Below are positions 1-54,463 of a stretch of DNA of 54,463 nucleotides, in pieces. Positions within the stretch are counted from its first letter, which is position 1, and every line of letters starts with the position of its first letter. Made by a program: the position numbers and the translations under genes. This DNA comes from an uncultured Eubacteriales bacterium (lineage in GTDB: Bacteria > Bacillota > Clostridia > Oscillospirales > Acutalibacteraceae), in assembly GCA_900314795.1 (NCBI GenBank), contig OMWP01000011.1, positions 1 to 54,463 of the forward strand, in the 5' to 3' direction. The notes below the pieces were generated by a model that was not told where the DNA came from, searched no databases, and saw only the letters and a program-made list of their open reading frames with translations.

Positions 1-1
1 G

Positions 2-1195
2 AAGCTGATGGCGGCTCATCTGCTTGAAAGCGGCGTTTCATCCGATCAGATCATTGAGATGAATTTTGAATCCTATGATTTCAAGGATATGACCTCAAAC
101 GGGATTTACGAGTATATCAAATCAAGACTGCTGCCACAAAAAAGAATGTACCTTTTCTTTGACGAGATACAGCGCGTCGAAGCTTGGGAGGATGCCGTCA
201 ACGCACTGCGTGTAGATATCAACTGCGATATTTATATCACCGGCTCTAACGCTTTTCTTCTGTCCTCGGAATACTCCACCTATCTTTCGGGCAGAAGCGT
301 TGAGATCAAAATGCTTACGCTTTCCTTTGCTGAGTTCATAGATTTTCACGGATTTGTAATACGCGAGAGCACAAACGCACTTGGCGGTACACACAGACGC
401 GCTTATGACTCACAGGGCGAAAGCTACGAGCTGAAAGAGCTTTTTGAAGCGTATCTGCGTTTCGGTGGTATGCCCGGTATTGCGGATGTCGGCTTGGATC
501 AGGAGAAAGCGTTAATGCTTCTTGACGGCATTTATTCGACCGTCATCGTGCGCGATATTCTGGAAAGAGAAAAGCGCAGAGGCAGGCGCCAGATAACTGA
601 CGCCGTACTTCTGCGCAAGATTATTCTGTTTTTGGCGGACAATATCGGTAGTTCTATCTCCGTTTCGTCCATCGGAAATACGCTTGTCAACGAGGGTTTG
701 CTCGACGACGGCAGAAAGAACAAACCCAGCGCGCACACCGTTCAGGCGTATGTCAACGCGCTTCTTGAAGCCTATTTTTTCTACGAAATCAAACGCTTTG
801 ACATCAAAGGCAAGGACTATTTGCGCACGCTTGGCAAGTATTATATCGTAGACATCGGACTACGAAACTATCTGCTCGGCTTCCGCAATCGGGACAGCGG
901 ACACATCTTGGAAAACGTTGTTTATTTTGAACTTTTGCGCCGCGGATACGACGTTGCCATAGGCAAACTCGGCGATTTCGAGATTGATTATATCGCTTCA
1001 AACGCTAACGAAAAGATATATTTTCAGGTCACGGAATCCATGAACAGTGAATCCGTTCGGACGCGCGAGCTTGCGCCTTTGCAAAAAATCAAAGACAATT
1101 ATGAGAAGATAATCCTGTCACTCGACACAGGATTGGAGAAAGAATTTGACGGAATCAAGTCGGTCAATGTTATTGATTGGCTGCTTGAATACTAA
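2..1195 (+). CDS. AAA+ ATPase with C-terminal DUF4143 domain, 5' end cut by window
   Basis: The frame is open to the window edge and family members normally carry the Walker A loop just upstream of the first visible residues, so about 30 N-terminal residues are missing. A Walker B strand (YLFFDEIQ) and sensor-1-like ITGSNA follow, typical of the AAA_14 fold. The C-terminal half is DUF4143, with a degenerate PD-(D/E)XK-like core (LENVVYFELL, then FEIDYIA, then YFQVT in place of the usual EVK). These proteins are common in mobile regions of Firmicutes and are suspected NTP-driven DNA- or defence-related proteins; no substrate is known. It is followed by a strong terminator, so it is not co-transcribed with the restriction operon. 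The family call is secure, the function is not. Confidence 0.85.
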   Translation, partial: KLMAAHLLESGVSSDQIIEMNFESYDFKDMTSNGIYEYIKSRLLPQKRMYLFFDEIQRVEAWEDAVNALRVDINCDIYITGSNAFLLSSEYSTYLSGRSVEIKMLTLSFAEFIDFHGFVIRESTNALGGTHRRAYDSQGESYELKELFEAYLRFGGMPGIADVGLDQEKALMLLDGIYSTVIVRDILEREKRRGRRQITDAVLLRKIILFLADNIGSSISVSSIGNTLVNEGLLDDGRKNKPSAHTVQAYVNALLEAYFFYEIKRFDIKGKDYLRTLGKYYIVDIGLRNYLLGFRNRDSGHILENVVYFELLRRGYDVAIGKLGDFEIDYIASNANEKIYFQVTESMNSESVRTRELAPLQKIKDNYEKIILSLDTGLEKEFDGIKSVNVIDWLLEY

Positions 1196-1357
1196 AGAAA
1201 ACCAACAAAATATTTAGTTTTGGATATAAAAATCCAGTTGCCAATCATCACCGAAACACTCCTGCAAACCGTCCTCAAAACCGTCAACATGAAGGTACGA
1301 AGCAAAGAAATTGTTGAGTTAATCATGAAAAGATACGCAATGATTCAAACCAAAATA

Positions 1358-1397
1358 AAAATCGACCTGCGAGGCTCACTTGCAGGTCGATTTTTCT
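1358..1397 (+). terminator. Rho-independent terminator after the AAA/DUF4143 gene
   Basis: A stem of AATCGACCTGC with GCAGGTCGATT around an 11-base loop is followed by a T run. It ends the upstream gene. The rest of the 1196-1598 gap holds no convincing gene; a 65-codon frame there runs through this hairpin and is rejected. A small TTAGGG/CCCTAA hairpin lies near 1427-1443. Confidence 0.8.
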
Positions 1398-1530
1398 TAA
1401 ATGTTTTGAAGTTTTAGGCAAGGGGACTTAGGGTTTCTCCCTAACAAACGTCACTGTTTTTCGCAGAAAGGAGTAAAAACACGCTCGCAAGGGGCAACCT
1501 TGAACCCTATTGTGAAATTTGCATAAAATG

Positions 1531-1559
1531 TTGAAAGATGTCGTGCTTTATGTTAAAAT
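1531..1559 (+). promoter_or_regulatory. Sigma-A type promoter of the hsd operon
   Basis: TTGAAA, a 17-base spacer and TAAAAT end 40 bases before the hsdM start. This is a good match to the vegetative consensus and is the only obvious promoter before hsdM. Confidence 0.7.
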
Positions 1560-1598
1560 GATAAAAGGAAAATTATAACATTTTGGGAGCAATGCATC

Positions 1599-3359
1599 AT
1601 GTCAGATGATAAAATAAAAGTAGTTGGAACAAACATAAGAGAAAAAGCGACGGTTATTTGGAACGTGGCAAATCATCTGTTTGGATATTTCAAGCCGCAT
1701 GAATACGGATTGGTCATTCTTCCGATGACGGTCGTCAAAAGATTTCACGACTGTCTGTTACCCACATGGCAGGCGGTTCAGGATACATACGAAAAGGTAA
1801 AGCACCTCGCGGTCATCGACGGCTTTCTGACGCAAGCCTCGGGTTATCAGTTCTACAACACAAGCAAGTTCACCTTTGACAAGCTGCTTGCCGATCCCGA
1901 GAACATCGAAGCCAACTTCCGCGACTATCTGGCAGGCTTTTCTTCCAATGTACAAGATGTGCTGTCCAAATTCGATTTTGACACAGTGATCAAGCGCGTA
2001 GTCGAGAGCGGCAGCCTTTATCTTGTAATCAAGGAATTCAACTCACCCAACGGCTATCTCGGTCCCGACAAAATCAGCGCGGTTGACTGCGGCTATATCT
2101 TTGAAGATTTGGTTCGCCGCTTTTCCGAGAGTTTCGGAGAAGAAGCCGGAGCGCATTTTACAAGCCGCGATATCATCTATCTGATGACCGACCTCTTGCT
2201 CTGTGACGCTGATTTATCGCACGACGGAAACATCACCGTCTATGATATGACAATGGGTACCTCTCAGATGCTTTCCTGTATGGAGGAGCGCATCCACGAT
2301 TTCAATAAGAACATTGAAGTAACCTGTTTCGGGCAGGAGTTCAATCCTTCTACCTTTGCAATAGCTAAAGCTGACATGATGATACGCGGCGGCGATCCAA
2401 ACAATATGCGGTTCGGCGACACACTCTCCGATGACAAATTCAGCGGCTACACCTTCCGATACTGTATCTCCAATCCTCCGTTCGGCATCGACTGGAAGCG
2501 CGAGAAATCGGCTGTTGAGAACGAGCATAAAAAGGGCGAACAAGGTCGCTTTTCACCGGGCTTGCCGAAGATTTCCGACGGACAGCAGCTCTTTTTGCTC
2601 AACGGTCTTTCCAAGATGGCTCCCGACGGTAAGATGGCAATCATCCAGAACGGCTCGCCGCTTTTTTCGGGCGACGCCGAGAGCGGTCCCAGTGAGATTC
2701 GCCGCTATGTACTGGAAAACGACTGGCTCGACGCGATCGTACAGCTCAGCACCGACCAGTTTATGAATACGGGTATTTCCACCTATATTTGGGTATGCTC
2801 CAAGAACAAGCCCACCTATCGCGCCGGCAAGGTGCAGTTGATTGACGCGAGCCACTGCTATGAGCCGCGCCGCAAAAGCATCGGTACCAAGCGCAACGAT
2901 ATTACCGACCTTTGCCGCAAATTGATTGTGCAGGCATACGGCGATTTCAAAAATGATGAAATATACGGCGACAAAAACGGCGTGTATTGTCACAGCAAGA
3001 TTTTTAATTCCGAGGAATTCGGCTATTATAAAATCACGGTAGAGCGCCCACAGCGCGACGAAAACGGCGAGATTGTCAAGAAGAAGGGCAAGCCCGTTGC
3101 AGATACCAAGCTCCGCGATACCGAGAACGTGCCCATGACAGACGACATTCAGGCGTATTTTGAGCGCGAGGTACTGCCTTACGCACCCGACGCATGGATA
3201 GACAAGAAGAAAACTAAGGTCGGCTATGAAATCCCCATGACGCGCTATTTCTACGAGTATCAGCCGCCCGAGCCTGTGGAGAGCATTGTTGAGCGTATTA
3301 ATGCTCTCGAACAGGAGATAGCAATCAATCTACAATCACTATTTAGCAAGGAGGAATAA
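1599..3359 (+). CDS. hsdM: Type I restriction-modification system, modification subunit HsdM
   Basis: N6-adenine DNA methyltransferase subunit of a type I complex; with HsdS it methylates the host recognition site using S-adenosylmethionine. At 586 aa it is of usual length. The SAM-binding motif I is the variant YDMTMGTSQML near residue 215, and the catalytic NPPF motif (NPPFGIDW) lies near residue 292. The helical N-terminal HsdM domain precedes them, and the C-terminus carries the helical extension expected to contact HsdS. The ATG follows GGGAG at good distance. It is first in an operon with the small gene at 3362, hsdS, a zinc-ribbon gene and hsdR. Its base composition resembles the chromosome and hsdR, unlike the AT-rich genes between them. 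Confidence 0.95.
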   Translation: MSDDKIKVVGTNIREKATVIWNVANHLFGYFKPHEYGLVILPMTVVKRFHDCLLPTWQAVQDTYEKVKHLAVIDGFLTQASGYQFYNTSKFTFDKLLADPENIEANFRDYLAGFSSNVQDVLSKFDFDTVIKRVVESGSLYLVIKEFNSPNGYLGPDKISAVDCGYIFEDLVRRFSESFGEEAGAHFTSRDIIYLMTDLLLCDADLSHDGNITVYDMTMGTSQMLSCMEERIHDFNKNIEVTCFGQEFNPSTFAIAKADMMIRGGDPNNMRFGDTLSDDKFSGYTFRYCISNPPFGIDWKREKSAVENEHKKGEQGRFSPGLPKISDGQQLFLLNGLSKMAPDGKMAIIQNGSPLFSGDAESGPSEIRRYVLENDWLDAIVQLSTDQFMNTGISTYIWVCSKNKPTYRAGKVQLIDASHCYEPRRKSIGTKRNDITDLCRKLIVQAYGDFKNDEIYGDKNGVYCHSKIFNSEEFGYYKITVERPQRDENGEIVKKKGKPVADTKLRDTENVPMTDDIQAYFEREVLPYAPDAWIDKKKTKVGYEIPMTRYFYEYQPPEPVESIVERINALEQEIAINLQSLFSKEE

Positions 3360-3361
3360 TA

Positions 3362-3700
3362 GTGAAAGACTATTTGCCGTATATTGTTTCTGTTTTAACT
3401 GCTCTCATCTCTTTTTTAGCTTCTTTATGGATAAACAAAAAGAACAATAAAGCTGAAATAGAAAAAATGAAACTTGAACATGAGCAAATAACGGAAAGAA
3501 ATAAACAAGAGCAAGATGCTCGTATTGCTCAACTTGAAAAAGAGTATGCGCTAAAAGCTGGGACTGAAATTGTTACGGATTTTACAAAGCAAACAGTTGA
3601 GGCGTTATACTCAACAGAAACAGTAAAGCAAGAACTCAACAAGCAGACATTTAACTCATTTAAGAATAAAAAGATTAGCGGCAAAGGAAAAAAGAAATGA
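3362..3700 (+). CDS. Small membrane-anchored coiled-coil protein inside the type I R-M operon
   Basis: I do not recognise a family. The 112-aa product starts at GTG behind a strong AAGGAGG, two bases after the hsdM stop, and its end overlaps the hsdS start (ATGA), so it is translationally coupled to both. Residues 4-24 form one hydrophobic segment (YIVSVLTALISFLASLWI). It is followed by a charged, Glu/Lys-rich stretch to about residue 65 with coiled-coil character, and a very basic tail (GKGKKK). It is AT-rich relative to hsdM. It could tether the restriction complex to the membrane or be a small regulator; both are guesses from topology and position. Confidence 0.8.
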   Translation: MKDYLPYIVSVLTALISFLASLWINKKNNKAEIEKMKLEHEQITERNKQEQDARIAQLEKEYALKAGTEIVTDFTKQTVEALYSTETVKQELNKQTFNSFKNKKISGKGKKK

Positions 3701-4989
3701 GATTAATGCAAAACAGCGGGATTGAATGGATTGGCGAGATTCCGAAAGAGTGGACAATAAACTCTATCTCTCAATTGTTTTCACAAGTAAAGAACAAAAA
3801 TACAGATTTGCAAGAAACCAACCTGCTTTCACTTAGCTATGGAAAAATAAAAAGAAAAAACATAGAAACGACAGATGGTTTGTTACCTGAAAGCTTTGAC
3901 GGATATAACATTGTTGAATCGAATGACATAGTGTTGAGATTGACAGACCTACAAAACGACCATAAAAGCTTAAGGGTAGGATTAGTTACTGAAAGAGGTA
4001 TTATTACATCTGCTTATTTGACTATTAGAAACCACAGTGAATCTATAGCTAAATATCTATACTTTTACCTTCATGCATTTGATATTTCAAAAGGCTTTTA
4101 CGGAATGGGAGCAGGAGTGAGACAAGGCTTAAATTGGGATGGAATAAAATGGTTAAAAATACTTTCTCCATCAATTCCAGAACAACAAGCAATTGCCGAC
4201 TTCCTCGTCACCCAATGTGCCCATATTGATTCCGTCATAGAGAAAACCCGCGCCGCTATTGAGGAATACAAGCGGCTGAAACAGTCCGTCATCACCCAAG
4301 CCGTCACCAAAGGCATTCGCCCCAACCGCGAAATGAAAGACAGCGGAATTGAGTGGATTGGGGAAATACCTACGGAGTGGAGATTATCAAAGATAAAAGT
4401 AGGAGTAACAAAAGTTGGTAGTGGTAAAACACCGTCAGGCGGAGCAGATGTTTACTCTGATGAAGGGGTTCTGTTTTTACGAAGTCAAAACATATACGAT
4501 ACAGGACTTATACTTGATCCGCCAACATATATTCCATCTGAAATACATGAAGAAATGAAAAATACGCGTGTTGTACCTAATGATGTTTTGCTGAACATAA
4601 CTGGTGGCTCAATTGGAAGGTGCTGTATTTTTTTATCAGAATTTGCAGAAGCCAATGTTAATCAGCACGTAAGTATAATAAGAGTTATCAAAGATATTTT
4701 TATTCCAGAGTTCATGCATCTATATTGGGTTTCATATCTGGGAAAGATGTCTATTCAACTATATCAAACAGGCGGAAACAGAGAAGGAATGACAGCGGAA
4801 GCAATAAAAAATTCCCCTATCCCAATCCCATCAATACCCGAACAATCCGAAATTGTCGCCTATCTCAACGAAAAAACTGCCGCAATTGATTCTCTTATCC
4901 AAAAGAAAGAACAGCTCATTTCAGAGCTGGAAGCCTATAAAAAATCACTGATTTATGAATATGTTACAGGAAAGAAAGAGGTAAAATAA
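3697..4989 (+). CDS. hsdS: Type I restriction-modification system, specificity subunit HsdS
   Basis: The DNA-recognition subunit, 430 aa, with the classic two-repeat layout. Each half begins with a conserved GIEWIGEIP.EW box (near residues 7 and 218), followed by a target recognition domain. Each ends with an IPEQ..I..(Y/F)L box and a long helical spacer (SVIEKTRAAIEEYKRLKQS, and the SLIQKKEQLISELEAYKKS region). Both recognition domains are AT-rich while the central spacer is GC-richer, a mosaic that suggests exchange of recognition domains. The start overlaps the upstream gene (ATGA), and the next gene follows directly at the stop. Target sequence cannot be predicted here. Confidence 0.95.
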   Translation: MRLMQNSGIEWIGEIPKEWTINSISQLFSQVKNKNTDLQETNLLSLSYGKIKRKNIETTDGLLPESFDGYNIVESNDIVLRLTDLQNDHKSLRVGLVTERGIITSAYLTIRNHSESIAKYLYFYLHAFDISKGFYGMGAGVRQGLNWDGIKWLKILSPSIPEQQAIADFLVTQCAHIDSVIEKTRAAIEEYKRLKQSVITQAVTKGIRPNREMKDSGIEWIGEIPTEWRLSKIKVGVTKVGSGKTPSGGADVYSDEGVLFLRSQNIYDTGLILDPPTYIPSEIHEEMKNTRVVPNDVLLNITGGSIGRCCIFLSEFAEANVNQHVSIIRVIKDIFIPEFMHLYWVSYLGKMSIQLYQTGGNREGMTAEAIKNSPIPIPSIPEQSEIVAYLNEKTAAIDSLIQKKEQLISELEAYKKSLIYEYVTGKKEVK

Positions 4990-5973
4990 GTGATAACAAT
5001 TCCTACTACTGTTCTTGCAGATGAGAACGGATACTATGATAGAGAATGCCCTAATAAAGACTGTCTATACTCTTTCAAGATATTAATGAAAGATTGGAAA
5101 GAAAAAGTATCTGACGACGAAGTCCATTGCCCGATGTGCGGTCATGTAGATTCTTCTGATAAGTGGTGGACTCAATATCAACTTGACCAAATAAGAGAAA
5201 ATGCTGCAAATTATGCAAGAAGTTATATTTTAGGAGAATTAGACAGAACATTTAAGGATTTAGAAAGAAGTACAAGAAGGAATAAATATGTGCGTTTTTC
5301 TTATAAACCAAGCAGCAGAGTGTCGTTTGTAAACAATCCAATTGGGCAGAGTAAAAAATGGGAAACAGAAATATGTTGTGAAAAATGTGGGACACACTAT
5401 AGTGTAATTGGTTCAGCATACTTCTGTCCTTGCTGTGGGTATAATTCTGCTGTTAATTCATTTAACGATTCTTTGGATAGTATACAAAAAATGTTGGAAT
5501 CATTACGTGAAATGAAAGTGCTTTTAATTGATAAATATAACAAAGATACCGCTGAAACTATGTGTAGAAGCCTTCTTGAAAGCAGTATAGGCGATATTGT
5601 ATCAGCATTTCAGAAATTTGCAGCATGCAAATACGAAGAAATAAGCGGAAAGCCAGCACGAGTTAATGATTTTCAGATTGTTGACAAAGGAAGCAATCTA
5701 TTTGAACAGGAAACCGGAAACAAATACAGTGATTGGCTTACCACTTCTGAGTTGGATTTTATGACTATCATGTTCCAGAAAAGACATCTCCTTGAGCACA
5801 ACAATGGCATGGTAGACCAGAAATACATTGATAAGTCCGGAGACACAAGTTACAATTTGGGGCAAAGAATTGTTGTAAAAGAAAAAGACGCTTATACATT
5901 GTTAAATATTATCAGAAAATTAGGGAATGAAATAATCAAATTGAACTCTGGTGGTGAATCAAGTGCCCATTAA
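4990..5973 (+). CDS. Zinc-ribbon protein with HEPN-like C-terminus, between hsdS and hsdR
   Basis: A 327-aa protein starting at GTG immediately after the hsdS stop. Two zinc-ribbon-like Cys clusters are visible: CPNKDC with HCPMCGH (near residues 20 and 46), and CCEKCG with FCPCCGY (near 129 and 145). The C-terminal third is all-helical and contains KRHLLEHNNGMVDQKYI near residue 263. This has an R-x4-H motif followed by the N.G.vd..Y pattern seen in HEPN domains, many of which are RNases. Position between hsdS and hsdR is that of prrC, the HEPN anticodon nuclease of the E. coli prr locus, but the ABC-ATPase part of PrrC is absent. The gene is AT-rich. RNase activity is inference; a structural HEPN domain without catalysis is the alternative. 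Confidence 0.75.
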   Translation: MITIPTTVLADENGYYDRECPNKDCLYSFKILMKDWKEKVSDDEVHCPMCGHVDSSDKWWTQYQLDQIRENAANYARSYILGELDRTFKDLERSTRRNKYVRFSYKPSSRVSFVNNPIGQSKKWETEICCEKCGTHYSVIGSAYFCPCCGYNSAVNSFNDSLDSIQKMLESLREMKVLLIDKYNKDTAETMCRSLLESSIGDIVSAFQKFAACKYEEISGKPARVNDFQIVDKGSNLFEQETGNKYSDWLTTSELDFMTIMFQKRHLLEHNNGMVDQKYIDKSGDTSYNLGQRIVVKEKDAYTLLNIIRKLGNEIIKLNSGGESSAH

Positions 5974-8953
5974 TGAAACCAACGAAAAACGCTTTGAGTC
6001 CGATATTGAATCGGCTCTGCTCTCTCCTGCGGGCGGTTATGTCAAAGGCGAAGATATTTATGACCCCAAGTCCCGACTGTTTGTCGATACGCTGATCGAC
6101 TTTATCCAAAGAACGCAGCCGAAGGAGTGGGTGCGGTTTGCGAATACCAACAAGGTCAATACCATTGAAAAATTCTGCAATTCCTTCAACAACGCATGCG
6201 ATATGTACGGTCTCCTCCATGTTCTGCGCCACGGCTTCAAGCACAGGGGAATCACCTTCCGCGTTTGCTATTTCAAGCCCGAATCCACGCTGAACCAGAC
6301 AGCAGCAACACAGTATGCTGCTAACCATATTGCGGTTTATCGCCAGTGGTATTACAGCAGTGACAGCAAAAAGAGCGTAGATATGGTGCTCGTGCTCAAC
6401 GGTATTCCTGTCTTTGCCTTTGAACTGAAAAATCAGTACACCGGGCAAACAGTAGACAACGCCAAGCGTCAATGGATGTATGACCGCGATCCGCGCGAGC
6501 TCTGCTTTCAATTCAACAAGCGCATTTTAGGTTACTTCGCCGTTGACCACACCGAGGTGTGGATGACAACGCAGCTTGCAGGGAAAAACACTTATTTCCT
6601 GCCGTTCAATCAGGGCAGTAACGGTGCAGGACGTGACGGCGGCAAGGGCAATCCGGCAAACCACGACGGATATCCGACCGCCTATTTGTGGGAACAGGTC
6701 TTTCAAAAAGACAGCATGATGGATATTATCCAAAAATTCATCCATCTGCAAAAGCAGGACGGCAAAAAGCCGCGCCTGATATTTCCTCGTTATCATCAGC
6801 TAGACGTTGTGCGAAAGCTGATTGCCGATGTATCGCAAAACGGTACGGGACAAAACTACCTTATTCAGCACTCCGCAGGCTCGGGCAAATCCAACTCCAT
6901 CGCGTGGACGGCATATCGACTTGCTTCTCTGCATGACAGCGACAACAACGCCGTATTTTCAAGCGTTATTGTCGTTACAGACCGAACCGTCCTCGACGCA
7001 CAGTTGCAAGAGACAATTTCGGGCTTTGACCACACCCTCGGCGCGGTTGAGACAATCGGAGAAAAGAAAACCAGCCGCGACCTGCTCAACGCTGTGAACG
7101 CGGGCGCGAGAATCATTGTCACAACACTGCAAAAATTTCCAGTGATTTATCAGGAGGTTGACAAAGCGAACGGCAGAAACTACGCCGTAATCGTTGACGA
7201 AGCACACTCCTCCCAGACGGGAACTTCCGCTCTGAAATTAAAAGCCGCCCTTGCCGACACCGAGGACGCGCTGCGTGAGTATGCGGAAATCGAGGGCAAA
7301 GCTGAGGCTGAGGTTGACCCGGAGGATAAACTCGTTCGTGAGCTTATCACACATGGAAAGCACAAGAATCTTAGCTTCTTTGCCTTTACAGCTACGCCAA
7401 AAGGAACTACTCTTGAAATGTTTGGAACAGAGTACGAGGACGGCAGTTTTCATCCATTCCATATATATAGTATGCGGCAGGCTATCGAGGAAGGATTCAT
7501 CCTTGATGTTTTGCAAAACTATATGACTTATAATACCTGCTTTAAAATAGCGAAAACTATCGAGGATAACCCTGACGTACCGGCAAGCCGTGCGGCAAAG
7601 CTGATCCGCAAGTTCGAGCAGTTGCATCCCTATAACATCAGTCAAAAGGCGAAAATTATCGTTGAAACCTATCTCAGCACCACACGCTATAAAATCGGTG
7701 GCAAGGGTAAGATGATGGTTATTACTTCCTCTCGTCTAGCTGCGGTGCGCTATTATCATGAGTGCAAACGCTATATCGAGGAACAGGGCTATGATGATAT
7801 CGGCGTTCTGGTAGCGTTCTCCGGCGCGGTTAATGACGGCGGCGAGGAATACACCGAACCCAAGCTGAACGTCCGTGCTGACGGCTCACATATCGGTGAA
7901 TCGCAGACAAAAGCGGAGTTCCACGAGAATTTCCATGTGTTGATTGTCGCAGAGAAGTATCAGACAGGCTTTGACGAGCCGCTACTGCATACGATGATTG
8001 TAGATAAAAAGCTCCGCGGCGTAAAGGCGGTGCAGACGCTTTCTCGACTCAACCGCACCTGCCCGGGCAAGATTGACACATTTGTGCTTGACTTCATCAA
8101 TACACAAGAAGAAATACAGGATGCGTTTCAGCCCTTCTATCAGGAAACCATGCTTGAAAAAGAGGTCAACGCTGATCTGCTTTATCAGGTACAGCATGAG
8201 CTGCGCGGTTACGCTGTTTATTCCGTTGACGACGTAAACGCTTTCTGCGATGAGTATTTCAAGGACGGCAATCAGGATGATCGCGCGATGGGTCGCATGA
8301 CGAGCGTTTTGAAGCCGGTCGCCGACAGGTATAACGATTTGTCAGCCGACGAGCGGTATCAGTTCAGAAGACTTTGCCGCAGCCTGAAAAAGTGGTATGG
8401 CTACATTTCTCAGGTCGTGCGCATGTTTGACGTTGAACTGCACAAGGAGTATGTGTTTATCTGTTATCTTCTCGGACTGCTGCCGCCCGGCGAGATCGAA
8501 AAGCTCGACCTTGACGGCAAATTGAAGCTCGAATACTACAAGCTGCAAAAGACCTTTGAGGGCGAAATCAAACTGAAAAAGGAAACCGGCACTTTTACTC
8601 CGGCAACAGCCAAGGGCGCGACCAAGCCCGAGGAAAAAGAACCGCTCGACGAGATCATCGATAAAATCAACGAGCAGTACAAGGGTATTTTCACCGACGC
8701 TGACAGAGTGATGGTAGACGTGCTCAAAACCGTCCTCATGCGCGACGAGCACCTGAAACGAAATGCCAAGACCTCTGACCCGAGGATATTTGCGGAGAGT
8801 ATCTTTCCCAAAGCGTTTGGCACTGCCGCACAGAACAGCTATATGGAATCGCAGGACGCTTTTTCTTCGTTATTTGCCAATCAAGCCAAATACAACGCGA
8901 TCATGCATGCACTTAGTTCGATTATTTATCGGGAAATGAGGACGGGGCAATGA
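5963..8953 (+). CDS. hsdR: Type I restriction endonuclease, HsdR motor/nuclease subunit
   Basis: ATP-driven translocase and endonuclease of the type I complex, about 996 aa. The N-terminal PD-(D/E)XK nuclease shows VDMVLVLNGIPVFAFELK (catalytic D, E and K near residues 140-155). The SF2 motor follows: Walker A HSAGSGKS near 302, DEAH box VDEAHSSQ near 410, motif III FTATPKG near 474, and the second RecA lobe with the QTLSRLNRTC motif VI. The GTG at 5963 gives the family N-terminus (MPINETNEKRF); GTGs at 5951 and 5954 are in frame alternatives. It overlaps the previous gene by about 11 bases. All motifs are intact, so the system should be able to cut. Confidence 0.95.
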   Translation: MPINETNEKRFESDIESALLSPAGGYVKGEDIYDPKSRLFVDTLIDFIQRTQPKEWVRFANTNKVNTIEKFCNSFNNACDMYGLLHVLRHGFKHRGITFRVCYFKPESTLNQTAATQYAANHIAVYRQWYYSSDSKKSVDMVLVLNGIPVFAFELKNQYTGQTVDNAKRQWMYDRDPRELCFQFNKRILGYFAVDHTEVWMTTQLAGKNTYFLPFNQGSNGAGRDGGKGNPANHDGYPTAYLWEQVFQKDSMMDIIQKFIHLQKQDGKKPRLIFPRYHQLDVVRKLIADVSQNGTGQNYLIQHSAGSGKSNSIAWTAYRLASLHDSDNNAVFSSVIVVTDRTVLDAQLQETISGFDHTLGAVETIGEKKTSRDLLNAVNAGARIIVTTLQKFPVIYQEVDKANGRNYAVIVDEAHSSQTGTSALKLKAALADTEDALREYAEIEGKAEAEVDPEDKLVRELITHGKHKNLSFFAFTATPKGTTLEMFGTEYEDGSFHPFHIYSMRQAIEEGFILDVLQNYMTYNTCFKIAKTIEDNPDVPASRAAKLIRKFEQLHPYNISQKAKIIVETYLSTTRYKIGGKGKMMVITSSRLAAVRYYHECKRYIEEQGYDDIGVLVAFSGAVNDGGEEYTEPKLNVRADGSHIGESQTKAEFHENFHVLIVAEKYQTGFDEPLLHTMIVDKKLRGVKAVQTLSRLNRTCPGKIDTFVLDFINTQEEIQDAFQPFYQETMLEKEVNADLLYQVQHELRGYAVYSVDDVNAFCDEYFKDGNQDDRAMGRMTSVLKPVADRYNDLSADERYQFRRLCRSLKKWYGYISQVVRMFDVELHKEYVFICYLLGLLPPGEIEKLDLDGKLKLEYYKLQKTFEGEIKLKKETGTFTPATAKGATKPEEKEPLDEIIDKINEQYKGIFTDADRVMVDVLKTVLMRDEHLKRNAKTSDPRIFAESIFPKAFGTAAQNSYMESQDAFSSLFANQAKYNAIMHALSSIIYREMRTGQ

Positions 8954-9086
8954 TTTTGTTTAAATTGAGTAGGATTACTAGTCCTGGTTATCCATATGAC
9001 TTTTCATATGAAGAAATTTAGGGGATTTTCCGTTCTTCATAAAATTAGAATAATTGCATTCAGCACAGATGACTGAAGGAATAAAT

Positions 9087-10409
9087 ATGGAATTATCAAA
9101 AGAGTTCTTGGAACTTATTGGTTCAGTTATAAATTCGGACGAATTCAAAAAAACCAATTATTATTTACGTTGTCTTAAAAAGGCTCCGCACGGTGGAGTA
9201 TTTCATATCAAACATCCCAATATATTTATTAAGTATTATCGATGCCAAACAGAATACTATTTGAGAAAAGGATACAACGTACCGTATCCGGTTGAACAGT
9301 TTATTCCGAGGATAATGAACGCTTTTTCATCATCTGGTATTAATCAGGAAGAATTGCTGAAATTCTGTTTTGCTGTTGATTTGGATAATAAGAGTGACCC
9401 GGTATTTGGTGAACGGTTTGGTGGTTACAAATGTCTATTCGCTATGAGTAGCGGAACATTAACGCCTATCAACCCTGAAAGCCATGCAGAAGCAATTATA
9501 GGGGAAGCTGTATACGGAAATATTCCTTTCTCCGGGAATTTCATAGTCGATGAAGAACGTTTGGCAAAAGTTTTTTATTGTTTTTTGGTTATGCTAAACA
9601 TAAAGCCATTTGAAACAATACAAGATATACTAAGTGTTGAAGAACTTGTTAGTGGACATGATAAGTATGGCTTAACTGATGTCACTAATGCTGTTTTTTC
9701 ACGACAAGGTTTCTTACTAAAGGATACATTCTATCTTTATAGCTTGTTTCTTGATACTTCTATATGCAGTTTGCGTTTTGAAAAGCCAGCCATAATTGAT
9801 GTTTTTCAGAGTATTCAGTCTAAAAATTTGCGTATTTTTATGCGTCTCGATAAAACACTTGCTGTTCCCAAAAACTGTATGATTACTACAGCAACTATAG
9901 ATATGCAGAAATGGCGTGGAATAACTTTTGACTTCTCAGATTTAAAAGCGATATTCAAGGAAAAACACGTTACAATTCACTTTGCACCTGATACACTACA
10001 CAAACTACTTATTGTAATTACACCTAATACAGATTCCACAGGAAGAGACTTCCTCAACATTACCGTAGAACAGTTGTGGAATCCTGAAAGAATATGTAAA
10101 GATGATAGCATTATTATAACAAACTTTGTACATGGCTGTTATTATTCTGACGTTAACAGCTTTGACCACATTGATTTCTCTGTCAATCAGTACAAACGTG
10201 ATGATTATATATTGAAATATGCGGATGCATACAATGATTCAGGTGTATCCATAGAAAAATATGCAGACGAGCATTATAAAGTGTGGTGTATAAAAGGAAA
10301 TACTATTGATTTTGAAGCTTGGGCAAAGCTCGTGTATTATACACTTGACGAACCTTTTCGGGATTTGTTCTTAGAAATGACATGCATTAAAACAATAGAA
10401 AACAAATAA
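9087..10409 (+). CDS. Protein of unknown function downstream of hsdR
   Basis: A 440-aa protein I cannot assign. ATG at 9087 is chosen over an in-frame TTG at 9054 because AAGGA lies at the right distance. No signal peptide, membrane segment or known motif is evident; it has aromatic-rich strands such as NYYLRCL and IFIKYYRC and a predicted mixed alpha/beta content. The coding sequence is markedly AT-rich, like the accessory genes inside the hsd operon and unlike hsdM/hsdR. It ends at a terminator that also closes the island cargo. A link to the restriction system (defence accessory or unrelated cargo) is inferred from position only; a 130-base gap separates it from hsdR. Confidence 0.75.
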   Translation: MELSKEFLELIGSVINSDEFKKTNYYLRCLKKAPHGGVFHIKHPNIFIKYYRCQTEYYLRKGYNVPYPVEQFIPRIMNAFSSSGINQEELLKFCFAVDLDNKSDPVFGERFGGYKCLFAMSSGTLTPINPESHAEAIIGEAVYGNIPFSGNFIVDEERLAKVFYCFLVMLNIKPFETIQDILSVEELVSGHDKYGLTDVTNAVFSRQGFLLKDTFYLYSLFLDTSICSLRFEKPAIIDVFQSIQSKNLRIFMRLDKTLAVPKNCMITTATIDMQKWRGITFDFSDLKAIFKEKHVTIHFAPDTLHKLLIVITPNTDSTGRDFLNITVEQLWNPERICKDDSIIITNFVHGCYYSDVNSFDHIDFSVNQYKRDDYILKYADAYNDSGVSIEKYADEHYKVWCIKGNTIDFEAWAKLVYYTLDEPFRDLFLEMTCIKTIENK

Positions 10410-10451
10410 AAATGAGTTTATGAGATATATCCGATCTAAATAACACAAAGC

Positions 10452-10490
10452 CAAGGAGGTCAAGGTACTAATACCCGACCTCCTTGTTTT
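10452..10490 (+). terminator. Terminator after the orphan gene downstream of hsdR
   Basis: A perfect 10-bp stem, CAAGGAGGTC with GACCTCCTTG, 15-base loop, followed by TTTT. It lies between the rightward cargo and the leftward TnpV gene. Confidence 0.75.
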
Positions 10491-10522
10491 AGCTTAAAAC
10501 TGTGTTTATGCGATATGAAGTT

Positions 10523-10879
10523 TTAGGTGTAGACAATCTCTCTGTTGACGATTTCGGCGGCTGTAAGGCGGATAGCGTTCATTTTACGCGCCCATTCAAC
10601 TGGGTTATCTGCTTTTAGCTGTTCGGTGATGGTTTCCTTTTCGGAAAGCTGACGGACAAGCAAATCGTACATTTCATTTGCCTGCTCATCAATATCGGCG
10701 AGATATGCTGCGAGCTTGCATGAAGTGAGCAGGTTGAAATAGATAAGCTTGTGGTGCTCTTGCAGATAACGCTTGTGCCTTTGTCCGAAAACGCCGATTG
10801 TGATCTTCGGATGCTCGGGCAACTGAAGATCGGGCAGAAGATAATCGCCCTGTTGTGTATATGTAATGGATGTTGCCAT
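10523..10879 (-). CDS. tnpV: TnpV-like transposon-encoded protein
   Basis: The 118-aa sequence has the TnpV pattern known from Tn4451-type and other Clostridial mobile elements: YTQQGDYLLPDL at the start, IGVFGQRHKRYLQEH, the block LLTSCKLAAYLADIDEQA, and a terminal helix ending IVNREIVYT. TnpV proteins are carried by integrative and mobilisable elements; their role is not established. It is last of three closely packed leftward genes. No integrase, relaxase or transposase accompanies it, so the trio looks like a remnant or a domesticated module left beside tRNA-Leu. Confidence 0.85.
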   Translation of the reverse strand: MATSITYTQQGDYLLPDLQLPEHPKITIGVFGQRHKRYLQEHHKLIYFNLLTSCKLAAYLADIDEQANEMYDLLVRQLSEKETITEQLKADNPVEWARKMNAIRLTAAEIVNREIVYT

Positions 10880-10882
10880 AAT

Positions 10883-11062
10883 TCAGACCTCCCTAATCTT
10901 GATTTTATTAATCTTTGCCTTTGTGAGCTTGATTATCAGTTCGTCAACAGCGTCAGAGTATTTGCCTCGCGTTACAAGATCGTTTTTCAAAAAAATCAGG
11001 CTGTTAACAATGGTACGCCTTTCATCACGCGTTAGATACAGATGATACTTTTGACTTCTCAT
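10883..11062 (-). CDS. Small conserved protein of TnpV-type mobile modules
   Basis: A 59-aa gene between tnpV and the DUF6809 gene. It begins MRSQKYHLYLTRDERRTIV and continues with SLIFLKNDLVTRGKYSDAVDELIIK before a basic tail. Small proteins of this form (Y.L.LT.dErr.ii.SLi.lrN.Li..GryTDaVDe) recur next to tnpV in Clostridial elements; I know no function. Its ATG overlaps the stop of the upstream gene (ATGA), and its stop lies three bases before the tnpV start. The packing and family resemblance make it a real gene despite its size. Confidence 0.8.
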   Translation of the reverse strand: MRSQKYHLYLTRDERRTIVNSLIFLKNDLVTRGKYSDAVDELIIKLTKAKINKIKIREV

Positions 11063-11367
11063 TTGCTCTGCTCCTTTAAGAAATCCTCATACGGCGTGTC
11101 GTCATTTACAAAAGTATCGTAAATAATCCTTGCGCCTAATCTAAATCCAACGATGAAGCTGTCGAGCTCCGATTCTCCCAAAATGATATCGGAAGCGTTA
11201 ACGAAGGAGAGAAATGCTTCTTTTTCTGCTCCTGAGAGTTTTTCGGTAAGCATAGCCTCGCTTTCCGAAAGAACAGCAATTTGCTTTTTCAAAAAACTGC
11301 CATTCTTGAATCCGCGCGCCTGCGGGTCAATGTTTCCGTAGTACAGTTCCGAAATTACATTTTTCAT
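11059..11367 (-). CDS. DUF6809-like small protein of a mobile module
   Basis: A 102-aa protein, mainly helical, with the pattern MKNVISELYYGNIDPQARGF near its start and a conserved acidic C-terminus. It matches proteins annotated DUF6809 that travel with tnpV. The ATG at 11367 is chosen because GGAGG lies 8 bases upstream; an in-frame ATG at 11397 has no such site. It is first of three overlapping or abutting leftward genes (this one, the 59-aa gene, tnpV). Function unknown. Confidence 0.8.
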   Translation of the reverse strand: MKNVISELYYGNIDPQARGFKNGSFLKKQIAVLSESEAMLTEKLSGAEKEAFLSFVNASDIILGESELDSFIVGFRLGARIIYDTFVNDDTPYEDFLKEQSK

Positions 11368-11490
11368 TCTAATGACCTCCAATATTAGATTTGTCAAACA
11401 AACGATTCAGTGAATTAAGGTCATTTTTCTTTAATTGACAGCACTTTTTAGCTGTCCGGTCTATATGTTTTCACGAAAAATCTATGTTTT

Positions 11491-11532
11491 TGACTGCATT
11501 CGTGACTGCAGTTGACTGTGATTTTGACTGCA
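11491..11532. repeat. Four TGACTGCA-type direct repeats beside tRNA-Leu
   Basis: TGACTGCA occurs at 11491, 11503 and 11525 with a variant TGACTGTG at 11513, spaced 10-12 bp, one helical turn. They lie in the gene-free 11400-11640 stretch between the mobile trio and the tRNA-Leu terminator. Helical phasing suggests protein binding sites, for example recombinase arm sites of a lost integrase; a decayed coding end is the alternative. Confidence 0.5.
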
Positions 11533-11635
11533 CTTTATCTTGTTTTATCCGATTTCAACTTTTCTTAACTCAACTGTGCAAGTGCTCATAAGCTCAGTAT
11601 TTAAGCCGTTTTAGGGCATTTTAAGAAAAGTTGGC

Positions 11636-11668
11636 AAAACAAAAGAGGCAGTTAAAAACTGCCTCAAA
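11636..11668 (-). terminator. Terminator of tRNA-Leu
   Basis: On the minus strand GAGGCAGTT, a TTT loop and AACTGCCTC are followed by TTTT, just after the tRNA 3' end. Confidence 0.85.
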
Positions 11669-11669
11669 A

Positions 11670-11756
11670 TGGTGCAGGTAACAGGACTTGAACCTGCATG
11701 AAATTGCTTTCATACGGACCTGAACCGTACGCGTCTGCCAATTCCGCCATACCTGC
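11670..11756 (-). tRNA. tRNA-Leu (anticodon CAG)
   Basis: An 87-base gene with encoded CCA. The acceptor GCAGGTA pairs with TACCTGC, the anticodon loop TTCAGGT sits on a TACGG/CCGTA stem giving anticodon CAG, a long class II variable arm (TGAAAGCAATTTCA) is present, and the T arm carries TTCAAGT. It decodes CUG. Its 3' side faces the mobile island, as expected for an integration target. Confidence 0.95.
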
Positions 11757-11824
11757 ATATTCTCTCATATTTTTACACGGCTGAGAGTGCCGAGGTGGAG
11801 CATCTCGCTTCATCCACAAGCGTT

Positions 11825-11853
11825 ATTATATCAAATGCGGACGAGAATGTCAA
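11825..11853 (-). promoter_or_regulatory. Promoter of tRNA-Leu
   Basis: On the minus strand, consensus TTGACA, 17 bases, TATAAT, about 70 bases before the tRNA. The surrounding 11757-12091 gap holds no convincing gene. Confidence 0.8.
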
Positions 11854-12091
11854 TACTTCGTTCAAGAATTTTTCACGACACGGTTCAGCGTTGATTCGCA
11901 GACTGAATGCAACGGTCTCTGCATCTCTCCTATATACCCACAGGATATCACAAATCATAGAAAACGGATGCCGAGGATATGCCGCTTATCAGCGCGGCGA
12001 TATCTCCAGCATCCGAGATCATGCCCCTGAACGGGTCGAGGGCAGTTCCAATAAATCTTATGCGGTGAGCCTCATTAATATGCCTCGTGCG

Positions 12092-12874
12092 TTAACTGTC
12101 GCTTTCGATCACGCTCAGCGGATCGATGGTGCGATTACCCGAGCGGATCTCGATGTGCACATGCGGCTCATCCTCGTTCTCGCAGGGGATCTGTGCGACC
12201 GTACCGATCGTATCGCCCGTGCTGAGCTGCTGACCCTTTTCCACTGTCAGCTGTGAATCCAAGCCGCAGTAATAGACGTAGCAATCACCGCAGTCTACCT
12301 CGATGATCACGCCGTATAATTCTGATACGGAAATATCGCTGACGGTGCCGTCGCACATCGCATAGACATTTTCGCCCTCATCCGCGGCAAAATCGCAGCC
12401 GACATGGGCGCGGTAATCGCGCAGGGTCTTGCTGTAAACCGCATCCTCGCTGTAGGGCTTTGTGACCTGCTGACTTTTAACGGGATAGATCATGCTGCTC
12501 TCGATATTCAGCACCGCCTGCAGGCGATCCGACCCCATGTTCTGATTCGCGGACTGCACCTCGGTAGGCTTCGTTTCGCTGATGACCAGCTTTCGCGCGG
12601 GTTCGGTCACTTCTTCCGTCAGAGCCTCTGTCGGCACCTCGGTCACCGCCTCAGTCACTTCCACCGTCACACCCGTCATCTCCTGCCCTACCGCCGCATT
12701 CTCGGTAGAGAGGGATGAAAAGTAGGTGTTATCACTCGGCTCGGTTGTATCGCTCAGGGTGGAATACGCCGACCACACGGCAAATCCCACCGCCATCATA
12801 CAGATGGAGAGCGCGATGTAAAAGCTCACGCGCTCCGTCGGTTTTTTCTCTTTTGCGTGTCTGTAATTCTTCAT
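12092..12874 (-). CDS. M23/LytM-domain membrane protein, SpoIIQ-like
   Basis: A 260-aa protein with one N-terminal membrane segment (about residues 17-38), a Thr/Glu-rich extracellular linker, and a C-terminal M23 (LytM) domain. The linker and domain order match SpoIIQ, the forespore protein that bridges to SpoIIIAH in engulfment. Zinc ligands are intact: H157 and D161 in RAHVGCDFA, and HVH at 238-240; many Clostridial SpoIIQ proteins keep them while Bacillus SpoIIQ does not. The ATG at 12874 follows GGAGG at 9 bases and replaces an in-frame upstream ATG at 12955. A sigma-F/G-type promoter lies just upstream. A general M23 endopeptidase is the alternative, but the promoter favours SpoIIQ. Confidence 0.8.
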   Translation of the reverse strand: MKNYRHAKEKKPTERVSFYIALSICMMAVGFAVWSAYSTLSDTTEPSDNTYFSSLSTENAAVGQEMTGVTVEVTEAVTEVPTEALTEEVTEPARKLVISETKPTEVQSANQNMGSDRLQAVLNIESSMIYPVKSQQVTKPYSEDAVYSKTLRDYRAHVGCDFAADEGENVYAMCDGTVSDISVSELYGVIIEVDCGDCYVYYCGLDSQLTVEKGQQLSTGDTIGTVAQIPCENEDEPHVHIEIRSGNRTIDPLSVIESDS

Positions 12875-12893
12875 ATAAAAACGCCTCCGCCCA

Positions 12894-12923
12894 TAGTATG
12901 AACGGAAGCGCGTCAGTTTATTC
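12894..12923 (-). promoter_or_regulatory. Forespore (sigma-F/sigma-G) promoter of the SpoIIQ-like gene
   Basis: On the minus strand GAATA, an 18-base spacer and CATACTA match the forespore consensus (GHATR, 17-18 bases, CATnMTA). It lies 20 bases before the ATG. This also explains why the upstream in-frame ATG cannot be used. Confidence 0.7.
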
Positions 12924-12988
12924 AGTTGAATTGATAACATCGGTTGAGTTGTCACGGGACGGCACTCGTGTCACCCCTGATCATCGGA

Positions 12989-13966
12989 TCATCTGACGAT
13001 GGCGAATACCATGGTTGCGATGTAGATCAGGATCATCATGGCGCCTTGCGGACGGTTGATCTTGTTCCTCAGCGCGAAGATGAATACCAGGATCGAAGTC
13101 GCAATCAGGATCGCGATGTCGATCATCGACGCAAAGTTGACCCCGATCGGATGGATGGTGCCGGAAACGCCGAGGATCAGCAGGATATTGAAGATATTGG
13201 AGCCGACAACATTACCGACTGCCAGTCCGTTTTCACCTTTACGAGATGCGACCACGGAGGTCACCAGCTCGGGCAGCGAGGTGCCCACAGCCACGATCGT
13301 CAGACCGATCAAGGTCTCGGACATACCGAATGCGGCGGCAATATACTTGGCGGATTCAACGACAAAATGTCCGCCCGCGACAATCAAAGTGATACCGATC
13401 AGTACGAACAGTACGCTTTTGAGCGGCGACATCTGCTTGACCGCTTCCCCCTCGGTCTTATTCTTGAGCGCCGAACGGATAAGGACGATGATGTACACGA
13501 CAAAGATAGCTATCAGGGCGATACCCATCCAGCGCTCCAGCGTTGTGACATTGTCGCCCATCTTGACCGTTGCAAATTCGGTCGATTTGAGTACGCCGAC
13601 TCCCAACGCGACAAACAACGCGATCGTGATGATGATCGAGAACGGAAAATCTCGCTTTTTGATGACGTCATCGAGCGGCAGAGGCTTGATCAAAGCACAT
13701 ATGCCCAGCACCATCAAGAGGTTGAACAGGTTCGAGCCGACGACGTTACTCACGGCGATCTCGTTAGAGCCGTTGATCGCCGCCGAGGTACTGACCGCCA
13801 GCTCCGGCGCGCTCGTACCCATCGCCACGATCGTCAGACCGATGATGATCGACGGAACTTTGAAGATGGCGGCAAGCGATGAGCTGCCGTCTACAAACAG
13901 ATCCGCGCCCTTGATCAGCGCGACAAATCCCGCAATCAGCAGGACGATCTGCAACACCATTTGCAT
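12989..13966 (-). CDS. Calcium/sodium antiporter, CaCA family (YrbG type)
   Basis: A 325-aa integral membrane protein with about ten membrane segments arranged as two inverted halves. Each half carries an alpha-repeat: MGTSAPELAVSTSAA with AVSNVVGSNLFN, and VGTSLPELVTSVVAS with AVGNVVGSNIFN. These repeats form the ion-binding centre of CaCA exchangers, which move Ca2+ (or another cation) out in exchange for Na+ or H+. Length is normal for the bacterial YrbG-like group. A consensus sigma-A promoter lies 60-90 bases upstream. It is monocistronic, between the SpoIIQ-like gene and tRNA-Val. Confidence 0.9.
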   Translation of the reverse strand: MQMVLQIVLLIAGFVALIKGADLFVDGSSSLAAIFKVPSIIIGLTIVAMGTSAPELAVSTSAAINGSNEIAVSNVVGSNLFNLLMVLGICALIKPLPLDDVIKKRDFPFSIIITIALFVALGVGVLKSTEFATVKMGDNVTTLERWMGIALIAIFVVYIIVLIRSALKNKTEGEAVKQMSPLKSVLFVLIGITLIVAGGHFVVESAKYIAAAFGMSETLIGLTIVAVGTSLPELVTSVVASRKGENGLAVGNVVGSNIFNILLILGVSGTIHPIGVNFASMIDIAILIATSILVFIFALRNKINRPQGAMMILIYIATMVFAIVR

Positions 13967-14028
13967 ATTGAACCCTTCTTTGTTTTCACATATAGTATGG
14001 ATGATCCAATCCGAATCAATCTAATAGC

Positions 14029-14057
14029 ATTATAAATCTACTGTCAAATTATGTCAA
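14029..14057 (-). promoter_or_regulatory. Promoter of the CaCA antiporter gene
   Basis: On the minus strand TTGACA, 17 bases, TATAAT: a perfect sigma-A match, about 63 bases before the start codon. Confidence 0.75.
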
Positions 14058-14112
14058 TTACAGTACTTCAATAAAATACTGATTATTTGTTCACAAAAAA
14101 ATGTACAAATGG

Positions 14113-14146
14113 AAAAAGGAACCCACATAAACAAGTGGATTCCTTT
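14113..14146 (-). terminator. Terminator of tRNA-Val
   Basis: On the minus strand AAAGGAATCCAC pairs with GTGGGTTCCTTT across an 8-base loop and runs into T-rich sequence, directly after the tRNA. Confidence 0.75.
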
Positions 14147-14152
14147 GCTGTT

Positions 14153-14229
14153 TGGTGGAGACTATTGGAATCGAACCAATGACCCCCTGCACGTCAAGCA
14201 GGTACTCTAACCAGCTGAGCTAAGCCTCC
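14153..14229 (-). tRNA. tRNA-Val (anticodon GAC)
   Basis: A 77-base gene with encoded CCA. The acceptor GGAGGCT pairs with AGTCTCC, the D arm is TTAGCTCAGCTGGTTAGAG, the CCTGC/GCAGG stem holds loop TTGACGT (anticodon GAC), and the T arm has GGTTCGATTCC. Confidence 0.95.
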
Positions 14230-14248
14230 GTATTGATTCAGCTCTATT

Positions 14249-14277
14249 ACTTTACCACACTTTTTGAAAAAAATCAA
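14249..14277 (-). promoter_or_regulatory. Promoter of tRNA-Val
   Basis: On the minus strand TTGATT, 17 bases, TAAAGT, 20 bases before the tRNA 5' end. Confidence 0.55.
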
Positions 14278-14453
14278 GTATTATTTTCAATACGGTTCAT
14301 CTTTTCTGAAAACACCGGGAAATTCACCGCTTTATTATATCCATGAACAATCATTTAATTGTTTCACACCTTTCCCCTATCCGCATAAGATGGTATGGGA
14401 GCGATACCAAGTACTTTTCGTGTCAGCTCCCAAAACACAGGAAAGGAAAAACT

Positions 14454-15347
14454 ATGGCTACCACATTTACTAACACAGCTACCTTGAGCTACAACGGCGG
14501 CTCGGTGCAGTCAAATGTCGCGGTCGGGTCGGTCGAGGGCGTTCTCAGCGTCAGCAAGGCGACTGCCGCTCAGGAGTACCGGGCAGGCGATACCCTCACC
14601 TATGCCGTCAGCATCATCAACAACAGCGATACCGCGGTGACAGGGCTGACCGTGACCGATGACCTCGGCTCGTATATCTTCAACACCGGTACGGTACAGC
14701 CGCTGAGTTACGTTGAGGATTCCGCGCTGTATTTCATCGACGGCGTTTTGCAGCCGACTCCTGCTGTCAGCACCGCGGACGGTCTGGTATTCAGCAACAT
14801 CACCGCCCCCGCCGACGGCAACACCGTGCTGATCTATGAAGCGGTGGTCACGGAATTTGCTCCGCTTGAGACAGGCGGCGTGATCGAGAACACCGTCACC
14901 GTCAGCAGCACGGGGCTTTGTGACGTCAACGCGACAGAGAATGTTGCGGCGGCAGTCGGCGCGGCACTCTCTATCCTGAAATCAATCTCCCCTGTTCCCG
15001 TGGCGGAGAACGGCGAAGTGACCTATACCTTCCGCTTGCAGAACAACGGCAACACCGCCGTCACCGCGGCGGACAACGCCGTCATCAGCGACACCTTCTC
15101 CCCTGTTCTCAGCGATATCAGCATCATGCTGGACGATACCCCGCTCGCTGAGGGCACGGGCTACACCTATAACCAGACCACCGGACTGTTCCGAACCGCA
15201 AACGGCGTCATCACGATCCCCGCCGCGACCTTTACGCAGGATGCGACCACCGGCGCGTGGAGCGTCGAGCCCGGTACTGCGACCCTGACCGTGACCGGCA
15301 CCATCGGCTCTGTGTGTGATCTCGGCTCAGTCACAACAGGCGGCTGA
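14454..15347 (+). CDS. DUF11 (conserved repeat) domain protein
   Basis: A 297-aa protein with two DUF11-type Ig-like beta repeats. The first (about residues 33-140) has the phrase LSVSKATAAQEYRAGDTLTYAVSI and then a VTGLTVTDDL strand. The second begins near residue 178 with LSILKSISPVPVAENGEVTYTFRL and has IDDTF-like TDD/SDTFSP turns. The ATG at 14454 follows AGGAAAGG. There is no signal peptide, membrane anchor or sorting signal, which is odd for a DUF11 domain, usually found on surface proteins. A structural role on the spore or an unknown export route would fit, but nothing here proves it. A CATAAGAT string upstream resembles a sigma-K box only weakly. Confidence 0.75.
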   Translation: MATTFTNTATLSYNGGSVQSNVAVGSVEGVLSVSKATAAQEYRAGDTLTYAVSIINNSDTAVTGLTVTDDLGSYIFNTGTVQPLSYVEDSALYFIDGVLQPTPAVSTADGLVFSNITAPADGNTVLIYEAVVTEFAPLETGGVIENTVTVSSTGLCDVNATENVAAAVGAALSILKSISPVPVAENGEVTYTFRLQNNGNTAVTAADNAVISDTFSPVLSDISIMLDDTPLAEGTGYTYNQTTGLFRTANGVITIPAATFTQDATTGAWSVEPGTATLTVTGTIGSVCDLGSVTTGG

Positions 15348-15587
15348 ACCGCAAAACAACTCAATACCAAACAACCTCCAAAAGCGTCAAGCTGTCGGCA
15401 TTCGGCAGCTTGGCTTACTTAATCATCAAGGTAAAAATGCTGTTGGGGCATGCACGTTTCAAACCGCTTTTGTTCGAGTCTATTTTCTGGCGAAGTATAT
15501 CCCTGCTTCCGTAGGGACGAGCAGTTATAACGCCCCACGGCAGGACGTTGGATTACAAACCACACAGGTTGAGGAGATGTGCGTTTT

Positions 15588-15708
15588 GTAGGGTACGGCG
15601 CTTGAGGAGTTGTCCAAATCTTTGATTTGGCATACAACTCCCATGCAACAGCGCTCCAATCACAGGCAAAGCCTGTGATTGGCTAAGCGCCACTGCTTGT
15701 CGACGTAC
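15588..15708 (+). repeat. Interspersed palindromic repeat, copy A
   Basis: About 120 bp that recurs inverted at 22238-22355. It contains two nested hairpins, CCAAATC/GATTTGG and a CAATCACAGG/CCTGTGATTG stem, and the phrase GGCTAAGCGCCACTG shared by both copies. The flanking 15348-15587 and 15709-15932 stretches hold no gene; a hairpin at 15388-15412 may terminate the DUF11 gene. Confidence 0.7.
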
Positions 15709-15932
15709 CGCATGACAGAAACCATTATGTCCTCTCATGTTTTCGATATTGGGTACGCCCGTCATTCTCGGTACGTCATGAATGCCGTACCCTACGGTAA
15801 AATTGATCTGCTCCTCAGCAATGCGATTGAAAGAATAAGTTTAATGTCAATATCCCACCGACACATATGGCCGAAATATACGCTTTAGTCATTTAAAGTG
15901 ATACTGAATTAAAAATATTTTTGTAAAAACTA

Positions 15933-15961
15933 TTGACAAATGGATTTTTATGCGCTAAAAT
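15933..15961 (+). promoter_or_regulatory. Promoter of the T-box/trpB2 transcript
   Basis: TTGACA, exactly 17 bases, TAAAAT, immediately ahead of the T-box leader. Confidence 0.8.
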
Positions 15962-15967
15962 ACACAT

Positions 15968-16422
15968 ATCAAAATTGAACAGCAAACCTATGACGAAGAG
16001 TGAGTAAGCCTTACCACTTGTCACCCAGAGAGCCGCGGATGGTGAGATCGCGGCGGATGAGCTAAGGTCGAATGGACTTCGGAGGGCGAACAGAAATGTT
16101 AGAAGCGCCGAGGCTCGGAGCCCTCGGATAACGACTGACGAGTCGGTGCCTATCGAAATGACCGCAGGTCATGCAGATGGGCGGACGAGTGGGAGTTATA
16201 CGAGGATCAGCGCAGAGCAACGAGGCGTGACACAGAAAAGTGTTTTGCCACAGCGTATAGCAGCTTAACAGCCTGACTGACAGAGTATGTGAGACGGATT
16301 GACCCGACGTAAAGGAGGTCAGCGTATGTTAGTACGTGTGAGCGGGCGTGAAAGCGCCAAGCCAGGTGGCACCGCAGGAAGCAATTATCCTGTCCCGGCA
16401 GAAATGCAGGGACAGGTTTTTT
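15968..16422 (+). promoter_or_regulatory. T-box riboswitch leader upstream of trpB2
   Basis: A tRNA-sensing leader. Stem I features are visible: GACGAAGAGTGAGTAA at its 5' foot, AGAGAGCCGCGG with GGTGAGA, and a descending strand containing GAATGGAC near 16070, where TGG is the likely Trp specifier codon. The conserved T-box AGGTGGCACCGC is at 16364-16375. An intrinsic terminator follows: CCTGTCCC (16389-16396), GGGACAGG (16409-16416) and six T. Uncharged tRNA-Trp would favour the antiterminator and expression of trpB2. At about 455 bases it is much longer than usual because some 270 bases separate stem I from the T-box. Confidence 0.88.
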
Positions 16423-16456
16423 ATTTGCAAACAACTTATTATTCTTTGGAGGAATT

Positions 16457-16483
16457 ATGAGATTACTGACAAAACGATGGTGA
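16457..16483 (+). CDS. Possible leader peptide ending in Trp
   Basis: GGAGGAATT precedes an ATG that opens an eight-codon frame, MRLLTKRW then TGA. It lies 34 bases after the T-box terminator and before an inserted palindromic repeat. The strong ribosome site and the Trp codon before the stop are suggestive. It may equally be a vestige of the original downstream start context. Confidence 0.3.
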   Translation: MRLLTKRW

Positions 16484-16487
16484 TGCA

Positions 16488-16623
16488 AAGGCTCCCTTTC
16501 CCAAGGGAGCTGTCGAGGCGATTGAGCCGAGACTGAGGGTTGTTACATGAAACAAAACACAACTATGGCAACCCTCCGACACGGACGCAGCGTCCGTGCC
16601 ACCTCCCTTAGAAAAGGGAGGCT
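16488..16623. repeat. Small inverted-repeat element in the trpB2 leader
   Basis: About 136 bp bounded by AAGGCTCCCTTT and AAAAGGGAGGCT inverted ends, with an inner GGACGCAGCGTCC palindrome. Related CTCCCTTT/AAGGGAG pieces occur near 31063-31080. It sits between the T-box terminator and the trpB2 ribosome site. Confidence 0.65.
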
Positions 16624-16671
16624 GATTCCCGCTGACATAAAAATTGATATAACAGAAAAGGAGAAAACATC

Positions 16672-18051
16672 ATGGCAGAAAACAAGATCCCTTATAAGAT
16701 TTACTTAGACGAGAGCGAGATCCCCTCCAAATGGTATAACCTGCGCGCGGATATGAAGAACAAACCTGCGCCGCTGCTCAACCCCGCAACCTATCAGCCG
16801 CTGACCGCCGAAGAGATGAGCGGCATCTTCTGTGAAGAGCTCGTCAAGCAGGAGCTCGACGACACCACCCCCTTCATCGACATCCCGCAGGAGATCCAAG
16901 ACTTCTACAAAATGTACCGTCCCTCGCCGCTGGTACGCGCCTATTGCTTAGAAGAAGCGCTCGGCACGCCCGCTAAGATCTACTACAAATTTGAGGGTAA
17001 CAACACCTCCGGCAGCCACAAGCTCAACTCCGCGATCGCACAGGCGTACTACGCGAAGAAGCAGGGACTCAAGGGCGTGACGACCGAGACCGGAGCCGGT
17101 CAGTGGGGCACGGCGCTGAGCATGGCTTGCGCGTACCTCGGACTGGATCTGAAGGTGTTCATGGTCAAGGTCAGCTATGAGCAAAAGCCCTTCCGCAGAG
17201 AGGTCATGCGCACCTACGGCGCAGAGGTTACCCCCTCCCCCTCCATGACCACCGAAGTCGGCAAAAAAATCCTCGCCGAGCACCCCGGCACCACAGGCTC
17301 GCTGGGATGTGCGATCAGTGAGGCGGTCGAGGTCGCGGTCACCAACCCCGGCTACCGCTATGTACTCGGCTCCGTCCTCAATCAGGTACTCCTGCATCAG
17401 AGTGTCATCGGTCTCGAGACCAAGGCGGCGCTCGACAAATACGGTATCGAGCCCGACATCATCATCGGATGTGCGGGCGGCGGCTCCAACCTCGGCGGTC
17501 TGATCGCTCCGTTCATGGGCGAAAAGCTACGCGGCGAAAAGGGTTACCGCATCATCGCCGTAGAACCCGCGTCCTGCCCGAGCTTCACCAGAGGTAAATA
17601 CGCCTACGACTTCTGCGACACGGGCATGATCTGTCCGCTCGCGAAGATGTACACCCTCGGCTCCGGCTTCATCCCCTCCGCCAACCACGCGGGCGGTCTG
17701 CGGTTCCACGGTATGTCCACTACCCTCAGCCAGCTCTATCACGACGGCTATATGGAGGCGACCTCGGTCGAGCAGACCGCTGTCTTTGAGGCGGCACAGC
17801 AGTTCGCGAGAGTGGAAGGCATCCTGCCCGCTCCCGAATCGAGCCACGCCATCCGCGTCGCGATCGATGAAGCGCTCAAGTGCAAGGAGACCGGCGAAGA
17901 AAAGACCATCGTCTTCGGCTTGACCGGCACCGGCTACTTCGACATGGTCGCGTATCAGAAGTTCAACGACGGCGAGATGACCGACTACATCCCCACCGAC
18001 GAGGATCTGGCAAAGGGGCTCAGCTCCCTGCCCAAGGTTCCCGGTCAGTGA
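16672..18051 (+). CDS. trpB: TrpB2-type tryptophan synthase beta-like PLP enzyme
   Basis: A 459-aa pyridoxal-phosphate enzyme of the TrpB2 (TrpB-related, TIGR01415) branch, which joins indole and serine to tryptophan without a TrpA partner. The PLP lysine is K117 in SGSHKLNSA, and the phosphate-binding glycine loop is GCAGGGSN near 267-274. The long N-terminus before residue 80 is typical of TrpB2. AAGGAG precedes the ATG. It is controlled by the upstream T-box, and no other trp gene is present, so it may serve indole salvage. It is followed by its own terminator. The subfamily call rests on remembered sequence patterns and length. Confidence 0.93.
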   Translation: MAENKIPYKIYLDESEIPSKWYNLRADMKNKPAPLLNPATYQPLTAEEMSGIFCEELVKQELDDTTPFIDIPQEIQDFYKMYRPSPLVRAYCLEEALGTPAKIYYKFEGNNTSGSHKLNSAIAQAYYAKKQGLKGVTTETGAGQWGTALSMACAYLGLDLKVFMVKVSYEQKPFRREVMRTYGAEVTPSPSMTTEVGKKILAEHPGTTGSLGCAISEAVEVAVTNPGYRYVLGSVLNQVLLHQSVIGLETKAALDKYGIEPDIIIGCAGGGSNLGGLIAPFMGEKLRGEKGYRIIAVEPASCPSFTRGKYAYDFCDTGMICPLAKMYTLGSGFIPSANHAGGLRFHGMSTTLSQLYHDGYMEATSVEQTAVFEAAQQFARVEGILPAPESSHAIRVAIDEALKCKETGEEKTIVFGLTGTGYFDMVAYQKFNDGEMTDYIPTDEDLAKGLSSLPKVPGQ

Positions 18052-18161
18052 CGCGCGGCGTCTTTATTCCGCCTTTCACAACGATCTTCTCTATTTCAGA
18101 TTCTTTAACGGCGGGTCAAAACTATTCCTTCGCTTTTTAACGATATTACATTACAAACAGC

Positions 18162-18198
18162 AAAAGCCCTGCGGAACATCCGCAGGGCTTTGTCGTTT
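18162..18198 (+). terminator. Terminator of trpB2
   Basis: AAAGCCCTGCGG and CCGCAGGGCTTT around a five-base loop, followed by T-rich sequence; it lies between trpB2 and the leftward rubredoxin gene and may serve both. Confidence 0.85.
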
Positions 18199-18221
18199 TT
18201 GCGTTATAGTTCAGTGATTGC

Positions 18222-18359
18222 TTACGCCTCACTGAATTCATCCTTGCCTACGCCGCACAGAGGGCAGACATAATCGTCGGGAAGATCCTCGAACGCTACG
18301 CCGCCGTTCTCCTCGGGGTCATAGACATAGCCGCAGACATCGCATACATACTTTTTCAT
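18222..18359 (-). CDS. Rubredoxin
   Basis: A 45-aa small iron protein. It begins [18 protein letters not shown] and has the second iron-binding pair in VCPLCGVGK, giving the two CxxC(G) motifs that hold one Fe. It carries electrons, probably to the flavodiiron protein encoded just upstream on the same strand, which has its own fused rubredoxin domain. Rubredoxins are usually 52-54 aa; this one has the short form with a trimmed C-terminus. GGAG precedes the ATG. The gap to the flavodiiron gene is about 130 bases, so separate transcription is possible. Confidence 0.93.
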
Positions 18360-18488
18360 AGTGTTTTCTCCTTATCAATAACATTACATAAACTCGTGGA
18401 AATGCCACGAAAAGACACATTTGTCCACGCCGTTGATAACGGCGCAGTTCAAAACCGCTCTATAATAGGCGGATAAAAACGCAGCGCG

Positions 18489-20279
18489 TTATTCGATCGG
18501 CTCAAAGTCGGCTACGCCGTGCTTGCACAGCGGGCAGATGAAGTCGTCGGGGAGCTCCTCGCCCTCATAGACATAGCCGCAGACCTTGCAGACCCAGCCC
18601 TTCTTGCCGTCGGTCTCGGGCTTGGGCTTGACGTTGTTCTGATAGTAGGTATAGGTCATGGTCTCCACATCGGTGATGACGCGCGCCTCGGTGACGGAGC
18701 AGATGAACATGCTGTGGGTATCGAGGTCAACGGTCTGCTCGACCTTCAACGACATGAAAGAGTTGATATAGTGACCGAGGAACGCCACTCCGTTATCGGA
18801 GCGCAGGATGCCCTCGCCGATGATTTTGTCCACATCTCTGCCGCTCTGGAAGCCGAAGTGCTCGAACACGCTGAACGGCGCGTCGGTAGACAGGCAGTTG
18901 ACGTTCATCACGCCGGTCTTTGCGACCATATCATGGGTGAGGTTCTTTTTGTTGATGCAAACCGCGATACGGTTGGGGGTGTTAGTGACCTGGGACACGG
19001 TGTTGACGATACAGCCGTTGTCCTTGTCGCCGTCACGCGCGGTCACGACATACAGACCGTAGCCAATGTTGAACAGCGCAGTCAGGTCGTTCTTGTCCGC
19101 CTTCTCGCCGTCCATCGCGACATAATCCATGGTCAGTTCTTCGCACAGCGCGTCGATCTCTGCGATATTCTCGTCGTTCATCGCGGAGAGGATATGCACG
19201 TTGTTGTCGGTATAGGTGATGTTCTTGCAGCCCTCGAGCATCTTGCGCATGGTCTTTTCCGCCAGCGGCGCCCATGAGCCGTTCTCGATGAAGCCGATGG
19301 TCTTGTTCTGGAAGTTGCGCTCGGTAAGGTGGTTGATGAACTCGCGCATGAACGGGAAGATATCCGCGTTGTAGGTGGTGGTGGCGAGGATGATCTTGCC
19401 GTAACGGAAGGCGTCCTCGACGCACTCCGCCATATCCTCACGCGCCAGATCGTTGACCGCTACCTTGGGGCAGCCCGCCTCACGGAGCTTGTCCGCGAGC
19501 AACTCGACCGCCTTTTTGGTGTGGCCGTAGACGGAGGTGTAGGCGATCATGATGCCGTCGGTCTCAACGCCGTAGGATGACCATGTGTTGTACAGATCGA
19601 GGTAGTAGCCGAGGTTCTCAGAGAGCACGGGGCCGTGGAGCGGACAGATCGTCTGAATATCCAGACCTGCCGCCTTCTTGAGCACATTCTGCACCTGCTT
19701 ACCGTACTTGCCGACGATGCCGATATAATAGCGGCGGGCTTCACAAGCCCAGTCCTCTTCCACATCCAGCGCGCCGAACTTGCCGAAGCCGTCGGCGGAG
19801 AAGAGCACTTTATCGGTGCTGTCATAGGTCATCAGCACCTCGGGCCAGTGCACCATGGGTGCGCCGACGAAGTTGAGCGTATGCTTGCCCAGCTCTAAGG
19901 TATCGCCCTCTTTGACGACGATGCGTCTGTCGGCGTAGTCGGTGCCGAAGAAGTTGACCATCATATTGAACGCCTTCTGCGAGGACACGACGATCGCGTC
20001 GGGATAAGCACTGAGGAAGTTATCGATATTGGCGCTGTGGTCGGGCTCCATATGCTGTACGACAAGATAATCGGGCTTGCGGTCGCCGATCACGGACTTG
20101 AGGTTATCGAGCCACTGCTTGCCGAAATGCTGATCGACGGTATCCATGATCGCGATCTTCTCATCGATGATGGCATAAGAATTGTACGCCATACCGTTGG
20201 GGACGATATACTGTCCCTCGAACAGATCGATATCATGATCGTTGACGCCGATATACTTGATATCATTAGTAATAAACAT
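18489..20279 (-). CDS. Flavodiiron protein with fused flavin reductase and rubredoxin domains
   Basis: A 596-aa four-domain protein. The metallo-beta-lactamase-like diiron domain carries HMEPDH near residues 76-81, then VHWPEV, SADGFG and LHGP with the remaining ligands. A flavodoxin domain follows (YTSVYGHTKKAVELL). Then comes a flavin-reductase-like FMN domain (IGYGLYVVTA, then NTVSQVTNTP), and a C-terminal rubredoxin (CKVCGY, then CPLCKHG). It reduces O2 or NO to water or N2O in anaerobes; the fused domains could let it take electrons from NAD(P)H without separate partners. The second ATG (20279) is chosen because AGGAG is 9 bases upstream of it and abuts the first. Confidence 0.93.
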   Translation of the reverse strand: MFITNDIKYIGVNDHDIDLFEGQYIVPNGMAYNSYAIIDEKIAIMDTVDQHFGKQWLDNLKSVIGDRKPDYLVVQHMEPDHSANIDNFLSAYPDAIVVSSQKAFNMMVNFFGTDYADRRIVVKEGDTLELGKHTLNFVGAPMVHWPEVLMTYDSTDKVLFSADGFGKFGALDVEEDWACEARRYYIGIVGKYGKQVQNVLKKAAGLDIQTICPLHGPVLSENLGYYLDLYNTWSSYGVETDGIMIAYTSVYGHTKKAVELLADKLREAGCPKVAVNDLAREDMAECVEDAFRYGKIILATTTYNADIFPFMREFINHLTERNFQNKTIGFIENGSWAPLAEKTMRKMLEGCKNITYTDNNVHILSAMNDENIAEIDALCEELTMDYVAMDGEKADKNDLTALFNIGYGLYVVTARDGDKDNGCIVNTVSQVTNTPNRIAVCINKKNLTHDMVAKTGVMNVNCLSTDAPFSVFEHFGFQSGRDVDKIIGEGILRSDNGVAFLGHYINSFMSLKVEQTVDLDTHSMFICSVTEARVITDVETMTYTYYQNNVKPKPETDGKKGWVCKVCGYVYEGEELPDDFICPLCKHGVADFEPIE

Positions 20280-20309
20280 GGGAATCATCTCCTAAATCAA
20301 TTTACCATA

Positions 20310-20338
20310 AGTATAATAGAAATTCGGGCAAATTGCAA
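20310..20338 (-). promoter_or_regulatory. Promoter of the flavodiiron gene
   Basis: On the minus strand TTGCAA, 17 bases, TATACT, about 30 bases before the start. Confidence 0.65.
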
Positions 20339-20345
20339 CAGCATA

Positions 20346-20374
20346 TTGAAAAAAAGCAGGCGATTTGTTATAAT
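20346..20374 (+). promoter_or_regulatory. Promoter facing the DUF6472 gene
   Basis: TTGAAA, 17 bases, TATAAT, back-to-back with the flavodiiron promoter. A palindromic repeat lies between it and the gene 220 bases downstream. Confidence 0.6.
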
Positions 20375-20468
20375 GATTGCACAATAAACTTTCCTTCTAA
20401 AATCGTTAATGTGTTCGGCGATCACTTAACCTCACTTCACTCAAGTGAGGTTTCTATAAATCTTTATT

Positions 20469-20572
20469 TGGTTGAGATTGCCACAGGGCGCATTTCAGAT
20501 TGTCATTGCGAGGAGGAACATCGTTCCGACGCGGCAATCTCAACCTTATCGACTGCGCCCTTCGCAATGACT
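20469..20572. repeat. Interspersed palindromic repeat (GGTTGAGATTGCCAC family)
   Basis: Starts GGTTGAGATTGCCAC and contains an internal GCGGCAATCTCAACC inverted copy, ending CGCAATGAC. Related copies are at 26654-26797, 28338-28378 and 44807-44860. Confidence 0.75.
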
Positions 20573-20597
20573 GTTTTGAACAAAAGGATGTGATACC

Positions 20598-20780
20598 ATG
20601 GCAGGAAAATCAAGCTGTGAATTCTGCGCATACTATAACTACAATGAGGCGTATGACGACTACGAGTGCGAGGTCAACCTCGATGAGGATGATCTGGCGC
20701 GGTTTATGAGCGGCAGTGATGCGAGCTGTCCGTACTTCCGCTTCTCGGACGATTACAAGATCGTGGAGAAGCAGAATTGA
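20598..20780 (+). CDS. DUF6472 family small Cys-containing protein
   Basis: A 60-aa acidic protein with four cysteines: CEFCAYY near the start, a single C in DYECEVNLDEDD, and SCPYFRFSDDYKIVEKQ at the end. This pattern matches proteins annotated DUF6472 in Clostridia and suggests a small metal-binding fold. AAGGATG precedes the ATG. It is followed 120 bases later by the chromate-transporter pair. Function unknown. Confidence 0.8.
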   Translation: MAGKSSCEFCAYYNYNEAYDDYECEVNLDEDDLARFMSGSDASCPYFRFSDDYKIVEKQN

Positions 20781-20901
20781 CACGCGTGTCGACGCGCGCG
20801 TCTTTGTTCCGCCTTTTGAAATGCTTCAGCAAACGATTAACGTCATCAACGGCGGGAACAGACATCAGCAATCAACTTTGATACAGAAAGAACTATTGTT
20901 T

Positions 20902-21465
20902 ATGAAACAAAAGCTCAAGCTGTGTTTACAGCTTTTTCTTACCTTTATGAAGATCGGTGTGGTCACCTTCGGGGGCGGCTACGCAATGATCCCGATCATT
21001 GAAAATGAAATATCGGTCAAAAAGGGGTGGATCAACGGCGATGATCTGCTCGAGGTCGTCGCGATCAGTGAGACCACACCCGGCCCTATCGCCATCTGTG
21101 CCGCTACCTTCATCGGTTATCAGGTCGGCGGTATTTTCGGCGCGTTCTGCGCGACCTTCGGCGTGGTACTGCCGAGCTTTATCATCATCTTCATCATCTC
21201 GCTGTTCTTACGCAAATTCGAGGAGCTCGAGGTCATCAAATACGCGTTCTTCGGCATCCGCGCAGGCGTGCTGGCGCTGCTGATCAAGGCGGTCATAAGC
21301 ATGTTCAAAAAGTGCCCGAAGAACATCGTCGCTTACAGCATCATGGCGCTGTCCTTTGCGGCGGTGGCGTTCTTCTCGGCGAACGTGATCATCGTGATCG
21401 TCTCGGCGGCGGTCATCGGGATCGCGGCGACGCTGATCGCACGAAAGGCAGGCAAAAAGCTATGA
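20902..21465 (+). CDS. Chromate transporter family protein, first half-size subunit
   Basis: A 187-aa membrane protein of the CHR family in its short (single-domain) form. The diagnostic motif FGGGYAMIPIIENE is at about residues 19-32, followed by SETTPGPIAICAATFIGY and about six membrane segments. Its stop overlaps the start of the second subunit (ATGA). In Firmicutes short ChrA proteins work as pairs with opposite topology; substrates may be chromate, sulfate or something else. The ATG at 20902 begins the homologous region, and the ribosome site is weak. Confidence 0.9.
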   Translation: MKQKLKLCLQLFLTFMKIGVVTFGGGYAMIPIIENEISVKKGWINGDDLLEVVAISETTPGPIAICAATFIGYQVGGIFGAFCATFGVVLPSFIIIFIISLFLRKFEELEVIKYAFFGIRAGVLALLIKAVISMFKKCPKNIVAYSIMALSFAAVAFFSANVIIVIVSAAVIGIAATLIARKAGKKL

Positions 21466-22040
21466 ACGTCTATCTCCTGCTGTTCCTCGAATTTTTCAAG
21501 ATGGGCGCGCTCACCTTCGGCGGCGGCTACGCGATGATCCCCTTCATTGAAGAGACCGTTCTCCGTCACGGCTGGATGACGACCACGGAGCTGGTGGACT
21601 TCATCGCGATATCCGAGAGCACCCCCGGCGCCTTCGCCGTCAACATCTCCACCTACATCGGCAGTGAGGTAGGCGGCTTTCTCGGTGCGATCATTGCTAC
21701 CTTGGGATTGGTACTGCCGCCGTTCATCATCATCCTGCTGATCGCAAAGGTATATGAAAAAATCAAGGAGAACACCATCGTACAGGGCGCGATGCTGGGG
21801 CTGAAGGCGACGGTAGTCGGGCTGATCGGCGCGACGGTGCTGAGCGTCGGACAGGAAATATTTTTCTTTGACGGAATTAACACCGCCGTATTCCAATCGG
21901 CAAATCTCTATGTCAGCATCGGAATATTTGCCGTGGCATTGTTCCTGCTTCTGTACAAAAAGCTCAACCCGATCCTGATCATCGGCCTGTCCGCCGCGGC
22001 AGGGATCCTGTTTGGATATACAGGCGTGATCAAGGTATAA
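21462..22040 (+). CDS. Chromate transporter family protein, second half-size subunit
   Basis: A 192-aa partner of the preceding gene. It carries the same motif, TFGGGYAMIPFIEE, near residue 18, then SESTPGAFAVNISTYIGS and a hydrophobic C-terminal half. The start at 21462 overlaps the upstream stop by four bases, so the two are made together. Sequence similarity between the two shows an old duplication. Confidence 0.9.
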   Translation: MNVYLLLFLEFFKMGALTFGGGYAMIPFIEETVLRHGWMTTTELVDFIAISESTPGAFAVNISTYIGSEVGGFLGAIIATLGLVLPPFIIILLIAKVYEKIKENTIVQGAMLGLKATVVGLIGATVLSVGQEIFFFDGINTAVFQSANLYVSIGIFAVALFLLLYKKLNPILIIGLSAAAGILFGYTGVIKV

Positions 22041-22237
22041 CGGTTTGTTGCGCGTTTGTAGAGGGTTGGTAGAATAGAGTCGGTACATTGGCAAGCGCCT
22101 CGATCAGGTTCAAGCATTGATCTGCTTTGCTTACGAACGGTATTATTCGGATAGTATTCGGTACGTCGGCAAGCGCCGTACCCTACAACACGCGCTTCAT
22201 CTGCTTCGCGTTTGTGCGTCATTTTAACAGACGTTTT

Positions 22238-22355
22238 GGGAGGAGCAACAGTGGCGCTTAGCCAATCGCAGATAAATCTGCTCTTGGAGCGCTGGTGCAT
22301 GGGAGTTGTAAACCAAATCAAAGATTTGGACAACTCCTCAAAGCCCCTCCCCTAC
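22238..22355 (-). repeat. Interspersed palindromic repeat, copy B
   Basis: Inverted copy of the element at 15588-15708, bordered by GGGAGGAGCAAC and GCCCCTCCCCTAC. The rest of the 22041-22485 gap holds related fragments (CGGCAAGCGCCGTACCCTAC) and no gene. A second possible promoter (TTGACA, 17, TAAAGT) is at 22434-22462. Confidence 0.7.
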
Positions 22356-22485
22356 GATACAATACTGTATCATAAATGTTGAGCGTGACACTGACACGCG
22401 TATCTGACATTTCAAGAGGGATTTGTGCTGATTTTGACAAAGTTCTGATAATCGATTAAAGTTTTGTAATAATTACCAATTTTCC

Positions 22486-22514
22486 TTGCATTTGTTCGAA
22501 TTCATTGGTATGAT
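22486..22514 (+). promoter_or_regulatory. Promoter of the aquaporin gene
   Basis: TTGCAT, 17 bases, TATGAT, about 70 bases before the start codon. Confidence 0.6.
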
Positions 22515-22584
22515 ATTGACAGTGGCTGGGGTGGATTTCTGCCCCATAGGTCATTCGGAAAAATTCATCAAAGGAGAGAAACAC

Positions 22585-23259
22585 ATGGACAACATCAAAA
22601 AATTCTGTGCGGAATTCATCGGCACCTTCGTGCTGGTACTGTTCGCATGCGGTACCGCTACGGTCGTAGGCTGTAACGGCGCTGAGCCTAACGGCGCGTA
22701 CATTCTCACGGCGCTGGCATTCGGTCTGGTGATCGTCGCGATGGCGTACTCCATCGGCAACGTATCCGGCTGTCACATCAATCCGGCGGTATCGATCGGC
22801 GTTCTGCTGACCGGCGGCATGACCGTATCTGAGTTCTTCCTCTACATCATCGCGCAGTTCGCGGGCGCTACCGCAGGCGCGGCTGTACTGGGCGCACTGG
22901 TCGGCTTTGACACAAGCCTCGGCGCGAACGGTCTGTACAACAACAGCATCATCAAGTCGCTGATCATCGAGTGCATCCTGACCTTCGTCTTTGTGCTGGT
23001 CATCCTGAGCGTGACCTCCAAGAAGAAGTATGAGAAGTTCGCAGGTCTGATCATCGGCTTCACCCTGACGCTGGTTCACATCTTCGGCATTTACTTCACC
23101 GGCACCTCCGTCAACCCCGCTCGCTCCTTCGGCCCCGCAATCTTCAAGGGCGGCGACGCGCTGAGCAGCTACTGGGTATTCCTTGTCGCACCCCTCGTAG
23201 GCGGCGCGCTGGCAGCAGTCGTTTTCAAGGCGCTGATCAAGAGCAAGGACGCTGAATAA
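22585..23259 (+). CDS. MIP family channel, aquaporin type
   Basis: A 224-aa six-helix channel with both NPA boxes: CHINPAVS near residue 71 and SVNPARSFGPAI near 178. The residue after the second NPAR is Ser rather than the Asp of glycerol facilitators, which favours an AqpZ-like water channel. It passes water or small solutes through the cytoplasmic membrane. The ATG at 22585 is preceded by AAAGGAGAG. It is a single-gene unit with its own promoter and terminator. Confidence 0.92.
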   Translation: MDNIKKFCAEFIGTFVLVLFACGTATVVGCNGAEPNGAYILTALAFGLVIVAMAYSIGNVSGCHINPAVSIGVLLTGGMTVSEFFLYIIAQFAGATAGAAVLGALVGFDTSLGANGLYNNSIIKSLIIECILTFVFVLVILSVTSKKKYEKFAGLIIGFTLTLVHIFGIYFTGTSVNPARSFGPAIFKGGDALSSYWVFLVAPLVGGALAAVVFKALIKSKDAE

Positions 23260-23281
23260 TCATTTTGTCCGTATCAAAAAA

Positions 23282-23359
23282 GTCATCCTGAACGAAACGC
23301 TGCGTGAAGGTTCTTCAAGCCGCATAAAATCTAAGATCCTTCGCTGCGTTCAGAATGAC
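23282..23359. repeat. Palindromic repeat (GTCATCCTGAACG type)
   Basis: A 78-bp imperfect palindrome bounded by GTCATCCTGAACG and CGTTCAGAATGAC. This end motif is widespread in Clostridia and other phyla as a dispersed repeat. Confidence 0.65.
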
Positions 23360-23382
23360 AAACATACGTTATCGACACGCAG

Positions 23383-23412
23383 AATGCTCCCCGATTTGGG
23401 GAGCATTTTTTT
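23383..23412 (+). terminator. Terminator of the aquaporin gene
   Basis: AATGCTCCCC, GATTT loop, GGGGAGCATT and seven T. Confidence 0.9.
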
Positions 23413-23473
23413 GCCTTCACAGTCGGCTACCATTATCTTTTGTTTGTAGCTTTATTTACATTTTCCGCCTCAA

Positions 23474-23491
23474 CTGTAGCTTAAGCTACAG
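23474..23491. promoter_or_regulatory. Perfect 18-bp palindrome, possible operator
   Basis: CTGTAGCTTAAGCTACAG lies about 120 bases before the secreted beta-helix gene. No T run follows, so it is not a terminator; a dimeric regulator site is possible. Confidence 0.4.
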
Positions 23492-23611
23492 ATTGCCATT
23501 CGATTGCATATAGGCAAAAGGGAACGGTTCTGCTATCATAATATTGTAATCAAACGAGAGCCATAAAGCGAACGGCTCGACATCTTAAAGCTGCAAAAGG
23601 GGTTGACCATT

Positions 23612-25735
23612 ATGACAAAGAGAACCATCAAAACCAGAATCATCGCAACCGCATTATCTGTCGTTACACTTTTTTCCCTGTTCAGCGCATGTGCGACAAC
23701 TTCTGCTTCGGCACTTGAGATCGACTACAAAGGGATTATCAAAGAAGCAGCGTCCAACGGCGCAGAAAAAGCGATCGACGCTGTCACCGAAGAAGGCATC
23801 TTTAACACGGTGCTCAAAAAAGGCGTCAACTTTCTTCTCGGCTTGCTTTTCGACGAAGACGACAACTCTCCCACGATCCAGGATGTGCTTGATAAGCTCG
23901 ACAATCTTTCAAGCAAGCTCGAGAGCTATCACGACGAAGAGATGAAAAACCTCAGACTCATCAACTCCAACATCGACTCCAAGGACTTCCGCCTTGAAGC
24001 GGACAGCATCAGCGACGACTGTCAGGCAGCAGTCAGGAAGATCAGACAGTTCGACGCCAATATCACCACCCCCGGTGAAGGCGTGATCGACAACACCACC
24101 TATAAAACCTACAAAACGATCCTTTCACAGTCCTCCTGCGACCTCTCCTCTCTGGAGAAGAACTTCAACAGAATGGCAGATTATATCAAAGGCGTCCGTT
24201 CCTCTACCGATTATCGCTCCGGCTACCGCGTAACCTCCGAGTACCTCATGAACAAGATCCTTGCCAATTACAAAGAGACCGCGCACGACTGGGCGACCTC
24301 TCCCGACTTTCTCGAATACCTCAACAACATCAATGAAGAGATCGAGCTCATGGAAGCGAATGTCACGCTCGATTACTTCACCATCCTCACCCTCAACAAC
24401 ATGGCTTACAAGGTCAGAGAGTATGAGATCGGGAACGGCATCTACGAGGCAAACGACAATGAGCAACCCTATGCCTACTTCGAGAGTTTTGCAAAAGACC
24501 TGACTGATTCTCTCTCTTCCGTCAACGATATCTACAAGAGCGTTATCGAAGAAAACAACAACAACGGCGACTTCATGCAGGCAACCGCTGAGATCCTTAC
24601 CCCCGTTGGCGGCAAATGTGTCAAGGGCTTCCACACCCTTGCCGAAGCATGGGCGCAATCCTTTAAGGCGAGCACTAGGTACGTCATCACCCTCAACGGC
24701 GACGTCAAAGCAGACGCCAACAAAGGCTTCAACATCGACAATCTCTCCGATACAAACTATGGATTTTGCAACTACGGCGGATTCCACGTCGACCTGGGCA
24801 GAACAGTCAGATTCGACCTCAACGGTCATACCCTCGACTGCTCCGCAAACAAAAACACCATCATCTTCGCCATGAACGACAGGGCGAACATAATCGTCAC
24901 GAACGGTACGATCATCGGCGGCTCGGTAGCTTTTGACGAAATAAACAGAGACCTCAATTCCGTTACTCTGAGAAGCGTGACGATCCGCAACACTGCCAAC
25001 GCAGCGATCAACCTCAACACCGGCTCCACAAAAAGTCAGTGGCTCGTTATGGACAAATGCAAGGTCGAAAACTGCGGCAGGATCCAAGTCTTTTCCAACA
25101 CTGCAAATATCAAGGTCACCAACTCCACCTTCACCAATAACTGGTCCGGTTTAACCGGCGGCGCCTTCTACCTGCCCTCTATCAATTACCCCACCTTCGA
25201 GAACTGCACCTTCAAAGGCAACAAAGCGATGCAAGGCTACGGCGGCGCGATCGACGCCAAAAGCGTGATCTGCAAAAACTGCAACTTTGAAAATAACACT
25301 TCCGAAAACAGCAACCAATACGGGCCAAAGGGCGCCGGCGGTGCGATCGCAGCAAACGCACTCAAGCTTTACGACTGCACTTTCACCGGCAACAAGACCA
25401 ACGATCAGGCGGGCGCTGTTTGGTGCTGCTGCGGCAAAAACTACACTCAGATCATCGAGAGATGCACCTTTGACAACAACAGCTCCAAAAACGTCGGCGG
25501 TGCGGTCAGGATCGATCTGATCGACGGAAATGCTCACAGCATCAAGAACTGCACCTTCACCAACAACACCTCGGGCAGAGGCGCTGCCGTCTTGGTCGAA
25601 AACTTCTGCGGTCACTGCGATGACATTGCTTACCACTGGGGCAACAGCGGCAGCAACAACCGCTGCACCACCGGTTACGATGCCAGAAAAGTAGTCCCGG
25701 AATTCGCATGGGGTCTGAGCGGAGCAAGAAGATAA
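23612..25735 (+). CDS. Secreted right-handed beta-helix repeat protein
   Basis: A 707-aa exported protein. Residues 1-34 form a signal peptide (basic start, hydrophobic core ALSVVTLFSLFSA, then TSASA). The Cys after FSA could be lipidated, but the lipobox is poor. Residues 35-330 are helical and charged, with no match I know. From about residue 355 a right-handed parallel beta-helix begins, with many short N.TF.NN turns and GGA. blocks (YGGAIDA, GAGGAIAAN, NVGGAVRID) as in pectate-lyase-like and polymorphic-membrane-protein repeats. Such helices bind or cut polysaccharides or act as adhesins; no catalytic residues are evident. The ATG follows AAAGGGG, and a TTG three codons upstream is less likely. 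Confidence 0.85.
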   Translation: MTKRTIKTRIIATALSVVTLFSLFSACATTSASALEIDYKGIIKEAASNGAEKAIDAVTEEGIFNTVLKKGVNFLLGLLFDEDDNSPTIQDVLDKLDNLSSKLESYHDEEMKNLRLINSNIDSKDFRLEADSISDDCQAAVRKIRQFDANITTPGEGVIDNTTYKTYKTILSQSSCDLSSLEKNFNRMADYIKGVRSSTDYRSGYRVTSEYLMNKILANYKETAHDWATSPDFLEYLNNINEEIELMEANVTLDYFTILTLNNMAYKVREYEIGNGIYEANDNEQPYAYFESFAKDLTDSLSSVNDIYKSVIEENNNNGDFMQATAEILTPVGGKCVKGFHTLAEAWAQSFKASTRYVITLNGDVKADANKGFNIDNLSDTNYGFCNYGGFHVDLGRTVRFDLNGHTLDCSANKNTIIFAMNDRANIIVTNGTIIGGSVAFDEINRDLNSVTLRSVTIRNTANAAINLNTGSTKSQWLVMDKCKVENCGRIQVFSNTANIKVTNSTFTNNWSGLTGGAFYLPSINYPTFENCTFKGNKAMQGYGGAIDAKSVICKNCNFENNTSENSNQYGPKGAGGAIAANALKLYDCTFTGNKTNDQAGAVWCCCGKNYTQIIERCTFDNNSSKNVGGAVRIDLIDGNAHSIKNCTFTNNTSGRGAAVLVENFCGHCDDIAYHWGNSGSNNRCTTGYDARKVVPEFAWGLSGARR

Positions 25736-25770
25736 GTACAACAGACCGACACAAAAAGACAAAAATATAA

Positions 25771-25806
25771 CAACCGCCCTGTCATCACGCGACAGGGCGG
25801 TTGTTC
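25771..25806. terminator. Bidirectional terminator between the beta-helix gene and sigG
   Basis: A 13-bp perfect stem, CAACCGCCCTGTC and GACAGGGCGGTTG, between convergent genes. Confidence 0.8.
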
Positions 25807-25810
25807 TGCA

Positions 25811-26593
25811 TTACAGCTCCCTTTTGATACTGTCGATCGCGCCCTTTTCGATACGGCTGACCTGCGCCTGACTGATCCCGATCTCCTCGGCGACCTCGGT
25901 CTGGGTCTTTCCGCGGAAATAGCGCAGGGAGAGGATCCGCTTCTCCCGATCGCTGAGCTTTTTGAGCGCTTCCTTAAAGGCGATCTCCTCGAGCCAGTCG
26001 CGGTCGTCGCTCTTGTCCCCCACCTGATCCATCACATAGACAGTGTCGGTGCCGTCGGAAAAGACGGGCTCATATAACGACACGGGTTCGACGATCGCCT
26101 CGAGCGCTAAAACAACGCTTTCCTTATCGGTGCCGATCGCGGCGGCGATCTCCTCCACCGTCGGCTCACGGTTGAGCTTTACTGTCAGCTCCTCCTTCGC
26201 CTTCATCGCGTGGTAGGCGGTGTCGCGCATACTGCGTGAGACCCGCAGACTACCGCTGTCGCGCAGGTGCCTTCTCAGCTCGCCCATGATCATCGGCACG
26301 CCGTAGGTGGAGAAGCGCACATCCAGGCTGACGTCAAAGTGATCGATCGCCTTGATCAGTCCGATGACCCCGACCTGAAAGAGATCGTCGAGGTTCTCTC
26401 CCCTGCCGGTGAAGCGCTGGATCACACTGAGCACCAGCCGCAGGTTGCCGTTGATCATCTCTTCCCTCGCCCGTTTGCGTTCCTTCTCAGTGCCGTCACG
26501 CATTTTGATGAGCAATTCACGTTTTTGTTCCTCGTTCAATACAGGCAGTCGCGCGGTGTCTACGCCGCACAGTTCGACCTTATGATACTGCAA
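25811..26593 (-). CDS. sigG: RNA polymerase sporulation sigma factor SigG
   Basis: Late forespore sigma factor, 260 aa from the chosen start. The N-terminus HKVELCGVDTARLPVL is diagnostic for SigG. Region 2 has NLRLVLSVIQRF, LDDLFQVGVIGLIKAI and FSTYGVPMIMGEL; region 3 and the region 4 helix-turn-helix (TQTEVAEEIGISQAQVSRIE) are intact. A GTG at 26632 extends the frame, but the forespore promoter's -10 box lies downstream of it. The TTG at 26593, with GGAGG six bases before it, must therefore be the start on that transcript. spoIIGA and sigE, often adjacent, are absent. Confidence 0.94.
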   Translation of the reverse strand: MQYHKVELCGVDTARLPVLNEEQKRELLIKMRDGTEKERKRAREEMINGNLRLVLSVIQRFTGRGENLDDLFQVGVIGLIKAIDHFDVSLDVRFSTYGVPMIMGELRRHLRDSGSLRVSRSMRDTAYHAMKAKEELTVKLNREPTVEEIAAAIGTDKESVVLALEAIVEPVSLYEPVFSDGTDTVYVMDQVGDKSDDRDWLEEIAFKEALKKLSDREKRILSLRYFRGKTQTEVAEEIGISQAQVSRIEKGAIDSIKREL

Positions 26594-26620
26594 AAAATCC
26601 CTCCGGTTCCATACTGCCTT

Positions 26621-26650
26621 TAGTATGGACACGAAGGGATGATTTCATTC
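26621..26650 (-). promoter_or_regulatory. Sigma-G/sigma-F promoter of sigG
   Basis: On the minus strand GAATG, 18 bases, CATACTA matches GHATR - 17/18 - CATnMTA, as expected for sigG autoregulation and initial sigma-F control. It has the same geometry as the promoter at 12894-12923. CCATACT...AGTATGG around the -10 forms a short inverted repeat. Confidence 0.75.
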
Positions 26651-26653
26651 AAT

Positions 26654-26797
26654 TGTCATTCCGAGGAGCAACCGACTGTTGCGACGTGGGAATCTCAACC
26701 GATTAACCGAATACAGACTGTTCCTCTATGTGAGATTGCCACAGCCTGCCGCTTTGCGGCACCTCCTTAACAGGAAGCTTCGGGCTTCGCAATGACA
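26654..26797. repeat. Interspersed palindromic repeat (GGTTGAGATTGCCAC family)
   Basis: About 144 bp running from TGTCATTCCGAGG to GCAATGACA, with GGGAATCTCAACC and TGAGATTGCCACAGCC arms and an inner GCCGCTTTGCGGC hairpin. It fills the gap between the sigG promoter and the rmuC stop. Confidence 0.75.
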
Positions 26798-26798
26798 T

Positions 26799-28109
26799 TT
26801 ATACATCATCAGATTTATTTTCTATATTCGAAAAATACGCTTCAATCGGGGTATCATTGCTCTCTACGGCGCTGAGCTTGCGGGTGATCTGTCGGGTACG
26901 TACGCCGACGAGCTTATCCAGCTCCTTGTTCGCCTGATCGAGCTTTGTCTGGGTCGCGACGAGCACGGTGTTAAAGGTCTCGAATTCCTTTTTGACCGAG
27001 CCTAAGAGGTTCCAAACCTCCGCCGATCGCTTCTGCACGGCGAGGGTCTTGAAGCCCATCTGGATCGAGTTGAGCAGCGCCGCCATCGTGGACGGACCCG
27101 CGATATTCACCTTGTAGTCGCGCTGTAAGAGCTCGACCATACCGCGGTTGACCACCTCGCTGTAGAGTCCCTCAAAGGGCAGGAACATCACGGCAAATTC
27201 GGTGGTGTTCGGCGGATCGATGTACTTATCGCGGATATCCTTTGCCTCGCGGCGGATGGTGTTGATCAGGTTCTTTGCCGCGGCGTCGACCGCCTCCTTG
27301 GAGCCGCTGTCGTACGCGTCACGCAGGGCGGCATAACTGTCGCCGGGGAACTTGGAGTCGATCGGCAGATAGATGAAGCCGTCGTCACGCGCGGGGAGCT
27401 TGATCGCGAATTCGACCACCTCGCGCGAGCCCTTCTTGGTGGCGACGTTGGTATCGTACTGGTCGGGGGTGAGGATCTCCTCGAGGATATTGCCGAGCTG
27501 GATCTCGCCGACGATACCGCGGGTCTTGACGTTGGAGAGCACCTTTTTCAAGTCGCCGACGCCGACCGCGAGGGTCTGCATCTCACCCAAGCCCTTGTAC
27601 ACCTGCTCGAGGCGTTCGCTGACCAGTGCGAAGCTGCGGTTCATCTTCTCCTCGAGCGTCTTTTGCAGCTTTTCGTCAACGGTGGTGCGCATCTCGGTCA
27701 ACTGCTTGTTGTTGTCGTCACGGATATCGCTGAGCTTCTGCTCCATCGAGCGGCGGATATTCTCGAGCTTCTGCTCATTCTCTAATGAGAAGGTTTTCAG
27801 ACGATCCTCAAAGTGGAGGAGCTTTTCACTTTGCGAAGCGGAAAAGCTCTGCTGATTGGTGGCGATCATCTCACCCATATTCTTGACCGAATTCTGGGTG
27901 GAGGTGATGACCTCGGTGCGCAGGGCGGCGATCTCGTCGTTAGTATTCTTCATCGTCATTTGCGTGGATTTTTCGATCTCAGCACGCAGCTGATTGATCT
28001 CCTCACTGCTGCTATTATTCTTTTTAGGAATAATGATGATTGCGGCGATCACGGCGATGATCCCGATCAGCGCGAGCAAACAGAGGATGACAAACTGGTA
28101 CATTTCCAT
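26799..28109 (-). CDS. rmuC: DNA recombination protein RmuC
   Basis: A 436-aa RmuC-family protein: an N-terminal membrane segment (about residues 4-28), a long coiled coil to about residue 190 (heptad-like Glu/Lys/Gln/Arg-rich), and the conserved RmuC nuclease-like domain. That domain shows GIVGEIQLGNILEEIL, LPIDSKFPGDSY and the downstream VMFLPFEGLYSEV. RmuC limits DNA inversions at short repeats and has a restriction-endonuclease-like fold. The ATG at 28109 follows GAGGTG; a TTG one codon earlier also exists. The gene stands alone. Confidence 0.93.
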   Translation of the reverse strand: MEMYQFVILCLLALIGIIAVIAAIIIIPKKNNSSSEEINQLRAEIEKSTQMTMKNTNDEIAALRTEVITSTQNSVKNMGEMIATNQQSFSASQSEKLLHFEDRLKTFSLENEQKLENIRRSMEQKLSDIRDDNNKQLTEMRTTVDEKLQKTLEEKMNRSFALVSERLEQVYKGLGEMQTLAVGVGDLKKVLSNVKTRGIVGEIQLGNILEEILTPDQYDTNVATKKGSREVVEFAIKLPARDDGFIYLPIDSKFPGDSYAALRDAYDSGSKEAVDAAAKNLINTIRREAKDIRDKYIDPPNTTEFAVMFLPFEGLYSEVVNRGMVELLQRDYKVNIAGPSTMAALLNSIQMGFKTLAVQKRSAEVWNLLGSVKKEFETFNTVLVATQTKLDQANKELDKLVGVRTRQITRKLSAVESNDTPIEAYFSNIENKSDDV

Positions 28110-28221
28110 CAAAACACCTCATCACAAGTTATTGAGGTAATTGTATCACGGAACACCGCATATTGTCAACGGAGAACGATGAGCGGTTGTGCTTTCAGCT
28201 TCACATAAGAAAGTGATCTTC

Positions 28222-28245
28222 GGGAGGAGCAAGCCCCTCCCCTAC
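28222..28245. repeat. Short hairpin repeat, same core as the 48.9 kb tandem array
   Basis: The GGGAGGAGCAAGC / CCCTCCCCTAC hairpin unit that recurs four times at 48866-49240. Confidence 0.7.
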
Positions 28246-28337
28246 AATAGCCGCTCCTCACTTCCGGCGGGTCGTCGGACACGCGTGTCTTTACTTTGGC
28301 TTCCGAATCAGATCATCTGTGTGTTGTCGTCAAAATC

Positions 28338-28378
28338 GGTTGAGATTGCCACGGCTCTTGCAGAGCCTCGCAATGACA
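28338..28378. repeat. Short member of the GGTTGAGATTGCCAC repeat family
   Basis: A 41-bp minimal copy: GGTTGAGATTGCCAC, a GGCTCTTGCAGAGCC hairpin, then CGCAATGACA. It abuts the stop of the S1-domain gene. Confidence 0.7.
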
Positions 28379-28380
28379 AT

Positions 28381-29301
28381 TTATATAAACTCCGTTTCGA
28401 TCAAGCGGTTACATTCGGGCGGTGAATAGGTGAAGCGCTCGATGTGTCCGTGCGTGATGAAATATTCGGGCACAGTCGGCACATGCGGCTCGCCGAAATT
28501 GTCGATGATGATCAGCTTGATCTTCATCTTCTGCGGGATGATGCTCTTGATGTACACGGCGGCGGTGTCGCCGACATGCAGGTTATCCCGCAGCTCGGCA
28601 AGTCCCGCCAGATTCGGCATCAGCTCCACGAACGCGCCGTAGTTCTCGATAGAGCGGATCACACCCGTCACCGTCTCCCCTACCGCGAACCGCGCGGCGT
28701 TCTCTGCCCATGTGCCCAACAGCTCCTTGTGGCTCAGGGTCACACGGTTCCCGTTGATGGATTTTACCACGGCATAGATGTCCATCCCCACGGTGAACCG
28801 CTCGTCGGGATGCTCGATGCGCGAGATCGAGATCGTGTCGATCGGCATCAGCGCCACCAGTCCGCAGCCGATATCGCAGAAGGCTCCGAACGGCTCGAGG
28901 TGCGTGATACGCGCGGGGATCACATCGCCGACATGAAGCCGACTAAGATAATGCTCGGCGCATTTTTTCTGCGCATCGGCACGGGACAGCACCGCGGTCA
29001 TCCCGTTCTCCCGACGGATGAACTCCTTGATGACAAAGCACACCGCTTTGCCGACGCGCGAGATCACCGCGATATCGCGCACACTGCCCTCGCGGATCCC
29101 GAGGGCGCCTTCCTCACGCGGGATCACACCGCGCACACACGGCAGATCGACCTTCAGATTATGGTCATGATCGCATAAAACCGCGCGCGCCTCCAGAATA
29201 TCGCCGCGCTCCATCGCTGTGCGCATCTGCTCAAAGGAGCTCAGCGCATTTGCATTTTCAACTGTATCGATTCTCTTTCCCTCTGGGAGAAATGACGTCA
29301 T
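28381..29301 (-). CDS. S1 RNA-binding domain protein (ribosomal protein S1-like)
   Basis: A 306-aa protein with about three S1-type OB folds. The first (residues 35-100) is divergent, the second starts near 122 (GDVIPARITHLEPFGAFCDIGCGLVALMP), and the third near 212 (GETVTGVIRSIENYGAFVELMPNLAGL). The aromatic FGAF and YGAF patterns are the usual RNA-binding faces. It is shorter than Gram-negative S1 and resembles the multi-S1 proteins of Clostridia. AGGAGG precedes the ATG. It likely binds mRNA or ribosomes; the exact role is open. Confidence 0.88.
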   Translation of the reverse strand: MTSFLPEGKRIDTVENANALSSFEQMRTAMERGDILEARAVLCDHDHNLKVDLPCVRGVIPREEGALGIREGSVRDIAVISRVGKAVCFVIKEFIRRENGMTAVLSRADAQKKCAEHYLSRLHVGDVIPARITHLEPFGAFCDIGCGLVALMPIDTISISRIEHPDERFTVGMDIYAVVKSINGNRVTLSHKELLGTWAENAARFAVGETVTGVIRSIENYGAFVELMPNLAGLAELRDNLHVGDTAAVYIKSIIPQKMKIKLIIIDNFGEPHVPTVPEYFITHGHIERFTYSPPECNRLIETEFI

Positions 29302-29473
29302 GGTGTTCCTCCTGATACCGCCGTCGCAAACAACGCAAAGATTTTCTTATGCTCAGACACGGTATGATATTTTATACATGATACAATCTATGACTGAGGG
29401 ATGGGAGTTATGACTTTATCATTTTTACTCACCGAAACAGCCACACAAACGGAAATATTTATCACAACAGGTA

Positions 29474-29502
29474 TTGAAAAACACCATCGTTTCGTATACA
29501 AT
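29474..29502 (+). promoter_or_regulatory. Promoter of the cyclophilin gene pair
   Basis: TTGAAA, 17 bases, TACAAT, 56 bases before the first start codon. Confidence 0.7.
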
Positions 29503-29557
29503 AGAAAGGTAGCCGACTAATATTCACCAAGATACCGTCGGCAGAAAGGAAACAATT

Positions 29558-30301
29558 ATGAAACGTATTATCGCAATCGTATTGACAGTATTGATGGTCG
29601 CCGCAGTGTTTGCGGGCTGTAACAAGAAGGTCGGCTCCGGTACCACCTCCGCTACCTCCAAGTCGGAATCCAAAGCAGAATCCGCCGAAACCGTAGCGCA
29701 GGATGCAAAATCCACCGAGGCGCTGCTGAACATCGACGACGTCCCCGCGGCTGATCTGGACAAAGCCAATGCGGAATATCAGAAGAAGGCGCCCGAAAAG
29801 GGTGAGGAGGTCGCGATCCTGCACACCAACTACGGCGACATCTCCTTCAAGTTCTTCCCCGAGGTCGCGCCCAAGGCGGTCAACTCCTTTAAAGCGCTGG
29901 CAAAGGACAGCCGCTATAACGGCACCATCTTCCACCGCATCACTAATCCCGCGACCAGCGGTATCGGCGTGGTACAGGGCGGCGACTACACCAACTTCAA
30001 CGGCACCGGCGGCGTTTCCGCCTACGGAAAGGGCTTCGGCTTAGAGGTCTCCGATTATCTGAGCAACACCGAAGGCTCCGTCGCGATGGCGCGCAGCACC
30101 GATCCCAACTCCAACGGCTCTCAGTTTTACATCAACTACAGCAACAACAACAGCCTGGACGGTCAGTATACCGTCTTTGCACAGGTTTATGAAGGCATGG
30201 ACGTCGTCAACTCCATCTCTAAGGTACAGGTCGGCCAGAACGATAAACCCGTCAAAGACGTAATTTTGCAGAGCGTAGAGATCGTTGAATATTCTAAATA
30301 A
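29558..30301 (+). CDS. Cyclophilin-type peptidyl-prolyl isomerase lipoprotein
   Basis: A 247-aa exported lipoprotein that should catalyse proline isomerisation on folding secreted proteins outside the membrane. The signal peptide ends in lipobox VFAGC (Cys near residue 22), followed by a Ser/Thr/Glu linker. The cyclophilin fold starts near residue 82 (VAILHTNYGDISFKFFPEVAP) with GTIFHRI, the loop VVQGGDYTNFNGTGG, and GSQFYINYSNN. AGAAAGGAAAC precedes the ATG. A second, closely similar cyclophilin follows six bases after its stop. Confidence 0.92.
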   Translation: MKRIIAIVLTVLMVAAVFAGCNKKVGSGTTSATSKSESKAESAETVAQDAKSTEALLNIDDVPAADLDKANAEYQKKAPEKGEEVAILHTNYGDISFKFFPEVAPKAVNSFKALAKDSRYNGTIFHRITNPATSGIGVVQGGDYTNFNGTGGVSAYGKGFGLEVSDYLSNTEGSVAMARSTDPNSNGSQFYINYSNNNSLDGQYTVFAQVYEGMDVVNSISKVQVGQNDKPVKDVILQSVEIVEYSK

Positions 30302-30306
30302 GAATA

Positions 30307-30957
30307 ATGAAACGGTCATTATCCATTCTACTTTGTATCATTTTGATTGCCGCGCTCACGGCATGCGGCAAAAAGGAGGCAACTAACATGGTTCTTTCAG
30401 GCGGTTACACCACCATCGATGAGATCCCCGCGGCGAAAACCGATATTCCCGCCGATTATCAAAAGGCAGCCCCGCAGTCGGGCGATACCGTCGCGATCCT
30501 GCACACCAACAGGGGCGACATCAGCATGCGCTTCTTCCCCGAGGTCGCGCCGATCGCGGTCAACAACTTTATCGCGCTGGCTAAGGCGAACAAGTTCAAC
30601 AACACCATCTTCCACCGCGTGATCAACAACTTTATGATCCAAGGCGGCGATTATACCAACTTCAACGGCACCGGCGGCGCATCGATCTACGGCAAGGAGT
30701 TCAAGCTCGAGACCAACGCCAATGTGCACAACTGCGCGGGCTCCGTCGCGATGGCGAACCGCGGCCCCGGCACAAACGGCTCGCAGTTCTACATCAACCA
30801 GGTCGACAACAACTACCTCGACGGCAGTTATACCGTTTTCGGTCAGGTATACGACGGCATGGACACCGTCAACACCATCTGCGGCGTACAGACCAACATG
30901 ATGGATAAACCGCTCAATGACGTTGTCATTGACAGCATTGAGATCAAAACATATTAA
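30307..30957 (+). CDS. Cyclophilin-type peptidyl-prolyl isomerase lipoprotein, tandem paralogue
   Basis: A 216-aa paralogue of the preceding gene. Lipobox LTAC (Cys near residue 20) is followed by a short linker. The cyclophilin core has VAILHTNRGDISMRFFPEVAP, TIFHRVINNFMIQGGDY and GSQFYINQVDNN. This copy keeps the canonical FHRVI..FMIQGGD catalytic strand, while the first copy has FHRITNPATSGIG in its place. The start lies six bases after the upstream stop without a clear ribosome site, so translation is probably coupled. Confidence 0.92.
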   Translation: MKRSLSILLCIILIAALTACGKKEATNMVLSGGYTTIDEIPAAKTDIPADYQKAAPQSGDTVAILHTNRGDISMRFFPEVAPIAVNNFIALAKANKFNNTIFHRVINNFMIQGGDYTNFNGTGGASIYGKEFKLETNANVHNCAGSVAMANRGPGTNGSQFYINQVDNNYLDGSYTVFGQVYDGMDTVNTICGVQTNMMDKPLNDVVIDSIEIKTY

Positions 30958-30958
30958 G

Positions 30959-31147
30959 AACTGAAAACTGAAAACTTAAGATCGAAGAATGAATAATTAA
31001 TGTATCTCGCTGACGCTCGATCAATTAATGCAATCCCTCAGTCCTCGTTCGAGGACAGCTCCCTTTACCAAAGGGAGCCTTAAGGATTGGGTGCGGTTAT
31101 CCCGCCCTTCATTATTCATTTTTCAGTTTTCGATCTTCAGTCTTAAG
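30959..31147. repeat. Inverted-repeat element with nested hairpin
   Basis: About 189 bp. Its ends, AACTGAAAACTGAAAAC with AAGATCGAAGAATGAATAAT, recur inverted as ATTATTCATTTTTCAGTTTTCGATCTTCAG. Inside are a CTCGTTCGAG hairpin and the CTCCCTTT/AAGGGAG piece seen at 16488. It looks like a MITE that acquired a second element. Confidence 0.65.
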
Positions 31148-31168
31148 TACCATGGAATGGAGAACCCT

Positions 31169-32026
31169 ATGGAACGACCCGTCATCGCCATTATGTATGA
31201 CTTTGATAAGACCCTGTGTACCAAGGATATGCAGGACTACGGCTTTATCCCGAGCCTTGATCTACAGCCCGACGAATTCTGGCACAAAGCCAACGAATTC
31301 GGATCAGGCGCGCAGATGGACGGCGTACTCGCCTATCTGTATACGATGATCGAAGAGAGCAAGCGCAAGGGGATGCCCCTCACGCGCGAGAAGCTGATCG
31401 ACTGCGGCAAGGGCATCGTGCTGTATGACGGCGTCAAGGAGTGGTTCGACCGCATCAACCTCTACGGCGCGGCTCAGGGCGTGCAGATCGAGCACTATGT
31501 CATCTCGTCGGGGCTCAAAGAGATCATCGAGGGCTCCGGGATTGCCGATAAGTTCACCAAGATCTTTGCCTGTGAATTCCTGTATGATGACGACGGCTGC
31601 GCCCTGTGGCCGAAAACCGCCGTCAACTATACCAACAAGACCCAGTTCGTCTACCGTATCAACAAGGGCGTGCTGGATATCGCGAACGACGTCGATCTCA
31701 ACCGCTCCATGCCCGACGATTCCAAGCGCGTCCCCTTCACCAACATGATCTACATCGGCGACGGACTCTCTGACGTGCCGTGTATGAAGATGATGAAGGC
31801 ATACGGCGGCTGTGCGATCGCGGTCTATCAGGACAACAACAAGAGCAAGGTCGAAGAACTGCTGATGGGCGACCGCGTGGACTTCATCTTCCCCGCCGAC
31901 TACACCAAGCAGGGCAGACTCGACAAGACCGTGCACAACCTGATCAAGAAAATGGCGATCAGCGACGAGCTGGTTAAGGAGAACGCGAGACAGCTCAGGG
32001 AGTTAGGAGAGAGGAGTGAGGAGTGA
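31169..32026 (+). CDS. HAD-superfamily phosphatase
   Basis: A 285-aa hydrolase. Motif I is DFDKT (nucleophile and acid Asp near residues 9-11), motif II is in the SSG of HYVISSGLKE, and motif IV is YIGDGLSDVPCM near 196. A helical cap is inserted after motif I. The substrate is unknown; the layout resembles small phosphoserine-phosphatase-like HAD enzymes. The ATG at 31169 follows GGAG at 7 bases; earlier ATGs lie in or next to the preceding repeat. The last codons (GERSEE) are written by a GGAGTGA simple repeat that runs past the stop. Confidence 0.85.
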   Translation: MERPVIAIMYDFDKTLCTKDMQDYGFIPSLDLQPDEFWHKANEFGSGAQMDGVLAYLYTMIEESKRKGMPLTREKLIDCGKGIVLYDGVKEWFDRINLYGAAQGVQIEHYVISSGLKEIIEGSGIADKFTKIFACEFLYDDDGCALWPKTAVNYTNKTQFVYRINKGVLDIANDVDLNRSMPDDSKRVPFTNMIYIGDGLSDVPCMKMMKAYGGCAIAVYQDNNKSKVEELLMGDRVDFIFPADYTKQGRLDKTVHNLIKKMAISDELVKENARQLRELGERSEE

Positions 32027-32226
32027 GGAGTGAGGAGTTTATGGCGGACGTTGTCCGCACCTGATTAATAAAAAGATTGCAAGGATTCATTCCGTAGTAA
32101 ACTCACCAAATAAAAAACACGCTTGCAGGTTCGTTTAACGAACCGCAAGCGTGTCATTTTTTATATAGAATTGTTCGAGCAAAGCGAGTGACCGGAACTC
32201 CTCACTCCTCACTCCTCACTCCTCAC
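32012..32226. repeat. Inverted pair of (GGAGTGA)n repeats at convergent gene ends
   Basis: GGAGTGA units at about 32012-32038 reappear inverted as CTCCTCACTCCT units at 32196-32226. The first overlaps the HAD stop, and the second touches the potD stop, flanking the shared terminator. Confidence 0.6.
32112..32162. terminator. Bidirectional terminator between the HAD gene and potD
   Basis: ACACGCTTGC..GGTTCG and CGAACC..GCAAGCGTGT form a long stem, with A runs before and T runs after, so it works on both strands. Confidence 0.85.
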
Positions 32227-33506
32227 TATAACTTGTTGATCCTTCCTCTGTTCTTCACCGCTCGACGGATATCGAGGATGATGATGACTAAGGTGGAAAT
32301 GATAATCAGGATAAGGATGATGCCGACAGCCCAAACCGCGGCGGGATTGACGGTCTTTTTCTCTACCGTGCTGACCTCAGCGGATGCGGAGCACGCTTCG
32401 ACAAAGCGCTTTTGCATATAGCCGTAGATATCGTCGTCAATGTTGGAGAAGGTGTAGCATTTGTCGAGGTATTCCTGCGGCGGGTTGATCAGCTCGCTTT
32501 CGAGCATATCCTCGTCGATCAAGTCCAGCGCGCCCGTGTTCGGCGTACCGTAGGTGATGTACTCCGAATTGGCGGCGGCGATCCGCGGCTCGCACATGAA
32601 GTTGATGAACAGCTCGGCGTTCTCCTTATTCTTGCAGGTCGCCGGGATACACATTGCGTCGTTGAAGAGGTTGGAGCCCTCCTCGGGCAGGCAATAATCG
32701 AGCTTCTCGTTATTGAGCATCATGGTGTAAATGTCGCCCGCGTAGTAGGTGCAAATACCGCTCTGGTTGCCCTCCATCTCGGCAAACACCTGATCCATGA
32801 CGTACTTTTTGAGGACGGATTTCTGCTCGATCAGCTTATCGGTCGCGCGGTCGATATCCTCACGCGTAAAGCTCCTGGCGCCCGGATCGATCGGCGGATC
32901 GCACAGCTGCATCGCGATCGCCATCGCGTCGCGCGAGTTGTTGAACATCAGGATGCCGTCGTCCTTATACTTCTGATCCCACAGATCCTTGAAGCCCGTG
33001 ACGGAGCCTTCCTTGATCATATCGGTGTTGTAGCCGATCGCGACAAAGTTCCAGGAATACGGCACGCTGTACTCGTTGTCGGGGTCATACGCCATATTCT
33101 TGAAGCGTTCGTCGATATATTTGTAGTTCGGGATATTGTCAAAATCCAGCTTAGCGAGCATGCCCTCTTCTCTCAGGCGGCTCACCATGTAGTCGGACGG
33201 GAAGATGACGTCATAGGTGGAGTTGGAGTTGGTCAGCACGTTATACAGCTCTTCGTTCGTCTCGAAGTTGGTATAATTGACCTTGATGTGATAGGTGTCC
33301 TCGAACTCCTTGATGACGTCGATGCCGCCGTCGTCACCGGGATCGATATACTCGCCCCAGTTATAGACGTTGACCTCGCCCTGAAATCCACCATCGGAAG
33401 CAGTGTCCTCCTCGTCGTCGGTTTCGGCAGAAGCGGTACACACAGAGAGCGACAGCATACCGATCAGCATCAGTAGTACCAGAAGCATTGAAACAAGTTT
33501 CCTCAT
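32226..33506 (-). CDS. potD: Spermidine/putrescine ABC transporter substrate-binding protein with C-terminal anchor
   Basis: A 426-aa PotD-like periplasmic-binding protein. It has a signal peptide to about residue 28 (hydrophobic LVSMLLVLLMLIGMLSLSV, then TASA) and the PotD opening VNVYNWGEYIDPG. The ligand-pocket strands (VIFPSDYMVSRL, VPYSWNFVAIGYN, PATCKNKENAELFINFM) follow. Unusually, a C-terminal membrane segment (about residues 388-410) with a basic tail (RRAVKNRGRINKL) follows the binding domain; Gram-positive PotD proteins are normally lipoproteins anchored at the N-terminus, and no lipobox is seen here. The start overlaps the potC stop (ATGA). Last gene of potABCD. Confidence 0.92.
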   Translation of the reverse strand: MRKLVSMLLVLLMLIGMLSLSVCTASAETDDEEDTASDGGFQGEVNVYNWGEYIDPGDDGGIDVIKEFEDTYHIKVNYTNFETNEELYNVLTNSNSTYDVIFPSDYMVSRLREEGMLAKLDFDNIPNYKYIDERFKNMAYDPDNEYSVPYSWNFVAIGYNTDMIKEGSVTGFKDLWDQKYKDDGILMFNNSRDAMAIAMQLCDPPIDPGARSFTREDIDRATDKLIEQKSVLKKYVMDQVFAEMEGNQSGICTYYAGDIYTMMLNNEKLDYCLPEEGSNLFNDAMCIPATCKNKENAELFINFMCEPRIAAANSEYITYGTPNTGALDLIDEDMLESELINPPQEYLDKCYTFSNIDDDIYGYMQKRFVEACSASAEVSTVEKKTVNPAAVWAVGIILILIIISTLVIIILDIRRAVKNRGRINKL

Positions 33507-34294
33507 CGTGTCGCCTCCCCGCTCTTTTTCCGCGATACAAAGTTCGAGATGATCAACACGCCGATCACCACGATGAACATCAGCGCCGACAAAGCATTCG
33601 CCTTGGGATTGATACGCTGGTGGGTCATGGTATAGATCTGCACCGGCAGGGTCTGGAACCGTGAGCCGCGGGTAAAATAGGTGATGACAAAGTCATCCAG
33701 CGAATAGGTGAAGCTGATCAAAAAGCCCGAGAAGATGCCCGGCATCAGCTCGTGCAGTACGACCTTGAAGAACGCCTGTACCGGCGAGCAGCCGAGGTCG
33801 AGCGCCGCTTCATACAGAGAAGGATCCATCTGTCGGATACGCGGCGTCACGCTGAGGATGACATACGGCGTACAAAAGCCGATATGCGCCAGCAGTACCG
33901 TCCAGAAGCCCATCTCAAAGCCCAGCATCACACCCGCGAAGGTGAACAGGAGCATCAGCGACACACCCGTGACGATCTCGGGATTGATGATCGGGATATT
34001 GGACACATTTTGGATAGCGGAGCGTACCCCGCCCTTGAAGTTATAGATACCGATCGCCGCCGCTGTACCGAGGATGGTCGCGATCACGGAGGCGAGTATG
34101 GCGATGATCAGCGTATTATACAGGCTGTGCATGATCTGAGCGTCGTTAAAGAGCGCGGTGTACCATTTCAGGGTAAAGCCCTTCCATACGCTCGTTTTGC
34201 CCTCGTTGAAAGAATAGGCGATCAGGTAGATGATCGGCAGATACAGGAACGCCATGATGATCGCAAAATAGATTTTCGAACTCAGTTTTTTCAT
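33503..34294 (-). CDS. potC: Spermidine/putrescine ABC transporter permease PotC
   Basis: A 263-aa inner-membrane permease with about six membrane segments and the cytoplasmic EAA loop (YEAALDLGCSPVQAFFKVVLHELMPGI), which docks on PotA. It forms the channel with PotB. Starts in an ATGA overlap with the potB stop and ends in an ATGA overlap with potD, so the operon is tightly coupled. Confidence 0.94.
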   Translation of the reverse strand: MKKLSSKIYFAIIMAFLYLPIIYLIAYSFNEGKTSVWKGFTLKWYTALFNDAQIMHSLYNTLIIAILASVIATILGTAAAIGIYNFKGGVRSAIQNVSNIPIINPEIVTGVSLMLLFTFAGVMLGFEMGFWTVLLAHIGFCTPYVILSVTPRIRQMDPSLYEAALDLGCSPVQAFFKVVLHELMPGIFSGFLISFTYSLDDFVITYFTRGSRFQTLPVQIYTMTHQRINPKANALSALMFIVVIGVLIISNFVSRKKSGEATR

Positions 34295-35082
34295 CCGTTC
34301 ACCGCCTCCTTATCTCCGAATCGGTTCATAAAGACGAGGAAGCCGAGGATGACGATCATCAGCACCACGGCGATCGCCGAGCCGGTGTTGTGATCGCTCT
34401 GGAACACACGCTCGATGACGTCGCCGATCATGAACTGGGTACCGCCCAGATACTGGGCGACTAAGAAGGTTGACGCGGTGGGGACGAATACCATCGTCAC
34501 ACCGGAGATGATACCCGGTACGGACAGCGGGAAGATCACCTTGGTGAACACATGAAAGCCGCTGCAGCCCAGATCCTGCGCCGCCTCGATCAAAGAGGGA
34601 TCGATCTTGCTCATCACGGAATGGAGCGGCAGGATCATAAACGGCAAAAACTCATAGACCATGCCGACGATCACCGCACCGGAGTTACCGATCAGCGTGA
34701 CGTCGACGCCGAAGAAATTCAATATCATATCGAGGGGGCCGTAGTTTTGCAGGATCAAGACCCACGCGTAGATACGCAGCAGGAAATTCATCCACATCGG
34801 CACCATCAAGAACATGATGATCGTACTCTGACTGCGCTCGGAGCACCGCGAGATGGAATACGCCAGCGGATATGCCAGCACCAGACAGATCACGGTGGAG
34901 ACCAGCGCGATCCCCAGTGAATACAGGAATACCTCACTGTATACGGAGGCATTTTGGAACGGCTCCAGGGAAAACTGCCCTTGGTCGTTGGTAAACGCGA
35001 AGTAGATCACCATCAAGAGCGGGACAATGGTGAATACCAGCATCCAGCCGAGATACGGGATAGCGGGGCGTTTTGACTTCAT
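34291..35082 (-). CDS. potB: Spermidine/putrescine ABC transporter permease PotB
   Basis: A 263-aa permease with six membrane segments and an EAA loop (LIEAAQDLGCSGFHVFTKVIFPLSVPGI). The start MKSKRPAIPYLGW at 35082 is four bases after the potA stop with GAGGTG upstream; the longer frame on its 5' side is a shadow of potA. Confidence 0.94.
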   Translation of the reverse strand: MKSKRPAIPYLGWMLVFTIVPLLMVIYFAFTNDQGQFSLEPFQNASVYSEVFLYSLGIALVSTVICLVLAYPLAYSISRCSERSQSTIIMFLMVPMWMNFLLRIYAWVLILQNYGPLDMILNFFGVDVTLIGNSGAVIVGMVYEFLPFMILPLHSVMSKIDPSLIEAAQDLGCSGFHVFTKVIFPLSVPGIISGVTMVFVPTASTFLVAQYLGGTQFMIGDVIERVFQSDHNTGSAIAVVLMIVILGFLVFMNRFGDKEAVNG

Positions 35083-35086
35083 GGGC

Positions 35087-36478
35087 TTACACCTCGCTGA
35101 TTTCGGCTTTTCCGAAATCAAAACACAGCGGTACATAGGTGGCGACCTGCTCATCGATATCGCTCTGCATGATCCACTTGCGCTCGTCGGACTCGAGGAT
35201 GATCTCGTTGTGCTCACCCTTCCAGATGACCGACTCGATGTATACTTCATCAAGATGACCTACGCCGTCGCCCGCGATAGACAGCGCCTCGGGCGGCAGG
35301 ACGATCTTGATCTTCTTGCCCTCCTCAAAATAGGTGTCGGGGATGGTGACCTCAACGCCCTCGAGAAGGATAGTGGTAGTGTTATTTTCTTTATCAGAAT
35401 AATGAACATCCGTAATGATGTCATTCGTGGGATTTTGGAACATCTTCTCCATGATATGGATGTTGAACGGATCAACGCGCATGCCGATCGTCTCCCCCAC
35501 CTTCTGCGCGACGGTGGAGTGGATCAGCCACAGGCAGTTGTTGCACCTGACGCTGATCTCGAAGTGCACACCCTTGAAGATGACGTCCTCGACAACGCCG
35601 TTGAGCTTCGCCTGATCGGGCGCGACCACCTCGACGTCCTCGGGACGGATGACGACGTCAACGGGCTGATTCTGTGCAAAGCCCTTGTCCACGCAGTCGA
35701 GCTCGACGCCCAGCAGGCGCACCTTGCAGTCCTCGAGCATGACGCCGTTGATGATGTTCGCCTCGCCGATGAAGTCGGCGACAAAGGCGTTGGCGGGCTC
35801 ATTATAGATATCCTCAGGCGTGCCGACCTGTGCGATCACGCCGTTGTTCATGACGCAGACACGGTCGCTCATGGTCAGGGCTTCTTCCTGATCGTGAGTG
35901 ACGTAAACAAATGTCTTTTGGGTTTTTTGCTGAAGCTGTTTTAGCTCGATCTGCATATCCTTTCTCAGTTTCAAGTCGAGTGCGCCGAGCGGCTCATCCA
36001 ACAATACGACCTTGGGGTCGCACACCAGTGCGCGCGCGATCGCGACACGCTGCTGCTGACCGCCCGAGAGTGATCGAACGGGGCGCTTCTCATAGCCTTT
36101 GAGGTCGACCACGGCGAGCATCTGCTTGACCGTTTTCTCGATCTCTGCCTTCGGGAGCTTTTTGAGCTTTAAGCCGAACGCGACGTTATCAAACACGTTC
36201 AGATGCGGGAACAGCGCGTATTTCTGGAACACGGTGTTGACACTGCGCTTGTGGGGCGGCACATCGTTGACCTTTTCACCCTCAAAATATACCTCACCGC
36301 TCTGGGGCGTTTCAAAGCCCGCGATGATGCGCAGGGTGGTCGTCTTACCGCAGCCGGAGGGTCCGAGCAGGGTAATGAACTCCTTGTCATAGATGTCGAG
36401 GCTGATATTGTTCAATATCACCTCATTCGAGTACTTGAAATTGATATCCTTCAAGGATACGACAGAATTTTGCTTCAA
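35087..36478 (-). CDS. potA: Spermidine/putrescine ABC transporter ATPase PotA, extended
   Basis: The ATP-hydrolysing subunit. Walker A GPSGCGKT is at 39-46, the signature LSGGQQQR near 137, and Walker B VVLLDEP near 160, followed by the H-loop THDQEEA. At 463 aa it is about 90-100 residues longer than typical PotA; the C-terminal part after residue 235 is long enough for extra TOBE-like beta domains. Start is TTG at 36478 with AAGGAGG eight bases before it. First gene of the operon; a consensus promoter lies 160 bases upstream. Confidence 0.94.
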
Positions 36479-36640
36479 CTATCTAACCTCCTTAGTTTAG
36501 ACCGCCGCGGCGGTTTTTCCGGATCATATTACCGCTGATATGGCATGCGAATTCTCTCACATCGATAACAGATCGGAAAACAGCCTTGTCGGTTCTACCG
36601 CTTTTACGCTTTACTGCAATACATCAGCATACATTTATTC

Positions 36641-36669
36641 ATTATATATGCGGGGCTATGTTTTGTCAA
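36641..36669 (-). promoter_or_regulatory. Promoter of potABCD
   Basis: On the minus strand TTGACA, 17 bases, TATAAT: a perfect sigma-A promoter. The leader to potA is about 155 bases, with an ACCGCCGCGGCGGT palindrome just before the ribosome site. Confidence 0.85.
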
Positions 36670-36803
36670 CAAATCCTCGTGAAAAATTGCCTAAAATAAT
36701 CGACTATTTTTCTATGATACTTAGAATCATGTTATATTGACTTTTCGTATGAATCAGCTATAATAAAGATGACTATGCTATACTATTTTCCAATAAAACA
36801 GCA

Positions 36804-36912
36804 TAGCATCTGTTGCGAGAAATTCCGCATAACTGCGTTGTCGTCCTTGATAGGCGCCAAGCCTATCGGCGTCCTTCGCCTTGTTCTGCGAAATTCCTCG
36901 CTAACATCTGAT
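36804..36912. repeat. Inverted-repeat element between potA and tagG
   Basis: GCATCTGTTGCGAGAAATTC at one side recurs, imperfectly inverted, as GAAATTCCTCGCTAACATCTG at the other, around a GATAGGCGCCAAGCCTATC hairpin. The rest of the 36479-37004 gap holds only the potA promoter and leader. Confidence 0.6.
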
Positions 36913-37004
36913 TATACTCTTTTATTTGAAATTAGTATTCATTCAAAATTTGGCATATTCTGCCATCATTCAGAGGTCTTTTACATAGACAAAGGAGAAT
37001 AATA

Positions 37005-37901
37005 ATGTTCCAGATCTTTAAAGAGCATCAGGGCTTCGGCAAACAGATCATGCTGCTCGCCAAAAATGAGCTCATCAAGAAATACAAGGGTGCGGTCATC
37101 GGACCTCTCTGGTCGGTCGTCAAGCCCCTGTTCACCTTGTTTGTGTACTGGTTTGCGTTTGAGGTCGGTCTCAAAAGCGCCGGTAACGTCAAGGTTATCT
37201 TCCCGGAGCTGGGCAAGGCAGGCGGCACCTATGAGTACAGCCGTTTCCTGTTCATGCTGATCGGCTTCATCCCTTGGTTCTTCATCAACGAAAGTATCGT
37301 CCAGGGCGCGAAGTCCATTCGTGAGAACCGCCAGTTCGTCAACAAGGTCAGCTTCCCCGTATCCACCATCATGACCTACACCTCGGTCGCGCGACTGTAT
37401 GTCCACATCTTCCTCTTGGGATTGATGTACATCTACGTCACCTTTGTCGGCGGCACCTACAAGATCCCCGGCATGGAAAAAGCGGTCGAGAGCGGTATTG
37501 CCCCGAGTATCTACAATTTGCAGATCTTCTTCTATATGCCGCTGATGTTCATCTTCTTCCTCGTACTGTCATGGTCGACGGCGCCGATGTCGGCGTTCTC
37601 CCGCGACTTTGAGAATATGATCGTATCCGTCATGTCGGGTATCTTCTGGCTGTCGGGTATCATCTACGACTCCTACCTGCTCGTCGGCAAGGAACTGCCC
37701 GCAACATGGATCCGTCACGCGATGCTGCTCAACCCGATCAACTTCTTCGCCAACGGCTACCGCAACTGCTTCCTCTATCACCGCTGGTTCTGGGATTATA
37801 AAACCGAGCTGTTTGTCTTTCTCGCCGAGCTGCTGGTCGTCTTCGCGCTGGGTGTCTTCAACTACAACCGCCTGCGCAAGAGACTGCCCGACGTACTGTA
37901 A
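37005..37901 (+). CDS. tagG: ABC-2 type permease for cell-wall polymer export (TagG/Wzm-like)
   Basis: A 298-aa membrane protein with about six membrane segments. The N-terminal amphipathic KNELIKKYKGAVIGPLWSVVKPL region is typical of TagG/Wzm/RfbA permeases that flip teichoic acid or polysaccharide chains outward. AAAGGAG precedes the ATG. It pairs with the ATPase 12 bases downstream. Followed by LicD-family, TarI and TarJ genes, which points to a ribitol-phosphate-containing wall polymer as cargo. Confidence 0.9.
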   Translation: MFQIFKEHQGFGKQIMLLAKNELIKKYKGAVIGPLWSVVKPLFTLFVYWFAFEVGLKSAGNVKVIFPELGKAGGTYEYSRFLFMLIGFIPWFFINESIVQGAKSIRENRQFVNKVSFPVSTIMTYTSVARLYVHIFLLGLMYIYVTFVGGTYKIPGMEKAVESGIAPSIYNLQIFFYMPLMFIFFLVLSWSTAPMSAFSRDFENMIVSVMSGIFWLSGIIYDSYLLVGKELPATWIRHAMLLNPINFFANGYRNCFLYHRWFWDYKTELFVFLAELLVVFALGVFNYNRLRKRLPDVL

Positions 37902-37913
37902 GGAGGGATAAGG

Positions 37914-38738
37914 ATGTCAGAAGCGATTATCTCTTTCAAGAACGTATCCAAGGAATACACCTTATATAAAAACGATCAGGAGCGTTTTCGCGCCCTGTTC
38001 TTCAAGCCCCGTAACGCCAAGATCAATAAAGCACTCAAGAACGTCACCTTCGACGTCATGCGCGGTGAGAGTATCGGTATCATCGGCGATAACGGCGCGG
38101 GTAAATCCACCATCCTCAAGATGATCACCGGCGTTGCCTTCCCCAGTGAGGGCGAGGTTCATGTCAATGGTAAGGTCGCGGCGCTGCTCGAGCTGACCGC
38201 GGGCTTTTCCACCGAGATGACCGGCCGTGAGAACATCTACCTCAAGGGCTACATCCTCGGCTTGAAGGACGCTTATATCCGCGAGATCGAGGAGAGGATC
38301 ATCGATTTCGCTCAGCTGGGCGACTATATCGATCAGCCTGTCCGCACCTACTCCAGCGGTATGAAAATGCGTCTGGGCTTTGCGATCAACGTCAATATCG
38401 ACCCCGATATCCTCGTTGTCGACGAGGCGCTGTCCGTCGGTGACGCGAGCTTCAAGCGCAAATGTAAGGACAAGATCAACGATATCATCGAGAGCGGCAC
38501 TACCGTGCTCTACGTCAGCCACAACCCCGAGTCGGTCACCGAGATTTGCGACCGCGCACTGTATCTGAAAAAGGGTGAGCTGATGTATGACGGCGACGTC
38601 AAGGAAGCCTACGCCATGTATACCAAGGTGAAGGAAGAAGAAAAGAAGAAGAAGGCCGCCGCCAAGAAAAAGAAGGAAGCCGAGAAAAAGGCTGCCGCAG
38701 CAAAAGAAGCCGAGAAAAAGGCAGAAGCAAAAAAATAA
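37914..38738 (+). CDS. tagH: ABC transporter ATPase for cell-wall polymer export (TagH/Wzt-like)
   Basis: A 274-aa ATPase. Walker A GDNGAGKS is near residue 59, the signature is the YSSGMKMRL variant typical of polysaccharide exporters, and Walker B is ILVVDEAL. The long gap between Walker A and the signature with GRENIYLKG is also family-typical. Instead of a carbohydrate-binding C-terminal domain it ends in a 35-residue Lys/Ala/Glu-rich helix (from about residue 239), a strongly charged coiled-coil-like tail. It serves the upstream permease. GGAGG precedes the ATG. Confidence 0.92.
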   Translation: MSEAIISFKNVSKEYTLYKNDQERFRALFFKPRNAKINKALKNVTFDVMRGESIGIIGDNGAGKSTILKMITGVAFPSEGEVHVNGKVAALLELTAGFSTEMTGRENIYLKGYILGLKDAYIREIEERIIDFAQLGDYIDQPVRTYSSGMKMRLGFAINVNIDPDILVVDEALSVGDASFKRKCKDKINDIIESGTTVLYVSHNPESVTEICDRALYLKKGELMYDGDVKEAYAMYTKVKEEEKKKKAAAKKKKEAEKKAAAAKEAEKKAEAKK

Positions 38739-38804
38739 ACGCATTACAGGGGACGGCATCACCGTCCCCTAACTACCATCTTTATTTGAGGCTATGAGGC
38801 TACA

Positions 38805-40526
38805 ATGATCGACAGTGTCATCAAAAACGAGTTAATCATGAGCGCGGCATATATCAAGCGCAAGGAGCTTAATCAGGACGGCGTCTGCATCGTCGGCTCG
38901 CACCCTGTCGCGCGTTATCTCAGTAAAACAACCGAATCCTTGGGCGGGATCATCCCGCTGTTTTCCTCTGCTACGGACGTACAGGGGAATTTTTCGCATT
39001 TATGGTATGTCCTCGAAGCGGAGCATTACAGCGCGGACGAGCTTGATGCCGCCATGAAATTGAGTGAGCGACAGCACGCGGCATTTCTCTGCATTATTCT
39101 TTTACCGAATATTAAGCACAATCATACCATCCAGAAATATGCCGAAATGGAGCTGTTCACCGCGATGGGCGACCTGCTCACTCCGCTGAGAAAACAGCTC
39201 AGCGGACATCAAAATGTCCGCGCAATTTTCCTTGACAGAATTTTCGGCGGCGAATTCGACTGCTTTGATCTTGCCGCGATCTCCCGCGAGGCGCAGGAAA
39301 ACAACGTCATCCACCTCACGCAAGCGATGGCGAACCGCTACGCCTCCGCACTGTATATTTCCGACGCGATCGACGCGGTGTTCACCGTGAGCAAATTTGG
39401 TAAAGCGGGCAACGTCTACAACGCCTCGTCCTTCTACCTCAGCGAGTATCAGCTGATGAGCGAGATCTATATGATGCTCGCGCGTCACGGGGTACGACTG
39501 ACCGTCTCGGGCGAGCCGTCCGAACCGGAATACGGCGCACTCTCCAACGGCAAGCTCCGCTCACTGGGCTATGAGAACGTCTGCGACTTCTCCGACGCTT
39601 TGCGCTACACCCTGCTCCATCACCTCGAGCGCTTCAGCATCCAGACCGACCGTATCCACGACGGCTACAGCGGTAAGCTGAACACCCTGCGGGTTATCGA
39701 AAAAGACATGCTGCGCGAGATCGACCGCATCTGCCGCAAGCACGATATCAAATACTTCATCAGCTACGGCACCATGCTCGGCGCAGTACGCCACGGCGGA
39801 TTTATCCCGTGGGATGACGATGTTGACGTCGCCATGCTGCGCAGCGAGTTTGAAAAATTCCGTCAAATTGCTCCAAAAGAATTAAACAGTCGTTTCAGCT
39901 ATGAAAGTCACACGAACAACAACGGCTATCACTACTTTTTTGACAGGATCACAGCGAGGGACACCTACTTCGCCTCTAAATATTCCGACGACTACGACAT
40001 GCACAAGGGTATCTCGATCGACATTTTTGTCGTCGACAATGTCCCTGCCGACCCGAAGGCGGCTTATCGCTTTTGGAAGGGTCTGATGCGCCGCCGCATG
40101 ATCATGAACGTGCGCTGGAAGAATACCGCGAGAAAAGGCAAAGCCTATCTGCTCAGCAAGCTCCTGCTGCCCTTCCTGCGGCTGAAAAGCATGGACAGCT
40201 ACTCGCGCTCCTATGAGAAGGCGGTACGCAAATACGAGCACAAGGACACGGGTTGGGTCATGCCCGCCTCATCCGACCACAAATACCGCGGCACCTTCCC
40301 CATTGAGACCTTCAGCGAGGTCATTCCTTACCGCTTTGACGACGTCGACACCTTCATCCCTGTCGGATACAAGGACTTCCTCAAGGCATGGTACACGGAC
40401 AATTACTTGGATATGCTGCCTCTGAGTCAGCAGAATCCCTTCCACGATTATTATCGGCTGGATCTCGGCACGCATATACAGGACGACGCCGAACCGCAGT
40501 TCGATTATATGGGAGAGCTACTGTAA
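38805..40526 (+). CDS. LicD-family phosphotransferase fused to an epimerase-like domain
   Basis: A 573-aa two-part protein. The C-terminal part from about residue 300 is LicD: KYFISYGTMLGAVRHGGFIP and then DDDVDVAML near 333, the nucleotidyltransferase-like metal-binding core, followed by DIFVVDNVP. The N-terminal 280 residues look like a worn-down extended SDR: a GSHPVARYLS stretch replaces GxxGxxG, and ALYISDAIDAVFTVSKFGKAGNVYNASS resembles the epimerase C-terminal region. LicD proteins move phosphocholine; their fukutin/FKRP relatives move ribitol-phosphate from CDP-ribitol. Because TarI and TarJ follow, ribitol-phosphate transfer is the better guess. GAGG precedes the ATG. Confidence 0.85.
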   Translation: MIDSVIKNELIMSAAYIKRKELNQDGVCIVGSHPVARYLSKTTESLGGIIPLFSSATDVQGNFSHLWYVLEAEHYSADELDAAMKLSERQHAAFLCIILLPNIKHNHTIQKYAEMELFTAMGDLLTPLRKQLSGHQNVRAIFLDRIFGGEFDCFDLAAISREAQENNVIHLTQAMANRYASALYISDAIDAVFTVSKFGKAGNVYNASSFYLSEYQLMSEIYMMLARHGVRLTVSGEPSEPEYGALSNGKLRSLGYENVCDFSDALRYTLLHHLERFSIQTDRIHDGYSGKLNTLRVIEKDMLREIDRICRKHDIKYFISYGTMLGAVRHGGFIPWDDDVDVAMLRSEFEKFRQIAPKELNSRFSYESHTNNNGYHYFFDRITARDTYFASKYSDDYDMHKGISIDIFVVDNVPADPKAAYRFWKGLMRRRMIMNVRWKNTARKGKAYLLSKLLLPFLRLKSMDSYSRSYEKAVRKYEHKDTGWVMPASSDHKYRGTFPIETFSEVIPYRFDDVDTFIPVGYKDFLKAWYTDNYLDMLPLSQQNPFHDYYRLDLGTHIQDDAEPQFDYMGELL

Positions 40527-40531
40527 TACAG

Positions 40532-40690
40532 CCTTCCCCTTGAGGAGAAGGTGTCGAGTGACTGAACGAGACGGATGAGGTGGAAACGCTTCTGCTCTAT
40601 TCCGTGATTAGCAAAATCGGAAAGGTTTCCACCTCATCCGACCAAATTGTCCTATATGGCAATTTGCCCACCTTCCCCTCAAGGGGAAGG
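40532..40690. repeat. Inverted-repeat element between licD and tarI
   Basis: Ends CCTTCCCCTTGAGG and CCTCAAGGGGAAGG, with an inner GATGAGGTGGAAAC / GTTTCCACCTCATC pair. It is about 159 bp with no coding capacity and may fold in the operon transcript. Confidence 0.7.
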
Positions 40691-40713
40691 CAAATAAGGA
40701 GTTGAATCAAATT

Positions 40714-41421
40714 ATGATATTCGCAGTTATTTTGGCGGGCGGTACAGGCTCGCGCATGGGTTCCACCGATATGCCCAAGCAGTTCTTGGAGATCAAGGGC
40801 AAGCCCATCCTCAATCATACCATCGAAAAATTCCTGCCGCATCCGCAGTTTGAGAAGATCATCGTCCTCTCCCCCAAGGCGTGGATCGGGCATACCAAGG
40901 AGCTTATCCGCAAGCATACCGGCATAAATGATAAGATCGCGGTCATTCAGGGCGGCGTGACCCGCAACGAGACCATCATGAACGCGATCGACTATATCGA
41001 CGAGGAATACGGGCTTGACGACGACACCGTGATCGTCACTCACGACAGCGTGCGCCCATTCGTCACACATCGAATCATCAATGAGAATATCGAGGCTGCG
41101 AAACAATATGGCGCGTGCGATACCGTCATCCCAGCTACCGACACCATCGTAGAGGGCGACGGCGAGGCGATCACCGCGATCCCCGACCGCCGCAGGATGT
41201 ATCAGGGTCAAACGCCCCAGAGCTTTAAGGCAAAGCTGCTGCGCGATACCTACAACAGCCTGAGCGATGACGAAAAAGAGATCCTCACCGACGCGGCGAA
41301 GATCCTCGTGATGAAGGGCATCAAGGTCAAATTGGTACAGGGCGAGACCTTCAACATCAAGATCACCTACCCCTATGATTTGAAGATCGCAAGGTCTCTT
41401 TTAGATGAGGAAACGGCATGA
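40714..41421 (+). CDS. tarI: D-ribitol-5-phosphate cytidylyltransferase (TarI/IspD-like)
   Basis: A 235-aa nucleotidyltransferase that joins CTP to ribitol-5-phosphate to give CDP-ribitol. The motif LAGGTGSRMG near residue 7, MPKQFL after it, THDSVRPF near 109 and the TPQSF region near 168 are shared by IspD and TarI. The overlap with a TarJ-like dehydrogenase (ATGA) and the wall-polymer neighbours favour TarI over the isoprenoid enzyme IspD. The ATG at 40714 is chosen; AAGGAG lies 12 bases upstream, and an in-frame TTG at 40702 abuts it. Confidence 0.88.
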   Translation: MIFAVILAGGTGSRMGSTDMPKQFLEIKGKPILNHTIEKFLPHPQFEKIIVLSPKAWIGHTKELIRKHTGINDKIAVIQGGVTRNETIMNAIDYIDEEYGLDDDTVIVTHDSVRPFVTHRIINENIEAAKQYGACDTVIPATDTIVEGDGEAITAIPDRRRMYQGQTPQSFKAKLLRDTYNSLSDDEKEILTDAAKILVMKGIKVKLVQGETFNIKITYPYDLKIARSLLDEETA

Positions 41422-42440
41422 TCAATACAGTATACCGCCTGTGCGCGCCGCGCAGGTTTGAAATCGCGTTCAGCGACCTTGACGTCACGCAGGGCGTGAT
41501 TGTGCGCCCGACCCACCTGTCCATCTGTAACGCCGACCAGCGCTACTATCAGGGTACGCGCGACATCAAGGTGCTCAAAGAAAAGCTCCCGATGGCGCTG
41601 ATCCACGAGGGCATCGGACAGGTCGTCTATGACAGCACATTCAGCTATCAGCCCGGCGACCGCGTCGTCATGGTACCCAACATTCCCTGTGAAGAGGATG
41701 AAGTGATAGCCGAAAATTACCTTCGATCAAGCAAGTTCTGCGGCAGCTCCTCGGACGGCTTTATGCAAGAATTCTATCAGCTCAGCCCCGACCGTCTGGT
41801 CAAGCTCCCCGAGGGTGTTGATTTGGACGTCGCCGCATTTACGGAGCTGGTGAGCGTCAGCGTACACGCGATCACGCGCTTCAAATCGATTGCCCATAAC
41901 CGCCGCGAGATCATCGGCGTGTGGGGTGACGGCAACCTTGCCTATATCACCTCGCTTTTGCTCAAAAAGATGCTCCCCTACAGCGAGATCCATGTGTTCG
42001 GCATCAACCGCGAGAAGCTCTCTGACTTTTCCTTTGCCGATGGGACGCACCTGACCACCGAGATTCCCGATGGATTGGCGCTGGACCATGCCTTTGAATG
42101 CGTCGGCGGCAACGGCTCCCCCATCGCGATCGAGCAGATCATCGGCGTCATCCGACCCGAGGGCACGATCTCGATCCTCGGCGTAAGCGAATATCCCGTG
42201 CCGATCAACACGCGCATGATCCTCGAGAAGGGTCTGCGGCTCTTTGGCACCAGCCGATCGGGCAGGGTCGATTTTCAGCGCACGGTCGAGCTGTACCGCG
42301 AATACCCCGAGATCCCGATCTACCTGAGCCGCTTGGTCGGCAATGTCGTGGAGATCAACAAATACGCCGACATCAAAGAGGCGTTCGAGGTCGATATCAA
42401 AAAGGCATTCGGCAAAACGATCATGCATTGGAATATATAA
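41418..42440 (+). CDS. tarJ: Ribulose-5-phosphate reductase, TarJ-like zinc-type dehydrogenase
   Basis: A 340-aa medium-chain dehydrogenase that would reduce ribulose-5-phosphate to ribitol-5-phosphate with NADPH, supplying TarI. THLSICNADQRYYQG at 34-48 and ALIHEGIGQV near 63 hold the catalytic metal site, and GVWGDGNLAY near 158 is the dinucleotide loop. Its start overlaps the tarI stop by four bases, the order found in teichoic-acid loci. A terminator follows. Confidence 0.9.
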   Translation: MINTVYRLCAPRRFEIAFSDLDVTQGVIVRPTHLSICNADQRYYQGTRDIKVLKEKLPMALIHEGIGQVVYDSTFSYQPGDRVVMVPNIPCEEDEVIAENYLRSSKFCGSSSDGFMQEFYQLSPDRLVKLPEGVDLDVAAFTELVSVSVHAITRFKSIAHNRREIIGVWGDGNLAYITSLLLKKMLPYSEIHVFGINREKLSDFSFADGTHLTTEIPDGLALDHAFECVGGNGSPIAIEQIIGVIRPEGTISILGVSEYPVPINTRMILEKGLRLFGTSRSGRVDFQRTVELYREYPEIPIYLSRLVGNVVEINKYADIKEAFEVDIKKAFGKTIMHWNI

Positions 42441-42477
42441 TTCTTTTATAGAACTAAAGTTGTTAACGACGCAAAAA

Positions 42478-42499
42478 AGCCCGCTCTTTCGAGCGGGTT
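42478..42499 (+). terminator. Terminator of the tarIJ unit
   Basis: AGCCCGCTC, TTTC loop, GAGCGGGTT, preceded by six A. The identical core recurs at 42800-42821. Confidence 0.7.
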
Positions 42500-42545
42500 G
42501 TAGCTTGTCGAAAAAGCATATCCGTCAGGAGAAGCACGTCCTCAA

Positions 42546-42775
42546 GCCTCCCTCTGACGAGGGAGGTGGGCTCGCTTGCGAGCTCGGAGGGAGAGATAAC
42601 GATGCGACGCAATGATGATGCGACTTTTAACTCAAGCCGCGTTTTATGTGTCTTTTTTACGGTATTGAGTCAAGCCTTGTTAGTTTCATTATAACGTATC
42701 GTTATCTCTCCCCCGCAGGAAAAATAGCCGTTTCTTACTGATGTACATTTTGCTCGCCCCCTCGTCAGAGGGGGC
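42546..42775. repeat. Inverted-repeat element between tarJ and groEL
   Basis: Outer ends GCCTCCCTCTGACGAGGGAGG and CCCCCTCGTCAGAGGGGGC are mirror-related hairpins; inside, GAGAGATAACGATGCG pairs with CGTATCGTTATCTCTC. The roughly 230-bp element has no coding frame and lies between two copies of the same terminator hairpin. Confidence 0.7.
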
Positions 42776-42799
42776 AAAATAGGTTTTTCTACAAAATGA

Positions 42800-42821
42800 A
42801 GCCCGCTCTTTCGAGCGGGCT
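42800..42821 (-). terminator. Terminator of groESL
   Basis: On the minus strand AGCCCGCTC, GAAA, GAGCGGGCT just after the groEL stop; also followed by T-rich sequence on the plus strand. Confidence 0.75.
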
Positions 42822-42839
42822 GTCTTTTATTTGGATGTA

Positions 42840-44471
<1,632 letters not shown>

Positions 44472-44486
44472 TCATTTACCTCCCAA

Positions 44487-44771
44487 TTATTCTACAATAG
44501 CGAGAATATCGCTCTGACGAACGACGGTGTAATCCTCGCCGTCGACCTTGACGTCGGTGCCCGCATACTTGGACGCGATCACCTTGTCGCCTACCTTAAC
44601 GGTCATCTTGACCTCGTTGCCGTCGACAATACCGCCGGGGCCTACCGCGACAACATTCGCGTACTGGGGCTTTTCCTGAGCGGCAGTGGACAGAACGATA
44701 CCGGAAGCAGTGGTCTCCTCCGCCTCGTCGAGCTTGAGCACTACCTTATCGAGTAAGGGTTTGATGGTCAT
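44487..44771 (-). CDS. groS: Co-chaperonin GroES
   Basis: The 94-aa lid of the GroEL chamber. IKPLLDKVVLKLDEAEETTASGI at the start, the mobile-loop region, VGPGGIVDGNEVKMTVKVGDKVI and the last strand DILAIVE are typical. The ATG at 44771 follows AAGGAGG; the longer in-frame extension runs through a repeat and is rejected. First gene of the groESL operon. Confidence 0.97.
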   Translation of the reverse strand: MTIKPLLDKVVLKLDEAEETTASGIVLSTAAQEKPQYANVVAVGPGGIVDGNEVKMTVKVGDKVIASKYAGTDVKVDGEDYTVVRQSDILAIVE

Positions 44772-44806
44772 ATCTATTCCTCCTTCAATAAATACAAAAG
44801 ATATTG

Positions 44807-44860
44807 CGAAGGGCTTGAACGATGTCAGCCCTGTGGCAATCTCAACCGAATCTCGGTTGT
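44807..44860. repeat. Interspersed repeat fragment in the groES leader
   Basis: TTGCGAAGGGC...GTGGCAATCTCAACCGA belongs to the GGTTGAGATTGCCAC family (inverted). It lies between CIRCE and the groES ribosome site, lengthening the 5' leader. Confidence 0.65.
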
Positions 44861-44887
44861 TTAGCACTCTTTATCCCCGAGTGCTAA
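44861..44887. promoter_or_regulatory. CIRCE operator (HrcA binding site)
   Basis: TTAGCACTC - 9 bases - GAGTGCTAA is a perfect CIRCE. It lies just downstream of the groESL -10 box. HrcA should repress here until heat stress titrates GroEL; hrcA itself is not in the window. Confidence 0.97.
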
Positions 44888-44891
44888 ATCT

Positions 44892-44920
44892 ATTGTAAAC
44901 CATTAGTTGGAAAAAATCAA
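44892..44920 (-). promoter_or_regulatory. Promoter of groESL
   Basis: On the minus strand TTGATT, 17 bases, TACAAT, directly upstream of CIRCE. Confidence 0.85.
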
Positions 44921-44983
44921 GGGGGTTTTTGCGATTTCATAAAAAGTTAATAATTGATTAGCTTTCCTCTTATGTATGGAAAA

Positions 44984-45007
44984 GGAGGCTGTCAAAAGAC
45001 AGCCCCC
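44984..45007 (-). terminator. Terminator of the lipoprotein gene
   Basis: On the minus strand GGGGGCTGTC, TTTT, GACAGCCTCC, then TTTT. Confidence 0.75.
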
Positions 45008-45048
45008 ATTATTATCAGCATATCATCGTTACAAGTCACTCAATACCG

Positions 45049-45921
45049 TTAACCATTGACCTGACGCCGAACCGAGAAGCTAACGACTTTGCTGCCATCA
45101 CATGATAATCTAAAATCATATTCTCCCTGACCGCTATCCCTGTATGTCAGTAAGATGCTTGCGTCTGAGTATTCAGCAGTACCATTCTCATCTACGTGGC
45201 GAGAGTACATAACTGAATCAGGTTCACCAAGTGCGGAGATAAAGTCCTTTAGATCAGAATTCTGATTGATTTTTCCATCGAAATCAAAATCTACCGCATT
45301 CTTCGATTTTTCAGCATAATTATAGTCTGAAGAATAAATCGGACACTCAATACTATCTAAACATGTCTCGGGGTATTTGACTTCTTTGTCCTCGTGATTC
45401 ACACTGCTTACTTTGAGTTCTTTTCCGTTCTTTTTAATAAAATAGGATAAGTTTATGAGATTTGCTCCCAAAACATCTTCCTTTGTAGCTTCATTTGCAA
45501 AACTCCAACCCTGATCTAACAGCTCTGACATTTTCATATCCATTTTTACTTTTGTACCCCCGTCAATTGTAAAACCTTTATCAGAGAACAAATGAATATC
45601 TTTGCTGGTTTGATATTTTGGTGCATATTGTTTTTCCAAAGCCAAAGAGACTGTTGTATCACTAGACCCGGAATCATGATAATGACTGATATCGACATAA
45701 TCCTTAATAAAAGTGTTGAATTCATCCACAGTCATAACCTTTCCGGCAGTTCCGTTTTTGCTTGCCGCTGTATTTGAATCAGCAGCAGAAGAAACGCCGG
45801 ATGTCGTGTTGTTCGATTTTTCGCTGTTCGCTGTGCTGTTTTGAGAGCTGCATCCGACCGATACGGTTGCGATCGCCAGTATCAATAAAACAGCCAATAC
45901 TTTCTTCTTTTTCTTTCCCAT
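45049..45921 (-). CDS. Lipoprotein of unknown function
   Basis: A 290-aa secreted lipoprotein. The basic start MGKKKKK, a hydrophobic stretch (VLAVLLILAIATVSV) and lipobox VSVGC (Cys near 24) are clear. A Ser/Asn/Thr-rich linker follows to about residue 58, then a mixed alpha/beta region containing two similar stretches that may be repeated small folds. No enzyme motif is recognised. The ATG at 45921 follows AAAGGAGG; a longer in-frame ATG at 45957 is less likely. It stands alone with its own terminator. Confidence 0.82.
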   Translation of the reverse strand: MGKKKKKVLAVLLILAIATVSVGCSSQNSTANSEKSNNTTSGVSSAADSNTAASKNGTAGKVMTVDEFNTFIKDYVDISHYHDSGSSDTTVSLALEKQYAPKYQTSKDIHLFSDKGFTIDGGTKVKMDMKMSELLDQGWSFANEATKEDVLGANLINLSYFIKKNGKELKVSSVNHEDKEVKYPETCLDSIECPIYSSDYNYAEKSKNAVDFDFDGKINQNSDLKDFISALGEPDSVMYSRHVDENGTAEYSDASILLTYRDSGQGEYDFRLSCDGSKVVSFSVRRQVNG

Positions 45922-46058
45922 TTTGCTTCCTCCTTTGAATATTGAATCGAGTCGCAATCATCCTACTCTACCAATCTTATTTATTAGAAAGAAATGATTG
46001 CATTAAAAAAGCGCACAACCTCAGAGGTCATGCGCCTAAAAACACAAGCTCTAAGATT

Positions 46059-46216
46059 GTCGCCAAACAAAATTACATTATCGCATAGTTCCACAAAACA
46101 AAGTGAGGATAGCCGATAAGAGCATAGTGTTTTTATCATAAGATATAAAAACACTATCCTCATTCTCCTGAGAACTATGCATAAACATATTATTAAAATG
46201 TAATTTTGTTGGCAAC
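46059..46216. repeat. Large palindromic (MITE-like) element
   Basis: About 158 bp. GTCGCCAAACAAAATTACATT at the left is mirrored by AATGTAATTTTGTTGGCAAC at the right, and GCATAGTTCC by GAACTATGC. The centre is ATAGTGTTTTTAT / ATAAAAACACTAT. The whole element can fold into one long hairpin. It fills most of the 45922-46330 gap; a small GCGC..CCTC/GAGG..GCGC hairpin precedes it. Confidence 0.7.
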
Positions 46217-46292
46217 TTCATTCTATCATATTCTATATCAAACTGCAAACAAAAAAACGCCCTCTGTTTTTATGCATTTTGCACATACAAAA

Positions 46293-46318
46293 ACACCGCC
46301 TGTATCAACAGACGGTGT
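46293..46318 (-). terminator. Terminator of the ABC substrate-binding protein gene
   Basis: On the minus strand ACACCGTCTG and CAGGCGGTGT around a short loop, followed by TTTTTG. Confidence 0.8.
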
Positions 46319-46330
46319 CGAAAAACTACT

Positions 46331-47476
46331 TTATTCTGCTTCTGTTTCGGCAGGAGCCTCATCCGCTTTTGTTGCGGCAGGAGCCGGTTTTGTCTCTGCG
46401 GGAGGCTCGGTGGGCTTTGTCCACATCTCGACCTCACCCAGCGCGGTAGCCGGGATCTCCAAGCCGAGCTTATCTCTTACCTCGGAATTGAGCATATTAG
46501 TGCAATCATGCTTATACACAACGGACAAGGTAGATACCTTTACATGCTCAAACAGGATATTCTGTACCATACCGGCAGCTTTTCTGCCGATCGACTCATA
46601 GTTGATCACACTGGTAGCGAGCGCTCCCTGCGCGAGGATCGTCTCATCACCGCAGAACACCGGGATCTTATTCTCGTTAGAGAAGTCGATGATCGTAGAG
46701 ATGTTCGCATAAAGGAACTTATCCACAGGGATATAGAGGGTCTCGATCTTTTCATCCTTGATCTTGCTCAAAGCGCTGTCGAGAGACGCCTTATCATCGA
46801 TCGGATACTGTGTACAGGTCATGCCGATATTCTGCGCTTCACGCGCGGCGACAATACCCTGTTCCACCGCCTCGGGATCGGTACCGCTGTACAGGGATGC
46901 AACGGTTTTGGTATTCGGCAACAATGTTTTGATCAGGTCGACCTGTTCAAAGCAGGGGTTATAGCTGGAGATACCGGTGACATTACCGCCTGGAGCCTCG
47001 TTGCTTTCCACCAATCCTATCTCGTCGGGACTGTTGACCGCCGCGAATACGACCGGCTTATCTTTTGTCAGCTCAGCCGCCGTCTCGGACGCAAAACGCC
47101 CGATGGTATACAGCAAATCACAGCCGCCGTCGAGCAGCTCTTTGATCTTGGTGCGGCAAAGCTCCTCATTATCCTCCACGACATAGGTGACCTCGATATT
47201 GCCGAGCAGATTGCGTTCATCCAGCTCCAGCATAAAGCCGCTGTAGCAATCCTTGCTGGCGCTGCCCAGCCCCGTCTGGACGATGCCGACCTTGTAATGC
47301 TCGCTGTAGATCGTCTCGGCAACCTGAGCGCCCGATACAACAGAGTCATTGGTCGCGTCGCTGCTATCCTTTTCATTTTTACTCTTTACGGCAGATCTGA
47401 CAGCGAGGAATGCAACGCCCGCGATCACAACAGCCAACAAGATACTCAGTATAACAATAGGAAATCGTTTCTTCAT
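46331..47476 (-). CDS. ABC transporter substrate-binding protein (ABC_sub_bind family), orphan
   Basis: A 381-aa extracytoplasmic binding protein of PF04392 type, two alpha/beta lobes joined by a hinge. Residues 5-27 are a signal or anchor segment with no lipobox. The fold starts with YKVGIVQTGLGSAS near residue 61 and includes the family-typical PVVFAAVNSPDEIGLV, GGNVTGISSYNP and IPVFCGDETILAQGAL. The family includes the TrpXYZ tryptophan uptake proteins. The C-terminus is a Pro/Ala/Glu/Thr-rich tail (EPPAETKPAPAATKADEA). No permease or ATPase gene adjoins, so its partners lie elsewhere. GGAGG precedes the ATG. Confidence 0.87.
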   Translation of the reverse strand: MKKRFPIVILSILLAVVIAGVAFLAVRSAVKSKNEKDSSDATNDSVVSGAQVAETIYSEHYKVGIVQTGLGSASKDCYSGFMLELDERNLLGNIEVTYVVEDNEELCRTKIKELLDGGCDLLYTIGRFASETAAELTKDKPVVFAAVNSPDEIGLVESNEAPGGNVTGISSYNPCFEQVDLIKTLLPNTKTVASLYSGTDPEAVEQGIVAAREAQNIGMTCTQYPIDDKASLDSALSKIKDEKIETLYIPVDKFLYANISTIIDFSNENKIPVFCGDETILAQGALATSVINYESIGRKAAGMVQNILFEHVKVSTLSVVYKHDCTNMLNSEVRDKLGLEIPATALGEVEMWTKPTEPPAETKPAPAATKADEAPAETEAE

Positions 47477-47596
47477 GTAAGCCTCCTGATACGAATCTTA
47501 AGGCACGATGCGATAATCAACGCTTATGAACACCTTAAAATGATTGTATAACGGCGCATCCTGCACCGCGGTGAAAGTGCTTATCCTATCCGTTTC

Positions 47597-47625
47597 ATTA
47601 TACCGTATAATCCGATAAAAGTCAA
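47597..47625 (-). promoter_or_regulatory. Promoter of the orphan ABC substrate-binding protein
   Basis: On the minus strand TTGACT, 17 bases, TATAAT, about 120 bases before the start. Confidence 0.75.
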
Positions 47626-47654
47626 ATGAAGCAAATTATAATTCTAATTTGGAA

Positions 47655-48764
47655 TTATTTAAAATACTGATACACCTGGCATTTCAGTGTACCGTTATAG
47701 AGCTTGCGGCGTTTATCGGCAACCCTGCCAAAAAGGCGCTCAAAGCGCTCGTCGGGAGAGATGATCGTATAGGAATGGAAGGGTTTTGCGGTGAACTTCT
47801 CCCCCATCACCCGATACAGCTCGCGCGCTTGCTCAATATCGAGCAGCCTCTCTCCATACGGCGGGTTGGTGATCACGCTTACCCGCTCAAAGATATCTGT
47901 GTATTCGTGAAAATCACGCGTTTCGAAGCGGATCCTGTCACTCACTCTCGCAAGCTGAGCGTTATGACGCGCCAGCTCCAGAGAAGCGTCGTCGATATCG
48001 TAGCCATAGCCCATGAACGCCGCGTCGCTACGCTCCTCATCGCGGGCACGCTGCCGTTCTCTTTCGATGACGGCGGGGTCGATCTGCGACCACGCTTCAA
48101 AGGCAAAGGAGCGATCGATGCCCGGCATGATGTTCAGCGCTTTGCGGGCGGCTTCGATGACGATCGTACCGCTGCCGCAGAAAGGATCGACCACGGTGTG
48201 ATCCTTTCGCACGCGGGAAAGCTCGACCATCGCGGCGGCAAGAGTCTCTTTCATCGGCGCTTCATTGGACAAAGCACGATAGCCGCGTTTATTCAGCGCC
48301 GCACCGGTGGTATCCAGATAGATGCTAACGCGGTTCTTGAAGATACGGAACTGGATCTGATGCACGCCGCCGTCCTCCTCGAACCATGCGCTATGATAGC
48401 GCTCCCTGAGCTTTTCAACGACCGCCTTCTTGATGATCTTCTGGCAGGCGGGAATGGAGTTGAGAACAGAATCAAGACTGCTTCCCTTGACCGGGAATGC
48501 GTCACGCTCGCCGATATAGGCGCTCCAATCAGCCGCTTTGACGCCCTCGAACAGTGTGTCAAAATCCCGCGCTTCAAACTGAGCCATCAGGATGAACACC
48601 CTCGCACAAAGGCTCGAGCATAGATTGGCGCGCACCAAGGTGCTCTCATCGCCCGAGAACAGTACTTTTCCGTTCTCAGCACGCACATCGGCTATTCCTT
48701 TGAATTTTAGATCATTGGCGGCAAGCCCTTCCAGCCCCAGCAGGCAGGGTGCGACAAACTGCAT
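47655..48764 (-). CDS. THUMP-domain RNA methyltransferase (RlmL/YpsC type)
   Basis: A 369-aa enzyme that should methylate a guanine N2 in 23S rRNA. An N-terminal THUMP-containing region is followed by a class I SAM methyltransferase: motif I DPFCGSGTIVIEAA near residue 192 and catalytic NPPYGERLL near 300. Length and domain order match the single-domain YpsC-like group. The ATG at 48764 follows GGAGG. It stands between a promoter-rich gap and the tandem repeat array, transcribed leftward. Confidence 0.92.
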   Translation of the reverse strand: MQFVAPCLLGLEGLAANDLKFKGIADVRAENGKVLFSGDESTLVRANLCSSLCARVFILMAQFEARDFDTLFEGVKAADWSAYIGERDAFPVKGSSLDSVLNSIPACQKIIKKAVVEKLRERYHSAWFEEDGGVHQIQFRIFKNRVSIYLDTTGAALNKRGYRALSNEAPMKETLAAAMVELSRVRKDHTVVDPFCGSGTIVIEAARKALNIMPGIDRSFAFEAWSQIDPAVIERERQRARDEERSDAAFMGYGYDIDDASLELARHNAQLARVSDRIRFETRDFHEYTDIFERVSVITNPPYGERLLDIEQARELYRVMGEKFTAKPFHSYTIISPDERFERLFGRVADKRRKLYNGTLKCQVYQYFK

Positions 48765-48865
48765 AGAATCATCCTCCTGTTTTTCGTTCCTATTATAACA
48801 CAGAAACTGCCCTTCGGCAATGGAGAATCTTGCAGGGTTGGTCAATGACCATCCCTACGGAAACG

Positions 48866-49240
48866 CGCATCTCCTCAACCGACGTGCTTTCGTGACCTAA
48901 CCCCCTGCCGCGGGAGGAGCAAGCCCCTCCCCTACAAAATGTACATTTCCTCAACCGACGTGCTTCATGACCTAACCTCCTACCGCGGGAGGAGCAAGCC
49001 CCTCCCCTACAAAATGTACATTTCCTCAACCGACGTGCTTCCGTGACCTAACCCCTCTACCGCGGGAGGAGCAAGCCGCTCCCCTACAAAATGTACATTT
49101 CCTCAACCGATGTTCTTCATGATCAAACGCCCTGCCGCGGGAGGAGCAAGCCCCTCCCCTACAAAATGTACATTTCCTCAACCGACGGGCTTCCGTGACC
49201 TAACCCCCTGCCGCGGGTCGCCATCAATGTCGACCCCTAC
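48866..49240. repeat. Tandem array of about five 75-77 bp units
   Basis: Each unit runs CATTTCCTCAACCGACGTGC, a CGTGACCTAACC segment, CCGCGGGAGGAGCAAGC and CCCTCCCCTACAAAATGT. Units start near 48866, 48942, 49017, 49094 and 49169. The last is altered (GGTCGCCATCAATGTCGACC replaces the hairpin). Units are direct repeats of a hairpin element, not a CRISPR. The remaining gap (48765-49442) holds further GGGCGGGAGCAAGCCTCCGCCC fragments and the hpf terminator, no gene. Confidence 0.85.
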
Positions 49241-49314
49241 AAATAATCCTTTGCAACTTCTATCGCAGGGCGGGAGCAAGCCTCCGCCCTACAAATGATA
49301 AACTCCTGCCATAA

Positions 49315-49344
49315 CAAAAGCGGACAGCAGAAACGCTGTCCGCT
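49315..49344 (-). terminator. Terminator of hpf
   Basis: On the minus strand AGCGGACAGC and GCTGTCCGCT around a six-base loop, followed by TTTTG. Confidence 0.75.
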
Positions 49345-49442
49345 CAAGGGAAGAACAAACGGTGCTTCTTCCCTGTCATTCATTCAGATGAGATTGCCTC
49401 CGCTATGAAAGCACTTCATAGCCGGATCATGACGCTTTCGGT

Positions 49443-49976
49443 TTATTCACCGACTGTCGGAACCAACAAACCGTATTTGCCGTCGTCACGCAGATAGACG
49501 ACGTTGACCTCGTTTGTCTCAGCGTTGGTGAACACATAGAATTTGTGACCGACCATATTCATCTGCAGGATCGCCTCATCCACCGAGATCGGCTTGACGG
49601 GGATCTCCTTGGTACGGACGATGGTGTAATCCTCCTCAACCTCAGGCTCTTCCGCAGGAGCGACCAGTTCCTCGAGCGAGCCCTGTCTGAGGCGTTTCTC
49701 CAGCTTTGACTTATTCTTTCTCAACTGACGGCCGAGTACGTCGATGCACTTATCTACAGCGTCATTCATCTCAGGCATTGTCTTCTCAGCTCTGTAAACC
49801 ATCGACTTGTCACGGATCGTGATCTCAACAGTCTGAGAGTTCTTGTCGACGGTGACGACCACAAACGCCTGAGCCTCATCGGAGAAGATCTTGTCGAATT
49901 TTGAAAGCTTCTTCTCGACTCTCTGTTTGAAGTTGTCCCTAAGATTACACTTGCGTTCGGTGTAGGTAATCTTCAT
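49443..49976 (-). CDS. hpf: Ribosome hibernation promoting factor, long form
   Basis: A 177-aa protein that parks ribosomes as inactive 100S dimers in slow growth. The N-terminal domain (about 1-95) has the beta-alpha-beta-beta-beta-alpha layout with KRVEKKLSKFDKIF-like helix and AFVVVTVDKN. A linker follows, and the C-terminal dimerisation domain (about 118-175) has IVRTKEIPVKPISVDEAILQMNMVGHKFYVF. This makes it the long HPF of Firmicutes. The ATG at 49976 follows GGGAGG. Confidence 0.95.
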   Translation of the reverse strand: MKITYTERKCNLRDNFKQRVEKKLSKFDKIFSDEAQAFVVVTVDKNSQTVEITIRDKSMVYRAEKTMPEMNDAVDKCIDVLGRQLRKNKSKLEKRLRQGSLEELVAPAEEPEVEEDYTIVRTKEIPVKPISVDEAILQMNMVGHKFYVFTNAETNEVNVVYLRDDGKYGLLVPTVGE

Positions 49977-49998
49977 AATAATGCCTCCCAGCAAAAAT

Positions 49999-50487
49999 TT
50001 ATTTACGACCGCCGCCGTTCCCGCGTCGGGAATAGCCGCGGCTCTCGCCACGTTTGAGGTCGGACATCTTATCCTCGGAGGTGCGCTTGAACTTGCTCAT
50101 CATGTCCTCAAAGGATCCGCCCGACGAAGAGCTCTGCCACTCAAAGTCACCCGGAGAGGTGACCGGAGGCGCCGGCTCATATTTCTTTCTCGGTTTTTGG
50201 GGTTCGCGCGTGCGCGGCTTACGGTTAGCCGCGGGCTTTTTGTTCGCGTCAGCTTTTTCGAGCTGTTTCATCGACAGCGCGATCTTGCCGTCATCGGCGA
50301 CAGAGATCACCTTTACCGTCACAGCCTGTCCGATCTTGAGGACGGATTTGATGTCCTCGATATAGGAGCGGGAGATCTCAGAGATATGGATCATCCCGCG
50401 GGAACCATCCTCGGTCTCCACAAATGCGCCGAAGTTGGTGATGCCTGTTACCTTTCCGTTTACGATTTCGCCTACACTCAATGCCAT
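49999..50487 (-). CDS. yabR: S1 domain RNA-binding protein (YabR-like)
   Basis: A 162-aa protein: an S1 OB fold in residues 1-75 (VGEIVNGKVTGITNFGAFVETEDG, then GMIHISEIS), followed by a basic, disordered Arg/Lys/Pro/Gly-rich tail. It lies after divIC in the order known from the Bacillus yabP-yabQ-divIC-yabR cluster, so the yabR name rests on domain and position. It probably binds RNA or ribosomes. Confidence 0.88.
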   Translation of the reverse strand: MALSVGEIVNGKVTGITNFGAFVETEDGSRGMIHISEISRSYIEDIKSVLKIGQAVTVKVISVADDGKIALSMKQLEKADANKKPAANRKPRTREPQKPRKKYEPAPPVTSPGDFEWQSSSSGGSFEDMMSKFKRTSEDKMSDLKRGESRGYSRRGNGGGRK

Positions 50488-50558
50488 TCAGATATTTTCC
50501 CCTTAATCATTAGCTGCTGCCGAGACCCCTCAGTCCCGACATGGTCAATTTAAAATGC

Positions 50559-50939
50559 TCAGTCACCGGCTACGTTGACAAATACCCGCTCGCCCTCTTT
50601 GATATAGTCCAGATCATCGCGCGCGATCTGTTCCGCCAGTGAGGAAAAGTCGGAGTCGGAGCCGGTGGAATTATACAGTTTTTGGATATCTTCGTTTTTG
50701 ATCTCCTGTACCGTGATCTGCTCCTTTAAATCATCCAGCTCCGCCTTACGTTCGCGGATCTGGGATCGGATGCCGATGATCGATACCATGGAGTAAATCA
50801 AAAACGCTACCGCGACCAAAGAAATCACGACGATCACAGGGCGGGTAAAGATTCTTCTACCCTCGCTCTGTTGGTCTTTTTCGCTGTCGCGTTTTCGTTT
50901 TGACGCGGTACGCGGTTTTTTTGTTTCTTTTTTGCTCAT
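50559..50939 (-). CDS. divIC: Septum formation initiator, DivIC/FtsB-like
   Basis: A 126-aa bitopic membrane protein of the divisome: a basic cytoplasmic start, one membrane segment (about residues 35-55), then a coiled coil (IRERKAELDDLKEQITVQEIKNEDIQ) and a short extracellular end with ARDDLDYIKEGERVFVN, the conserved FtsB/DivIC box. AAGGATAA precedes the ATG at 50939. Its first 83 bases overlap the end of yabQ in another frame. Confidence 0.92.
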   Translation of the reverse strand: MSKKETKKPRTASKRKRDSEKDQQSEGRRIFTRPVIVVISLVAVAFLIYSMVSIIGIRSQIRERKAELDDLKEQITVQEIKNEDIQKLYNSTGSDSDFSSLAEQIARDDLDYIKEGERVFVNVAGD

Positions 50940-51444
50940 GATATTTATCCTTATGATAGTGCCGACTTTGTCGTTTGACCTTTTCGGCACGACGTTTTTG
51001 TTTCTTCTCAAATGCAAATGTATGCAACTTATCTATTATTACACTTACATTATACAACACAAACGCCATCAACTTCAATAGGTAATCGAAAAAAATTTGT
51101 AAAAATTTTCGTATTTTTTGTACAAAACTACGTATCTTCTTCGCAAAAAATGCGTACACCTTACCCATAACACTGCCCAGCGTGATCCGATACGCTAAAA
51201 ATCCGACCGCCTCGCCAAACAGGATAAACACCCTGACATCCCCCTTGTTGAACGGCAAAGAGAACAGCGAGGTGATCACCCCGCACGCTGTGAAGAACAC
51301 GATGTCACTGATCAGCACATGGATCTTTCCCGCACGCAGTACCATGCGCACGGCACGGATCACGTCATACAGCACACCGAGCGCTACGCCCAGCGCCAGC
51401 GACCAGAGAAAATAGGCGGTCTGGGCGGAAAGCGAGATCCCCAT
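50857..51444 (-). CDS. yabQ: Spore cortex biosynthesis protein YabQ
   Basis: A 195-aa membrane protein with about four N-terminal hydrophobic segments (for example TAYFLWSLALGVALGVLYDVI) and a very basic C-terminal tail rich in Lys/Arg. YabQ is made in the mother cell under sigma-E and is needed for cortex formation. The start overlaps the yabP stop by one base (TGATG). The basic tail's last 83 bases overlap divIC. Confidence 0.9.
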   Translation of the reverse strand: MGISLSAQTAYFLWSLALGVALGVLYDVIRAVRMVLRAGKIHVLISDIVFFTACGVITSLFSLPFNKGDVRVFILFGEAVGFLAYRITLGSVMGKVYAFFAKKIRSFVQKIRKFLQIFFDYLLKLMAFVLYNVSVIIDKLHTFAFEKKQKRRAEKVKRQSRHYHKDKYHEQKRNKKTAYRVKTKTRQRKRPTERG

Positions 51445-51713
51445 CAGCGGAACAATCGCGAGCGCAGTGAGCCTGACGACGCGCCCAGATATTGCAGCGA
51501 GGTGATCAGCCCGTCGATCACCACATCGCCGCTCTCCAGACTCAGCTTACTGATATGCAGTCCCGCACCCTTGACGACTAAGGTCGCGTCGCTTAATTTG
51601 ACGTTGATCGTCTGTTCATCAAAGCCCGACACATCCTCTACCCCGCTGAGTGTGAGCAGCTTGCGGTTATCCAGCGTCAGGATATGCGGCTTTTTCATCC
51701 TATTTTCAGGCAT
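51444..51713 (-). CDS. yabP: Sporulation protein YabP
   Basis: An 89-aa protein with the YabP/YqfC fold: PHILTLDNRKLLTLSGVEDV, then DEQTINVKLSDATLVVKGAGLHI and LESGDVVIDGLITSLQY. In Bacillus it is sigma-E dependent and acts with YabQ in spore maturation. The ribosome site GGGGG is the last part of a strong hairpin upstream. Confidence 0.93.
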   Translation of the reverse strand: MPENRMKKPHILTLDNRKLLTLSGVEDVSGFDEQTINVKLSDATLVVKGAGLHISKLSLESGDVVIDGLITSLQYLGASSGSLRSRLFR

Positions 51714-51720
51714 AACAAAT

Positions 51721-51755
51721 CCCCCATATTATCTTATCTGTAGATAATATGAGGG
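51721..51755 (-). promoter_or_regulatory. Hairpin covering the yabP ribosome binding site
   Basis: On the minus strand CCCTCATATTATCT pairs over about 14 bases with AAGATAATATGGGGG. The GGGGG end is the yabP ribosome site, so the hairpin would mask it on a read-through transcript. No T run follows it on the minus strand; on the plus strand it has one but no gene. Confidence 0.55.
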
Positions 51756-51783
51756 TTTTTCTTCAAATATGCGTTTGTGATGT

Positions 51784-52236
51784 TCAGCGGTGGATATACA
51801 TCCGCGTCATGTCCGGCTCGCCGTCACCCTGCACCATGCAGAGATACTCCCAGCCGTAGCGCTCATAAAAGCCGGTGTGATCCGTCACCAGATACAGCGG
51901 ACTGATCCCCTTTGCCTTCATTTCGTCAACGACCATATTCAGCAAATGACCGGCGATACCCTGTCCGCGGTATGCCTCTTCCGTATATACGGCGCACACG
52001 TTGGGCGACAGATCCTTTCGGTCGTGGAAATCGTTCTCGATCACACCCAAGCCCGCAATGATCTTTTCACCATCCAGACACAGGTACCAGCCGTTTTCCG
52101 TCTGTTCACCGAGATATTCTTCCATACATTCGAGGTACGCTTCTTTCGGAACACCCCATTTTTCGTGAAACCACTGCGCGGCGGCGTCCTTTAACGCAGG
52201 ATCCTCACGCAGTGTGAGACAGCGATATGAATTCAT
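51784..52236 (-). CDS. GNAT family N-acetyltransferase
   Basis: A 150-aa acetyl-CoA-dependent transferase. The core has LGVIENDFHDRKDLSPNVCAVYTEEAYRGQGIAGHLL, whose RGQGIA loop binds the CoA pyrophosphate, and the C-terminal LVTDHTGFYERYGWEYL. Substrate unknown. It is inserted between rqcP and yabP, which are neighbours in Bacillus. Confidence 0.88.
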   Translation of the reverse strand: MNSYRCLTLREDPALKDAAAQWFHEKWGVPKEAYLECMEEYLGEQTENGWYLCLDGEKIIAGLGVIENDFHDRKDLSPNVCAVYTEEAYRGQGIAGHLLNMVVDEMKAKGISPLYLVTDHTGFYERYGWEYLCMVQGDGEPDMTRMYIHR

Positions 52237-52269
52237 ATTGTATTCGACCTTTCTTTGTTTTGATTCAGC

Positions 52270-52509
52270 CTATAAAGGCGTGTACATCGAGGATACATCC
52301 TCCTTGCGGATGGTCTCGACCACCTTATCGACGCGGAATTTAACGGAGCGGGATTCAAAATTCAGCTCCACCACGTCGCCGACTTTTACATCATAGGATG
52401 CGCGAGCGACCTTGCCGTTGACGACTGCCTTGCCTGCGTCGCACACCTCGTTGGCGACGGTACGGCGCTTGATGATACGGGAAACCTTTAAATATTTATC
52501 TAATCTCAT
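52270..52509 (-). CDS. rqcP: RqcP, S4-domain ribosome quality-control protein
   Basis: A 79-aa protein that is nearly all S4 domain: MRLDKYLKVSRIIKRRTVANEVCDAGKAVVNG, ending in a short beta extension. In Bacillus (YabO/RqcP) it stabilises tRNA on stalled 50S subunits during RqcH alanine tailing. The ATG at 52509 is preceded by GGAGG at 5 bases; an ATG one codon earlier is too close. It heads the conserved cluster with yabP, yabQ, divIC and yabR. Confidence 0.93.
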   Translation of the reverse strand: MRLDKYLKVSRIIKRRTVANEVCDAGKAVVNGKVARASYDVKVGDVVELNFESRSVKFRVDKVVETIRKEDVSSMYTPL

Positions 52510-52575
52510 CATGACCTCCAAATGTTTGTTGACCCTATTATAACGTCTTTATACGGACTCGTCAACCGCAGGAAA

Positions 52576-52601
52576 CAGGGACAGACCGAAGTCTGCCCCT
52601 G
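52576..52601 (-). terminator. Possible terminator of the CBM26 protein gene
   Basis: CAGGGACAGAC and GTCTGCCCCTG form a stem 40 bases after the last stop; the T run is poor (TTTCC). Confidence 0.4.
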
Positions 52602-52641
52602 CATTAGATGATCAGTTATTTCGTTTTATGATCCGTATCGA

Positions 52642-53139
52642 TCAGGACCACGAACCGCCGCTGTGGCCGTTATCACCGCCGGTCCACGAGGTGATCGTAT
52701 AGGTTTTGCCGATTTGTAAGGTCAGATCGCCGGTCTGGTTCCAGACGCTGTCCCAATCATCGGCAGTCTTTGCGGGATCCATACGAACAAAGATACCGTC
52801 AGTGTATCCTGCGGGAACCTCAAATTGATACTTACCATTAACTGCTGTACCGGTCAACCACTGTTCACCGTCATCATTCCATACATACAGCTTAAAGCGT
52901 GCGTTTGCCTGATCCCAAAGATCGGAACCGCCCGCATTCAGATAGACATAATTCTTGGTCGCTTCAGTCGGAGTAGGAGTGGTCGGCTGAGGAGCGGTAG
53001 TGGGATCGGGTGTGGGATCGGTGCCGCCGATATCATAGAACGCTACCGCATAGTTGCCCGAGCTGTCCTTATCGGTCATGTAAACGCCGGTAGCGCCGGT
53101 GAAATCGATATCAACCGTCTGCTGCGTGCCGCCGTCGTT
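52642..53139 (-). CDS. C-terminal piece of a secreted starch-binding protein (third frame segment)
   Basis: Last part of the broken gene at the right end. The frame continues the tail of a second CBM26-like module (NDGGTQQTVDIDFTGATGV and then MTDKDSSGNYAVAFYDI), a Thr/Pro linker (PTPDPTTAPQPTTPTPTEA), and a terminal module starting NYVYLNAGGSDLWDQANARF with WLTGTAVNGKYQFEVPAG. That type of module occurs on secreted amylolytic proteins of Ruminococci. The frame joins the upstream segment only if the missing 34-35 bases at 53140/53141 are restored. No catalytic domain is visible. Confidence 0.7.
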   Translation of the reverse strand, partial: NDGGTQQTVDIDFTGATGVYMTDKDSSGNYAVAFYDIGGTDPTPDPTTAPQPTTPTPTEATKNYVYLNAGGSDLWDQANARFKLYVWNDDGEQWLTGTAVNGKYQFEVPAGYTDGIFVRMDPAKTADDWDSVWNQTGDLTLQIGKTYTITSWTGGDNGHSGGSWS

Positions 53140-53806
53140 GCTCGCCCATCTCGTTGGTATCGAGATAGGTCATCGGAACGCCCGGCCAGTCGACAGGCTG
53201 ATCCTCTTCAGACCAGTAGTAGATGTTAACGGTGCCAAAGCCCTTGTTGTTAGAGAAGATGATGGTTCTGTCGGTGACATCGGGAGCTTCGGTGGGAGCT
53301 GTGGTCGGATCGGGAGTCGGGGTAGAACCGCCGTCGATGTACATGTAACCGCCGAAGGTGCTCCAATCACTCTGGTAAGTGGTCTTGAAGTAGATGGTGA
53401 CGTCGCCCGCGTGAGCTGCGTCAACCGTGTACTCGTTATCCATGCCGTCAGGATACCATGTTGTGATTGCACCGTTCTCAACCTTGACCGCCTTGATGCC
53501 GTCGGTAGCGGTGAGAGTGGTACTGAGCATGTACTCGCCGGGATTTGCGGTATTCTCGCTGAACTTATACGCGGCATCCGCTTTCCACTCGGTCATGGTA
53601 CCGACCAGATAGTAGCCGTCAGCAACACTCGGAGTGGGAGTGGTCGGCTGAGGAGCGGTAGTGGGATCGGGTGTGGGATCGGTGCCGCCGATATCATAGA
53701 AAGCTACCGCATAGTTGCCCGAGCTGTCCTTATCGGTCATGTAAACGCCGGTAGCGCCGGTGAAATCGATATCAACCGTCTGCTGCGTGCCGCCGTCGTT
53801 GTCATA
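53111..53806 (-). CDS. Middle piece of the secreted starch-binding protein (second frame segment)
   Basis: Middle frame segment. It begins with the end of the first CBM26-like module, then a Thr/Pro linker. A module follows starting GYYLVGTMTEWKADAAYKF and containing DVTIYFKTTYQSDWSTFGGYMYID. After another linker comes a second CBM26-like module, TIIFSNNKGFGTVNIYYW, then EEDQPVDWPGVPMTYL. The frame is cut by a stop after DTNEMGE, exactly where the first module has a 34-base stretch this one lacks. It may be a real decay, phase variation, or an assembly error caused by the near-identical repeats. Confidence 0.65.
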   Translation of the reverse strand, partial: YDNDGGTQQTVDIDFTGATGVYMTDKDSSGNYAVAFYDIGGTDPTPDPTTAPQPTTPTPSVADGYYLVGTMTEWKADAAYKFSENTANPGEYMLSTTLTATDGIKAVKVENGAITTWYPDGMDNEYTVDAAHAGDVTIYFKTTYQSDWSTFGGYMYIDGGSTPTPDPTTAPTEAPDVTDRTIIFSNNKGFGTVNIYYWSEEDQPVDWPGVPMTYLDTNEMGEQRRRHAADG

Positions 53807-54462
53807 CCTGCGGGCAGCTCAATGGTGTAGCGCTTCTCGCCCATCTCGTTGGTATCGAGGTATGTCATCGGAACGCCGGGCCACTCAACAGGCTGATCCT
53901 CTTCAGACCAGTAGTAGATGTTAACTTCGCTGAAGCCCTTGTTGTTAGAGAAGATGATGGTTCTGGAGGAAGGCTCAGTCGGAGCTTCCGTGGGCTTGGG
54001 TGCCTCAGTCGGAGCTTCTGTGGGCTTGGGTGCCTCGGTGGGAGCTTCTGTAGGCTTCGGTGCCTCAGTCGGAGCCTCGGTGGGCTTCGGTGCCTCAGTC
54101 GGAGCTTCGGTGGGCTTCGGTGCTTCGGTCGGAGCCTCAGTGGGCTTCGGTGCCTCAGTCGGAGCCTCGGTGGGCTTCGGTGCTTCTGTCGGAACCGGTG
54201 CATCGGTCGGCTGTAATTCAGGCGCCAGGAACGATGCGTGCAGACGGAAGTCGTTGCGTACGATCACGCCTCTGTCAATGATTCTGGTCAGTTCCTCATC
54301 GGAATATGCCAGTGTTACCATCTCGTTCGTGATGTCCGCGTTTCCGGGAGCTGTGACCTCATAGTTCGACTTGATCAGGATCGCGCCGTTGTTATCGAAC
54401 GCAAAGCCTCTGTAGGACGCGATCGACGCGTTGTAGAAGATACCGCCGCGGGTCGCATCATG
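53737..54462 (-). CDS. Secreted CBM26 starch-binding protein, 5' end beyond window (first frame segment)
   Basis: Open to the window edge, so the N-terminus and signal peptide are missing. Visible parts: a beta-rich region (GGIFYNASIASYRGFAFDNNG), a long (P)TEAPTEAPK linker of seven 10-residue units, then a CBM26-like module (TIIFSNNKGFSEVNIYYW, EEDQPVEWPGVPMTYL, EKRYTIELPAG). CBM26 modules bind starch through the Tyr/Trp pair. The frame breaks after TIELPAG by loss of one base near 53806; the correct continuation is in the next segment. The protein is probably cell-surface or secreted and acts in starch binding. Confidence 0.72.
   Translation of the reverse strand, partial: HDATRGGIFYNASIASYRGFAFDNNGAILIKSNYEVTAPGNADITNEMVTLAYSDEELTRIIDRGVIVRNDFRLHASFLAPELQPTDAPVPTEAPKPTEAPTEAPKPTEAPTEAPKPTEAPTEAPKPTEAPTEAPKPTEAPTEAPKPTEAPTEAPKPTEAPTEPSSRTIIFSNNKGFSEVNIYYWSEEDQPVEWPGVPMTYLDTNEMGEKRYTIELPAGMTTTAARSRRLISISPALPAFT
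53971..54190 (-). repeat. 30-bp tandem repeat encoding the TEAPTEAPKP linker
   Basis: Seven units of 30 bp (53971-54180) plus a partial one, each encoding ten residues of Pro/Thr/Glu/Ala/Lys linker. Copies differ only at a few third positions. Unit number could vary between strains. Confidence 0.85.
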
Positions 54463-54463
54463 A

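Follow-up and report, generated by a model that had tools for sequence, protein, structure and literature searches.

A zinc-ribbon/HEPN protein encoded between hsdS and hsdR: a predicted mobile antiphage RNase in a variable slot of type I restriction-modification operons

The operon and the coupling of its genes

The stretch of DNA analyzed here (54,463 nucleotides, hereafter the window) carries on its forward strand a type I restriction-modification (R-M) operon, as indicated by the presence of hsdM, hsdS and hsdR in Pfam and PADLOC searches. The methyltransferase gene hsdM (1599..3359) matches the Pfam families N6_Mtase and HsdM_N and the PADLOC profile MTase_I (E 3e-221), the specificity subunit gene hsdS (3697..4989) matches Methylase_S and Specificity_I (E 3e-100), and the restriction subunit gene hsdR (5951..8953) contains HSDR_N, SWI2_SNF2 and T1R_D3-like regions, with a match to TIGR00348 that lies below the cut-off of that model. 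Between hsdS and hsdR, on the same strand, is an intact open frame with a GTG start (4990..5973) that codes for a protein of 327 amino acids, which we term the zinc-ribbon/HEPN protein. An earlier reading of this DNA, made without database searches (the sequence-only reading), had given the order as hsdM, hsdS, this gene and hsdR; that order is real, but it omitted a small ORF of 112 amino acids between hsdM and hsdS (3362..3700, forward strand), which has a hydrophobic N-terminus as judged by eye and a single, weak PADLOC match to RTasSLATT (E 3.5e-4).

The gene is coupled to both of its neighbors, just as that reading had held. The hsdS stop codon ends at position 4989 and the zinc-ribbon/HEPN gene follows from 4990 with no gap, while the hsdR frame can start from a GTG at 5951, 5954 or 5963, all of which lie inside the zinc-ribbon/HEPN gene, 23 to 11 nucleotides before it ends. 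Reading of the junctions further points to AAAGAGGT in the 3' end of hsdS (4975..4982, forward strand) as a likely ribosome-binding sequence that would serve the inserted gene, with AGAGG at 4977-4981 suitably spaced to its start.

Beyond hsdR lies a gene for a 451-residue protein (9054-10409) with no match at E<=1 in Pfam, PADLOC or NCBIfam. Further downstream of the hsd locus are genes for TnpV and DUF6809 proteins (10523-10879 and 11059-11397, both on the reverse strand). The same pair is found at another locus with a zinc-ribbon/HEPN gene, L005, there upstream of the hsd locus, and a TnpV gene also lies near a PDC-M14A/B gene pair (see below) at locus L044. This recurrence suggests a common mobile-element background.

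The N-terminal half: a double zinc ribbon related to PDC-M14A

The N-terminal half of the protein has four pairs of cysteines, namely C20/C25 (with four residues between them), C47/C50, C130/C133 and C146/C149, consistent with the two zinc ribbons that had been recognized from the sequence alone. The first ribbon, formed by C20/C25 and C47/C50 (5047..5139, forward strand), is part of a region spanning residues 6-152 that matches the PADLOC profile PDC-M14A (PDLC04447) with E 3.7e-19 over profile positions 8-150 of 152, which identifies it as an M14A double zinc-ribbon domain. The second ribbon, formed by C130/C133 and C146/C149 (5377..5436, forward strand), is invariant in all 16 rows of our alignment of the family (alignment A8). 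In the same alignment the first-ribbon cysteines are mostly gone from two alphaproteobacterial copies (L021 and L022), and a divergent Pseudomonas protein that has the RNase motif described below (L006) is devoid of CxxC pairs. A single-sequence search of the PDB recovered only three ribosomal zinc proteins, at E 0.23 or worse.

Five other loci (L025 and L044-L047) have a separate gene for an M14A-type zinc protein that adjoins one for PDC-M14B, the two genes being divergently oriented in L045. PADLOC confirmed all three of the M14A proteins given to it (L025, L044 and L045) and all five M14B proteins; in L046 and L047 the M14A-type gene was recognized from our A1 profile only. PADLOC found no M14B among the six proteins of the window scanned. 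The possibility that the HEPN half is itself a version of PDC-M14B was rejected upon comparison with hhalign (probability 0.2%).

The C-terminal half: a predicted HEPN domain with a conserved RNase motif

Structure prediction points to a HEPN domain in residues 153-316 (5446..5937, forward strand). AlphaFold2 modeled residues 153-327 from 10 sequences with a pLDDT of 92.0 and a pTM of 0.86; the model of the whole protein from seven sequences had a pLDDT of 68.3, the C-terminal helices being better. In Foldseek searches with the whole-protein model the first six ranks were all taken by HEPN/HepT toxins (best E 0.067). With the model of residues 153-327, nine of the 10 best PDB matches were HEPN/HepT toxins (probability 0.82-0.98, E 0.14-0.31), which by their titles represent about three different toxins and have TM-scores of 0.37-0.56; the odd one among the ten was 5m4y, at a probability of 0.41. 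As neither model gave a match with E below 0.001, the HEPN assignment rests jointly on the ranking, the probabilities and the motif. Within these bounds the fold expected by the sequence-only reading was recovered, and the C-terminal half is, by prediction, a HEPN domain.

The putative active site is the motif R265-H266-x3-H270-N-x-G273-x-x-D276-x-x-Y279 (5782..5826, forward strand). Its arginine and histidine had been noticed from the sequence alone, but with the numbering off by one (R264 and H269 for what are R265 and H270), and they pass the check for conservation that this reading had proposed: R265, H266, H270, G273 and D276 are invariant in all 16 aligned copies, at a mean column identity of 40%. 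The invariance of R265, H266 and H270 against this background fits a catalytic site. The pattern R-x4-H-x5-D-x2-[YF] is likewise found in eight of eight further relatives, for some of them partly by construction of the search, since L026, L027, L053 and probably L006 were retrieved with a pattern derived from the motif. R-x4-H alone was dropped as evidence of a HEPN domain, being too common (18 matches among the 15,527 amino acids of 48 window ORFs), while R-x4-H-[NQS]-x-G occurs there once. Pfam searches with 12 members, i.e. the window protein and 11 relatives, found no HEPN family at E<=0.1, HEPN_Apea included, and among the matches of a profile search against PDB sequences zinc-ribbon proteins predominated and HEPN proteins were absent. 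A match to a Pfam-type profile is not a defining trait of the diverse HEPN superfamily. Among five pairs of relatives, dN/dS was 0.13 for L026/L051 and 0.025 for L002/L004, the latter with dS saturated at 2.1; the other three pairs gave no dS.

Distribution and genomic contexts of the family

The zinc-ribbon/HEPN family is rare and scattered. Relatives were found at five loci in genome contigs, in 19 plasmid records, in viral contigs and in E. coli. Full-length matches came from one of 300 genomes of the window's family (its own; three others had partial matches), one of 394 genomes of its order (its own; two partial), two of 398 genomes of its phylum (its own and G559; 13 others partial) and one of 299 genomes of the family of G002 (G002 itself, previously known; one partial). 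At least seven of 5426 E. coli genomes carry the gene, a lower bound that comes from a DNA search with one query and covers seven of the eight places matched in these records. Of the plasmid records 13 are conjugative or mobilizable and six are neither; the plasmid matches H17-H19 cover the zinc half only, and the neighborhoods of H18 and H19 were left out. The window protein alone as a query recovered no viral contig, while further searches found copies there, among them L026 and L051, both P2-like contigs from IMG/VR that carry an Ogr/Delta gene. A place for the gene among phage records was rejected (no match in 50,697 of them), though these two contigs carry it.

After counting repeated alleles once (E. 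coli, seven records, the contexts of all seven being covered; Sinorhizobium meliloti, five records, two covered; Methylocystis, two records, both covered) and excluding the divergent L006 and L027 and the fragment L024, we obtained 20 distinct loci. These are the window, L002, L003, L004, L005, L043, E. coli, L016 (Aliarcobacter), L017 (Sinorhizobium), L018 (Phaeobacter), L019 (Emticicia), L020 (Miltoncostaea), L021 (Novosphingobium), L022 (Marinibacterium), L026, L051, L053, L092 (Sulfitobacter), L093 (Roseovarius) and L023/L094 (Methylocystis). The contexts covered at most 3-15 kb from the gene, and less at the ends of contigs or records (L004, L026, L053 and L093); for several loci the identity of the neighbors comes from annotation or visual inspection.

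Only two of these 20 loci, the window and L005, have hsd genes, and in both the gene lies between hsdS and hsdR. This count comes from tblastn with HsdM, HsdS and HsdR queries from the window, L005, L082 and L089 at E<=1e-5, which can miss distant R-M genes: it passed over an N6-methylase with a Pfam HSDR_N domain in L003, about 2.7 kb upstream of the gene with other genes between, a locus we did not score as hsd-embedded. Hence hsd linkage is not a property of the family, and as a family-defining trait it was rejected. The recurrence between hsdS and hsdR that the sequence-only reading anticipated has for the most part failed to appear, though the two cases found look like independent insertions.

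The other neighbors frequently belong to known or candidate defense systems. In E. coli the same SIR2 gene lies upstream in all seven records and an integrase gene adjoins the copies. That SIR2 protein, in L048 (13551-14858), has a partial PADLOC match to PDC-S25 (E 8.7e-30), and a SIR2 protein in the P2-like contig L051 (1175-2671) matches PDC-S25 over its whole length (E 2e-154); the combination of SIR2 (PDC-S25) and the zinc-ribbon/HEPN gene is a recurring pair that merits testing. On the Sinorhizobium plasmid a PifA-type KAP NTPase is encoded directly upstream (L017 6694-8925; PDLC02361, E 6.9e-258). L002 has DrmA, DrmB and Vsr as neighbors, i.e. a DISARM-type locus; in L043 the gene is flanked by an AlwI endonuclease and a D12 methylase to one side and by GajA/GajB (Gabija) to the other; AbiH is near the Roseovarius copy (L093), a phospholipase-D-like gene is near that in L016, and an HTH-peptidase gene and a DUF4238 gene are near that in L003. 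At L018-L022 no recognized defense gene adjoins, as judged from annotation or, in the unannotated L021, from open frames by eye, so that a defense function rests on association.

The hsdS-hsdR slot as a variable site with many tenants

The slot between hsdS and hsdR was surveyed in 250 genomes of one family, 15 of which, the window's own included, had an HsdR relative with E<=1e-100. The 14 genomes besides the window's own contributed 15 loci; no hsdS was found in L080, which hence stands outside the slot count, and the remaining 14 have a recognizable hsdS. Counting ORFs of 70 amino acids or more, the slot is empty, with hsdS adjoining hsdR, in seven of the 14 (L075, L079, L082, L084, L086, L087 and L088) and filled by other genes in the other seven. 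Its contents are genes for DUF4238 and FRG proteins in L076, an ApeA-like HEPN in L077 (HEPN_Apea, narrowly missing the Pfam cut-off at E 1.1e-4), a 210-residue protein without Pfam match and a 75-residue ORF in L078, an FRG protein in L081, a TIR protein of 248 amino acids in L083 (2977-3723, reverse strand), a 224-residue protein without Pfam match in L085 and a DUF2971-like protein just under the cut-off in L089. L083 has its TIR gene where L082, with a 94% identical HsdR, has an empty slot. With half of the slots empty and half occupied by different genes, the window gene is one among many tenants of the hsdS-hsdR slot. The L077 slot gene was considered as a close relative of the window gene and rejected (probability 0.5%, from a single-sequence row), Pfam marking it as ApeA-like.

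A second variable slot lies between hsdM and hsdS, where relatives have differing small ORFs or, in L085, a DUF2971 gene; examples are the window (3362-3700), L076 (3473-3847), L005 (5735-6109), L078 (reverse complement), L081 and L085.

The window's HsdR is closest to that of L075, with 84% identity. There hsdS runs directly into hsdR with a similar tail sequence, and AAGGAGGT stands at the corresponding place ahead of hsdR. Hence, in the window a gene occupies the slot that stands vacant in L075. The HsdR of L005, in turn, is 98% identical to that of L076, where the slot holds the DUF4238 and FRG genes, and 76% identical to that of the window, whereas its zinc-ribbon/HEPN protein is 83% identical to the copy in the DISARM-type locus L002 and 65% identical to the window copy. 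In the tree the window copy groups with L043, with a support of 88/97 only on a branch that is not starred, and with long branches elsewhere. Since the HsdR and the zinc-ribbon/HEPN protein of L005 have different closest relatives, two separate arrivals in the hsdS-hsdR slot appear to be the simplest reading, although an older resident of the slot may have been replaced.

Functional implications

The architecture of the protein, its conservation, its position and spread and the occupied and empty slots are established by sequence comparison, while its HEPN fold and active-site residues are predicted. From these we infer, at a probability of about 0.68, that the gene codes for a mobile, self-contained RNase of the abortive-infection type parked in the hsdS-hsdR cargo slot. 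It would be an antiphage protein that spreads horizontally, in which a double zinc ribbon akin to PDC-M14A at the N-terminus is joined to a HEPN endoribonuclease domain at the C-terminus. Detection of infection, or binding of nucleic acid, would fall to the zinc-ribbon half, which would also hold the enzyme in check; once triggered, the HEPN domain would cut RNA, be it host tRNA or mRNA or phage RNA, thereby halting phage production. By insertion into the hsdS-hsdR slot it would make use of the operon transcript and of the likely ribosome-binding sequence within the hsdS 3' end, and its RNase activity and antiphage function would probably be independent of the R-M enzyme.

The sequence-only reading had favored instead a guard resembling PrrC, in which HsdM, HsdS and HsdR would keep the HEPN RNase silent until the restriction enzyme is inhibited by a phage. 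In such a guard the zinc ribbons would assume the docking or sensing role of the PrrC ATPase. The coupled position between hsdS and hsdR, the two apparently independent entries into this slot and the ApeA-like HEPN (L077) and TIR gene (L083) in the same slot of relatives are consistent with such a guard, as is the published proposal of PrrC-like regulation for R-M-linked HEPN domains, at least 16 clades of which were described in 2013 (PMC3710099); in light of that proposal, to call the arrangement a new version of PrrC was too strong. However, no hsd gene surrounds the relative at 18 of the 20 distinct loci, within the limited flanks, and silencing by the Hsd proteins therefore cannot be the rule for the family. 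Moreover, the hsd-embedded L005 protein (322 amino acids) has no added part when compared with its DISARM-linked, 83% identical counterpart in L002 (318 amino acids), and for TgvAB, another defense system embedded in such an operon, protection does not require restriction by HsdR (PMC11411939), so that embedding does not imply guarding. The predicted fold and the conserved arginine and histidine of the guard reading stand and the hsd linkage for the most part does not; for the window copy a guard mechanism is possible, if unlikely, yet it is not a rule of the family, and Hsd silencing is not needed to explain the zinc-ribbon/HEPN proteins.

Another conceivable role is that of a HEPN toxin with a neighboring antitoxin, comparable to HepT-MntA, given that the nearest experimental structures belong to HepT/HEPN toxins from pairs of this type and that free-standing PDC-M14A is paired with PDC-M14B (e.g. 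in L025 and L044). We regard this as very improbable: Pfam found no nucleotidyltransferase (MNT antitoxin) domain in the seven window proteins scanned, the neighbors vary across most loci, and L018 and L019 have no same-strand gene within 400 bp. Zinc ribbons can bind nucleic acid. This could apply to the N-terminal half, and with the existence of non-catalytic HEPN domains (PMC3710099) it would allow an RNA-binding or adaptor protein that regulates a neighboring system; little credence is due to that, too, as R265 and the two histidines of the motif do not vary in an alignment whose columns average 40% identity, which fits a catalytic site.

Under the preferred reading of a self-contained mobile RNase, a widely scattered family joins the set of predicted RNA-cutting defenses and the candidate PDC-M14A domain gains a second partner. 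That the gene occurs both apart from hsd operons and, in two cases, inside them amounts to a natural experiment, and comparison of the two situations would separate guards from passengers. A more far-reaching and rather doubtful proposal is that PDC-M14A is a plug-in infection sensor with varied effectors, namely the HEPN RNase and M14B, and that the HEPN form, once in the hsdS-hsdR slot, falls under control of the type I enzyme; it would then be an ATPase-free analog of PrrC, derived on two or more occasions from a defense gene that stood alone.

Comparison with known systems

The N-terminal half resembles M14A of PDC-M14, a candidate two-gene system of PADLOC (M14A and M14B), but there M14A stands as its own gene beside M14B, to which the HEPN half described here is unrelated. 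HepT proteins have the motif R-x4-H-x-Y. One PDB title among the Foldseek matches of the HepT type names H107A-Y109F. With the HepT/HEPN toxins of MNT-HEPN pairs (PDB 5yep, 7bxo, 7ae6 and 7ae8) the protein shares the predicted fold and R-x4-H; unlike them it has an added zinc-ribbon half and N-x-G-x-x-D after the histidine. No paper was found on PDC-M14 or on the four protein accessions searched for, the search covering few subscription papers and only those bioRxiv preprints present in PMC.

ApeA and other R-M-linked HEPNs (PMC3710099, Table 1) likewise have genes embedded in R-M operons, and zinc-ribbon fusions are listed in that paper for DUF4145, EC042_2821 and Npun_R5629; the protein studied here is set apart from ApeA and the other HEPN families in Pfam by having no match to them at the threshold given above. 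DarTG2 and TgvAB (PMC12255303 and PMC11411939) are also defense genes within a type I operon, DarTG2 indeed between hsdS and hsdR, but these are other enzymes and experimentally tested, while the present gene is known from sequence. Related settings include rloA/rloB within a Campylobacter hsd locus (PMC2928727), the P2 and P4 hotspots of defense genes, HEPN being one of the domains named for the latter (PMC9122126), and a set of 21 new systems, seven of them in P2-like prophages and six with remote HEPN similarity (PMC9519451). Zinc ribbons and HEPN domains have also been reported from McrBC-type systems, the protein described here not being among them in the passages concerned (PMC11090510).

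Lastly, PrrC, the anticodon nuclease of the EcoPrrI type Ic operon, which has been discussed as a guard (PMC12707154), also has a C-terminal HEPN domain, and its gene lies within a type I R-M operon, as do the window and L005 copies. The zinc-ribbon/HEPN protein is set apart from it by architecture, with zinc ribbons replacing the N-terminal ABC ATPase: as the sequence-only reading had correctly stated, the ATPase is missing, with no ATPase match in Pfam, PADLOC or NCBIfam across the 327 residues and weak matches only to PADLOC LmuB (0.0026) and NCBIfam ASRP (0.04). Most of its relatives, moreover, are outside hsd operons. The family is new, whereas its type of enzyme and its type of genomic location are each already known.
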